DNA of 40,601 nucleotides from an uncultured Saprospiraceae bacterium (GTDB taxonomy: Bacteria > Bacteroidota > Bacteroidia > Chitinophagales > Saprospiraceae). Positions 1-40,601 of this stretch are shown here, piece after piece. The stretch is from positions 1 through 40,601 of the forward strand of contig CAJQQY010000097.1 in NCBI GenBank assembly GCA_905480595.1, in the 5' to 3' direction. The notes beneath the pieces were generated by a model. That model was not told where the DNA came from and searched no databases. It was given only the letters and a program-made list of their open reading frames with translations. How positions within the stretch are numbered: position 1 is the first letter of the stretch; each line of letters starts with the position of its first letter. The position numbers were made by a program, and so were the translations under genes.

Positions 1-1199
1 TAGGTGTGATCGTCTTTTTTAGTAAACTCAATTTCTGATAAATCGTCAAACTCATCTTTGATTTCACCAATCACTTCTTCCAAAACATCTTCCAATGTTA
101 CAAGTCCAGAACTTCCTCCGTACTCATCTACAACCATTGCCATATGCAATTTTTGTTGTTGAAATTCCTTGAGCAAGTCACTAATTTTTTTTGATTCAGG
201 AACGTACAACAGATCTGTTCTGATTAATGCTTGCCACTCAAAATCATCTCCTTCATCCACATGTCCAATCAAATCTTTGATATATAAAATCCCTGTAATG
301 TTATCAAAGTCATCATCAAAAATCGGAATCCGAGAAACACTTACTCGTCGAGCTAATTTTAAAACATCCCGAAAACCTGTTCGAAATTCAATTGCAATCA
401 CATCTACTCGCGAACACATAATTTGCTTAACCGTCACGTCTCCGAACTTGAGGATGCTTTTTAAAATATCAACTTCTTCTTCTGCATTATCATCATTTCG
501 AACAGTCAACTCAATCGCTTCATCAATATCTTCTTTGCTCATCATGCTTGCTTTTTGAGCTTTCGACTCTAACTTATTCTCAATATAATTGGTCCAGTTA
601 ACCAATACTTTACTACATGGAGAAAAGAATCTATTCAAGGCACTTAAAGAACCAGACATCATTTTCGCTAATTTCACATTATTCAAATTAGCGTAAACCT
701 TTGGTGCAACTTCCCCAAACAAAACCAATAAGAAAACAACTCCAACTACTTTAACTAAATTTTCTACGCCCCAAGCAATATTAATATTGGTCAAATCAAA
801 ATATGGTATAAATGATAAATTATCTGCTGCCCCAATCTGAACTGCCCAATTGGTAAAAACTTCTGTTGGCATCACTTTCCCCAAAACAAAATCAGACAAA
901 ACCACAATCCCAATATTGATAAAATTATTGCTGATCAAAATAGTCGCTAACAAAGTCCGAGGCATCTCTTTGAGTTTAATAATCCGTTGAGATGTTTTGC
1001 TATTATCTTGTTTTAGATCATCAATATCATTTGGAGACAAAGAAAAAAATGCCACCTCTGATCCTGAAATCAGAGCCGAACACATCAACAAAATTATTAC
1101 AAAAATTGCCGCGCCACTCACTTCCCAAAAAGGAATATCCGCCAACAAAAAAGAGGAGTTAAAAAAAGATGAGAAGAATGTTCCGGGTATGGAATCCAA
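1..1199 (-). CDS. gldE: GldE-like membrane protein (CNNM-CBS-CorC), 3' end outside window
   Basis: GldE is a membrane protein linked to gliding motility and type IX secretion in Bacteroidota, and belongs to the HlyC/CorC (CNNM) transporter-like family. My translation of the minus strand begins MDSIPGTFFSSFF. A hydrophobic segment follows, then the CNNM-type stretch ALISGSEVAFFSLSP, more membrane segments, and a pair of CBS domains (around SRIPIFDDDFDNITGILYIKDL and MAMVVDEYGGSSGLVTLEDV). The reading frame is still open at base 1, so the C-terminal CorC/HlyC domain is cut off. No ATG is available at the front. The frame has an in-frame TAA just upstream, and the first usable codon is TTG at 1199, preceded by an A-rich leader, so a TTG start is likely. 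The order mutY-ssb-gldE is common in this phylum, and gldD would be expected next, beyond the window edge. The family call is firm; the start is less so. Confidence 0.87.
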   Translation of the reverse strand, partial: MDSIPGTFFSSFFNSSFLLADIPFWEVSGAAIFVIILLMCSALISGSEVAFFSLSPNDIDDLKQDNSKTSQRIIKLKEMPRTLLATILISNNFINIGIVVLSDFVLGKVMPTEVFTNWAVQIGAADNLSFIPYFDLTNINIAWGVENLVKVVGVVFLLVLFGEVAPKVYANLNNVKLAKMMSGSLSALNRFFSPCSKVLVNWTNYIENKLESKAQKASMMSKEDIDEAIELTVRNDDNAEEEVDILKSILKFGDVTVKQIMCSRVDVIAIEFRTGFRDVLKLARRVSVSRIPIFDDDFDNITGILYIKDLIGHVDEGDDFEWQALIRTDLLYVPESKKISDLLKEFQQQKLHMAMVVDEYGGSSGLVTLEDVLEEVIGEIKDEFDDLSEIEFTKKDDHT

Positions 1200-1216
1200 T
1201 TTTTTTATTATTTAAG

Positions 1217-1253
1217 TTTCGGTGGATAATGCTAAAAACATTATCCACCGAAA
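1217..1253. repeat. 15-bp perfect hairpin between ssb and gldE
   Basis: Bases 1217-1231 and 1239-1253 are exact reverse complements separated by the 7-base loop CTAAAAA. On the minus transcript the hairpin lies between the ssb stop and the TTG start of gldE, ending 18 bases upstream of that start. No U-tract follows it on the minus strand, so it is not a textbook terminator. It may be an attenuator, a processing site, or a stabiliser of the ssb message. Confidence 0.8.
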
Positions 1254-1270
1254 ATCTAAGATTTCATTTA

Positions 1271-1744
1271 TTAGAATGGTAAATCATCATCAGGTGCAGC
1301 TTTTGCTGTAGGCGCTTCTGGTGAATTAGTACTCGGTGCAGCTGGTGCTGTAGACTCTTTAGCAACTTGAGCTGGTGCATCAGACGCAGAAGGCGCATTA
1401 TAACTACCGCCACCATCTCTGCTACCTAACATCTTCATCGTCCTTGCTACAATTTCAGTTGTGTATCGATCATTACCATCTTTATCTTGCCATTTTCGAG
1501 TCGTCAATTTTCCTTCGATATAAACTTGACTTCCTTTTTTCAAATACTTCTCTGCCACATTTGCCAAACCATTCCACATCACCACGTTATGCCATTCAGT
1601 TTGGGTTTTTCGTTCCTGAGTCGTTTTATCTAAATATGATTCACTCGTAGCAACTGAAAAAGAAGCTACTGCTGAATTCCCTTCGAAATGTCGAACCTCT
1701 GGATCTTTTCCAAGGTTGCCAACTAAAATTACTTTGTTAATCAT
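1271..1744 (-). CDS. ssb: Single-stranded DNA-binding protein
   Basis: SSB coats single-stranded DNA during replication, recombination and repair and recruits partner enzymes through its C-terminal tip. The 157-residue product starts [18 protein letters not shown], the classic start of the OB-fold. It continues through [21 protein letters not shown] and [16 protein letters not shown] (about residues 1-105). An Ala/Pro/Ser-rich linker and the acidic tip DDDLPF follow. The frame is open 13 codons further upstream, but the family always begins at [12 protein letters not shown], so I place the start at 1744. It lies 35 bases after mutY and ahead of gldE on the same strand, so it is probably co-transcribed with both. 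The intact DDDLPF tip suggests normal partner binding. Confidence 0.97.
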
Positions 1745-1779
1745 GATGTGCGTTTTTTGTGATAAAAAATTTAGTTTTC

Positions 1780-2871
1780 TCACTCCAAATCTTGGAGCAT
1801 TGAATATAAATTTAACGAATTATCTTTTAAATACAAATCGATAATTTTGGGGAAGGCAAATTTACTTAAGTTTTTCCGATCTACTTTGATATAAGTATTT
1901 TTTTTAATTGAAAAATTACTTGGCAAATCAATTTCCAAAAAAGTTCCGATGATTGTTCGGTGCGTCAACTGCTGCCGAAAAGGAGTCGAAATATGTTTTA
2001 TGTCATAATCAAAATCACCTATTAAATCATCCCAAATGTCATGTTTGGAGAGCACATCTTTTTTCAAAAGTGTTTCTGTTTCGATCAATGGAAACTCATA
2101 GAGATTTTGCCAAATATCTTTTTGAGTTCTTTTTTGCACCCAAACATTGCCATTTACATTAAGCACTAAATAATTAAAATGACGTGTCTTCTTTTTGATT
2201 TTTTTAGACTTAACAGGAAGCTCAAAAACTTTTCCATTTTGAAAAGCCTGACAGTTTCTCTTCAAAAAACATCTTTTACAATCCGTTAATTTTGGTGTGC
2301 ATTGAGTTGCTCCAAAATCCATAATCGCTTGATTATATTTTGCTGCTTTCTTTTTTTCTAACAATATATTTGCAAGTGACGAAAATTCTTTTTTCCCTTC
2401 TGTAGAATCAATTGGTGTTTCGATTCCAAAATACCTCGATAATACTCGATACACATTTCCATCGACAACAGCGTGAGGTAAATCATAGGCAAATGATGCA
2501 ATTGCTGCAGCGGTGTAAACACCAACTCCTTTTAATTTCAGAATCTCGTCCAAAGTTTTAGGAAATTCACCACCAAGGTTTTCCGAAATATTTTTTGCGG
2601 TAAAATGTAAATTTCTAGCTCGTGAATAATAGCCTAATCCTTCCCATAATTTCATCACTTCATCTTCTGGCGCATTAGCCAAATCATGAACCGTTGGATA
2701 TTTTTTTTTAAATTTTAAAAAATATGGCAGGCCTTGCTCGACTCGAGTTTGTTGCAAAATGATTTCTGACAACCAAATGAAATATGGATTTTTTTCACCT
2801 TTCCAAGGCATGGGCCGATCTACTGTTTTTGCCCATTTTAGCAGTTGTTTAGTGAAAAATTGTTTATCCAT
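1780..2871 (-). CDS. mutY: A/G-specific adenine DNA glycosylase
   Basis: MutY removes adenine mispaired with 8-oxoguanine, preventing G:C to T:A mutations. The 363-residue protein shows the HhH-GPD glycosylase core: catalytic Glu36 in [12 protein letters not shown], the helix-hairpin-helix [16 protein letters not shown], and Asp137 in [17 protein letters not shown]. Four cysteines (191, 198, 201, 207) with spacing C-x6-C-x2-C-x5-C match the MutY/EndoIII [4Fe-4S] loop. The C-terminal third (about 225-350) is the NUDIX-like domain that recognises 8-oxoG. It is the first gene of a minus-strand run with ssb and gldE. The leader upstream contains an imperfect inverted repeat. Length and motifs are normal for the family. 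Confidence 0.96.
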
Positions 2872-2905
2872 TTATTAGTTTATGAAGTGAGTTTTGATTT
2901 TTTTT

Positions 2906-2992
2906 TGACGCTAACTTACTTATGATTTTTTATGTTTTAAATTTCCTTCGAAAATTATTGCAGCAAAGGCAAAACATAATAAGTCAGTGTCA
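2906..2992. repeat. Imperfect inverted repeat in the mutY leader
   Basis: The arm at 2906-2924 (TGACGCTAACTTACTTATG) pairs with 2975-2992 (CATAATAAGTCAGTGTCA), with one bulged base and two substitutions that allow G-U pairing on one strand. About 50 AT-rich bases lie between the arms. It occupies most of the gap between the sigma-factor terminator and mutY, so on the minus strand it would lie in or before the mutY leader. Its function is unknown. Confidence 0.5.
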
Positions 2993-3016
2993 AAAATGCA
3001 TAATTACAAAAAAATA

Positions 3017-3050
3017 GAGAAGGCGACAAATTTGCATTTGCCGCCTTCCT
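3017..3050 (-). terminator. Terminator after the ECF sigma factor gene
   Basis: Bases 3019-3031 and 3036-3048 form a 13-bp stem with one G-U pair on the minus strand and a TTGC/GCAA tetraloop. On the minus strand the stem is followed by TCTATTTTTTTG, a good U-tract. It lies about 40 bases past the stop codon of the sigma-factor gene. Confidence 0.85.
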
Positions 3051-3086
3051 TTTAAAAATTTGATATTCTTTGATAAAGAATTTTAC

Positions 3087-3620
3087 TTAATTTTTTGCTT
3101 TTAGAATTGTCATATTATCGTATCGCTTACTAATCAATCCTTTCATCTCTTTTCGAGCAAAAAAGATTCGACTTTTAACTGTACCTAATGGTAATTCTAG
3201 TTTATCTGCAATCTCTTGATATTTAAAGCCTTCGTAATGCATCATAAATGGAATTCGAATTCCATCTTCCATCCCATCAATCATTTCAGTTAATTCATCC
3301 ATCATGATGTTGCTTTCAGCTTTGTTAGAAATTACAACACTACCTGAATTGATGTAATAATCATTGTCAGTCGAATCCATAATTGTATTCGCTCGCATTT
3401 TTTTACGGTAGTTATTAATGAATATATTTTTCATGATTGTAAACAACCATGCTTTGAAATTTGTACCTGGACGAAATTTGTCTCTGTTTGTCAACGCGCG
3501 GAAAGATGTCTCTTGATAAAGGTCTTTTGCATCTTCAGTATTCTTTGTAAGGTTGTACGCAAAAGAGTGAAGTAACTTTGACATTCCCTCGTATCGACCA
3601 TTAAATTCTATTGTTGACAT
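3087..3620 (-). CDS. RNA polymerase sigma factor, ECF (sigma-70 family)
   Basis: This is an alternative sigma factor that directs RNA polymerase to a specific promoter set. The 177 residues contain region 2 (about 10-85, with LTKNTEDAKDLYQETSFRAL and FKAWLFTIMKNIFINNYRKK). A variable linker follows, then region 4 (about 115-170), which ends in the helix-turn-helix YQEIADKLELPLGTVKSRIF. The protein resembles the small RpoE-like ECF factors found in most Bacteroidota. No anti-sigma factor gene is adjacent: the neighbours are mutY downstream and a permease gene upstream, each separated by a terminator-like hairpin. It therefore appears to be monocistronic, with its own promoter at 3673-3703. Its regulon and signal cannot be read from the sequence. 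Confidence 0.95.
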   Translation of the reverse strand: MSTIEFNGRYEGMSKLLHSFAYNLTKNTEDAKDLYQETSFRALTNRDKFRPGTNFKAWLFTIMKNIFINNYRKKMRANTIMDSTDNDYYINSGSVVISNKAESNIMMDELTEMIDGMEDGIRIPFMMHYEGFKYQEIADKLELPLGTVKSRIFFARKEMKGLISKRYDNMTILKAKN

Positions 3621-3672
3621 AATTGATATTGTTTAGAGAGTAATTTTAAATAGATTGTTTCTCAATGTAGTA

Positions 3673-3703
3673 CAAATTTAAACCTTTGTTAAACAAAATC
3701 CAA
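3673..3703 (-). promoter_or_regulatory. Putative Bacteroidota-type promoter for the ECF sigma gene
   Basis: On the minus strand TTG (3703-3701), 20 bases, then TAAATTTG (3680-3673) match the Bacteroidota -33 TTG / -7 TAnnTTTG pattern. Transcription would start roughly 45 bases before the sigma-factor ATG. The rest of the 342-base gap 3621-3962 is AT-rich and holds no gene that I can see, only this promoter and the hairpin at 3898-3937. Confidence 0.55.
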
Positions 3704-3897
3704 ATATCAATTAAACAAAAAGACGTCTCCAGTAAGACATTTCAAATCAAGCTCAAACTATACAATTCATAAATTATTGACAATCAGACAATTACACGCA
3801 ATTTATTAATTTTACCCAAAATACTTTATTTTCAAAAATTATTGAAACTTCTGATTTTTTACATTTTTCTTTAAAAAAAATTGAAAACCTTAACCAT

Positions 3898-3937
3898 AAG
3901 GAGAGGTGTCAACCTTTATTGTTTAACACCTCTCCTT
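3898..3937. terminator. Hairpin after the LptF/LptG-family gene
   Basis: Bases 3898-3909 and 3926-3937 are perfect 12-bp complements (AAGGAGAGGTGT) around a 16-base loop. The hairpin starts about 25 bases past the permease stop codon, so it probably ends the minus-strand transcript. The T-run, however, is on the plus-strand side; on the minus strand the tail is CCTTATGG with a T-rich stretch only further on. Confidence 0.6.
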
Positions 3938-3962
3938 TTTATGTCAAAAATTTAAAAAAATT

Positions 3963-5054
3963 CTATTTTTGAGCTTTAGAAACTAAATAAACTGCCACAA
4001 TAAAAAAGATAATATTAGGCATCCAAACTCCTAACATTGGCGGTAAAGTTTCATTCGTCGCAAAAGTGATCGAAAATTTCGATAGAAAAATATAAAGTGC
4101 TCCAATCCCTATTCCAATCGCCAAGTGTAATCCCATTCCTCCTCGCACTTTTCGTGCAGCTACTGCCAATCCAATAATCGTCAAAATCAGAATTGTAAAT
4201 GGTTCAGCAGTCCTTCGATGCAACTCCGTTTCATATTTTTTCAAATTCCCTTTGCCTTTTTGCCTTCGAGTTTCCATAAATGCCAATAGGTGAGGGGTCG
4301 TCATCATTTCTTTATCTTCATTATAATAGATGAAATCTAAGTGAGTCAGATTGAGCGTCGTGTCTAATTCATTTCCTTTTTCGATCTGGAGTGATTCTCG
4401 ATTTTCGTTAAAAGTTCGGACTTCATAGTTTTTAAATTTCCATTTATTAGGTGGTCCAATCCATTTAGCTACTCCAGCCTTTAATAGATAGGTCAGTTTG
4501 TTATTTTCGAATATTTCAATTCGGAGATTTTTAGCAGAAGTGTCTCTTTTATAATATTTTTCAACATAGATTTTTTTATTTGGACCTACGAAGAGATGCA
4601 TATTCGCATCGTTTACTTTTTGACTATGCTTATATATATAGGTGTGTTGAAAATTGTAATGAGTTTCATTCGCCCTAGGAATGACGTAATGATTTCCAAC
4701 TAAATGCAAAGCTGTTAAAAACCCTCCCGCAACTAGATATGGAACCATCAACCTGCCAAAACTAATTCCAGCATTGAAAATGGAAATAATTTCGGAATTA
4801 AAAGCCATTCGAGAAGTAAAAAACACAACTGCAATCAAGACACCCAATGGAAATAAAAGACCATTGATCCATAAAATCCAATTGAAGTAATAATCGATGA
4901 TTATCATTTTCATGGTAAGATCTTCCTCCTCAATAAAATCCTCCACCTTATCACTAAAATCAATGATAATAGAAATCATCGTAATGATCAGCACCGTAAA
5001 AAAGAAGGTGGATAAGAAATTTTTTATGATGTACTGATCGAGTTTTTTTAACAT
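3963..5054 (-). CDS. LptF/LptG-family permease (lipopolysaccharide export)
   Basis: LptF and LptG are the membrane subunits of the LptB2FG ABC transporter, which extracts lipopolysaccharide from the inner membrane and pushes it along the Lpt bridge. The 363-residue protein has the family plan. Three N-terminal membrane helices (about 13-35, 55-85, 100-120) include a MAFNSEIISIFNAGISFGRL-like coupling region. A periplasmic beta-rich domain spans about 130-270. Three C-terminal helices follow (about 283-300, 307-325, 340-360). F and G cannot be told apart by eye, so I give no symbol. It follows tgt by about 130 bases, a pairing of tgt with an LptF/G gene that I have seen in this phylum. The gap contains a TTAAC-rich repeat copy rather than an obvious terminator. 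Confidence 0.9.
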   Translation of the reverse strand: MLKKLDQYIIKNFLSTFFFTVLIITMISIIIDFSDKVEDFIEEEDLTMKMIIIDYYFNWILWINGLLFPLGVLIAVVFFTSRMAFNSEIISIFNAGISFGRLMVPYLVAGGFLTALHLVGNHYVIPRANETHYNFQHTYIYKHSQKVNDANMHLFVGPNKKIYVEKYYKRDTSAKNLRIEIFENNKLTYLLKAGVAKWIGPPNKWKFKNYEVRTFNENRESLQIEKGNELDTTLNLTHLDFIYYNEDKEMMTTPHLLAFMETRRQKGKGNLKKYETELHRRTAEPFTILILTIIGLAVAARKVRGGMGLHLAIGIGIGALYIFLSKFSITFATNETLPPMLGVWMPNIIFFIVAVYLVSKAQK

Positions 5055-5058
5055 ACGC

Positions 5059-5080
5059 TTTTAATGGTGAATGATTAACG
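5059..5080. repeat. 22-base intergenic repeat, copy 1
   Basis: The sequence TTTTAATGGTGAATGATTAA plus CG here matches 38293-38314 at 19 of 22 positions. It lies just upstream of the permease ATG and runs into a GGTTAACTGTTAACC near-palindrome. Both copies sit in gaps between genes of one strand. It may be a dispersed low-complexity repeat or a shared site. Confidence 0.4.
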
Positions 5081-5187
5081 GTTAACTGTTAACCTCTTTC
5101 TTCAGCGAATATCTAAATTGAAATTTAGAATTGCCATATTTTTTCCAAACCTAACTTATATTTAACGTTGTTTTATTTTTTAACATT

Positions 5188-6318
5188 TTATAGTCTTCGA
5201 GTCAAATTAGGAACGATTGCTTTTTTCCAATCATAAAAATCTCCTTCGATAATATGCTTTCGAGCTTCTCCAACTAACCATAAATAAAAACTCAAATTAT
5301 GTATCGATGCAATTTGTGAAGCTAAAAGTTCTTTGCTCTGAAATAAATGCCGCAAGTAAGCTTTGGTATGAAAACGACTTGTGGTTGCAGTACTTTCAGC
5401 ATCTATCACGCTGAAGTCATCCTTCCACTTTGCATTTTTCATATTCAAAATACCTTGTGAGGTAAAAAGATGTCCATGTCGTGCATTCCTTGTTGGCATC
5501 ACACAGTCAAACATATCAATTCCTAGAGCAATGCATTCCAATAAATTTTCGGGAGTACCAACTCCCATCAAATATCGTGGTTTTTCTTTTGGTAAGATTC
5601 CACAAACAAGTTCAGTTGTTGCGTATAATTTATCCGCAGGTTCTCCTACAGCAAGTCCACCGATAGCATTCGCAGGACGATCAAATGAAGCAATCGTTTC
5701 TGCAGATTTTATTCTTAAATCTTTATAGGTACTTCCCTGGACGATTGGCATTAAAGTTTGCTCATAACCATATTTTGGATCAGTTGTGTCGAAACGATCA
5801 CAGCATCTTTTGAGCCAACGATGGGTCATTTCCATCGATCGTTTTGCATAATTATATTCGCAAGGATAAGGAGTACATTCATCAAATGCCATGATGATAT
5901 CTGCACCAATCGTTCGTTGAATATCCATTACATTTTCAGGAGAGAAAAAATGTTTTTCACCTCCAATGTGAGAACGGAAAGTCACCCCTTCTTCTTTTAT
6001 CTTTCGAGTTCCACTTAAAGAATAAACTTGGTAACCACCACTATCCGTCAACATCGGTCGATCCCAGCCATTGAATTTATGAAGGCCTCCTGCTTTCTCC
6101 ATCACATCCATTCCTGGACGTAGAAATAAGTGGTAAGTATTTCCCAAAATGATTTGAGCCTTTACCTCATCTTTTAACTCTTGCTGATGTACACCTTTGA
6201 CCGTTGCCAATGTTCCTACTGGCATAAATATAGGGGTCTCAATCTTCCCGTGAGCCGTTTCGATAACTCCTGCACGAGCGCTGGAGTTCGGATCTGTTTT
6301 TTGTAAGTCGAATTTCAT
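5188..6318 (-). CDS. tgt: tRNA-guanine transglycosylase, zinc cysteines missing
   Basis: Tgt exchanges guanine-34 of GUN-anticodon tRNAs for preQ1, a step of queuosine synthesis. The motifs LTDSGGYQVYSLS (general-base Asp near residue 92), AFDECTPYP, GGLAVGEP, YLMGVGTPENL and FDCVMPTRNARHG (nucleophile Asp near 271) are all present. What is odd is the zinc site. Bacterial enzymes normally carry C-x-C-x2-C before SRAYLRHL; here the stretch reads ESTATTSRFHTKAYLRHL, with Ser, Ala and Ser at those positions, while the distal His of IHNLSFYLWL is kept. I recall similar replacements in other Bacteroidota Tgt proteins. The frame is open three codons earlier (MHP at 6327), but MKFDLQK is the better start. 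It lies between rodA and the permease gene. Confidence 0.95.
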   Translation of the reverse strand: MKFDLQKTDPNSSARAGVIETAHGKIETPIFMPVGTLATVKGVHQQELKDEVKAQIILGNTYHLFLRPGMDVMEKAGGLHKFNGWDRPMLTDSGGYQVYSLSGTRKIKEEGVTFRSHIGGEKHFFSPENVMDIQRTIGADIIMAFDECTPYPCEYNYAKRSMEMTHRWLKRCCDRFDTTDPKYGYEQTLMPIVQGSTYKDLRIKSAETIASFDRPANAIGGLAVGEPADKLYATTELVCGILPKEKPRYLMGVGTPENLLECIALGIDMFDCVMPTRNARHGHLFTSQGILNMKNAKWKDDFSVIDAESTATTSRFHTKAYLRHLFQSKELLASQIASIHNLSFYLWLVGEARKHIIEGDFYDWKKAIVPNLTRRL

Positions 6319-6381
6319 AGGGTGCAAAAGTAGGGAAAAAAGTAATGATGAAGTATGATTTGAATATCGATATTCAATTCT

Positions 6382-7791
6382 TTAAATAGAAAATCGGTTA
6401 CTATCCAATTTCAACAAAACACCAATCATTAAAGAAAAAGCTAAAAGTGAAGATCCTCCATAACTAATAAATGGAAGGGGAATACCAATAATCATGACCA
6501 GTCCCATGGTCATCCCAATATTGATAAAGAAGTGGAAAAATAAAATACCAGCAACACCGTAAGCATAATTTCTAGAAAAATCGGAACGTTGCCTTTCTGC
6601 GATTACAGTTATTCGATATAAAAAAAGTAAATACAAAACTATAATTCCAAATACGCCAATAAAGCCTTGTTCCTCTCCAATCGTACAGAAAATAAAATCT
6701 GTTGATTGTTCTGGAACGAAGTCTAATTTGGTTCTAGTTCCTTGTAAAAATCCTTTCCCTGATAATTCACCTGAACCAATAGTGAGTTTCGATTGACGTA
6801 AATTATAAATTGCATCTGACGGAGCTTTGGATGGGTTTAACCAAACATTAATTCGAGATTGCTGATGAGGTTTGAGAATATTATTAAAAGCAAAATTTGC
6901 ACCGTAGGCAAATGTCCCTCCAAATATGATTAAAGGCAAAAGAAATTTGACCAACTCCTTTTTTCCATTTCTCCAAAGATTAAATGAGACTATTGGAATT
7001 AATAAAAAATTTGCGACAAATATTTCTCGATTATAGGCTTCGAAAAAATGAAGACCTAAAACAGTTCCGATGATTAGCAAGGTAAACCCGATTGCCCATT
7101 TTCGTCTTTCATTTTTTATATTATAAATAAAAATTCCAGCACCTAGCGTCATAAATCCTAGAACAACAAAATAGGGTTCGTAGATCAATGCAATGATAAA
7201 TAATGCAGTTATAGTTAAGGAAACGATGTAAAAATTTTCTGATAAACCTAAGCGGTAAAAGAGAATTAAAAAGGAGGTAAAAACGATAGCTGAACCTGCA
7301 TCTGGTTGTATGAGAATTAAAATAATTGGAACAATCATTAATCCAAAAGCAATGACTTGAGATTTCAATATCCTAAGGTTAGCATTATATGAACTTAGAT
7401 AACTTGCCATTGCTAAACACGTAGTAAACTTTGCAAACTCTGAGGGCTGCAAACTAAATCCACCAATACTAAACCATGAAGTTGCCCCACTTACTTTTTT
7501 CCCAATAATCAAAACAGCTATCAAAGATAAAATGGAAAGTGCATAAAATATATACGAAAAAGTTCTCCAAAATTTCCATTCAATAAATGAGACACCTACA
7601 ATAAGTACAAAGGAAATTAGGATAAAAAATCCTTGTTTTGTTGCTTCACTACTCAAATCACTCAAGTCATTCCCCTTCGAAGTCGCCGCAATAATCATCA
7701 TCCACCCAACAACTACTAGCCCTATGTAATAACTTAGGGTTTGTAAATCTACATTTTGGAATCCGTTATTTCTGCGAGCGCGAATACTCAT
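6382..7791 (-). CDS. rodA: RodA, SEDS peptidoglycan glycosyltransferase
   Basis: RodA polymerises lipid II into glycan strands for lateral wall growth, together with a class B penicillin-binding protein. The 469-residue protein has about ten membrane helices and the SEDS signatures ATSWFSIGGFSLQPSEFAK, PDAGSAIVF, DFIFCTIGEEQGFIG and GIPLPFISYGGSS. It is longer than proteobacterial RodA (about 370) because of an extra hydrophobic segment and loop around residues 200-290, which I believe is usual in this phylum. It lies 28 bases after the SPOR-domain gene. No mreC, mreD or PBP2 gene is in the window; in Bacteroidota they often precede rodA. FtsW is the alternative, but the motifs and the non-division neighbours favour RodA. 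Confidence 0.93.
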   Translation of the reverse strand: MSIRARRNNGFQNVDLQTLSYYIGLVVVGWMMIIAATSKGNDLSDLSSEATKQGFFILISFVLIVGVSFIEWKFWRTFSYIFYALSILSLIAVLIIGKKVSGATSWFSIGGFSLQPSEFAKFTTCLAMASYLSSYNANLRILKSQVIAFGLMIVPIILILIQPDAGSAIVFTSFLILFYRLGLSENFYIVSLTITALFIIALIYEPYFVVLGFMTLGAGIFIYNIKNERRKWAIGFTLLIIGTVLGLHFFEAYNREIFVANFLLIPIVSFNLWRNGKKELVKFLLPLIIFGGTFAYGANFAFNNILKPHQQSRINVWLNPSKAPSDAIYNLRQSKLTIGSGELSGKGFLQGTRTKLDFVPEQSTDFIFCTIGEEQGFIGVFGIIVLYLLFLYRITVIAERQRSDFSRNYAYGVAGILFFHFFINIGMTMGLVMIIGIPLPFISYGGSSLLAFSLMIGVLLKLDSNRFSI

Positions 7792-7819
7792 TTTGGTGGA
7801 GATAAATTATCGACGTTAA

Positions 7820-8209
7820 TCAATTTAAAACTTCATTAATACTTACATCACTTCTTGTCAATAAAGCACTAGCATAGTCTTTTTTTAATTCTTTCAGTAG
7901 GCGAGTAGCATCAAGTTTAGTAGCAAATGCACCTGCTTTTAATTTATAATATGGTTTAGAATGTTCCCAATCTACTTGAATTAAAGGATATCTTTGGATA
8001 AACTTCGATTCTTCGTTCTCTACTTTTCGACGATCTGTTGTCGCCAATAATTGAATTCTCCAACCTGAAATCGTAGTCGACATTCTATTTTGATCTTGAT
8101 GTTTTTGTACTAAAGATGCTACCGAAGGATCTTCAGAAATCTGAACCTGCGCATTTGATGAAATGCAAAAAAACAAAAGACCTAACAATATACTTACAAT
8201 TCTTTTCAT
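7820..8209 (-). CDS. Small secreted SPOR-domain protein
   Basis: SPOR domains bind peptidoglycan stripped of stem peptides, often at division or growth sites. This 129-residue protein has a clear signal peptide (MKRIVSILLGLLFFCISSNAQ, cleavage likely after SSNA). A short linker follows, then a single SPOR-like domain from about residue 49 (GWRIQLLATTDRRKVENEES) to YKLKAGAFATKLDATRLLKEL near 110. Its ATG overlaps the deoC stop in an ATGA, and rodA follows 28 bases later. The overlap points to translational coupling, and the rodA neighbourhood fits a periplasmic wall-binding role. The specific partner is not known. Confidence 0.85.
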   Translation of the reverse strand: MKRIVSILLGLLFFCISSNAQVQISEDPSVASLVQKHQDQNRMSTTISGWRIQLLATTDRRKVENEESKFIQRYPLIQVDWEHSKPYYKLKAGAFATKLDATRLLKELKKDYASALLTRSDVSINEVLN

Positions 8210-8877
8210 GACAATTTTTCTATTCCTTTAACAATTTTTATACTTGAAGACGTACCTAATCTATTTGCTCCTGCTTCCAGCATGTCCTTTGCTTTTTTTG
8301 TAGTTCTAATTCCTCCAGAGGCTTTAATTTTAATTGAGCTTGGAAGATTTTCTCTTAAAAACTCAACTACCTCTAGAGTTGCCCCTTCCCCATTAAATCC
8401 AGTTGAAGTTTTAACGTAATCGACTCCAACATCTGTGCAAATTTCGCAAAGTTTTTTTATTTCTTTTTTGTTCAAAAGTCCTGTTTCCAGAATCACTTTG
8501 ATTATTTTTCCCTTCATCTGGGTAGCAAGTGCAACTGTTTTGATGTCGTTTTGTACATAATTCCAATCTCCACTTTTCACAGCGCTTACATTAATTACTA
8601 CATCTAATTCATCTGCTCCATCATCTATTGCCTTTTGAATCTCGGTAGCCTTCGAGGGCGTAGCTGAATACCCCAAAGGAAATCCGATGACTGTTGCAAC
8701 TTTCACATTACTATTTTTAAGTAACATGGAAGCATTTCGTACAAAATACGGAGGTACACAAACTGCATAAAAGCTATAGGCTTCCGCCTCGCTACACAAT
8801 TTTTCAATATCCGCGTTCTTGGTGTCGATCTTAAGTATCGTGTGATCAATATGATCAGGTAGTTGTTTCTCGTTCAC
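8206..8877 (-). CDS. deoC: Deoxyribose-phosphate aldolase
   Basis: DeoC splits 2-deoxyribose 5-phosphate into acetaldehyde and glyceraldehyde 3-phosphate in deoxynucleoside salvage. The 223-residue TIM barrel shows all active-site landmarks: VIGFPLGYSATPSKATEI, Asp92 in DELDVVINVSA, the Schiff-base Lys156 in VDYVKTSTGFNGEGAT, and the proton-relay Lys185 in IKASGGIRT. The length is normal for the class. It is the first gene of the deoC-SPOR-rodA-tgt run, and its TGA overlaps the ATG of the SPOR gene. Grouping a catabolic aldolase with wall genes is probably a transcriptional convenience rather than a pathway link. Confidence 0.96.
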   Translation of the reverse strand: MNEKQLPDHIDHTILKIDTKNADIEKLCSEAEAYSFYAVCVPPYFVRNASMLLKNSNVKVATVIGFPLGYSATPSKATEIQKAIDDGADELDVVINVSAVKSGDWNYVQNDIKTVALATQMKGKIIKVILETGLLNKKEIKKLCEICTDVGVDYVKTSTGFNGEGATLEVVEFLRENLPSSIKIKASGGIRTTKKAKDMLEAGANRLGTSSSIKIVKGIEKLS

Positions 8878-8988
8878 CGTTTTCTCTTTTTGATTTTTTA
8901 AACAAATTTGATATCTAAATGATAGTATGTTTGAAGCATTGGGGTTTCCCGCAAGATAAAGATTCTAAATTAGACTAACGTATTTTGG

Positions 8989-9036
8989 AAAAAAAAAGGT
9001 CTAAAAGTTTACAAAAAACCTTTAGACCTTTTTTTT
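8989..9036 (-). terminator. Terminator after the MoxR gene
   Basis: AAAGGTCTAAAAG (8995-9007) pairs with CCTTTAGACCTTT (9019-9031) apart from one position. Nine A residues precede the stem and a run of eight T residues closes it on the plus strand, so both strands carry a U-tract. It lies just past the MoxR stop codon and separates that gene from deoC. Confidence 0.85.
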
Positions 9037-9052
9037 AATGAAGAAAGCAAGA

Positions 9053-10024
9053 TTAAAACAAGCCTCTGATTACATCTTCCTCCGTAATTCCTTCTGCTTC
9101 TGCTTTATAATTTCTAACAATTCTATGTCTTAGTACATAATTAGCAATCGCTTGAACATCTTCTATATCTGGAGAATATTTTCCATTAATCGCTGCATGA
9201 CATTTTGCTCCCAAAACTAAATACTGTGAAGCCCTTGGTCCTGCTCCCCACGAAATATAATCATTCACTTCTTGAGTCGCCATCTTGGTATTTGGTCGAG
9301 TCTTGGATGCCAAACTTACTGCATATTCCAATACATTATCAGCGATCGGAATTTTACGAATTAATTGTTGGAAAAATAAAATTTGCTCACCTGTTACGAT
9401 ATTTTTCAAATCGTATTTCACTTGCTTAGTTGTTGCTTTTACTACTTCAATTTCCTCTTCGTACGATGGATAATCCAATGTAATATTGAACATAAATCTA
9501 TCCAACTGTGCCTCTGGCAATGGATAAGTTCCTTCTTGCTCAATTGGGTTTTGCGTAGCTAAAACAAAAAATGGAGAAGGTAAAATATGTCGAACTCCAT
9601 TTACTGTTACCGAGCGCTCTTGCATCGCTTCCAAAAGTGCGGCTTGCGTTTTTGGAGGAGTACGGTTAATCTCATCCGCCAAGACGATGTTCGCAAATAA
9701 TGGCCCTTCATAAAATTTGAAATGACGATCTTCATCCAAAATCTCAGATCCAGTAATATCTGAAGGCATCAAATCCGGAGTAAATTGAATTCGTTTAAAA
9801 CTCAAATCTAACACCTCTGAAATCGTACTTACCAATAAAGTTTTTGCCAAACCAGGTACTCCTACTAACAGACTGTGTCCATTACTGAATAATGAAATAA
9901 TCACCGCTTTGACAACGTCTTCTTGACCAATGATCACTTTTGAAATTTCGGAAGAAAGCGCTTTGTAAGAACTCGCTAATGCATCTACTGCTTCTACATC
10001 TGTTTTATACTGTGGTTCTGTCAT
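9053..10024 (-). CDS. MoxR-family AAA+ ATPase
   Basis: MoxR ATPases act as chaperones that mature or activate partner proteins, often ones with von Willebrand A domains. The 323 residues show Walker A GVPGLAKT (about 57-64), Walker B LADEINR, sensor ATQNPIEQEGTYPLPEAQLDRF, and the C-terminal AAA_lid_2 domain with RASQYLVLGAKCHAAI. In most Bacteroidota this gene leads an operon with DUF58 and BatA/BatB vWA proteins. Here a terminator follows directly, the next gene is deoC, and the upstream neighbour is an unrelated lipoprotein. It therefore looks like an orphan MoxR, or its partners have been moved elsewhere. A TAAATTTG promoter element lies about 70 bases upstream. Confidence 0.94.
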   Translation of the reverse strand: MTEPQYKTDVEAVDALASSYKALSSEISKVIIGQEDVVKAVIISLFSNGHSLLVGVPGLAKTLLVSTISEVLDLSFKRIQFTPDLMPSDITGSEILDEDRHFKFYEGPLFANIVLADEINRTPPKTQAALLEAMQERSVTVNGVRHILPSPFFVLATQNPIEQEGTYPLPEAQLDRFMFNITLDYPSYEEEIEVVKATTKQVKYDLKNIVTGEQILFFQQLIRKIPIADNVLEYAVSLASKTRPNTKMATQEVNDYISWGAGPRASQYLVLGAKCHAAINGKYSPDIEDVQAIANYVLRHRIVRNYKAEAEGITEEDVIRGLF

Positions 10025-10093
10025 TATCGTTTTTATATTTTTTTATTTAAAATCCTAATTAAAATTAAGGACAACTAGATTTCTAAGATGTCG

Positions 10094-10101
10094 CAAATTT
10101 A
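10094..10101 (-). promoter_or_regulatory. Putative -7 element for the MoxR gene
   Basis: The minus strand reads TAAATTTG, a match to TAnnTTTG, about 70 bases before the MoxR ATG. No clear TTG lies 19-21 bases upstream (the sequence there is GTTA), so only half of the promoter is supported. Confidence 0.4.
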
Positions 10102-10187
10102 TTAAAAAAATGGCAGATATGTAACGCTAAATTACCATGCTTTGTTTCGAGGCAAATAACCGACTTTTATAAGAAATAAATGTTCTC

Positions 10188-10222
10188 TATTCACAAGGTG
10201 ACTTCGAATCACCTTGTGAATA
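10188..10222. repeat. 14-bp perfect palindromic hairpin, intergenic (copy A)
   Basis: TATTCACAAGGTGA (10188-10201) and its exact complement (10209-10222) flank a CTTCGAA loop. No U-tract follows on either strand, and a proper terminator (10246-10277) lies right beside it. A related 31-base palindrome occurs at 28959-28989, sharing both 9-base ends, so this may be one copy of a dispersed element. Confidence 0.75.
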
Positions 10223-10239
10223 AAAAAAATCTTTTTTCA

Positions 10240-10279
10240 ATAAAAAAGCAGCAACTAAAATCAATTAGTTGCTGCTTCA
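10240..10279 (-). terminator. Terminator after the M48-like lipoprotein gene
   Basis: A perfect 12-bp stem, AAGCAGCAACTA (10246-10257) with TAGTTGCTGCTT (10266-10277), is followed on the minus strand by TTTTATTG. It lies about 25 bases past the lipoprotein gene's stop codon. Confidence 0.87.
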
Positions 10280-10301
10280 CATTTTTAGTTTTGCTCTTTT
10301 T

Positions 10302-11162
10302 TTATAGTCGATCTAAAACATATTTTTGATAACCTCCATTGGATTTAAAATCTCCACAATCATCACCTGAAGTAACCGGAAGATTGAGGATATAATCTTC
10401 TTGATTTCTATAATCATAAGATCTTCTTGTCTGCATCCACTTTGTGTCTGCTTCGTCCAAATGATCCAAAATTGAAATAATTCCAGTTCTATCAAATATA
10501 GATGTTTGGCAAATTAATGAAACAGCCATTTCATCCATTTCACTTGTCATTGCTTCATCAAATTTTAATTCACCTAACATTGTTGCCACATCTTCTAAAG
10601 TTGGCGAACTCGGTGGTGGTGGTATTCCTTGGACAAAATTATTTAATGTTGTTGTATTAAATTCATTGATCAATCTGTTCAATAAATATTTCTCATGCAT
10701 CAACGTTGCTTCAAACGTCAAAATATAATACAACTCATATTCTTTTTCTAGTGACTTTAATAATCCTGTTGAAAGATACAGATGTCCTCCGGGCGTCGTG
10801 AAAGCCGTTTTGACATCATCTAAATCTAAAATAGTTACTTGCCATTCTCGACTTCGATCCCAACGATCATTTGATGGTGATTGCCCATCTATCTTCAAAA
10901 TATTGCTTGCTTGATTATATAACTTTTGAATATACCAATAAGTGGAATCAGCGGGTGAGTTGTAAGATAATGCAGGAAAATTGACTATATCTGCTGCAAT
11001 CGCTATTCTCATTTGATCACCCAACATTTCTCTTTTTTCTTTGGTAAATGTACTTGGTGCAGGAACGTCTTCTTTTCGACATGAAGAAAAGGCTAGCACT
11101 CCAATTAGAAGGGCTAGAAAAAAATAATTTTTTCTAACGGGTTTAGTGTTTGTTTTTCTCAT
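10302..11162 (-). CDS. Lipoprotein resembling an M48 peptidase with a broken active site
   Basis: No family can be named with certainty. From the ATG at 11162 the 286-residue product starts with a charged tip and a hydrophobic stretch ending in a lipobox, LAFSSC, so it should be a lipid-anchored envelope protein. The central part follows the order of M48 (Ste24/HtpX-like) metallopeptidases: TPGGHLYLSTGLLKSL before the active-site helix, then a later helix reading SEMDEMAVSLICQ and RTGIISILDHLDEAD. However, the HExxH position reads LTFEATLMHEKYL, so the first zinc His is missing, and the later E-x-x-x-D is only partly kept. If the resemblance is real, it is a pseudoenzyme. The frame is open 24 codons further upstream, but that stretch lacks signal-peptide character. 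It is monocistronic. Confidence 0.7.
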   Translation of the reverse strand: MRKTNTKPVRKNYFFLALLIGVLAFSSCRKEDVPAPSTFTKEKREMLGDQMRIAIAADIVNFPALSYNSPADSTYWYIQKLYNQASNILKIDGQSPSNDRWDRSREWQVTILDLDDVKTAFTTPGGHLYLSTGLLKSLEKEYELYYILTFEATLMHEKYLLNRLINEFNTTTLNNFVQGIPPPPSSPTLEDVATMLGELKFDEAMTSEMDEMAVSLICQTSIFDRTGIISILDHLDEADTKWMQTRRSYDYRNQEDYILNLPVTSGDDCGDFKSNGGYQKYVLDRL

Positions 11163-11468
11163 TATGTTGTTCAATAGTATGTTTGAAAAGTAGGAGTTAC
11201 ATCGGATTATAATCGAACTCTTCGTGTTTGTCACAATATTATAACAAAAACCTGACCAAAATTGCTAGAAGATGATTAAATCATAAAATATTTTTCACCC
11301 AGAACACATTGATTTTCAACGTATTAGTTAAAACAAAATACTTTTGCATTGGAAATATTTTCCACAAAGACACATGAGATTTTCAACTACATGAAGAGGT
11401 AGTTGAGGTCACATAAAATCAATAATGGAGGTTGAAAGTGAAATATTGGAGAAAATATAAGAGTCAAA
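11163..11468. other. Intergenic stretch without a gene
   Basis: This 306-base gap between the ade stop and the lipoprotein start is AT-rich. It holds one small hairpin (TCAACTAC at 11383-11390 with GTAGTTGA at 11399-11406), which may end the ade transcript although no U-tract follows. I see no ORF of interest and no convincing promoter. Confidence 0.5.
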
Positions 11469-13103
11469 TTAACCCTTTTCAGGAATAAAAACCTGAGTGA
11501 ATTTAAATTCTTTTCCATCAAATAATCCTTTATCACTCAATTTTAATTGAGGTATAACCAAAAGTGCCATAAATGATAAAGTCATAAAAGGTGCAGTCAA
11601 AGTGCATCCTAATTCATTTTTCACAAAAGAATCAATCTCAGAATATGCTTTTGCAGTTTCATATCCATCTACATTGGTCATAATTCCTGCGATTGGTAAA
11701 GGCAATACTTTTTCTTCTTCTGGACTTACCGCCGAGATTCCGCCTTGATTTTCGATAATCAAATTAACTGCACGACAAAGTGATTCATCATCCGTTCCGA
11801 CTGCTATAATATTGTGAGAGTCGTGTCCGACGCAGGAAGCGATTGCTCCTTTTTTCAAATTAAAATTATTGATAAATGCCATCGCAGGAGTTTCATTTTT
11901 ATAGCGATTGACGACGGTCATTTTCAAATTATCATTTTCCAAATCAGAAATGGCGAAACCGTTTTCTATCTTTGTTTTGGAAAAAAAACTGTCCGTTACG
12001 ATTTCATCATCAATAGCTTTAATGACTTGAATTTGATCCGACTTTGCTTTTAGTTGAAAATCTTGAGGTGATTTTTTTTCTGTAAAAAAATTATTGATGA
12101 TTTCTGTTTCGACAGGTTGGATAAAACTTTTGCCTTCTTCAGCAACTAGTTCGCCATTGATATAAGTTGCTTTTACTTTAAAATTATCGAGATCATGCAC
12201 TAAAATAAAATCAGCAGCATCTCCTATTTTCATTTGCCCAACATCCAAATTATAATGCTCCACAGGATTGATACAAGCTACTTGCAACACATCAAAAATA
12301 TCACAATCTTTTGCCACCGCTCGTGCAGCCAATTGATTAATATGTCCTTCGATTAAATCATCAGGATGTTTATCGTCAGAACAAAACATCATTCGATCAG
12401 CATACTTTGGTAATAAGGCAATTAAGGCTTCGAAGTTCTTCGCAGCGCTTCCCTCTCTAATCAAAATCTTCATCCCCTTTTCTAATTTTCCCAAAGCTTC
12501 TTCATAAGTAAAACATTCATGATCAGTAGAAATACCTGCGGAAATATACTTTCTCGCATCTTCTCCCATTAAACCTGGCGCATGACCATCTATTGGTTTT
12601 CCATATTTTTTGGCTATTGCAATTTTTGCCATCACCTCAGCGTCTTCGAAAAGAACCCCTGGGTAATTCATCATTGCTGCCAAATATTTGATATCTGGAT
12701 TTTGCATCATTTCTTCGATGCCATCGACTCCGATTACTGCACCTGCTGTTTCAAAACTTGTCGCAGGCACACAAGAAGGTGCTCCGAAATTAAATTTAAA
12801 CGGAACTTGTTTCCCATTTTTTATCATAAAATAAACTCCTTCGATTCCGATCACATTGGCAATTTCATGTGGATCAGAAACCGTTGCAACCGTTCCATGA
12901 GTAACTGCTATTCTCGCAAACTCTGAAGGTACCAACATCGAACTCTCGATATGAACATGTGCATCAACAAATCCTGGAAGGAGATATAAGTTACTTTCAC
13001 CTTCTTTCTTTTCGATACTTTTTATTTTTCCATTTTCAAAAATTATTTCGCCAAAGTAGATTTGGCGATTAGGGATATCGACGATGTTTGCTGAAATATT
13101 CAT
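11469..13103 (-). CDS. ade: Adenine deaminase
   Basis: Ade hydrolyses adenine to hypoxanthine and ammonia in purine salvage. The 544-residue protein has the amidohydrolase metal site [13 protein letters not shown] (about 44-56), [39 protein letters not shown] with [10 protein letters not shown], and the late motifs [16 protein letters not shown] and [24 protein letters not shown]. The Ade-specific C-terminal domain follows ([29 protein letters not shown]). The length is standard. It starts 15 bases after the stop of the helicase-nuclease gene on the same strand, so the two are probably co-transcribed. No other purine gene lies nearby. Confidence 0.96.
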
Positions 13104-13118
13104 ATCAGATTTTAATCT

Positions 13119-15833
13119 TTATTTAAAAAAATCTCGAAGTGCTGCTACACATTTTTCTTTGTCAAAATACCATGCGCTAAATGGTAATGTAAATGTACTC
13201 AATCCTACTCGTTCCAACATTCTCCATCTTTCAATTGGCAATGCAGTTTCAAATTCGCCAGGAAATCCGATTAAGTCGATGCAAAAAGTTTTTCCTTCAT
13301 GAACTACAACCAAATCAATTGCTGTCCCTGCAATTGGAAAAGCAATATGCCATTCTTTAATTCCAAATGAACGAATACTTTCTATCACTTCCTCCAAAAA
13401 TGTATCAACTTTTTTCTGATTTAAATATGTCGGAGGACTAGCGTTATTATTTTTCAGTCCATAAATAAATCTCGCGAGTAAACTATCATTTTTAATTTTT
13501 TCATTTGAAAAAGAAATAAAAACATGTTGCAAAGAACGCGCTCGCGTGATGCTTACATTAAATACACCTTCTCGATTCAAATAATTAAAAGCAGCAGGAT
13601 GACTTTCATTATCTAAGGCAAAAGAAAGAAACATCACTTCTTTTTCTTCCCCTTGAAAGACAAAAGGTGTCCCTATCAAAATCCGATGTCGTTCCAATTC
13701 TTCAGCAGAAAATATCTTTAAAATTCGACGCTGCAAATAATCAACTTGATCTCGAAAAGGAGAAAGGATTCCGATACTTTGACAAAGGCCTACATTCAAA
13801 TTTTTCTCTTCCTCAATTATTGCTTTGACCATTTCAAAAATTGAATCTACTTCTTTTTTATTATAGCCTGTTTTTGTTCGGATCCCATTTACGGAATGTA
13901 AAAATGCATGTTGCCGATGAAGTGTGGCAGGACAAGCAGTCATCACATCCAATTTTCCATCATAAAAATGAGTATTACTAAATTGAATAATATCAGGCAT
14001 GCTTCGAAAATGTTCATTCAAAAAATGAACCTGTCTTTGACTTTTGATGGAGTCAGAAACCATGTCAAGCAAACTTTGATTTCGATAATCCAATTGCTCT
14101 GCACCTCGATTTCCAACTCCAAATTGTTCAATCAATTGATTCTGTTTTGCCTGAGAAAGAAAAGACATGTGGCGTAATTGTTTGGGATCACCAACTATGA
14201 CCGCAGACTTTCCTCTTTGCAAAATCGGCAACGAACTTGCAATGTCGCATTGAGTCGCTTCATCAATTATTACCACATCAAAAAGTTCTTTTTGCAACGG
14301 AAGCACTTTGTTGATGTCGGTCGAATTGGCTACCCAAATTGGCAATGCTTTTAAAACTTTCGCAAAATTGATCTCTTCAAAAATTGATTCTTTTCGATTT
14401 CCAGTTCGTGCTTTAAAGGCTTTCACCAAAGCTTGCATCTCTGCTCTCGATTTATTTAATGCTTCATTTAGAAATTGATAAAATCGAAGTTGGATTAGTT
14501 TTTTTAAATTTTTATTTCGCTGAAGTAATTCATTCTCAAGCAAAAACATTTTTTTCCAAAGCGGAATTTCTTTTTCAAACTTATTCGTTAAGAAATACAT
14601 TTTGATTTTTTGGAAAAAAGAATCTTGATACTGAAATAGAAAATCTCCTCGCTCAATTTCTGTTTTTGTTCGTGAATCGATTTTCTTTTCGAGTGCGGCG
14701 AGAGTTTTGATTTGTGTTTTTACTTTTTTAAAAAGTACTTTTATTTCGCTTCTAGAAGTTTCCACAAGACCAATTCCTCTCAATAAATTTTCCAACTTTT
14801 TTTGAAGAATTTTTTTATAATCTTTCTTCCCTGCTCGAACGACGATGCCATTTAAACCAAAATCCTTTTCGATTTTATCAGCCACCACATTCCCAGCTTG
14901 ATTATTTTTAGATGCAATTAATACTGATTTACCTTGACTCATCAATTCAACTGCCAAAGCTGCAATCGTAAATGATTTACCTGTCCCTGGTGGGCCAATT
15001 GCCAAAGTCAAATGATTAGCAAAAGTTGATTGTAAAATATTTTCTTGGCTTTTATTTAAAACGATGGGAACAGTTAAGTCGATTTTTTGAGAAATAGATT
15101 TTTGTTTTTGCGTTCCAAATATTTCATTTAAAGGAGTGGAGAAATCATTTTCTTCAGACATTTTTCCCAACTCATTTAAAATACCTCGCGAGCCAGTTGG
15201 TTTATTTAGCATCGCAATTCCGCAAGCAGGGACGATAACAAATGAAGGTTTTTCTTTTCTTTCTTTTTGCAAATCCTTCAACATTTTATCTGTCCAAAGA
15301 TTTGGATAATTTTCAATTTTAGAAAAATCTAAGTTTGGAAAAATATCATTGAGTGTTTTTTCAATTTGAAAAACTTGATCGAATTGGATGAATCCTTTCG
15401 GTAGTTTTCGAGTAAGATTTTCTAGAAGTCCTGGTTGAATATTTTCAACAGCTTGGAGAATGGCTGGATTTATAATTGGATTTTCGGCATCGATCGAAAC
15501 GTAAAAGATTTCATTTTCGACTTTCAATTTGACTTGATGCAAATAAAGCGGTGCGGTGATATTTTGTTTTTTTCCAGCAACGGTCATTTCTCCAAACATA
15601 AAAAAAGAGCAACAATACAATGCTTTTTCTTTGGAGTAAATGGCAAGACGCTGATTTATTTTTTCGCCCCAATCAGTTGGGACTGGAAATTCTAGCATTT
15701 TACCTTGCAGCAGTTCAGCACTTTCTAGAACAAGAGGATGTTCGACTTTTGCACTATAAAAATTAAGCAAACTAGTCGCTCGATAGTCCGATTGATAGCA
15801 TGACTTAAAATAGTTGACAAGCGCTTTTGACAT
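13119..15833 (-). CDS. SF1 (UPF1/DNA2-like) helicase with C-terminal nuclease-like domain
   Basis: The 904-residue protein has a novel-looking N-terminal region (1-250), then a superfamily 1B helicase core: Walker A GPPGTGKS (280-287), a long coiled insertion (about 335-490), Walker B IIDEATQC (near 522-529), GDPKQLRHMSFLS (548-560), HFRSMPDIIQFSN, ILSPFRDQVDYLQ, and motif VI NVSITRARSLQHVFIS. The last 90 residues (IKEWHIAFPIAGTAIDLVVV then FCIDLIGFPG) look like a Vsr/DUF559-type restriction-endonuclease fold, although the usual E-x-D is replaced by D-x-I. It probably unwinds or remodels nucleic acid. Some single-gene proteins of this general layout have been linked to phage defence, but the surroundings here are housekeeping. 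It is divergent from mscS (92-base gap), and ade follows it. Confidence 0.88.
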   Translation of the reverse strand: MSKALVNYFKSCYQSDYRATSLLNFYSAKVEHPLVLESAELLQGKMLEFPVPTDWGEKINQRLAIYSKEKALYCCSFFMFGEMTVAGKKQNITAPLYLHQVKLKVENEIFYVSIDAENPIINPAILQAVENIQPGLLENLTRKLPKGFIQFDQVFQIEKTLNDIFPNLDFSKIENYPNLWTDKMLKDLQKERKEKPSFVIVPACGIAMLNKPTGSRGILNELGKMSEENDFSTPLNEIFGTQKQKSISQKIDLTVPIVLNKSQENILQSTFANHLTLAIGPPGTGKSFTIAALAVELMSQGKSVLIASKNNQAGNVVADKIEKDFGLNGIVVRAGKKDYKKILQKKLENLLRGIGLVETSRSEIKVLFKKVKTQIKTLAALEKKIDSRTKTEIERGDFLFQYQDSFFQKIKMYFLTNKFEKEIPLWKKMFLLENELLQRNKNLKKLIQLRFYQFLNEALNKSRAEMQALVKAFKARTGNRKESIFEEINFAKVLKALPIWVANSTDINKVLPLQKELFDVVIIDEATQCDIASSLPILQRGKSAVIVGDPKQLRHMSFLSQAKQNQLIEQFGVGNRGAEQLDYRNQSLLDMVSDSIKSQRQVHFLNEHFRSMPDIIQFSNTHFYDGKLDVMTACPATLHRQHAFLHSVNGIRTKTGYNKKEVDSIFEMVKAIIEEEKNLNVGLCQSIGILSPFRDQVDYLQRRILKIFSAEELERHRILIGTPFVFQGEEKEVMFLSFALDNESHPAAFNYLNREGVFNVSITRARSLQHVFISFSNEKIKNDSLLARFIYGLKNNNASPPTYLNQKKVDTFLEEVIESIRSFGIKEWHIAFPIAGTAIDLVVVHEGKTFCIDLIGFPGEFETALPIERWRMLERVGLSTFTLPFSAWYFDKEKCVAALRDFFK

Positions 15834-15925
15834 TGTGGAAAAATTTGATTAAAATATTTGTGTAAAAAAACTTTAAAATATTTATAAAAGGGTAATTTTC
15901 GGAAATAAATAATTCTAATCACAAA

Positions 15926-17281
15926 ATGAACTTTAACGATTTTCTCCAACAAGTACTTTTTAACATCGGCAATCACGAAGTGACTTCAAGGCAACTTATT
16001 AGTTGGGGTATAATTTTGATTGTCACTTTTTTGGTTTATGAATTAGTGAAAAAAAAGGTTTTACCAAAATATTTTGCGCAGGAGAAATATGTCATTCGAG
16101 ATAATTCTAGGATATTAAAGAGTATCCGAAATATTTTTGTTTTGATTGGTTTGATCGGATCCGTTTGGGCACTCGAAATTGATTTTCTACTTTATCAAAT
16201 GAAGACTGTGGAAATTCGAGTTTCGACAGTTTTATATGCTTTGACAATTTGGCAAGTAGCAGGACTTTTAGATTGGATAGCTTCCAAGGTTTTAGTTTAT
16301 AATTATCACCGAAGTCGAAATGATTTGGATTATCAAACTTCCGTTGAAAAATATGCTAAAGAAACAGATAGTAATGCTGGAAGCTTAGTGCGATTAGTCG
16401 TGTATGCTGTAGCTGTTTTTTTAGTCTTACAAAGTTTTAATTTAGAAAGCTATACTGTTGTCAGTTTAACAAAAACTCAGATTAGGGTATCAGATATTCT
16501 CGAATCCATCTTGATTATTTTAACTGCTCGATTGATTTTTTGGATGGTAACTCAATTGGTTTTGTATCGATATTATAAGAGAAGTCATATTGATATTGGT
16601 TCTCAATATGCTATTAATCAACTGCTCAAGTATGTCATTTATACGATGGCATTGCTATGGGCGATTTCTAGTTTGGGAATTGAGATGACCGTTTTGTGGG
16701 GTGGTGCTGCTGCGCTTTTGGTTGGAATTGGTTTAGGATTACAGCAAACTTTTAATGATTTTTTTTCCGGAATTGTATTGTTATTTGAGCGATCAGTTGA
16801 AATTGGACATGTTTTGAATATTGGCGGAATGATTGGGACTGTAAAAGAAATTGGATTGAGAACTTCGTTAATTGAAACAAGAGATAATATTACCGTTGTA
16901 GTTCCCAATTCTAAATTAGTTACAGACAATGTTATCAACTGGAGTCATTTGGATGAAAAAGTTAGATTTCAAATTAATGTCGGAGTCGCTTATGGGTCTA
17001 ATACAAAATTGGTAAAAGAGATATTATTAAAAGTAGTTGGTGAGCATCCTGAAATTGTCGAACATCCAAATCCATTTGTTCGATTTACTAATTTTGGAGA
17101 TTCATCATTAGATTTTGAGGTGTATTTTTTCTCTCGGAACTTTATTCGAATTGAGGATGTAAAAAGTGATTTACGTTTTGAAATTGATCATGCTTTTAGA
17201 GAAAATAATGTGGAAATTCCATTCCCGCAACGAGTGGTTTGGATGAAAGGAAATCAAGGAATAAAAAAAGAGGAATCTTAA
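15926..17281 (+). CDS. MscS-family mechanosensitive ion channel
   Basis: MscS channels open under membrane tension and release solutes during osmotic downshock. The 451-residue protein has four predicted membrane segments before the pore (about 24-40, 67-85, 150-170 and 190-215). The TM3 pore helix with AAALLVGIGLGLQQTFNDF (about 265-290) and the cytoplasmic beta domain (GMIGTVKEIGLRTSLIETRD, VVVPNSKLVTDNVINWSH) follow, and then the C-terminal alpha-beta portion with IPFPQRVVW. It is longer than E. coli MscS (286) because of the extra N-terminal helices, like the mid-sized Bacteroidota versions. It is divergent from the helicase gene and converges on mutL, sharing a strong bidirectional terminator. 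Confidence 0.93.
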   Translation: MNFNDFLQQVLFNIGNHEVTSRQLISWGIILIVTFLVYELVKKKVLPKYFAQEKYVIRDNSRILKSIRNIFVLIGLIGSVWALEIDFLLYQMKTVEIRVSTVLYALTIWQVAGLLDWIASKVLVYNYHRSRNDLDYQTSVEKYAKETDSNAGSLVRLVVYAVAVFLVLQSFNLESYTVVSLTKTQIRVSDILESILIILTARLIFWMVTQLVLYRYYKRSHIDIGSQYAINQLLKYVIYTMALLWAISSLGIEMTVLWGGAAALLVGIGLGLQQTFNDFFSGIVLLFERSVEIGHVLNIGGMIGTVKEIGLRTSLIETRDNITVVVPNSKLVTDNVINWSHLDEKVRFQINVGVAYGSNTKLVKEILLKVVGEHPEIVEHPNPFVRFTNFGDSSLDFEVYFFSRNFIRIEDVKSDLRFEIDHAFRENNVEIPFPQRVVWMKGNQGIKKEES

Positions 17282-17290
17282 TTTTAAATA

Positions 17291-17332
17291 AAAAAATGCT
17301 TCAAGAGAATTTAATTTCTTGAAGCATTTTTT
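17291..17332. terminator. Bidirectional terminator between mscS and mutL
   Basis: A perfect 16-bp stem (AAAAAATGCTTCAAGA, 17291-17306, with 17317-17332) and a 10-base loop sit between two converging genes. The A-run on one side and the T-run on the other give a U-tract in both directions. Confidence 0.95.
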
Positions 17333-17352
17333 TATTTGAATATCATTAATTT

Positions 17353-19269
17353 TTATATGCTAAATTTCTTCGCCAACTCATCCAACTCAAAAGTCACAAA
17401 ACACTTCTTCCCCGTTGGACTTGTGAAAGGCATTGCACAAGCAAATAATTTATCAACTAATTCTCTCATCTCTTCTTGAGATAAACTTTGCCCTTTTTTT
17501 ATCGCAGAACTTCGAGCCATTGCACGAGCTATATTTTCAATAATATTCAAATCTAAATCTCGATTTGATTTATATTGTTCCAATAATTGCTCAATGATTT
17601 TTTGTTCATCTTGTGATGATTTCAAATCAGCAGGCACTCCGTGAATCACAAAAGCATCTTTTCCAAATTCTTGAATATCGAATCCCAACAAATTTATCTG
17701 CGGTAATAAATCTTTTAAAATTTCAGCATCTGCAGGGTTGAGTGTGATATTTCTTGGAAACAATTCTTTTTGAGTTACTGCTTCTTTTTCATTTAACATG
17801 CTCAAATATCGTTCATACAAAATTCGCTCGTGAGCAGCTTGTTGATCCACTAAAATATATCCTGATTTGATATGACTAACGATATAAGTTGAGTGAATTT
17901 GGAACAATGGCTTTATATCTTTAGAAAAACTCTGGCTTGAATCATCTAATTGATTTCCTTCCGACATTCTGCTTTCAAGCGTGATTGGTTGGTCACCAAT
18001 CTTTTCTTCTTTCGGCTGATCAAATTCATCCAAACCATCATACATTTTTTTCCAGTTCTGTAAATTAGAACTATCCAATGGTGAGTTATTTGCCTTCGAA
18101 GAAAACGTTTCATATCGTTCCCCACTACTCGTAGAACCACTACCACGAGAAGAACTACTTCCTGACGATCCTCCCAAAAAAGAAGGAGTAGAAGAAGCTT
18201 CTCTTCTTGATTCACTCATGCTTGGCAAAGGATGATTATTTAAAATTTGCTCTTGATCGAAATCCAAAGTTGGCGTAATACTATATTGTCCCAAAGCATG
18301 TCGAACAGAAACTTTTAAATAATTATATACCAATCGTTCATCGTCAAATTTAATTTCTTGCTTCGTCGGATGCACATTAATATCAATTCTTGCAGGATCA
18401 ATTTCGATAAAAATTACATACAAAGGATAAGTGTCTTTTGGCAAGACATCCTCATATGCTCCCATCAATGCATGATTCAAATAACCACTTTTGATAAATC
18501 TTCGATTGACAAAAAAGAATTGTTCACCTCGAGTCTTTTTCGCAAATTCTGGTTTCCCAACAAACCCTTCTAAACGCAACGCGTCTGTTTCTTCTAAAAC
18601 AGGTACTAATTTTTTATTGCTATTTTGCCCAAACATATTCACAATTCGCTGACGCAAATTACTTTCAGGCAAATGAAAAACTTCGGTACCATTATGATGA
18701 AGGGAGAAAAATATATCTGGATTAGCTAATGCCACTCTTTGAAATTCATCAATGATATGACGCATCTCCACAGTCGTCGTTTTTAGAAAATTACGACGTG
18801 CTGGAACATTGTAAAATAAATTTTTGATGGAAAGACTTGTCCCAGCATTGCATTGACAAGGTTCTTGAGATTTGATTTCCGACCCCTCTATAATTAATCG
18901 AACTCCGACATCTTCATTATGTTTTCGAGTTTTCATTTCCACTTGCGCAATTGCTGCAATCGAAGCCATTGCCTCACCTCGAAACCCCATCGTTTTTATA
19001 GCAAATAAATCTTTAGCTGCTCGAATCTTAGAAGTTGCATGTCGTTCAAAACTCATTCGGGCATCCGTTTCAGACATACCACAGCCATTATCAATTACTT
19101 GAATTAATGTCTTCCCAGCATCTTTAATTATTAATTTGATCTGAGTACTTCCCGCATCAATCGAATTCTCCATCAATTCTTTCACCACAGAGGCAGGTCG
19201 CTGAATCACCTCACCGGCGGCAATCTGATTTGCAATAGAATCGGGTAGGAGCTGAATTACATCAGCCAT
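17353..19269 (-). CDS. mutL: DNA mismatch repair protein MutL
   Basis: MutL couples mismatch recognition by MutS to strand removal. The 638-residue protein has the GHKL ATPase: ELMENSIDAGS (31-41), VIDNGCGM (58-65), GFRGEAMASIAAI (95-107), FYNVPARRNFLK, and the transducer region to about 330. A serine/glycine-rich linker follows (about 350-390). The C-terminal dimerisation domain starts near 453. It carries DQQAAHERILYE (475-486), matching the endonuclease motif DQHA(x)2E(x)4E with His to Gln. The partner motifs are changed: the usual ACR reads ARS, and the CPHGRP position reads SPTGKK (617-622). Whether it nicks DNA is therefore open. It follows the small membrane-protein gene on the same strand and ends at the terminator shared with mscS. 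Confidence 0.96.
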   Translation of the reverse strand: MADVIQLLPDSIANQIAAGEVIQRPASVVKELMENSIDAGSTQIKLIIKDAGKTLIQVIDNGCGMSETDARMSFERHATSKIRAAKDLFAIKTMGFRGEAMASIAAIAQVEMKTRKHNEDVGVRLIIEGSEIKSQEPCQCNAGTSLSIKNLFYNVPARRNFLKTTTVEMRHIIDEFQRVALANPDIFFSLHHNGTEVFHLPESNLRQRIVNMFGQNSNKKLVPVLEETDALRLEGFVGKPEFAKKTRGEQFFFVNRRFIKSGYLNHALMGAYEDVLPKDTYPLYVIFIEIDPARIDINVHPTKQEIKFDDERLVYNYLKVSVRHALGQYSITPTLDFDQEQILNNHPLPSMSESRREASSTPSFLGGSSGSSSSRGSGSTSSGERYETFSSKANNSPLDSSNLQNWKKMYDGLDEFDQPKEEKIGDQPITLESRMSEGNQLDDSSQSFSKDIKPLFQIHSTYIVSHIKSGYILVDQQAAHERILYERYLSMLNEKEAVTQKELFPRNITLNPADAEILKDLLPQINLLGFDIQEFGKDAFVIHGVPADLKSSQDEQKIIEQLLEQYKSNRDLDLNIIENIARAMARSSAIKKGQSLSQEEMRELVDKLFACAMPFTSPTGKKCFVTFELDELAKKFSI

Positions 19270-19320
19270 AGGTTGTTCTTACTTTTTTTGTTTTCTAAAA
19301 AAATTGGGATAATCCTATAA

Positions 19321-19626
19321 TCATCCCATTATCTCTGGCAAATATACATTAATCATTATAAATAGCCCTACAACTAGCACTACAATAATCCCTAATAGCA
19401 ACATATTAGACTTAAAAACTAACTGCTTCCGTAATCTTGGATTACTATTCCTTCCTCGGCGCAATTGAGATTTGATTCTCGCCTTTGCAGCTTCGGGACT
19501 ATTGCCTTGTTGTCCTTTGGCTATTTCAATTCTTCGCTCCAAGTCTTCTTTCTTTGGATCGTAATGGCGAGGGGTATATTTAAATTTTTGGTGCTTAGGA
19601 ACTCTGACTATTCTTGGTAGTTTCAT
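19321..19626 (-). CDS. Conserved small membrane protein of Bacteroidota
   Basis: I recognise the type but not a function. The 101-residue product starts MKLPRIVRVPKHQKFKYTPR, continues with a basic, charged segment (HYDPKKEDLERRIEIAKGQ), and ends with one strong transmembrane helix (about 75-95, MLLLGIIVVLVVGLFIMI). Similar proteins in this phylum have often been labelled riboflavin synthase subunit beta, apparently by database error; nothing here resembles that enzyme. The frame is open 10 codons upstream, but MKLPR is the conserved start. It precedes mutL by 51 bases and is probably in its transcript. Basic N-terminus in the cytoplasm and a tail anchor is the likely topology. Confidence 0.8.
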   Translation of the reverse strand: MKLPRIVRVPKHQKFKYTPRHYDPKKEDLERRIEIAKGQQGNSPEAAKARIKSQLRRGRNSNPRLRKQLVFKSNMLLLGIIVVLVVGLFIMINVYLPEIMG

Positions 19627-19762
19627 AATATTATTTTTAGAAAAAGTAAGATACAATATTGAGTGAAATATTAGAAATGGTTTTTGTTAAAGATCTTTAA
19701 AAATACAGATGCAAACAAGGTGATTTTTGGTGGATAAGTACCTCAAAGCGAGAGTTTCAGAT

Positions 19763-21298
19763 TTACAAATTTTCCAAATCATTCAAATATACTTCCGCTT
19801 GTTTCAAAATATCCGCTCGCTTCTCTCCGTCCATTTTATTCCACAGTCGATAAGCCATTCCAATCCTTGGATTTTTTTCTAATTTATCTCGATGTCGATC
19901 ATAAAAATCCCAATACAAACTATTGAATGGACAAGCTCGCTCCCCTGTTTTTTCTTTTTTATTGTAAAAACAAGTTTTGCAATAATGACTCATTTTGTCC
20001 ACGTAGTTGGCTGAACTCACATAAGGTTTTGTTCCGACAATTCCGCCGTCTGCAAATTGCGACATACCTCGTGTGTTTGTAATTTCAACCCACTCGATCG
20101 CGTCAATATAAATTCCCAAATACCATTCATCTAATTCGTCAGGAGAAATTCCAGCTAGTAAGGCAAAATTTCCAGTCACCATCAATCGCTGAATGTGATG
20201 TGCATAAGCATAATCCAAAGACTGCTGAACGGAATGTCGAACGCAATGCATTTTAGTTTTTCCAGTCCAAAAATAATTTGGAAGTTTATTGTTATGTTCT
20301 AAATAATTAAGCTCTGAGAACTCTGGCATTTTCGCCCAATAAACTCCTCGCATGTATTCTCGCCAACCAATAATTTGACGAACAAATCCTTCGATCTGTG
20401 CAATCGTAATTTGGTCTTGATTTTTTTTCCAATGTGCATTCGCCGCTTTGACCACTTCTAAAGGCGAGAGCATTTTAACATTCATGCTAAAAGAAATTCG
20501 AGAGTGATATAATGACCAATAATGTGGAGTCATCGCATCTTGGTAAGTACCAAAAAGTGGAAGACATTTTTTAATAAAGAAATCTAAAACTTGCAAAGAT
20601 TCTTCTCGAGTAGTCGCCCAGATAAAATTAGTTGGATCAATATTCCCAATCGTTTTTACCTCTGCATCGATAATACGTTGATGAACCTCAGAAACATCTT
20701 TTTCAAAAACTAAAGGTTCGATTGGCACGTGATCCTTGGGTATTTTTTTTCGATTTTCTTTATCATAATTCCATTTGCCAGTCACAGGTTGATCACCATC
20801 CATCATTAAATCATATTTACGTCGCATGCTTCGATAAAACGATTCCATGAGGTATGTTTTTTTCCCTTCAAAAAAATCACGTAACTCCAAACGAGTGCTC
20901 ATAAAATGCTCTGAATCAAAAACTTGGGAAGTAATTCCTATCGCTTTGCAAAAACTTTTCAGTTGTTCATCCAAGCGATACTCATCGGGCAATTGATACT
21001 CGAAATGTTCGATTTTATTTTCGTCGATGACAACTTTTAAATTTTCGACAAGGCTCTGTTTATTTTTTTTAGCATCTAATTCCCAATAAATGACTTGATG
21101 ATTTTCTTCTCTTAATTGCTTCGCAAAATTTTCCATGCTTGCAAAAAATGCCACAACCTTTTGGATGTGATGATTCACGTAATCCGTTTCTTGCCGCATC
21201 TCAAAAAGGACGTAAATAATATTTTCATCTACTTTTTGGAACCATGAATGTTGTGCATTTAATTGATCTCCAAGAATTAATCGTAAAGTTTTTTTCAT
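19763..21298 (-). CDS. Cryptochrome/photolyase-related iron-sulfur flavoprotein (PhrB/FeS-BCP type)
   Basis: The 511-residue protein belongs to the prokaryotic photolyase-related family, whose characterised members repair (6-4) photoproducts using FAD, a lumazine antenna and a [4Fe-4S] cluster. The start [20 protein letters not shown] is the family's antenna-domain start. [37 protein letters not shown] and [20 protein letters not shown] are typical of the catalytic half. Four cysteines (352, 440, 443, 456; HCVRHS, HYCKTC, RACPFN) fit the cluster ligands. Its ATG overlaps the stop of the DUF2256 gene (ATGA), so the two are translationally coupled. A second, different photolyase-type protein is encoded 535 bases upstream, on the same strand. 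A repair role is likely; a sensory role is possible. Confidence 0.93.
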
Positions 21299-21432
21299 GT
21301 TTGATTTTTATTTCTTCGACAACGTTCGCTGCAATATTTCACTTCATCCCAAACCTTTGCCCACTTCTTTCGCCACTTGAATGGACGCTCACACACGACG
21401 CATATCTTTTCGGGTAAATGTTCTTTTTTCAT
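21295..21432 (-). CDS. DUF2256 zinc-ribbon-like small protein
   Basis: This is a 45-residue protein, [18 protein letters not shown] onward, with four cysteines spaced C-x2-C-x19-C-x3-C (11, 14, 34, 38) and many Lys/Arg/Trp residues, the DUF2256 pattern. It probably binds one zinc ion. Its function is unknown. The TGA stop lies inside the ATGA that starts the photolyase-related gene, which implies coupled translation and a functional link to that flavoprotein. The frame stays open upstream to 21810, but that extension runs antisense through the TIGR03643-type gene and has no family features, so the ATG at 21432 is the start. A gap of only 49 bases separates it from the divergent small gene. 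Confidence 0.88.
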
Positions 21433-21481
21433 GTCTGGTAAACAATAGTTCTCAAAGGTTGTTTTAAAAATTATAAAACTT
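21433..21481. promoter_or_regulatory. Divergent control region of the photolyase module
   Basis: Only 49 AT-rich bases separate the start codons of the DUF2256 gene (minus) and the TIGR03643-type gene (plus), so both promoters must overlap here or lie inside the opposite gene. I see no clean TTG/TAnnTTTG pair; AACCTTTG on the minus strand is the nearest element. Confidence 0.45.
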
Positions 21482-21778
21482 ATGAAGATGAAGATTTCAG
21501 AAAAATATAATTTGACTACTCGTGATGTTGATCGCATTGTTGAAATGGGTTGGGAAGATCGAACGACTTTTGACGCTATCGAAATACAGTTTGGTGTACC
21601 TGAAAAAGATGTGATTAAATTAATGCGAGAAGAGATGAAATTGAGCAGTTGGAAAATGTGGCGCAAACGAGTGCAAGGTCGCTCAACAAAACATTTGAAA
21701 AAAAGAACTTTTGCTGAAGGTCGGCATAAATGTTCTCGACAAAGAGCTATCTCAAATAATAAAATTTCGAAAAGATAA
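21482..21778 (+). CDS. TIGR03643-type small basic protein
   Basis: The 98-residue protein begins with [27 protein letters not shown], then [33 protein letters not shown]. This matches my memory of the TIGR03643 family, short bacterial proteins of unknown function. The first 60 residues look helical and could hold a helix-turn-helix-like DNA-binding unit ([20 protein letters not shown]). The C-terminal 35 residues are strongly basic and probably disordered. A second ATG at 21488 is an equally good start. It is divergent from the DUF2256/photolyase pair over a 49-base shared region and converges on the second cryptochrome gene. A regulatory or nucleic-acid-binding role is inference. Confidence 0.85.
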
Positions 21779-21833
21779 ATGATTAGGATCTGATATTTTA
21801 ATATCCCCAATACTCAACTCCCAAAATCTCCAA

Positions 21834-23309
21834 TCAAGTTTTCCTAACCTTTCTCGAAGGAATCACATGCTTATATAAAATTCGTTTTGCCTCTTTCACT
21901 ACACTTGGGTGATCTCGATGTGCCCAGATTTTATCCCTCGCATTTTTTGAAGTTTCTTTTAAATCCACAATTGGTTTCGGGTAATCTTTCCCCAATTCAA
22001 CATGATAAAATTGTTGTTCCAGTAATGTCATTTTCCAAGGTTCATGAATAAATTCTACTGGAATATTTTCCAACTCAGGAATCCATTTTTTGATAAAAAC
22101 TCCATTCGGATCATGGTCTTGCGATTGCTTTATCGGGTTGTACATCCGAATGGTATTTAAGCCCGTGACACCTGCTTGCATTTGAAATTGTGGATAATGA
22201 ATTCCAGGTTCAAAATCTAAAAAAAGTTGCGCCAACCAATTCGAACCTTCCTTCCAATGTTGCCATAAGTTTTGTGTCAAAAATGAAACTAGCATCGCTC
22301 GCATTCTAAAGTTTATGTAACCAGTTGCAGTCAAACATCGCATGCACGCATCGATTAAAGGATAACCAGTTTTTCCATTTTTCCATGCTTCAAAGTGTGT
22401 TTGATTTTCATTTCGTTGGAGCAAATTATAACCTCGATTTAAGTTTTCAAATTCCATCCGATCTTCCATTTCAAACTTTTGAATGAAGTGGCAATGCCAA
22501 TGTAATCGTGAAGTAAAATTGGTGAAATTTCGTTTATAAGATTTACTCTCCTTCGCTTTTTTTTGCGACTGATAAACTTGTCGAAGACTTAGATTCCCCC
22601 AAGTGATGTAGGGTGAAAGACGACTACAACCTCTTCGACTTTCAAGTGGTTTTGAAATGTGGCGACTGTAATTATGTATTCGATTTTCAAAAAACCCATT
22701 CAAATATCGAAGGCCAATGGAAGTACCTCCTTTTTGAAAATCAGGATGTGATTGAGTAAATTCTTCTGGTATCTTTTTCCCAAAAAAACTAGCAGAGAGA
22801 TTTTCAAAAAGGATAGAATTTAAATTTTGTAAATCAGGCTTTTCCAAAGGAGCATTCATGAATCTTTTCCATAAGTCATTCCACGTCAATCTATTTTGCA
22901 ATCCTCGAACGACTGCATTTGTCTGTGACTCGATCCATTCTATTTTATTTTTTTTGCAAAAAACTTGAACAGTTTTGTCTCGGTCATAAGTAACTCTAAT
23001 TCCAGTTTCCTCGTGCGAAAATATTTTTTTTATGGAAAATTGAGATCGGATTTTTTCGAAAACATTCAATACTTCATCGTGGAAAATAAATACCTGAGCA
23101 TTGTATTTTTTAAAATAAAAATTCAAATCAATCAAAGATTCCCACACAAACCTCCAATGCCTTAAATCATGTTGAGGCGCAGCAATCACGGAAGGCTCAA
23201 ACACATAAATCAATGCAATTGGATCGCCCGTTTCAATCGCTAATTTAAGCGGTTGATGATCGGTGAGACGCAAATCTCTTTTGAACCAAACTAGATTTAT
23301 GGATTGCAT
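21834..23309 (-). CDS. Atypical cryptochrome/photolyase
   Basis: This is a FAD-binding blue-light flavoprotein that either repairs pyrimidine dimers or senses light. The 491 residues have the antenna-type Rossmann domain ([18 protein letters not shown], 1-135). The FAD domain follows with [22 protein letters not shown] (194-215), [25 protein letters not shown] and [24 protein letters not shown]. Where class I photolyases read NNGGWQW, this protein reads HYPQFQM (371-377). The Asn facing flavin N5 and the proximal electron-transfer Trp are thus both replaced, by my hand alignment. I have seen this variant in other Bacteroidota sequences, and its activity is unclear to me. It follows the CAT-like gene by 50 bases on the same strand. 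Confidence 0.92.
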
Positions 23310-23359
23310 GGAAGTAGAACCAACTTGAAATGTGAATTGTTTTAAGTTCGTTTTTATTC

Positions 23360-23998
23360 CTAAAAATAACGCTCTGGATTCTTTGCCATTTCTTCTATTT
23401 TTTGAAAATATTCCCCCACATGTCTCCCATCTACTACCGCATGATGTACTTGGACGGAAAGTGGCATTTGTATTTTTCCATTCATTTCAAAAAACTTTCC
23501 CCAAACAATCCGAGGAACAGAGTCAGATGGATGATGCCGCATCGCATGTTCGAAACTAGTAAAACTCACCCATGGAATTGAGGATAAAAAAAGAAAATCA
23601 TCTCGCCCAATTTCATCTTCGAAAACAGGTTCCATTTTCATTTTCTCACTTTTTTCAAAAGCTTTTTGAATGAATTTTTTCGCATCTTTTTCATAATCAA
23701 CGGTACAAAAACTAAACACATCTGCTACTTCTGTGAATACCGTAAATGAAGGTTGAACTGTTTCATGTTCGACAATTTTTCCTTCTCTAATCCTCCATTT
23801 AAATTCTGGAATTTCATTCGCAGTTCTCGAAACTAAATAAACAATACTTGCCGTGAGCGGTAATTTATTTTTTTTCAAAAAAGGTAAAAAGTGAGTGATA
23901 TCCACATTTGCAGTTATGTTAAAATGTGGATGATTCATGTTATTAAAAAACTCAAAATGTTTTTGTCGATGTGGATTTTCGAAAATAACTTCTCGCAT
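23360..23998 (-). CDS. CatA-like (chloramphenicol acetyltransferase-fold) acyltransferase
   Basis: The 212-residue protein has the CAT fold. It starts [20 protein letters not shown] and has [16 protein letters not shown] near the substrate pocket, the [14 protein letters not shown] strand, and the catalytic motif [14 protein letters not shown] with His186 and Asp190. Homologues acetylate a hydroxyl group using acetyl-CoA; those in Bacteroidota chromosomes are mostly uncharacterised and need not confer chloramphenicol resistance. The frame is open seven codons earlier (24019), but MREVIFENP is the standard start. It is the first gene of a pair with the cryptochrome, divergent from uvrA across an inverted-repeat element. 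Confidence 0.9.
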
Positions 23999-24026
23999 TT
24001 TTTTTTGTAAAAATAACAATTCTCAT

Positions 24027-24158
24027 GTGGTGGTCTGCTTTAGCTGACCTAAAATATGGAGCGGAGCGACAATTTTACATTTACAAAAAGCTTAGATCTT
24101 TTTTATTTAGGAAAAATCGCTTTGCTCTTTTTTCAGATCAACTAAAGCAGACCAACAC
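24027..24158. repeat. 132-base inverted-repeat element between the CAT-like gene and uvrA
   Basis: The left arm 24027-24050 and right arm 24135-24158 are complementary at 21 of 24 positions (core GGTCTGCTTTAG / CTAAAGCAGACC). Inside, GAGCGGAGCGA (24059-24069) pairs with TCGCTTTGCTC (24117-24127) with only two G-U positions. The middle is AT-rich. The whole unit can fold into one long interrupted hairpin. It occupies almost half of the 307-base gap 24020-24326; the rest holds the uvrA promoter region. It could be a MITE-like remnant or a bidirectional terminator/regulatory structure. Confidence 0.75.
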
Positions 24159-24272
24159 GTGTTATTTCCAAAAATAACTAAATGAGTAAACGTATATTTT
24201 ATCTTTTGAAAAACAAAAGTTAGGATTCTTATGTTTTACGTTTTTAGCAAAAAAATTCTAAACTTTTCTGAC

Positions 24273-24280
24273 TATTTTTG
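24273..24280 (+). promoter_or_regulatory. Putative -7 element for uvrA
   Basis: TATTTTTG followed by CAGG matches TAnnTTTG and lies 47 bases before the uvrA ATG. No TTG is found at the expected upstream spacing, so the call rests on the -7 box and position only. No LexA-like box is obvious. Confidence 0.45.
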
Positions 24281-24326
24281 CAGGCTCAAATTTTAACAAT
24301 TCGATACATTTCGTCTCCACATAGAT

Positions 24327-27185
24327 ATGGCAAAAAGAACAACTACTAAAGCAAAAAGTAACGGCACAAAATCAGTCAATGATTATATTGATGTGATCGG
24401 AGCTCGGGTGCATAATCTCAAAAACATTGATGTTCAAATTCCTCGAAATCAATTTGTGGTGATTACTGGAATTAGTGGAAGTGGAAAATCTTCTTTGGCA
24501 TTCGATACTATTTATGCGGAAGGACAACGTCGATACATGGAAACATTTTCGGCCTATGCTCGACAGTTTATTGGAGAAATGGAACGGCCTGATGTGGAGA
24601 AAATTACGGGCTTGAGTCCTGTAATTTCTATTGAGCAAAAAACAGTTGGTCGAAACCCAAGATCGACAGTTGGAACGATTACAGAAGTTTACGATTTTCT
24701 GCGATTATTATTTGCAAGAGTGGGGGAAGCATACTCGCACGTGACAGGAAAGAAGATGGTGAAATATACCGAAGAGCAAATGATGGAAAATATTTTTAAA
24801 ACTTTTGGAGGGAAAAAAACGCTCTTGCTCGCACCTTTAGTTCGAGGTCGAAAAGGGCATTATCGAGAGTTGTTTGACCATGTGCGAAAGCAAGGATATA
24901 CCAAAGTTAGAGTTGATGGAGAGGTGCAAGATTTAGTTCCAAAAATGCAAGTAGATCGATATAAAGTTCATGATATTGAGTTGGTCATTGATCGATTAAA
25001 TATGACAAAAGATCGCAAAGAACGATTCGCCACATCATTGCAAACTGCATTAAAAATGGGGAATGGTTTAGTCTTCTTGGCGGAGCAAGGACAGAAGGAA
25101 GTTTTCCCTTACAGTAAACATTTAATGGATGCGGAGACTGGACTTTCATATGAAGAACCTTCGCCAAATGCTTTCTCTTTTAACTCACCTTACGGAGCTT
25201 GTCAAAATTGCAAAGGACTCGGTGAAGTGATGAAAGTGGATTTGAAAAAAGTAATTCCAGATGATTCAAAATCAATTAATGATGCTGGAATTGTTCCCTT
25301 TGGTGAAGTGCGAGATAATTGGACTTTTAAGCAATTAAAATCTATCGCTAAAAAATATAAATTCACTTTTTCTACTCCTATCAAAGACATTCCTGCAAAA
25401 GCATTAGACATCATATTGAATGGAGGTGACGAGAGTTTTGAAATTAAGAAAAATTTCAAACATGACTTCGTTTATAATCTAGCTTATGAAGGTTTGAACA
25501 AAATGTTGGTTCGATGGTACAAAGATTCCTCTTCCGAAAAAATCAGACGATGGACCGAGGATTTTATGGTCATTGATAAATGTCCAACTTGTAATGGTCA
25601 ACGATTAAAAATTGAGTCTCTACACTTTAAATTGGATGGAAAAAATATCAGCGATTTGGCGGTGATGGATTTTACTGATTTGATGGATTGGGTAGAAAAT
25701 TTAGAGGGAAGTTTAACCGAACGTCAAAAGGCAATTGGGCATGAAGTAATTAAAGAAATCAAATTGCGAATTGGGTTTTTGCTTCATGTTGGTTTGGATT
25801 ATTTAAACTTGGATCGACCTGCGAGAACATTGTCAGGTGGGGAGGCGCAACGAATTAGATTAGCGACTCAGATTGGTTCGCAGTTGACTGGCGTGACTTA
25901 TATTTTGGATGAGCCAAGTATTGGCTTGCATCAGCGAGATAATCGAAGATTGATTGAAGCATTGCGAGAACTATCAGATATTGGAAATACCGTTTTGGTC
26001 GTCGAGCATGATAAAGATATTATGTTGGCTGCTGATTTTTTGATTGACTTGGGACCAGGTGCAGGGAAGCATGGAGGTGAATTGGTTGGGGCAGGAGTAC
26101 CTGAGACTTTTTTGAAAAAAGAGACTTTGACTTCTCTTTACTTGCGAGACAAAAAGAAAATTGAGGTTCCTAAAAAACGTCGAAAAGGTAGTGGCAACTT
26201 TTTGGAATTGAAAGGTGCGAATGGAAATAATTTAAAAAATGTAAACATCAAAATTCCGTTAGGTACTTTTTGCTGTGTGACTGGAGTTTCGGGAAGTGGA
26301 AAATCTACGTTGATCAACGAAACGCTCTATCCGATTTTGCGTCAGCATTTTTACAAAAGTATCAAACGGCCGATGGAATATAAGTCAATCACAGGCCTGG
26401 AGCACGTGGACAAAGTGATTGAAATTGACCAGTCTCCAATCGGTCGAACACCTCGATCAAATCCAGCTACTTACACTAAAATGTTTGATGAAATTCGAAA
26501 GATCTATTCGAGTTTACCAGAGGCGAAAATTCGGGGTTACAAACCTGGTCGTTTTTCATTTAATGTAAAAGGTGGTCGTTGTGAAGAATGCCAAGGAGCA
26601 GGAAGGCGATCGATCGAAATGAATTTCCTTCCAGACGTACAAGTTGATTGTGAACGATGTCAAGGTCGAAGGTATAATCGAGAGACTTTAGAAATTTTGT
26701 ACAAAGGAAAGTCCATCAGCGATGTGCTGAATATGACTGTGGAAGAAGCAGTTGATTTTTTCGAAATGATTCCAAAAATTCATCGAAAAACGAAAACACT
26801 AAAAGATGTTGGTTTAGGTTATATCACTTTGGGACAGCAAGCAACAACACTTTCAGGTGGAGAAGCTCAACGAGTAAAACTGTCAGAAGAATTATCAAAA
26901 AGAGATACTGGAAATACCATTTATATCTTGGATGAACCGACGACAGGTTTGCACTTTGATGATATTCGACAATTGTTAAATGTGTTGAATAAATTAGTGG
27001 AAAAAGGAAATACCATTGTAGTCATTGAGCACAATTTAGATGTAGTAAAAGTGGCTGATTATATTATTGATATGGGACCAGAAGGAGGAAATAGAGGTGG
27101 AGAAGTAGTCGCTCAAGGTACTCCTGAAAAGGTGGCAAAGGCAAAGAAAAGTCACACAGGGCATTTTCTAAAGATGGAACTGTAA
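24327..27185 (+). CDS. uvrA: Excinuclease ABC subunit A
   Basis: UvrA is the damage-sensing ATPase of nucleotide excision repair, which loads UvrB at lesions. The 952 residues hold two ABC modules: Walker A GISGSGKSSLAF (48-59) and GVSGSGKSTLIN, and signatures LSGGEAQRIRLA and LSGGEAQRVKLS with ILDEPSIGLH and ILDEPTTGLH. Zinc cysteines are present in CQNCKGLGE, CPTCNGQR, CEECQGAGRR and CERCQGRR. An N-terminal extension of about 18 Lys/Thr-rich residues precedes the conserved DVIGARVHNLKNIDV. It is monocistronic, with a promoter-like TATTTTTG upstream and a good terminator downstream. It is close to two photolyase-type genes, which fits a UV-repair neighbourhood. Confidence 0.98.
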   Translation: MAKRTTTKAKSNGTKSVNDYIDVIGARVHNLKNIDVQIPRNQFVVITGISGSGKSSLAFDTIYAEGQRRYMETFSAYARQFIGEMERPDVEKITGLSPVISIEQKTVGRNPRSTVGTITEVYDFLRLLFARVGEAYSHVTGKKMVKYTEEQMMENIFKTFGGKKTLLLAPLVRGRKGHYRELFDHVRKQGYTKVRVDGEVQDLVPKMQVDRYKVHDIELVIDRLNMTKDRKERFATSLQTALKMGNGLVFLAEQGQKEVFPYSKHLMDAETGLSYEEPSPNAFSFNSPYGACQNCKGLGEVMKVDLKKVIPDDSKSINDAGIVPFGEVRDNWTFKQLKSIAKKYKFTFSTPIKDIPAKALDIILNGGDESFEIKKNFKHDFVYNLAYEGLNKMLVRWYKDSSSEKIRRWTEDFMVIDKCPTCNGQRLKIESLHFKLDGKNISDLAVMDFTDLMDWVENLEGSLTERQKAIGHEVIKEIKLRIGFLLHVGLDYLNLDRPARTLSGGEAQRIRLATQIGSQLTGVTYILDEPSIGLHQRDNRRLIEALRELSDIGNTVLVVEHDKDIMLAADFLIDLGPGAGKHGGELVGAGVPETFLKKETLTSLYLRDKKKIEVPKKRRKGSGNFLELKGANGNNLKNVNIKIPLGTFCCVTGVSGSGKSTLINETLYPILRQHFYKSIKRPMEYKSITGLEHVDKVIEIDQSPIGRTPRSNPATYTKMFDEIRKIYSSLPEAKIRGYKPGRFSFNVKGGRCEECQGAGRRSIEMNFLPDVQVDCERCQGRRYNRETLEILYKGKSISDVLNMTVEEAVDFFEMIPKIHRKTKTLKDVGLGYITLGQQATTLSGGEAQRVKLSEELSKRDTGNTIYILDEPTTGLHFDDIRQLLNVLNKLVEKGNTIVVIEHNLDVVKVADYIIDMGPEGGNRGGEVVAQGTPEKVAKAKKSHTGHFLKMEL

Positions 27186-27207
27186 CTCAAATCTTCAACA
27201 AAAAATT

Positions 27208-27246
27208 AAAATCCGATTAAACCTAAAGGTTCAATCGGATTTTTTG
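27208..27246 (+). terminator. Terminator after uvrA
   Basis: AAAATCCGATT (27208-27218) pairs exactly with AATCGGATTTT (27233-27243) and is followed by further T residues. An inner AACCT/AGGTT pairing strengthens the loop. It begins about 23 bases past the uvrA stop codon. Confidence 0.92.
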
Positions 27247-27346
27247 TTAAAAATACTTCCAGGTTACCCAACAAATACAACAACACCCCACGTTTATATA
27301 TTTTTCGAGCGAATTTTGTCTCATAAGTCAAAAAAAGGTTTTTACT

Positions 27347-27377
27347 TTGTTTCTAGTTTTAAATTTCCTTATTTTTA
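27347..27377 (+). promoter_or_regulatory. Putative promoter for the GH3-like gene
   Basis: TTG (27347-27349), 20 bases, then TATTTTTA (27370-27377) matches the Bacteroidota promoter spacing with one change in the -7 box (final G to A). It lies 41 bases before the ATG. Confidence 0.45.
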
Positions 27378-27417
27378 GGAAAGTAACCAAAACTCTAAAC
27401 TTTCAACCTACGTAACC

Positions 27418-28947
27418 ATGAAGAAGCTGATAAATAAGGGAATGCAATTCTTTTTCCAGCAACGCTACAAGCGTATTCTTCATTTCATGGAGCACCCTCA
27501 TGAAGTGCAATCTGCTGTACTCAAAGAGCTCATACAATCGACCAAACACACCGAATGGGGAAGAAATCACGACTTTCAATCTGTCAAAACTCAAGCTGAT
27601 TTTGCTGAAAGAGTGCCGATTCAAGATTATGAATCTTTAAAACCATACATCGAAAGAATGATGTTGGGTGAATCTGATGTGTTGTGGAGTGGAAAAGTTA
27701 AATGGTTCGCCAAATCTTCTGGAACAACTAGCGATAAGAGTAAATTCATTCCAGTTTCAAAAACAAATTTGAAGAAATGTCATATTCGTGGGACATGGGA
27801 TACTATGAATTTATTTTACCATAATCGCCCTGACGCTCGCCAATTTGAATGTAAAAGTTTATTGATGGGCGGTAGTTTGGATAGTTTCGATGCTCACCCT
27901 GATACTTTAGTGGGAGATGTTTCTGCAATTATGATGGAAAATATGCCTTACATTGGACGTCCCTTTTTCACCCCAGATATTGAAACTGCAACGATGCGAA
28001 AGTTTGATGAGAAACTTGAACGCATGGCTCAAATTACGAGCAAAGAAAAAGACATGGTGATGATCGGTGGAGTGCCAACTTGGACTATGGTATTCTTAGA
28101 TCGAATATTAGAATTAACGGGTAAGAAAAACATGTCGGAAGTGTGGCCAGACTTGGAAGTTTATATCCATGGAGGAGTGAGTTTTGAACCTTATCGAGAA
28201 CAGTTCCATAAATATTTCCCGAATGGAGGTGTTCAATACATGGAAATTTATAATGCAACAGAAGGTTATTTTGCGATTCAAAATGATTTGAATTCGAGAG
28301 ATATGCTACTCTTACTTGATAATGGAATTTACTATGAATTTTTGCCTGCTGAAGAGTGGGATAAAGATAATCCAAAAGCAATTCCACTTTCAGAAGTTGA
28401 AGAGGGAAAAAACTATGCGATGGTCATCAGCACCAATGCAGGATTGTGGAGATATGTTCCTGGCGATACAGTAATGTTTACGTCAACTTCACCTTACAAA
28501 ATTAAAATTACTGGTCGAACCAAACAATTCGTCAATGCATTTGGAGAAGAGGTCATGGTATCAAACACTGATAAGGCATTAGCCCAAACTTGTCATTCGA
28601 CAGGTGCTGTTGTACTTGAATATACCGTTGCTCCAATCTTTTTAGCGAAACAAGGAAAAGGTGGTCATGAGTGGTTAATTGAATTTGAAAAAACGCCTGC
28701 TGATCTTAAAAATTTCAATAAATTATTAGATGAAAATTTGCAAAAAATCAACTCTGATTATGAAGCAAAAAGATATAAAGGTATGGCTCTCAAACAATTA
28801 AAGATGAGACCAATGCCAAAAGGAACTTTTCACAAATGGTTAAAATCGAAAGGTAAATTTGGAGGTCAACACAAAGTACCTCGATTAGCTAATCATCGAA
28901 AATATGTAGATGAGATTTTAGACTTTTCTGGTGGAGTAGCGCAGTAA
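27418..28947 (+). CDS. GH3-family (auxin-responsive promoter-like) adenylating enzyme
   Basis: GH3 proteins are ANL-type enzymes that adenylate a carboxylic acid and join it to an amino acid in plants; bacterial members have no settled substrate. The 509 residues contain the P-loop-like FAKSSGTTSDKSKFIPVS (about 99-116), MEIYNATEGYFAIQND (the YxATE-type motif), WRYVPGDTVMF, and KITGRTKQFVNAFGEEVM of the ANL hinge. The C-terminus, with KMRPMPKGTFHKWLKSKGKFGGQHKVPR, is typical of Bacteroidota GH3 proteins. It is monocistronic and converges on the OmpA-type gene, with a hairpin terminator between. The substrate cannot be predicted; the absence of biosynthetic neighbours gives no clue. Confidence 0.92.
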   Translation: MKKLINKGMQFFFQQRYKRILHFMEHPHEVQSAVLKELIQSTKHTEWGRNHDFQSVKTQADFAERVPIQDYESLKPYIERMMLGESDVLWSGKVKWFAKSSGTTSDKSKFIPVSKTNLKKCHIRGTWDTMNLFYHNRPDARQFECKSLLMGGSLDSFDAHPDTLVGDVSAIMMENMPYIGRPFFTPDIETATMRKFDEKLERMAQITSKEKDMVMIGGVPTWTMVFLDRILELTGKKNMSEVWPDLEVYIHGGVSFEPYREQFHKYFPNGGVQYMEIYNATEGYFAIQNDLNSRDMLLLLDNGIYYEFLPAEEWDKDNPKAIPLSEVEEGKNYAMVISTNAGLWRYVPGDTVMFTSTSPYKIKITGRTKQFVNAFGEEVMVSNTDKALAQTCHSTGAVVLEYTVAPIFLAKQGKGGHEWLIEFEKTPADLKNFNKLLDENLQKINSDYEAKRYKGMALKQLKMRPMPKGTFHKWLKSKGKFGGQHKVPRLANHRKYVDEILDFSGGVAQ

Positions 28948-28958
28948 AATATTAATCA

Positions 28959-28989
28959 TTCACAAGGGAATTCAAAGTAACCTTGTGAG
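28959..28989. repeat. Intergenic palindrome, copy B
   Basis: TTCACAAGG at 28959-28967 and CCTTGTGA at 28981-28988 are complementary around 13 bases. The 31-base unit aligns without gaps to 10190-10220 at 22 positions, with both ends identical and the centre diverged. It lies between the GH3 stop codon and the terminator. Confidence 0.6.
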
Positions 28990-29002
28990 TAGCCCATAAA
29001 AG

Positions 29003-29038
29003 AAGGATCATTCAATACAAATTTGAATGATCCTTTTT
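29003..29038. terminator. Bidirectional terminator between the GH3-like and OmpA-type genes
   Basis: A perfect 13-bp stem, AAGGATCATTCAA (29003-29015) with 29023-29035, and a 7-base loop are followed by TTT on the plus strand and by TTTTATGGG on the minus strand. It sits between two converging genes. Confidence 0.92.
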
Positions 29039-29057
29039 AATTTATTTTTAAAAAAAA

Positions 29058-31238
29058 TCAATTTTGCGAAGCGCTATCCATGAAGTTCAAAAGATCTGGA
29101 TAAGAAGCAGATTGTGACTTTGACTCAGAATCACTCAATCGAATTCCATTGATATATGGAATTACCACAGCTGTAGTAATTCCTTGACGCTGAAGTTCTT
29201 TTCGAAGATAATTAGCCGATTCAAATGTTTGATACAACCCTATCGTGTATTGATAAAAATTGGAATCAGCTCTACTCTCAACCATCGCGTCAGGATAATC
29301 TACAATCATTCGACTATTGTAATTTTGTTTGATTTCAGCTACTTGGACTTTGTAAGAAAGTCCTTTGATTGCCTTAGCATAATACACTCCTTTTGAAGCA
29401 ATCATTCCTTTTTCAACCTTTGGTTGTTTCATTATAAAATTGAGCGGAACTCGTTGAATATCAAACATTTTAAAATCAATTCTTCGATTCAATCTCTGTC
29501 CTAACAAATTAGGTGTATCTCCGAAAACATTTTTAGCAATCGGAAAATTTGAACCACATCCTTTCAATATAATATTTGAAGGATCTACTCCGCTTTCAAC
29601 CAAATAATCTGCTATTTGTTCTGTCCTCTTTATCGAAAAAAACAAAGAAAATTGTTCCTGATCTTGATTATCAGAATTTCCTGTAAGCTCAATTTTTAGC
29701 TGAGGATACTCTTCCATCAAACGAATAATTTTATTCAATTGAGCAATGTTATTCACATTCAATAAGTCATCATCTGATTCATAATAAATGGGTTCCACTT
29801 CAAAATCTCCTATTTCTCCTTTAAATGCATATCCATTATTATTCATATAAGTTCCATCGGGTTCAAGATCCAAATTTTTAAAAGCTAAGGTGTGAAAACC
29901 AGCAGGAGTTGATGAAACTAACTGCTCTAAATTTTGAGTTTTAAAATAGGCAACATACAGATCTTTCCCTCCAAATCCACCTACTCTTGCCGAAGTAAAA
30001 TATCCTAGCGCACCATCTCGATTCAAGCGGAAATGGATGTCATCTTTTGGAGAATTGATAGGTAAACCTAAATTTTGCGGTTTTTTCCATTCCTTTTTAA
30101 AATCATTAAAAACTGCTTTGTAAATATCAAATCCTCCTATACCTTCTATATTATTTGAACTAAAGTATAATGTTCGTCCATCCTCTGCTAGAAATGGTGT
30201 TGTCTCATCATAAGCCGAATTTATATTGCTTCCTAAATTGAGAGGAGCACACCATTTCCCATTCGATTTTTGAGAAATATACAAATCACTTCCTCCAAAT
30301 CCGCCTTCAATTCTACTGGAAAAAATAAGTGTTGAATCATTAAAAAAATACGGGGCAGCATCACCTCTTTCTGCTACAACTGAACTCTGAAATATTGGTG
30401 GGTATAATGGTTTATCTTCAATCGGTTTAAAAGAATCTATTAAAATTTGTCCACTATAAAAATCAAACCCTTTAAACAAAAGCATTGCAGATCCATCTTC
30501 ATTAAAATCTAAAATAACATCATTTTGAGGACTGTTCAATAAATTGTTCATACGCTTTGGATTTGTCCATGCACCATTTTGAATAATGATGGAAAAAATA
30601 TCGCTTGAATATCTCCCTTTCAAATCATCTAGCTTTCCTTCTTTATCACGAAGACCGCCTAAGTTACCTGCGCGAGAAGACGAAAAATATAATTTATCTG
30701 GATTGTTTGGGCTTTGAACTGTAGCAAATTCATCAAATCGAGTATTGACATTTTCACCTAAGTTCTCAACTACAGCTAATTCCTTTTGGTATTTTATTTT
30801 TAAGCCTTGTGCACATCTTTTTATTTCATCTTTTACAGCTAATCGATTAGGATCATTTGACGGACTATGTTTTAAAAATGATTTATAGCTTTTAATCGCT
30901 TTTTTAAATTCTTGTTTAGAATGATATGCACAGGCTATATAAAAATATGCTATTGCTTTCGGTTTCTTTTTATTGTGCACCAATGGGGTCAAATAGTCAA
31001 TAGTCTTATCCATCTCATTATTGAAAAAATAACAAATCCCCAAACGAAGTTTTACCTCTTTATCTTTCTTTTTGATTTTATCATATTTCTTATACAATTG
31101 AAGTGCTTCAAAATATTTGTCATTTTTGAAGTAAAGATTGGCTTTATCTTTTAACTTTTTTCCAGAAAATTGTCCAGTCCCCGCAAGGCAAAAAGAAGAG
31201 ATGAAAAGTGTGGTGAGAATAAGTTTAATTATGTTCAT
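29058..31238 (-). CDS. TPR-PD40-OmpA outer-membrane-associated protein with C-terminal SPOR-like domain
   Basis: This is an envelope protein probably tying an outer-membrane or secretion complex to peptidoglycan. The 726 residues begin with a signal peptide (LILTTLFISSFCLAGTG). TPR-like helices follow (about 28-150, LYFKNDKYFEALQLYKKYD). A PD40/WD40-like propeller spans about 170-430, with repeats such as NPDKLYFSSSRAGNLGG, DSTLIFSSRIEGGFGGSDLY and DGRTLYFSSNNIEGIGGFDIY. The OmpA peptidoglycan-binding domain lies at about 495-605 (IELTGNSDNQ, RTEQIADYLVESGVDPSNI, GQRLNRRIDF). The last 90 residues (GLSYKVQVAEI, FYQYTIGLYQTFESANYLRKEL) look like a SPOR domain, an unusual extra peptidoglycan binder. 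Related TPR-PD40-OmpA proteins include PorE of type IX secretion, but that link is inference. Confidence 0.9.
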   Translation of the reverse strand: MNIIKLILTTLFISSFCLAGTGQFSGKKLKDKANLYFKNDKYFEALQLYKKYDKIKKKDKEVKLRLGICYFFNNEMDKTIDYLTPLVHNKKKPKAIAYFYIACAYHSKQEFKKAIKSYKSFLKHSPSNDPNRLAVKDEIKRCAQGLKIKYQKELAVVENLGENVNTRFDEFATVQSPNNPDKLYFSSSRAGNLGGLRDKEGKLDDLKGRYSSDIFSIIIQNGAWTNPKRMNNLLNSPQNDVILDFNEDGSAMLLFKGFDFYSGQILIDSFKPIEDKPLYPPIFQSSVVAERGDAAPYFFNDSTLIFSSRIEGGFGGSDLYISQKSNGKWCAPLNLGSNINSAYDETTPFLAEDGRTLYFSSNNIEGIGGFDIYKAVFNDFKKEWKKPQNLGLPINSPKDDIHFRLNRDGALGYFTSARVGGFGGKDLYVAYFKTQNLEQLVSSTPAGFHTLAFKNLDLEPDGTYMNNNGYAFKGEIGDFEVEPIYYESDDDLLNVNNIAQLNKIIRLMEEYPQLKIELTGNSDNQDQEQFSLFFSIKRTEQIADYLVESGVDPSNIILKGCGSNFPIAKNVFGDTPNLLGQRLNRRIDFKMFDIQRVPLNFIMKQPKVEKGMIASKGVYYAKAIKGLSYKVQVAEIKQNYNSRMIVDYPDAMVESRADSNFYQYTIGLYQTFESANYLRKELQRQGITTAVVIPYINGIRLSDSESKSQSASYPDLLNFMDSASQN

Positions 31239-31353
31239 AATTCACAGTTTTGAGATTTGCCTGGGTGCAATAGGCTAGTGTTGTAAAAACTATTTGAATT
31301 ATCGTTTAACGGTTTTGAAAAATTTTTGTGTCTTTTTTTTAGTAAAAAAATAA

Positions 31354-31389
31354 AAAAAGAGATACATCTTAAACGAAGCATCTCTTTTT
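31354..31389 (-). terminator. Terminator after the E2 acyltransferase gene
   Basis: AAAAAGAGAT (31354-31363) pairs with ATCTCTTTTT (31380-31389). On the minus strand a long T-rich run follows. It lies directly past the E2 stop codon and before the promoter region of the OmpA-type gene. Confidence 0.85.
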
Positions 31390-31395
31390 ATTATT

Positions 31396-32742
31396 TTAAA
31401 TCGTTCTTTCAGCATCGAAGGCTTCCAAATATTTTCCTACTTGACTCAAAAATGAACCTCCGAGGAAACCATCTACGATTCGATGATCGTATGATAAAGA
31501 TAAAAACATCATGTGGCGAATCGCAATCACATCTCCATATTCAGTTTCAACTACCGCTGGTTTTTTTCGAATTGCTCCGACAGCCATGATCGCTACTTGA
31601 GGTTGATTAATGATTGGTGTTCCCATCACATTTCCAAAAGTTCCTACATTTGTCAACGTGAAAGTTCCATCTTGGATATCCTCTGGTTTTAGTTTATTAG
31701 CTCTTGCCCGACTAGCCAAATCATTAACTGATTTTGTCAAACCTAATAAATTCAAATGATTCGCATTTTTGATAACTGGAACAATCAAATTGCCTGAAGG
31801 AAGAGCCGCAGCCATTCCGATATTGATATTTTTCTTAACGATGATTTTTGTCCCATCCAAAGAAACATTAATCATTGGAAAATCGCCAATTGCTTTGGTA
31901 ACTGCTTCAATAAAAATTGGAGTGAAGGTAATCTTCTCTCCATGCGTTTTTTGGAAATCTACTTTAATTTTATTTCTCCAATTTACAAGGTTAGTAACGT
32001 CAACTTCCACGAATGAGGTAACGTGTGGTGAAGTGTGTTTTGACATCACCATGTGCTCTGCGATTAATTTTCGCATTCTATCCATTTCCACAATTTCAGT
32101 TCCGCCATTAAAACTAATTTGCGGTTGTGTTGAAGTTTTTGGAGCAGCAGGTGTTGAAGCAGGTGTTGCGACTTTTGCAGCAGGTGTCGTAAAAGTACTC
32201 GTCGAACGATTAGAAAGATAATTCATCATATCTTTTTTAGTCACTCTTCCATTTGCTCCACTTCCAGGAACAGTATCTAATTCAGTAATACTAATATTTT
32301 CTTGTTTTGCAATATTTTTCACTAATGGAGAATAAAAACGATCACTCGTTGCTACTCCACTAATAGCTACTGCTGGAGTAGCAGTTGCCGCAGCAGGTAC
32401 TGAAACTGGCGCCGGAGTCGGTTCTTTTTGTCCATTTTCTTGGCCATTAGCAGCAGGTGCTTTATCTACACTCGGAGCTGGAGTGGAACTTACTTCTTCA
32501 CCTTCAGTAGCGATGATTGCAATTACTTTTTCAATCTCAACAACATCATCAACTTGAAAAAATATTTCTTTAATCACTCCTTTTACTGGCGAAGGTACTT
32601 CTGAATCCACTTTGTCAGTTGCAATTTCGAGAATGGTTTCATCTACATCGACTGCATCGCCAACGTTTTTTACCCATTTCAAAATGGTTGCTTCCATTAT
32701 ACTTTCACCCATTTTGGGCATAATTAATTCTACTTGAGCCAT
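31396..32742 (-). CDS. 2-oxo acid dehydrogenase E2 (dihydrolipoamide acyltransferase)
   Basis: E2 is the core of a pyruvate, branched-chain or 2-oxoglutarate dehydrogenase complex and moves the acyl group from lipoate to CoA. The 448 residues show one lipoyl domain (1-80, lipoyl Lys44 in EIATDKVDSEVP), an Ala/Pro linker, and the E1/E3-binding domain (about 136-177, YSPLVKNIAKQENI and GSGANGRVTKKDMMNYL). A second Ala/Pro linker and the catalytic domain (about 215-448) follow, with DHRIVDG (His420, Asp424). The wording of the lipoyl domain (MPKMGESIMEATILKWVK) is closest to branched-chain-type E2 of Bacteroidota, but the substrate is not certain. No E1 or E3 gene is in the window. It follows cinA by 65 bases on the same strand. 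Confidence 0.95.
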   Translation of the reverse strand: MAQVELIMPKMGESIMEATILKWVKNVGDAVDVDETILEIATDKVDSEVPSPVKGVIKEIFFQVDDVVEIEKVIAIIATEGEEVSSTPAPSVDKAPAANGQENGQKEPTPAPVSVPAAATATPAVAISGVATSDRFYSPLVKNIAKQENISITELDTVPGSGANGRVTKKDMMNYLSNRSTSTFTTPAAKVATPASTPAAPKTSTQPQISFNGGTEIVEMDRMRKLIAEHMVMSKHTSPHVTSFVEVDVTNLVNWRNKIKVDFQKTHGEKITFTPIFIEAVTKAIGDFPMINVSLDGTKIIVKKNINIGMAAALPSGNLIVPVIKNANHLNLLGLTKSVNDLASRARANKLKPEDIQDGTFTLTNVGTFGNVMGTPIINQPQVAIMAVGAIRKKPAVVETEYGDVIAIRHMMFLSLSYDHRIVDGFLGGSFLSQVGKYLEAFDAERTI

Positions 32743-32807
32743 AAATTTATCTTTAGGTTAAATGGTTTGGTTAGGTCATAAAATTTTCCACCACAAAATT
32801 ACAGGAA

Positions 32808-34049
32808 TTATCGTTCTAATAAAAATTTTCGAATCACATTCAACGCAACAGTTGAAGTGTATTCTATATTTTTCATACGATCTTTCCAAAGATTTAGTTG
32901 ATACGTCTTTGTATTTTTTTTATCTCCGATGGCTATCCAAATTGTTCCGACTGGTTTTTCAGGTGTTCCTCCATCTGGTCCTGCTATCCCTGAAATAGCG
33001 ATTGCGATATCAGTTTTCAATAAATCCAGAGTTCCTTGAACCATTTCTTTGACTGTTTCTTCGCTGACAGCTCCATGTTTTTTGAGTGTGGAAGGTTTGA
33101 CATTGAGTTGGTTCATTTTCATTTCATTGGAATAGGAGATGATGCTTCCCTCAAAATATTTTGACGAACCAGGAACAGATGTAATTTTGTGTGCTAAAAA
33201 ACCTCCGGTACAACTTTCTGCCGTAGCTATAGTTTTTCCTTTTTCATTCAACATTCGACCTATTACTTCCTCTAATTTCTCTTTTTCAAAACCATAGATA
33301 AATTCGGAAATTAATGGTTTGAGTTCTTCCACTTTTTGATCTAATAAAGTATTTAGTTCTTTTTCATTATCTCCAATTCCAGTCATTCGCAATCGAACTT
33401 GACCTGTTCCTGGGAGATATGCCATTTTTATATTTTTAGGTAAAGCTTCGAGAAAAGGATCTATTCGATCTGCAATTCTACTTTCTCCTTCTCCAACAGT
33501 TAAAATAGTTCGATGCGCAATTGGTTTCCCAGGAAATTGACTTTTCAATTTTGGTAAAACTTCTGCCTCCATCAAATACTTCATTTCATACGGAACACCT
33601 GGCATCGAAACCAAAACTTTCCCTTCATGCTCAAACCACATTCCTGGAGCAGTTCCCATTTTGTTCATCAATATATCAGCATTAGCAGGCATGTACGATT
33701 GTTCATGATGAGCTTCCGTTATACTTTTTCCAAACTTTTTAAATAAACGTTGAATTCTATTATAGGTTGATTCACTAAATCGCATCTCTACTCCAAAATA
33801 ATCAGCCAAAGCTTTTTTAGTAATATCATCTTTCGTCGGGCCTAAACCTCCTGTGAGCAAAATAATATCTGCTTCCGAAAATGCTAAATCTACTGCTTCA
33901 GTTATATCTTTATGAGTATCACTTACTGTAACGATTTTACCAATTTGGATGCCTTGCATATTTAATTGTTGCCCCATCCAAGCGGAATTGGTATCGACGA
34001 TTTGTCCGATTAAGATTTCATCACCAATAGTTATTATGTGTGCTGTCAT
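32808..34049 (-). CDS. cinA: CinA-like protein (ADP-ribose pyrophosphatase/NMN deamidase type)
   Basis: CinA combines an N-terminal molybdopterin-binding-like domain (COG1058, ADP-ribose pyrophosphatase in studied members) with a C-terminal PncC domain that deamidates nicotinamide mononucleotide for NAD recycling. The 413 residues show AHIITIGDEILIGQIVDTNS, LLTGGLGPTKDDITKKAL and VSMPGVPYEMKYLM in the first half. The second half has ATAESCTGGFLAHKITSVPG and the late AISGIAGPDGGTPEKPVGTIW. Both halves look intact. A DUF4834-like small gene lies 32 bases upstream on the same strand, and the E2 gene lies 65 bases downstream, so the three could be one transcript. The short gaps contain no hairpin. 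Confidence 0.95.
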   Translation of the reverse strand: MTAHIITIGDEILIGQIVDTNSAWMGQQLNMQGIQIGKIVTVSDTHKDITEAVDLAFSEADIILLTGGLGPTKDDITKKALADYFGVEMRFSESTYNRIQRLFKKFGKSITEAHHEQSYMPANADILMNKMGTAPGMWFEHEGKVLVSMPGVPYEMKYLMEAEVLPKLKSQFPGKPIAHRTILTVGEGESRIADRIDPFLEALPKNIKMAYLPGTGQVRLRMTGIGDNEKELNTLLDQKVEELKPLISEFIYGFEKEKLEEVIGRMLNEKGKTIATAESCTGGFLAHKITSVPGSSKYFEGSIISYSNEMKMNQLNVKPSTLKKHGAVSEETVKEMVQGTLDLLKTDIAIAISGIAGPDGGTPEKPVGTIWIAIGDKKNTKTYQLNLWKDRMKNIEYTSTVALNVIRKFLLER

Positions 34050-34081
34050 TGCTTTTTTTTTATTGAATTTCGAATACCCAA

Positions 34082-34237
34082 TTAATCCACTTCTTCATAA
34101 TCAATAAATTCTCCTTCATCCTCATCATTTTCCTTAATTTTTGAGTTCTCTTTCTGATTTGCAGAACCCAACTGGGATTTCCACGTATTATATCTATACA
34201 CCATATATATCAAGCCAAAAAGAATTAAATATTTCAT
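34082..34237 (-). CDS. Small DUF4834-like membrane peptide
   Basis: A 51-residue open frame on the minus strand, easily missed because of its size. It starts with a transmembrane helix (MKYLILFGLIYMVYRYNTW), followed by a Lys/Asn/Gln-rich segment, and ends acidic with DEDEGEFIDYEEVD. One membrane helix near the start plus a terminal acidic -GEYxDYEE- tail is what I associate with DUF4834 of Bacteroidota, whose function is unknown. The ATG is preceded by an A/T-rich leader and by TATTTTTG 15 bases upstream. cinA begins 32 bases after the stop. The reading-frame quality, tail and context support it as real. Confidence 0.75.
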   Translation of the reverse strand: MKYLILFGLIYMVYRYNTWKSQLGSANQKENSKIKENDEDEGEFIDYEEVD

Positions 34238-34252
34238 TTCTAATTTTTTTTG

Positions 34253-34260
34253 CAAAAATA
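34253..34260 (-). promoter_or_regulatory. Putative -7 element for the DUF4834-like/cinA unit
   Basis: The minus strand reads TATTTTTG followed by CAAAA, matching TAnnTTTG. It ends only 15 bases before the small gene's ATG, giving a very short leader. The upstream TTG is not obvious. Confidence 0.4.
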
Positions 34261-34329
34261 CACTTCATTCTGTTAAAAATGCTATTGTTTTAACCAATGT
34301 TACACATATAAACGTTAGCAATATTTTAT

Positions 34330-34337
34330 TACTTTTG
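34330..34337 (+). promoter_or_regulatory. Putative -7 element for the GT117 gene
   Basis: TACTTTTG followed by CAG matches TAnnTTTG about 85 bases before the ATG. The long leader contains a small stem, CTGGCAGC-TTAA-GCTACCAG, with one mismatch. Confidence 0.45.
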
Positions 34338-34421
34338 CAGTTCTTTTGAAAAAGCTCTTTTTTATTTAAAAAAATTTTACTGGCAGCTTAAGCTACCAGC
34401 TACATTTTAATTATTCAGCTA

Positions 34422-37400
34422 ATGAATTCATCATTTAAAAAGTTAGTCAATATTGCCGGTTGGACGGTTTTTGGAATTGCGACCATCGTATATTTCTTTT
34501 CAGTTGAACGGACAGGAAGTTTGTGGGATTGTGGAGAGTTTATCACCGGAGCACACAAACTTCAAGTAGTACATCCTCCTGGTGCAGCTTTATTCTTATT
34601 AGTTGGACGAATGTTTGCCATGGTCGGAAGTGTTTTTTCAAGTGATCCAGCAAATATTGCTTTTGCAGTAAATATGCTTTCTGGAGTTTGTAGTGCATTC
34701 GCCGCAATGTTTATTTGTTGGGTAACGATTATGTTAGGACAGATGGCAATTGTTGAAAAAGATGAAGAACCTACTTCAGGACAAGAGATTGCTTTATTAG
34801 GTTCAGGTGTGATTGCAGGTTTAGCGACGGCATTTTCTACTTCGATTTGGTTCTCAGCTGTTGAGGGTGAGGTTTATGCGATGTCAACATTTTTCACCGC
34901 ATTAACACTTTGGGCCGTTATCAAATGGTATAATTTGCCAGACAAACCAGATTCAGATCGTTGGTTAGTTTTTGCTATTTATGCAGCAGGACTTTCGATT
35001 GGAGTCCACCTTTTGAGTATTTTAACTTTCCCTGCGCTAGCGCTTTTTTATTATTTTAAAAAATATGAAAATCACACCTTGATGGGAATGGCAGGTGCTT
35101 CTGCGATTGGAGTTGTGATGATTGTAGCTTTGCAAACTTTAATTATTACTGGAATTCCTCACCTATGGACTGCTTTTGAATTGATGACTGTTAATTCATT
35201 TGGATTACCATTTCACTCAGGAGTTGTTCCTACTGTTTTGTTGGTTGGATCTTTATTAGCTCTTCCATTACTTTATCTTCATGGAAAAATAAAATCACTA
35301 ACGCCTATTTATGTTGCATTAGGAGTTTTAGCATTAACTGTTTTCTATTATTTGAGTTATGGAGGTGGGCCTGGTTCAAGCATGACTTTAAGTGGTTTTA
35401 CAAAATTAGCTGTCCTAGTTGGAGCATTGTTTTTTGGTGCAACTTATGCGCTTGATAAATATCGATATTTAGCTCAGTTAGTTTTAGTGAGTATGACTCT
35501 GGTAGTTATTTCATTTTCTACCGTTGGAGTTATCGTTATTCGAGCAAATGCGAATACACCAATTAATATGAATGCGCCAAGTGATCCAATGCGATTATTG
35601 CCTTACCTAAATCGGGAGCAATATGGAGAACGATCATTATTCAATGGTCCTAACTTTGATGTTCCTCGAGAAGGAATTACAACAGAAGTTGAAAACAGAT
35701 ACGGCCGTGTAGCAGGAAAAGATAAATACGTTATCACAGATCGAAAAATTACTCAAAAAATAAAATCAAGATATAAAACAATTTTCCCTCGGATGCAAGA
35801 TGGCTCACAAAGTCGTCCTCAATTATATCGAATTTGGATGGATACTTGGGGAGCAAAAGGTTCGCCTAGTGTCATGGATAATATTCAATTTACCATGAGG
35901 TATCAGATAGGTTGGATGAATTGGCGATACTTTATGTGGAACTTTGGAGGAAGACAAAATGGCGATCAAGGATTTTATTCTTGGGATGCTACCGATGGAA
36001 ATTGGCAATCAGGAATCAGCTTTTTAGATAGTTCGAGACTTTATAATCAAGCTGAAGAACCTTCAAGGTTAGCTAATAATAAAGCGAGAAATAAATATTA
36101 TATGCTTCCTTTCCTTTTTGGATTGATCGGTTTATTTTTCCATTTCTCCAAAGATAAAAACGGGGCAATGGGACTCTTTGCTTTATTTATCATTACAGGA
36201 ATTGGATTAATTATTTACTCCAATCAGCCTCCGAATGAACCTCGGGAAAGGGATTACGTTTTGGTCGGTTCCTTCTTCACCTATTGTATTTGGATAGGAA
36301 TGGGCGCACTTGCGTTGTTTGAAATATTGAGAAATAATGCAAATCTCGCAGGCAAAATTGCAGCTCCGATTGCAGTAGGGCTAGTGATGCTTGCCCCACT
36401 TTTGATGGGTTTCCAAAACTTTGACGATCACTCTCGAAAAGATCATTCAGGAGCTAGAGATTATGCAAGTAACTTCCTAGAATCTTGCGAACCAAACGCA
36501 ATCATTTTCACCTATGGGGATAATGATACTTATCCGCTTTGGTATGCTCAAGAAGTAGAGAATATTCGAACAGATGTTCGGGTAGTCAACTTGAGTTTGA
36601 TTGCTGTTGATTGGTACATCGATCAGTTGAGAAGAAAAGTCAACAAATCAGATGCTATCAAGATGAGTATTCCGATGAGTCAATTAAGAGGTTTTAAACG
36701 AAATCAATTGATTGTCCCTCAAGATCCAACTAGACGAGAATATAAGATGCCTTTGTCAAGTGTTCTCAAAATTGCAGGAGAAGATAATCCTGGTCCTACA
36801 GGAGGTCAACTTGAAAGTTACTGGGCAACTAGTAAATTGAGTATCCCCGTGGATAAATCAAAAGCAAGAGACATGGTTAACCCGGAAGATTATGACAAAA
36901 TTGTCGATGAAATCGTATTTGATATTGACGATATCAATCGTGATGATAATGAAAAAGCACTTGCTCAAGGAAAAGCTCCTCGTAATAATAATCAATTATT
37001 AAAAGGTGACGTTGCTGTTTTGGATATCATTTCTTCTAACTTCCAAAATCGCCCGATTTACTTTGCGGTAACTTGTCGACCTCAGTCCATGATGGGACTA
37101 GATGACTATTTCCAACTAGAAGGTTTGGGATTAAAGTTAGTTCCTTTGAAAAATAGAGACCGACAATATGGTTTCTTAGGTATGATGGGGAAAGGAAAAA
37201 TCGATGCCGATAAAACTTTAGAAATTATGTCTACCAAATTCCGATGGGGAGGATTTGACAAACACGATACTTTCATTGATCGAAGTTTTGGACCAGCTAT
37301 TCAATCTCAAAAAGCAGGAATGGTTAGAGCTGCACAAACTTTCCTTGATCGAGGAGATAAAGCTAAAGCAGTTGAAATGGCTGACTTATTTTTCAAAGCA

Positions 37401-37751
37401 TTTCCATTTATGAATTTCAGATACGAGTTCCAATCTCTTCAAATGTTAGACATTTATGTGGAATCTGATGCTTATGATAAAGCAAAACCGCAAATCGAAT
37501 TGATGGCTCAAGAGACAGAGGAATATCTTAATTTCTTCCAATCTATTGACCAAGAAACTCGAACAAGCCGATATGGTTTTGGTCGAGAAAATCAATTCTA
37601 CAATGGTTTCCGTCAAGGTAATCGAATCTCTCCAGGAGCAAAAGATGAATTGATGAGGTTAGTTCAAAAAGGAGAAGGAACAGATTCAGAATTTTACAAA
37701 CAGTTAGAATCGAAATTTAAACCTTTTGACTTAGACCCTCTTAAGAATTAA
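34422..37751 (+). CDS. DUF2723/GT117-family membrane glycosyltransferase-like protein
   Basis: DUF2723 (GT117) proteins are large membrane proteins of Bacteroidota with a PMT-like N-terminal half; they are thought to transfer sugars from lipid donors to envelope or secreted proteins. The 1109 residues begin MNSSFKKLVNIAGWTVFG and then VERTGSLWDCGEFITGAHKLQ, which holds the acidic residues expected in the first external loop of PMT-type enzymes. About a dozen membrane helices run to roughly residue 660, with a periplasmic loop at about 390-540. The final 450 residues are soluble and periplasmic, starting near DHSRKDHSGARDYASNFLES and including IFTYGDNDTYPLWYAQEV. The end is helical and TPR-like. 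Some relatives are required for gliding or exopolysaccharide. rpiB follows after a strong terminator. Confidence 0.93.
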   Translation: MNSSFKKLVNIAGWTVFGIATIVYFFSVERTGSLWDCGEFITGAHKLQVVHPPGAALFLLVGRMFAMVGSVFSSDPANIAFAVNMLSGVCSAFAAMFICWVTIMLGQMAIVEKDEEPTSGQEIALLGSGVIAGLATAFSTSIWFSAVEGEVYAMSTFFTALTLWAVIKWYNLPDKPDSDRWLVFAIYAAGLSIGVHLLSILTFPALALFYYFKKYENHTLMGMAGASAIGVVMIVALQTLIITGIPHLWTAFELMTVNSFGLPFHSGVVPTVLLVGSLLALPLLYLHGKIKSLTPIYVALGVLALTVFYYLSYGGGPGSSMTLSGFTKLAVLVGALFFGATYALDKYRYLAQLVLVSMTLVVISFSTVGVIVIRANANTPINMNAPSDPMRLLPYLNREQYGERSLFNGPNFDVPREGITTEVENRYGRVAGKDKYVITDRKITQKIKSRYKTIFPRMQDGSQSRPQLYRIWMDTWGAKGSPSVMDNIQFTMRYQIGWMNWRYFMWNFGGRQNGDQGFYSWDATDGNWQSGISFLDSSRLYNQAEEPSRLANNKARNKYYMLPFLFGLIGLFFHFSKDKNGAMGLFALFIITGIGLIIYSNQPPNEPRERDYVLVGSFFTYCIWIGMGALALFEILRNNANLAGKIAAPIAVGLVMLAPLLMGFQNFDDHSRKDHSGARDYASNFLESCEPNAIIFTYGDNDTYPLWYAQEVENIRTDVRVVNLSLIAVDWYIDQLRRKVNKSDAIKMSIPMSQLRGFKRNQLIVPQDPTRREYKMPLSSVLKIAGEDNPGPTGGQLESYWATSKLSIPVDKSKARDMVNPEDYDKIVDEIVFDIDDINRDDNEKALAQGKAPRNNNQLLKGDVAVLDIISSNFQNRPIYFAVTCRPQSMMGLDDYFQLEGLGLKLVPLKNRDRQYGFLGMMGKGKIDADKTLEIMSTKFRWGGFDKHDTFIDRSFGPAIQSQKAGMVRAAQTFLDRGDKAKAVEMADLFFKAFPFMNFRYEFQSLQMLDIYVESDAYDKAKPQIELMAQETEEYLNFFQSIDQETRTSRYGFGRENQFYNGFRQGNRISPGAKDELMRLVQKGEGTDSEFYKQLESKFKPFDLDPLKN

Positions 37752-37775
37752 TTTTTTTTAGAAAAAAATACAAAG

Positions 37776-37815
37776 AAGCGGTACTTTTGCAAAAAAGTAC
37801 CGCTTTCTTTTTTTT
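37776..37815 (+). terminator. Terminator after the GT117 gene, with a promoter-like box inside
   Basis: A perfect 13-bp stem (AAGCGGTACTTTT, 37776-37788, with 37793-37805), a GCAA loop and a long T-run form a strong terminator. The left arm and loop also read TACTTTTGCA (37782-37791), the -7 box seen upstream of the GT117 gene itself, at a suitable distance from rpiB. Confidence 0.92.
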
Positions 37816-37850
37816 ACTTATTTATAAAATCTATTTTCAAAAAATAAAAA

Positions 37851-38291
37851 ATGAATATCAAAAAAATTGCTATCGGTTGCGACCACGGAGGATTCGCCTA
37901 TAAAGATGCTATCATCGAATTATTAGTCAATCAAGATATTGAAGTTTTTGATTTTGGAACTGATTCAGATGCTTCGGTGGATTACCCTGATTTCATTCAT
38001 CCTGTTGCTGAAAATGTAGAAAACGAAAACACCGATTTAGGAATCATTCTTTGCGGAAGTGGAAATGGTGCGGCTATGTCTGCCAACAAACATCAAGGTA
38101 TTCGAGCAGCTTTATGTTGGACAGAAGAATTAGCAGCTCTTGCTCGTCAACATAATAATGCCAATATCATTTCTATTCCTGCTAGATTTGTTAGCAAAGA
38201 GTTAGCTTTAGAAATGGTAAAAACTTTTATTTCAACTGATTTTGAAGGAGGAAGGCATGAGAGGAGAGTTGAAAAAATTAGTTGTATTTAA
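37851..38291 (+). CDS. rpiB: Ribose-5-phosphate isomerase B
   Basis: RpiB interconverts ribose 5-phosphate and ribulose 5-phosphate in the non-oxidative pentose phosphate pathway. The 146 residues show IAIGCDHGGFAYKDAI with Asp11 and His12, the SVDYPDFIHPVAENV segment, the catalytic Cys68 in GIILCGSGNGAAMSANK, and the late GGRHERRVEKI phosphate-binding part. Length and motifs are standard. It has its own leader after the GT117 terminator and is followed 87 bases later by the ABC exporter gene; the gap holds ATGATGAAC-type repeats rather than a terminator, so the two may be co-transcribed. Confidence 0.97.
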   Translation: MNIKKIAIGCDHGGFAYKDAIIELLVNQDIEVFDFGTDSDASVDYPDFIHPVAENVENENTDLGIILCGSGNGAAMSANKHQGIRAALCWTEELAALARQHNNANIISIPARFVSKELALEMVKTFISTDFEGGRHERRVEKISCI

Positions 38292-38292
38292 T

Positions 38293-38369
38293 TTTAATGA
38301 TGAACGATTAATGTCTATTGTTGTTATCATTCTGTTCTATTCTTCTCTCATCATTTATAGTTCATCATT
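38293..38369. repeat. 22-base repeat copy 2 and inverted ATGATGAAC motifs
   Basis: 38293-38314 matches 5059-5080 at 19 of 22 positions. Its AATGATGAAC core (38297-38306) recurs in inverted orientation at 38360-38369. Together they fill the gap between rpiB and the ABC exporter gene and could form a long-loop hairpin. Confidence 0.45.
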
Positions 38370-38378
38370 CCTTAATAT

Positions 38379-40130
38379 ATGAATAATAATAAAATAGATT
38401 ATTTATTGCTGGGTCGGGTTTTAGCCTTGGCCAAACCTTACAAAAAAGTATTCATCCTCGCAGGAGTCTTGACTGTAATCTTGGCTCCATTAGCAATCCT
38501 CCGCCCCTACATTATTAAAATAATGGTAGATGATTATATTTTCAAATTTGACATCCCGGGTTTAACAAATATGGCGATGCTTTTAGGAGTGATCTTAATG
38601 ATCGATGTGGCATTGAGATATGTTTTTATTTATTCTACCAGTTGGTTAGGACAATCGGTGATTAAAGATCTGCGAGTTCGGATGTTCAATCATATTTCAA
38701 GTTTGCGATTATCTTATTTTGATACGACTCCAATTGGGACTTCGACTACTCGAACGATCAATGATATAGAAACGATCAATACTGTTTTTTCCCAAGGAGC
38801 CATAACTATCATTGCAGATTTATTTACAGTCTTTGCAGTTTTGGCAATTATGTTGATTACTAGTTGGAAATTGACTTTGGTTTGTTTGACTACCCTTCCA
38901 TTTTTGATGATTGCAACTTATATTTTTAAAGAAAAAGTAAAAGTTTCCTATCAAAAAGTTAGAGCGCAAATCACAAAGATGAATGCATTTTTGCAAGAGC
39001 GAATTTCAGGAATGCGTATCGTTCAAATTTTTAATGCAGAAGAAAAAGAGCTAGCAAAATTCAATCATATTAATAGAAAATATACTCAAGCTAACCTCGA
39101 TGCCATTTTATATTATGCCGTATTTTTTCCAGTTGTAGAAATTATTTCTGCGGCTGCACTTGGATTATTAGTTTGGTGGGGAGCACGTGGAGTAATTGGA
39201 GGAGAAGTGACGACGGGGACATTTATCGCATTTCCGATTTATTTGAGCATGTTGTTTAGACCGATTCGAATGTTAGCTGATCGATTCAATACTTTGCAAA
39301 TGGGTTTGGTTGCTGCGGAACGTGTTTTTAATTTGTTAGATAAAAATGACATCATCGAAAACAACGGAACTGTCAAAAAAGACTCGATAAGAGGTGATGT
39401 TGAGTTTAAGAATGTCAATTTTGCCTACAACAATATTGACTATGTTTTAAAAGATTTAAACTTCAAAATCAATGCTGGCGAAACCTTGGCAATTTGTGGA
39501 AGTACTGGTTCTGGAAAAACAACCATCATTAATATCCTCAACCGTTTTTATGATATTCAAAAAGGAAATATTCTAATCGATGGTGTTGATATTAAAGATT
39601 ATGAATTATTTGATTTTAGAAAAAAGATAGCAATTGTACTTCAAGATGTTTTTCTTTTTTCAGGTAGTGTGATGGAAAATATCACCTTGCGAGATGATCG
39701 GTTTTCAGAGGAAGAAGTGATTGAAGCAGCAAAATTAATCGGAGCTCATGAATTTATTGGACGACTCCCCGGTGGATATAATTACCAAGTGATGGAACGT
39801 GGTGCGACTCTTTCAATGGGGCAACGACAATTAATTTCATTCGTTCGAGCACTCGTTTTCAATCCTGAAATTTTAATTTTAGATGAAGCGACATCTTCCA
39901 TTGATCCTGAATCAGAAGCAGTTATTCAAAATGCTATCGAAAAATTAATTGACAAAAGAACTTCCATCATCATTGCACATCGACTATCCACAATTCGACA
40001 TGCAGACAATATCATGGTTTTGGACAAAGGAAAAATTGCTGAATTTGGAGCACATGATGCCCTTTTAGAAATCGAAGATGGGCATTACAAAGAATTGTAT
40101 GAAATGCAATTCATGCAATTGGAGTCTTAG
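38379..40130 (+). CDS. MsbA-like ABC exporter (fused membrane and ATPase domains)
   Basis: This is a half-size ABC exporter that works as a homodimer and moves lipids, drugs or other hydrophobic compounds outward; the substrate is unknown. The 583 residues have six membrane helices in the first 310 residues (for example 22-45, 68-88, 143-163, 245-270). The nucleotide-binding domain follows: Walker A GSTGSGKT (374-381), Q-loop LQDVFLFSG, signature LSMGQ (478-482), Walker B ILILDEATSSID (498-509), and H-loop IIIAHRLST. All ATPase residues are intact. Full-length MsbA has the same size and layout, but the substrate-binding surface cannot be judged by eye. It follows rpiB and precedes a membrane-protein gene at the window edge. 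Confidence 0.93.
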   Translation: MNNNKIDYLLLGRVLALAKPYKKVFILAGVLTVILAPLAILRPYIIKIMVDDYIFKFDIPGLTNMAMLLGVILMIDVALRYVFIYSTSWLGQSVIKDLRVRMFNHISSLRLSYFDTTPIGTSTTRTINDIETINTVFSQGAITIIADLFTVFAVLAIMLITSWKLTLVCLTTLPFLMIATYIFKEKVKVSYQKVRAQITKMNAFLQERISGMRIVQIFNAEEKELAKFNHINRKYTQANLDAILYYAVFFPVVEIISAAALGLLVWWGARGVIGGEVTTGTFIAFPIYLSMLFRPIRMLADRFNTLQMGLVAAERVFNLLDKNDIIENNGTVKKDSIRGDVEFKNVNFAYNNIDYVLKDLNFKINAGETLAICGSTGSGKTTIINILNRFYDIQKGNILIDGVDIKDYELFDFRKKIAIVLQDVFLFSGSVMENITLRDDRFSEEEVIEAAKLIGAHEFIGRLPGGYNYQVMERGATLSMGQRQLISFVRALVFNPEILILDEATSSIDPESEAVIQNAIEKLIDKRTSIIIAHRLSTIRHADNIMVLDKGKIAEFGAHDALLEIEDGHYKELYEMQFMQLES

Positions 40131-40301
40131 TTTTTTAATTCTGAGACAAATCTTATTTTTAATCGGAAAAATAATCCTACTCATCTTTTCTTTCCTCAAT
40201 CTAAGTCGAATCATCTTTAGATTTAGAGAACAATTGCGTAAATTTATTTATTATTATTTCAATTGTAACTCATAAAAATTAGTCTCGAAAATTATTCGCC
40301 A

Positions 40302-40601
40302 ATGGCCAATCAAAATAAAGGTTTTAATATTATCAATCTCATCCCAGCAATTTTAATGCTTGTCGCAGTTTTTATTGCAGTTGGATATATTGCTTCTGGT
40401 ATTTATCAAATTTTAGAATTTATTGCCTTAGGACTATTCTTAATCACTTTAGGTTTGGATATTGCATATGGTCGAAAAGTAATTTTAGGTTTCGCCAAAA
40501 CTTTAATCAACTTAGTTCGGAAAAATCCTTTGATGGGAGTAGCTGCAATTGGTTTGACTTTTTTCTTTCACCCTCTTGTCGCTTTATTTCTTTTTGGAAA
40601 A
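40302..40601 (+). CDS. Hypothetical membrane protein, 3' end outside window
   Basis: I do not recognise the family. An ATG at 40302 opens a frame that runs to the window edge (100 codons). It starts MANQNKGFNIINLIPAILML and has three hydrophobic helices (about 12-32, 34-54, 75-98) joined by short basic loops (YGRKVILG, NLVRKNPLMG). The A/T-rich leader and same-strand position suggest it continues the transcript of the ABC exporter. The 171-base gap before it contains a hydrophobic frame without a convincing start codon. Confidence 0.7.
   Translation, partial: MANQNKGFNIINLIPAILMLVAVFIAVGYIASGIYQILEFIALGLFLITLGLDIAYGRKVILGFAKTLINLVRKNPLMGVAAIGLTFFFHPLVALFLFGK

What the first reader, a model, noticed from the sequence alone, without database searches (positions are those of the whole stretch)
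24027..24158. 132-base nested inverted repeat between the CAT-like gene and uvrA
Two 24-base arms match at 21 positions and enclose a second 11-base stem with G-U pairs, so the unit folds as one long hairpin. It is too long and interrupted for a simple terminator and lacks a U-tract. It could be a MITE-like mobile remnant or a structured regulatory element shared by two divergent genes, one of them uvrA.
Basis: seen in the sequence. Interest (0 to 1): 0.6.

Follow-up and report, generated by a model that had tools for sequence, protein, structure and literature searches.

The report
REPIN mobile palindrome beside uvrA
The hairpin beside uvrA is one of dozens of copies of a small mobile-type palindrome (a REPIN) in this bacterium's genome, which also carries a transposase gene flanked by the same repeats, so it is a new family of a known kind of element.

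Summary
The nested inverted repeat at 24027-24158 is real and folds far better than shuffles (z -8.0, 0 of 200). It is not unique: 26 intact copies were extracted from the own genome and 22 from one congener, G004. Each is two inverted REP units: an unpaired GTGG (sometimes GTAG) foot, a small hairpin GGTCTGCTTTAGCTGACC with a T-T mismatch, then an A-tract.

The own genome carries a REP-associated tyrosine transposase (RAYT, 220 aa) flanked by these repeats; G004 has its orthologue, also flanked by them. The uvrA-side copy is shared with G004, while G002 and G001 have the same divergent gene pair without a recognisable copy. So it is a REPIN family with its RAYT in an uncultured Saprospiraceae genus.

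The window copy looks half dead: its right arm has lost foot and hairpin. I found no support for a role in uvrA regulation. Less routine: flanks just outside the element pair copy-specifically, and at two loci the spacer holds a terminator hairpin that G002 has without recognisable arms. New member of a known kind; modest interest.

The parts
24027..24158 (.). REPIN, 132 nt: two inverted REP units with feet outside; pairing extends a few bases further (24024-24161)
   Evidence: model match 24021-24164 on both strands
24027..24049 (+). left REP unit: foot GTGG (24027-24030), hairpin GGTCTGCTTTAGCTGACC (24032-24049)
   Evidence: single-strand DNA fold -4.4 kcal/mol, 0 of 200 shuffles as good; consensus of 96 arms
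24136..24158 (-). right REP unit, decayed: foot GTGT instead of GTGG, two changes in the hairpin core
   Evidence: core has 2 mismatches; no fold of its own (0 kcal/mol); the G004 orthologue's corresponding foot is intact
24059..24127 (+). inner stem GAGCGGAGCGA / TCGCTTTGCTC and its loop, the family's recurrent inner part
   Evidence: a GAGCGAAGCGA-like stretch and/or its complement at up to 3 mismatches in 29 of 48 copies, both in 16 of 48 (loose threshold, no control); DNA fold of 24056-24133 5 of 200 shuffles as good
24128..24133 (+). T6 directly after the inner stem (terminator-like on the + strand, though the loop is about 47 nt)
   Evidence: read; not reported by the terminator scan, which allows loops of 3-8 only
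23360..23998 (-). neighbour: CAT-family acetyltransferase gene
24327..27185 (+). neighbour: uvrA

Best explanation
It is a REPIN: two REP units in inverted orientation, one copy of a family of several dozen in this genome. A RAYT single-strand DNA transposase encoded elsewhere in the genome (G000:C278:31283-31930, minus) most likely recognises the GTGG/GTAG foot plus mismatched hairpin on single-stranded DNA, cuts beside it and moves or copies the pair into intergenic DNA, often right after stop codons. This copy most likely entered the CAT-uvrA gap before the two species that share it split, and is now decaying in its right arm. Shown here: the family, its architecture, a RAYT flanked by the same repeats in two species, intergenic placement, sites with and without a recognisable element. 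Inferred from published RAYT biochemistry: recognition, cutting, mobilisation. An effect on uvrA or the CAT gene is unproven and probably incidental.
For: Copies: 73 arm cores at up to 3 mismatches against 4 for the reversed control; 26 intact pairs own, 22 in G004; model hits 68 and 113 counted on both strands, lower bounds since 150 candidates per genome were scored. Foot plus mismatched hairpin. RAYT flanked by these repeats in G004 and, at the corresponding place, in the own genome (76% identity). RAYT families: NF047646 E 4e-20 for the G004 protein, PF01797. No copy inside a called ORF among 48. Occupied in G004, no recognisable arm in G002 and G001 at uvrA; one further own site (L007) empty in G004.
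Against: The RAYT matches are moderate: the G004 protein is below NF047646's cut-off (72.2 against 80 bits), the own one just below Pfam's (22.9 against 23). The REPIN arm next to the own RAYT (L028:1985) folds only weakly alone (27 of 200 shuffles as good). No movement was observed. Spacers vary from 22 to 151 nt, and differ widely between orthologous copies, unlike a fixed transposed unit. Absence in G002/G001 could be erosion rather than an empty site.
Confidence: 0.9

Rival explanations
1. It works chiefly as an intrinsic (perhaps bidirectional) terminator or insulator: the inner stem with flanking A- and T-tracts stops transcription, and the REP arms are incidental or stabilise it. It could be a REPIN by origin and a terminator by effect.
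For: T6 after the inner stem; recurrent inner stem; convergent gaps over-represented, 13 of 45 against 6 of 67 background gaps, p 0.009; 21 of 45 gene 3' ends stop within 4 bp of a foot, two of them by overlapping ORF calls; two spacers hold strong locus-specific terminator-like hairpins.
Against: The window copy lies between divergent genes; divergent gaps are not depleted (13 of 45 against 15 of 67, p 0.51). Its inner loop is about 47 nt. The scan found no terminator-like site in it (loops of 3-8 only). 19 of 48 copies have no inner stem of the GAGC kind.
Confidence: 0.15
2. It is a structured regulatory RNA or operator that controls uvrA and/or the CAT gene.
For: Strong fold; position in the divergent gap, shared by two species.
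Against: No Rfam match at gathering score in the window; the same element beside many other genes; same gene pair without a recognisable element in G002 and G001; no G-U bias; the right arm is decaying.
Confidence: 0.04
3. It is a classical MITE moved by a DDE transposase.
For: Size, terminal inverted repeats, dispersed intergenic copies.
Against: No target duplication: exact direct repeats at the borders of 48 copies are at chance for 2-4 bases, 1 against 0.27 expected for 5, none for 6 or 8. Conservation sits in a footed hairpin in each arm. The repeats flank a Y1-type RAYT gene.
Confidence: 0.02

Closest known systems
REPINs / BIMEs with RAYTs (Pseudomonas fluorescens SBW25, E. coli; PMC3116915, passages)
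   Same: paired inverted REPs forming one hairpin, extragenic, with a RAYT gene flanked by the same repeats
   Different: different sequence, AT-rich host, spacers here 22-151 nt and mostly not conserved, recurrent inner stem with A/T tracts
GTAG-tagged REP superfamily, HH dimers (PMC3733652, abstract, passages and section 15)
   Same: GTAG-like foot outside, dimers 20-100 bp apart, some spacers with complementary ends, placement next to 3' ends of genes
   Different: GTGG is the commoner foot here; in the passages read, Bacteroidetes are named for CGTC repeats
TnpA-REP subclass 2.4 (PMC6006769, sections 12 and 23 and passages)
   Same: GT[AG]G foot, abundant in Bacteroidetes and Cyanobacteria, about 200 aa, HxH / WQ / Y-x3-NP motifs (motifs seen by eye)
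   Different: subclass not tested with a tree; the reported REP insertion inside the RAYT gene was not looked for
E. coli REP with mismatched stem (PMC8266576, passages)
   Same: conserved mismatch inside the stem, foot outside
   Different: single T-T mismatch here instead of the AA-GC bulge; importance untested

Membership tests
REP / REPIN (GT[AG]G type) | short palindrome repeated many times, mainly intergenic | tested here: met
   (0 of 48 inside a called ORF)
REP / REPIN (GT[AG]G type) | 5' GT[AG]G foot next to an imperfect hairpin | tested here: met
   third base of the foot G in 77 and A in 16 of 96 arms; foot unpaired, T-T mismatch. In the window's right arm not met (GTGT, no fold)
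REP / REPIN (GT[AG]G type) | two REPs in inverted orientation forming one hairpin (REPIN) | tested here: met
   10 single units also seen
REP / REPIN (GT[AG]G type) | a RAYT gene in the genome flanked by the same REPs | tested here: met
   own L028 and G004 L056
REP / REPIN (GT[AG]G type) | RAYT cuts the footed strand; movement or excision | not testable with these tools
   only site differences between species
RAYT (own gene L028) | match to RAYT / Y1 transposase models with HUH and tyrosine motifs | tested here: met
   orthologue of L056 (76%), which matches NF047646 at E 4e-20 but below its cut-off and PF01797 above it; own protein 22.9 against 23 bits; motifs by eye
MITE (DDE type) | target site duplication | tested here: not met
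intrinsic terminator | GC-rich stem, short loop, U-tract, ending transcripts | tested here: inconclusive
   stem and T6 present but long loop; scan negative with loops of 3-8; no RNA data
known Rfam RNA | match to a family model | tested here: not met
   0 matches at gathering score in the window

The most novel reading that the evidence does not exclude
In this family the two REP arms may not travel as one fixed unit. REP units may settle on the A- and T-tracts of host terminators, so that the spacer is the host's own terminator, and arms and their nearest flanks (about 10 bp) may then be made complementary to each other by hairpin template switching. That would explain fast-changing spacers, terminators shared with a congener that shows no arms at two loci, and the copy-specific pairing of outer flanks.
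Probability: 0.15. Interest if true: 0.55.

Novelty: new member of a known kind. Interest (0 to 1): 0.32.

Why it matters
It adds a RAYT-REPIN pair in an uncultured Bacteroidota lineage, with contrasts inside one genus: two species with the RAYT and many copies; one genome rated 100% complete (G002) with no RAYT match and one weak model hit; one (G001) with other RAYT relatives and no hit to this model. REPIN gain and decay with and without a transposase can be compared there. The outer-flank pairing and the terminators in spacers bear on how REPINs form.

Tried and rejected
Rfam search of the window: 0 matches at gathering score. The first RAYT candidate (L042, the only PF01797 hit in the own genome) was rejected as cognate because other repeats (GTAGCGGGAC...) flank it; the cognate one was missed by that profile search and found with the G004 protein. 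Target duplication: none convincing. RNA-level selection judged by G-U against A-C: no support. Covariation over 29 outer pairs in 18 copies is mixed: pairs changed on both sides 6 against 4.1 shuffled (57 of 500), further pair types 49 of 500, but cells changed on both sides 1 of 500 and covariation score 4 of 500. I first took G002 to hold eroded arm relics at three sites; a shuffle test backed one (L117, 14 of 23, 5 of 400) and not the others (L115 344 of 400; L111 303 of 400, but the segment given was cut short, so L111 is not properly tested). The L096 locus gave no usable comparison. Dropped rows: 10 single units left out of the pair statistics; L039-L041, weak internal-only matches, left out of the listing; 3 edge copies left out of the orientation tests.

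Full report
OBSERVATION. The window holds the described structure: outer arms 24027-24049 / 24136-24158, extended by an ungapped scan to 24024-24054 / 24131-24161; inner stem 24059-24069 / 24117-24127. Folding is far beyond chance (z -7.99, 0 of 200 shuffles). That there is no U-tract holds for the outer stem only: six T follow the inner stem (24128-24133). The neighbours are a CAT-family gene (minus) and uvrA (plus), divergent.

COPIES. The 132-base element gave 97 matches at E up to 10 in the own genome, both strands counted, 40 of 151 candidates scored. The 18-base arm core occurs 73 times at up to 3 mismatches against 4 for the reversed control. Of 40 genomes searched at up to 2 mismatches (own plus 39 relatives), 8 have a match: own 60, G004 of the same genus 135, the other six 1 to 5. 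A covariance model from 18 copies hits 68 times in the own genome, 113 in G004, once weakly in G002 (E 0.007), never in G001 or G003. The element is palindromic and mostly hit on both strands, and 150 candidates per genome were scored, so this means at least about 34 and 57 places. G004's RAYT is 100% identical to one in contig CALJOK010000071.1 of an uncultured Saprospiraceae MAG; that the window belongs to the same family follows from the shared genus (inference).

ANATOMY. I extracted 48 intact pairs, 26 own and 22 from G004. Own stretches were chosen by match to the window copy, most G004 stretches by visible paired cores, so intact copies are over-represented. Over 96 arms the conserved unit is AC-GTGG-T-GGTCTGCTTTAGCTGACC-T-R-AAAAA; the third foot base is G in 77 and A in 16. 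The window's left arm folds alone as single-stranded DNA with the foot unpaired and a T-T mismatch in the stem (-4.4 kcal/mol, 0 of 200 shuffles), the REP layout. Of the two arms tested beside the own RAYT, one folds well (1 of 200) and one weakly (27 of 200). Feet are outside, as in the HH dimers of PMC3733652 (passages). Spacers run from 22 to 151 nt; 29 of 48 hold a GAGCGAAGCGA-like stretch and/or its complement at up to 3 mismatches, 16 both (loose, no control). The window's right arm has foot GTGT and two core changes and does not fold alone: this copy is probably half dead.

TRANSPOSASE. The only PF01797 hit in the own genome (L042) is a RAYT-like gene flanked by a different repeat. In G004 a RAYT (L056, 218 aa) is flanked on both sides by the window's repeat (1034-1230 and 1905-2042). 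Its protein finds an own orthologue (G000:C278:31283-31930, 78% identity in the search, 76% by BLASTP), beside the same protease-like gene (DegQ-like by recall), with a REPIN on one side (L028:1985-2065) and a single REP on the other (L028:2743-2760). HxH and Y-x3-NP motifs are seen by eye. Scores are moderate: NF047646 4e-20 but 72.2 against a cut-off of 80 bits for the G004 protein (the own protein was not given to that library); PF01797 32.3 bits (G004) and 22.9 (own) against 23. G002, rated 100% complete, gave no RAYT match, nor did G003 (66% complete); G001 has five matches in each, some weak, and no hit to this element's model. Inverted repeats near several other RAYTs of the genus have other hairpins, in line with one REP family per RAYT (PMC6006769, section 12).

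SITES. At uvrA, G004 has the orthologous copy. G002 and G001 have the same divergent CAT-uvrA pair without a recognisable arm: best matches 11 of 23 (268 of 400 shuffles as good) and 13 of 23 (28 of 400). G003 has another neighbour and is uninformative. Five further own sites were looked up: in G004 three are filled (L112; L116 with degenerate feet; L118), one keeps its right arm and part of the left (L113), one shows none (L109, 294 of 400). In G002 none of five holds an intact pair; one (L117) has an arm-like stretch that beats shuffles (5 of 400), the other four do not (42, 303, 146 and 344 of 400; the second from a segment cut short). Six own copies have an orthologous copy among the G004 stretches then at hand, including uvrA and the RAYT-side REPIN; arms are kept while spacers differ (elements of 81 and 138 bp at the RAYT, 68 and 196 bp at L029/L098).

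PLACEMENT. Of 48 copies 19 are tandem, 13 convergent, 13 divergent, and 3 have no called ORF on one side; other gaps in the same stretches are 46, 6 and 15 (rough ORF calls). Convergent placement is enriched (p 0.009), divergent not depleted (p 0.51). 21 of 45 gene 3' ends facing an element stop within 4 bp of the foot (two by overlapping ORF calls), against 1 of 26 gene 5' ends in divergent gaps, also an overlap.

FLANK PAIRING. Outside the feet, left and right flanks pair within a copy more than between copies: positions 4-6, 89 of 144 against 60.0 shuffled (0 of 5000); positions 4-10, 173 of 336 against 127.3 (0 of 5000); positions 11-15, 16-20 and 21-30 show no excess. Abutting stop codons explain part, but the signal stays in 27 copies with no stop codon within 8 bp (47 of 81 against 33.2, 1 of 5000) and in 13 divergent copies (26 of 39 against 16.3, 2 of 5000). 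Arm positions 2, 4 and 17 also agree within copies (6, 8 and 9 of 500 shuffles; many positions tested). The window copy itself has no such extension at position 1. Possible causes: insertion into small palindromes, an outer stem belonging to the unit, or hairpin template switching. I cannot decide. Related copies are not independent, so these shuffle counts are not exact probabilities.

SPACER TERMINATORS. At two loci (L018 own, L101 in G004) the spacer holds a locus-specific hairpin with T-tract, and G002 at the orthologous place has a similar hairpin without recognisable arms (0 of 1000 shuffles score as high). Three such loci were looked up and the third (L096) was uninformative. Either arms settled around a host terminator or they were lost in G002.

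LITERATURE. Searches: REPIN+RAYT+Bacteroidetes, 2 papers; REP-associated tyrosine transposase terms, 12 papers; REPIN+RAYT, 18 papers; Saprospiraceae + repetitive extragenic palindromic, 0; REPIN+RAYT+terminator, 2. Seen: PMC3733652 abstract, passages, section 15; PMC6006769 passages, sections 12 and 23; PMC8266576 and PMC3116915 passages; PMC8049555 outline and abstract; PMC2817692 a term search for Bacteroidetes names, none found. Nothing I saw there describes this family; supplementary tables were not read, so a listed relative could have been missed.

VERDICT. A real repeat of mobile type: a REPIN with its RAYT. Known kind, new family; a function at uvrA is unlikely.

Noticed in passing
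L018:2037-2147 with L114 (G002); L101:2058-2166 with L125 (G002): The REPIN spacer holds a terminator-like hairpin that G002 has at the orthologous place without recognisable REP arms.
   Followed up: partly
48 REPINs, window 24027-24158 and loci: Flanking bases 4-10 outside the feet pair within a copy more than between copies, also where no stop codon abuts.
   Followed up: partly
L042:1279-1350 (G000:C485): A second RAYT-like gene of the own genome with a different palindrome, GTAGCGGGACTC...GAGTCCCGCTAC, beside it.
   Followed up: partly
L074, L076, L075, L055: Other RAYT-like genes of G001 and G004 have their own inverted repeats nearby, with hairpins that differ from gene to gene.
   Followed up: partly
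L124 (G000:C508): Where G004 has a typical REPIN (L101), the own genome has a strongly diverged one with an enlarged spacer.
   Followed up: no
window 19763-27185: A cluster of light- and UV-repair genes: DPRP photolyase-related protein (PF04244), DUF2256, DNA photolyase, then the CAT-family gene and uvrA.
   Followed up: no
G000:C102:41893-44691 (L069): A second UvrA paralogue, 44% identical to the window's; one of 44-46% is found in each of the five genomes of the genus searched.
   Followed up: no
L023:1-38 (G000:C412): A contig begins inside an arm of this repeat, so some assembly breaks may be due to the family.
   Followed up: no
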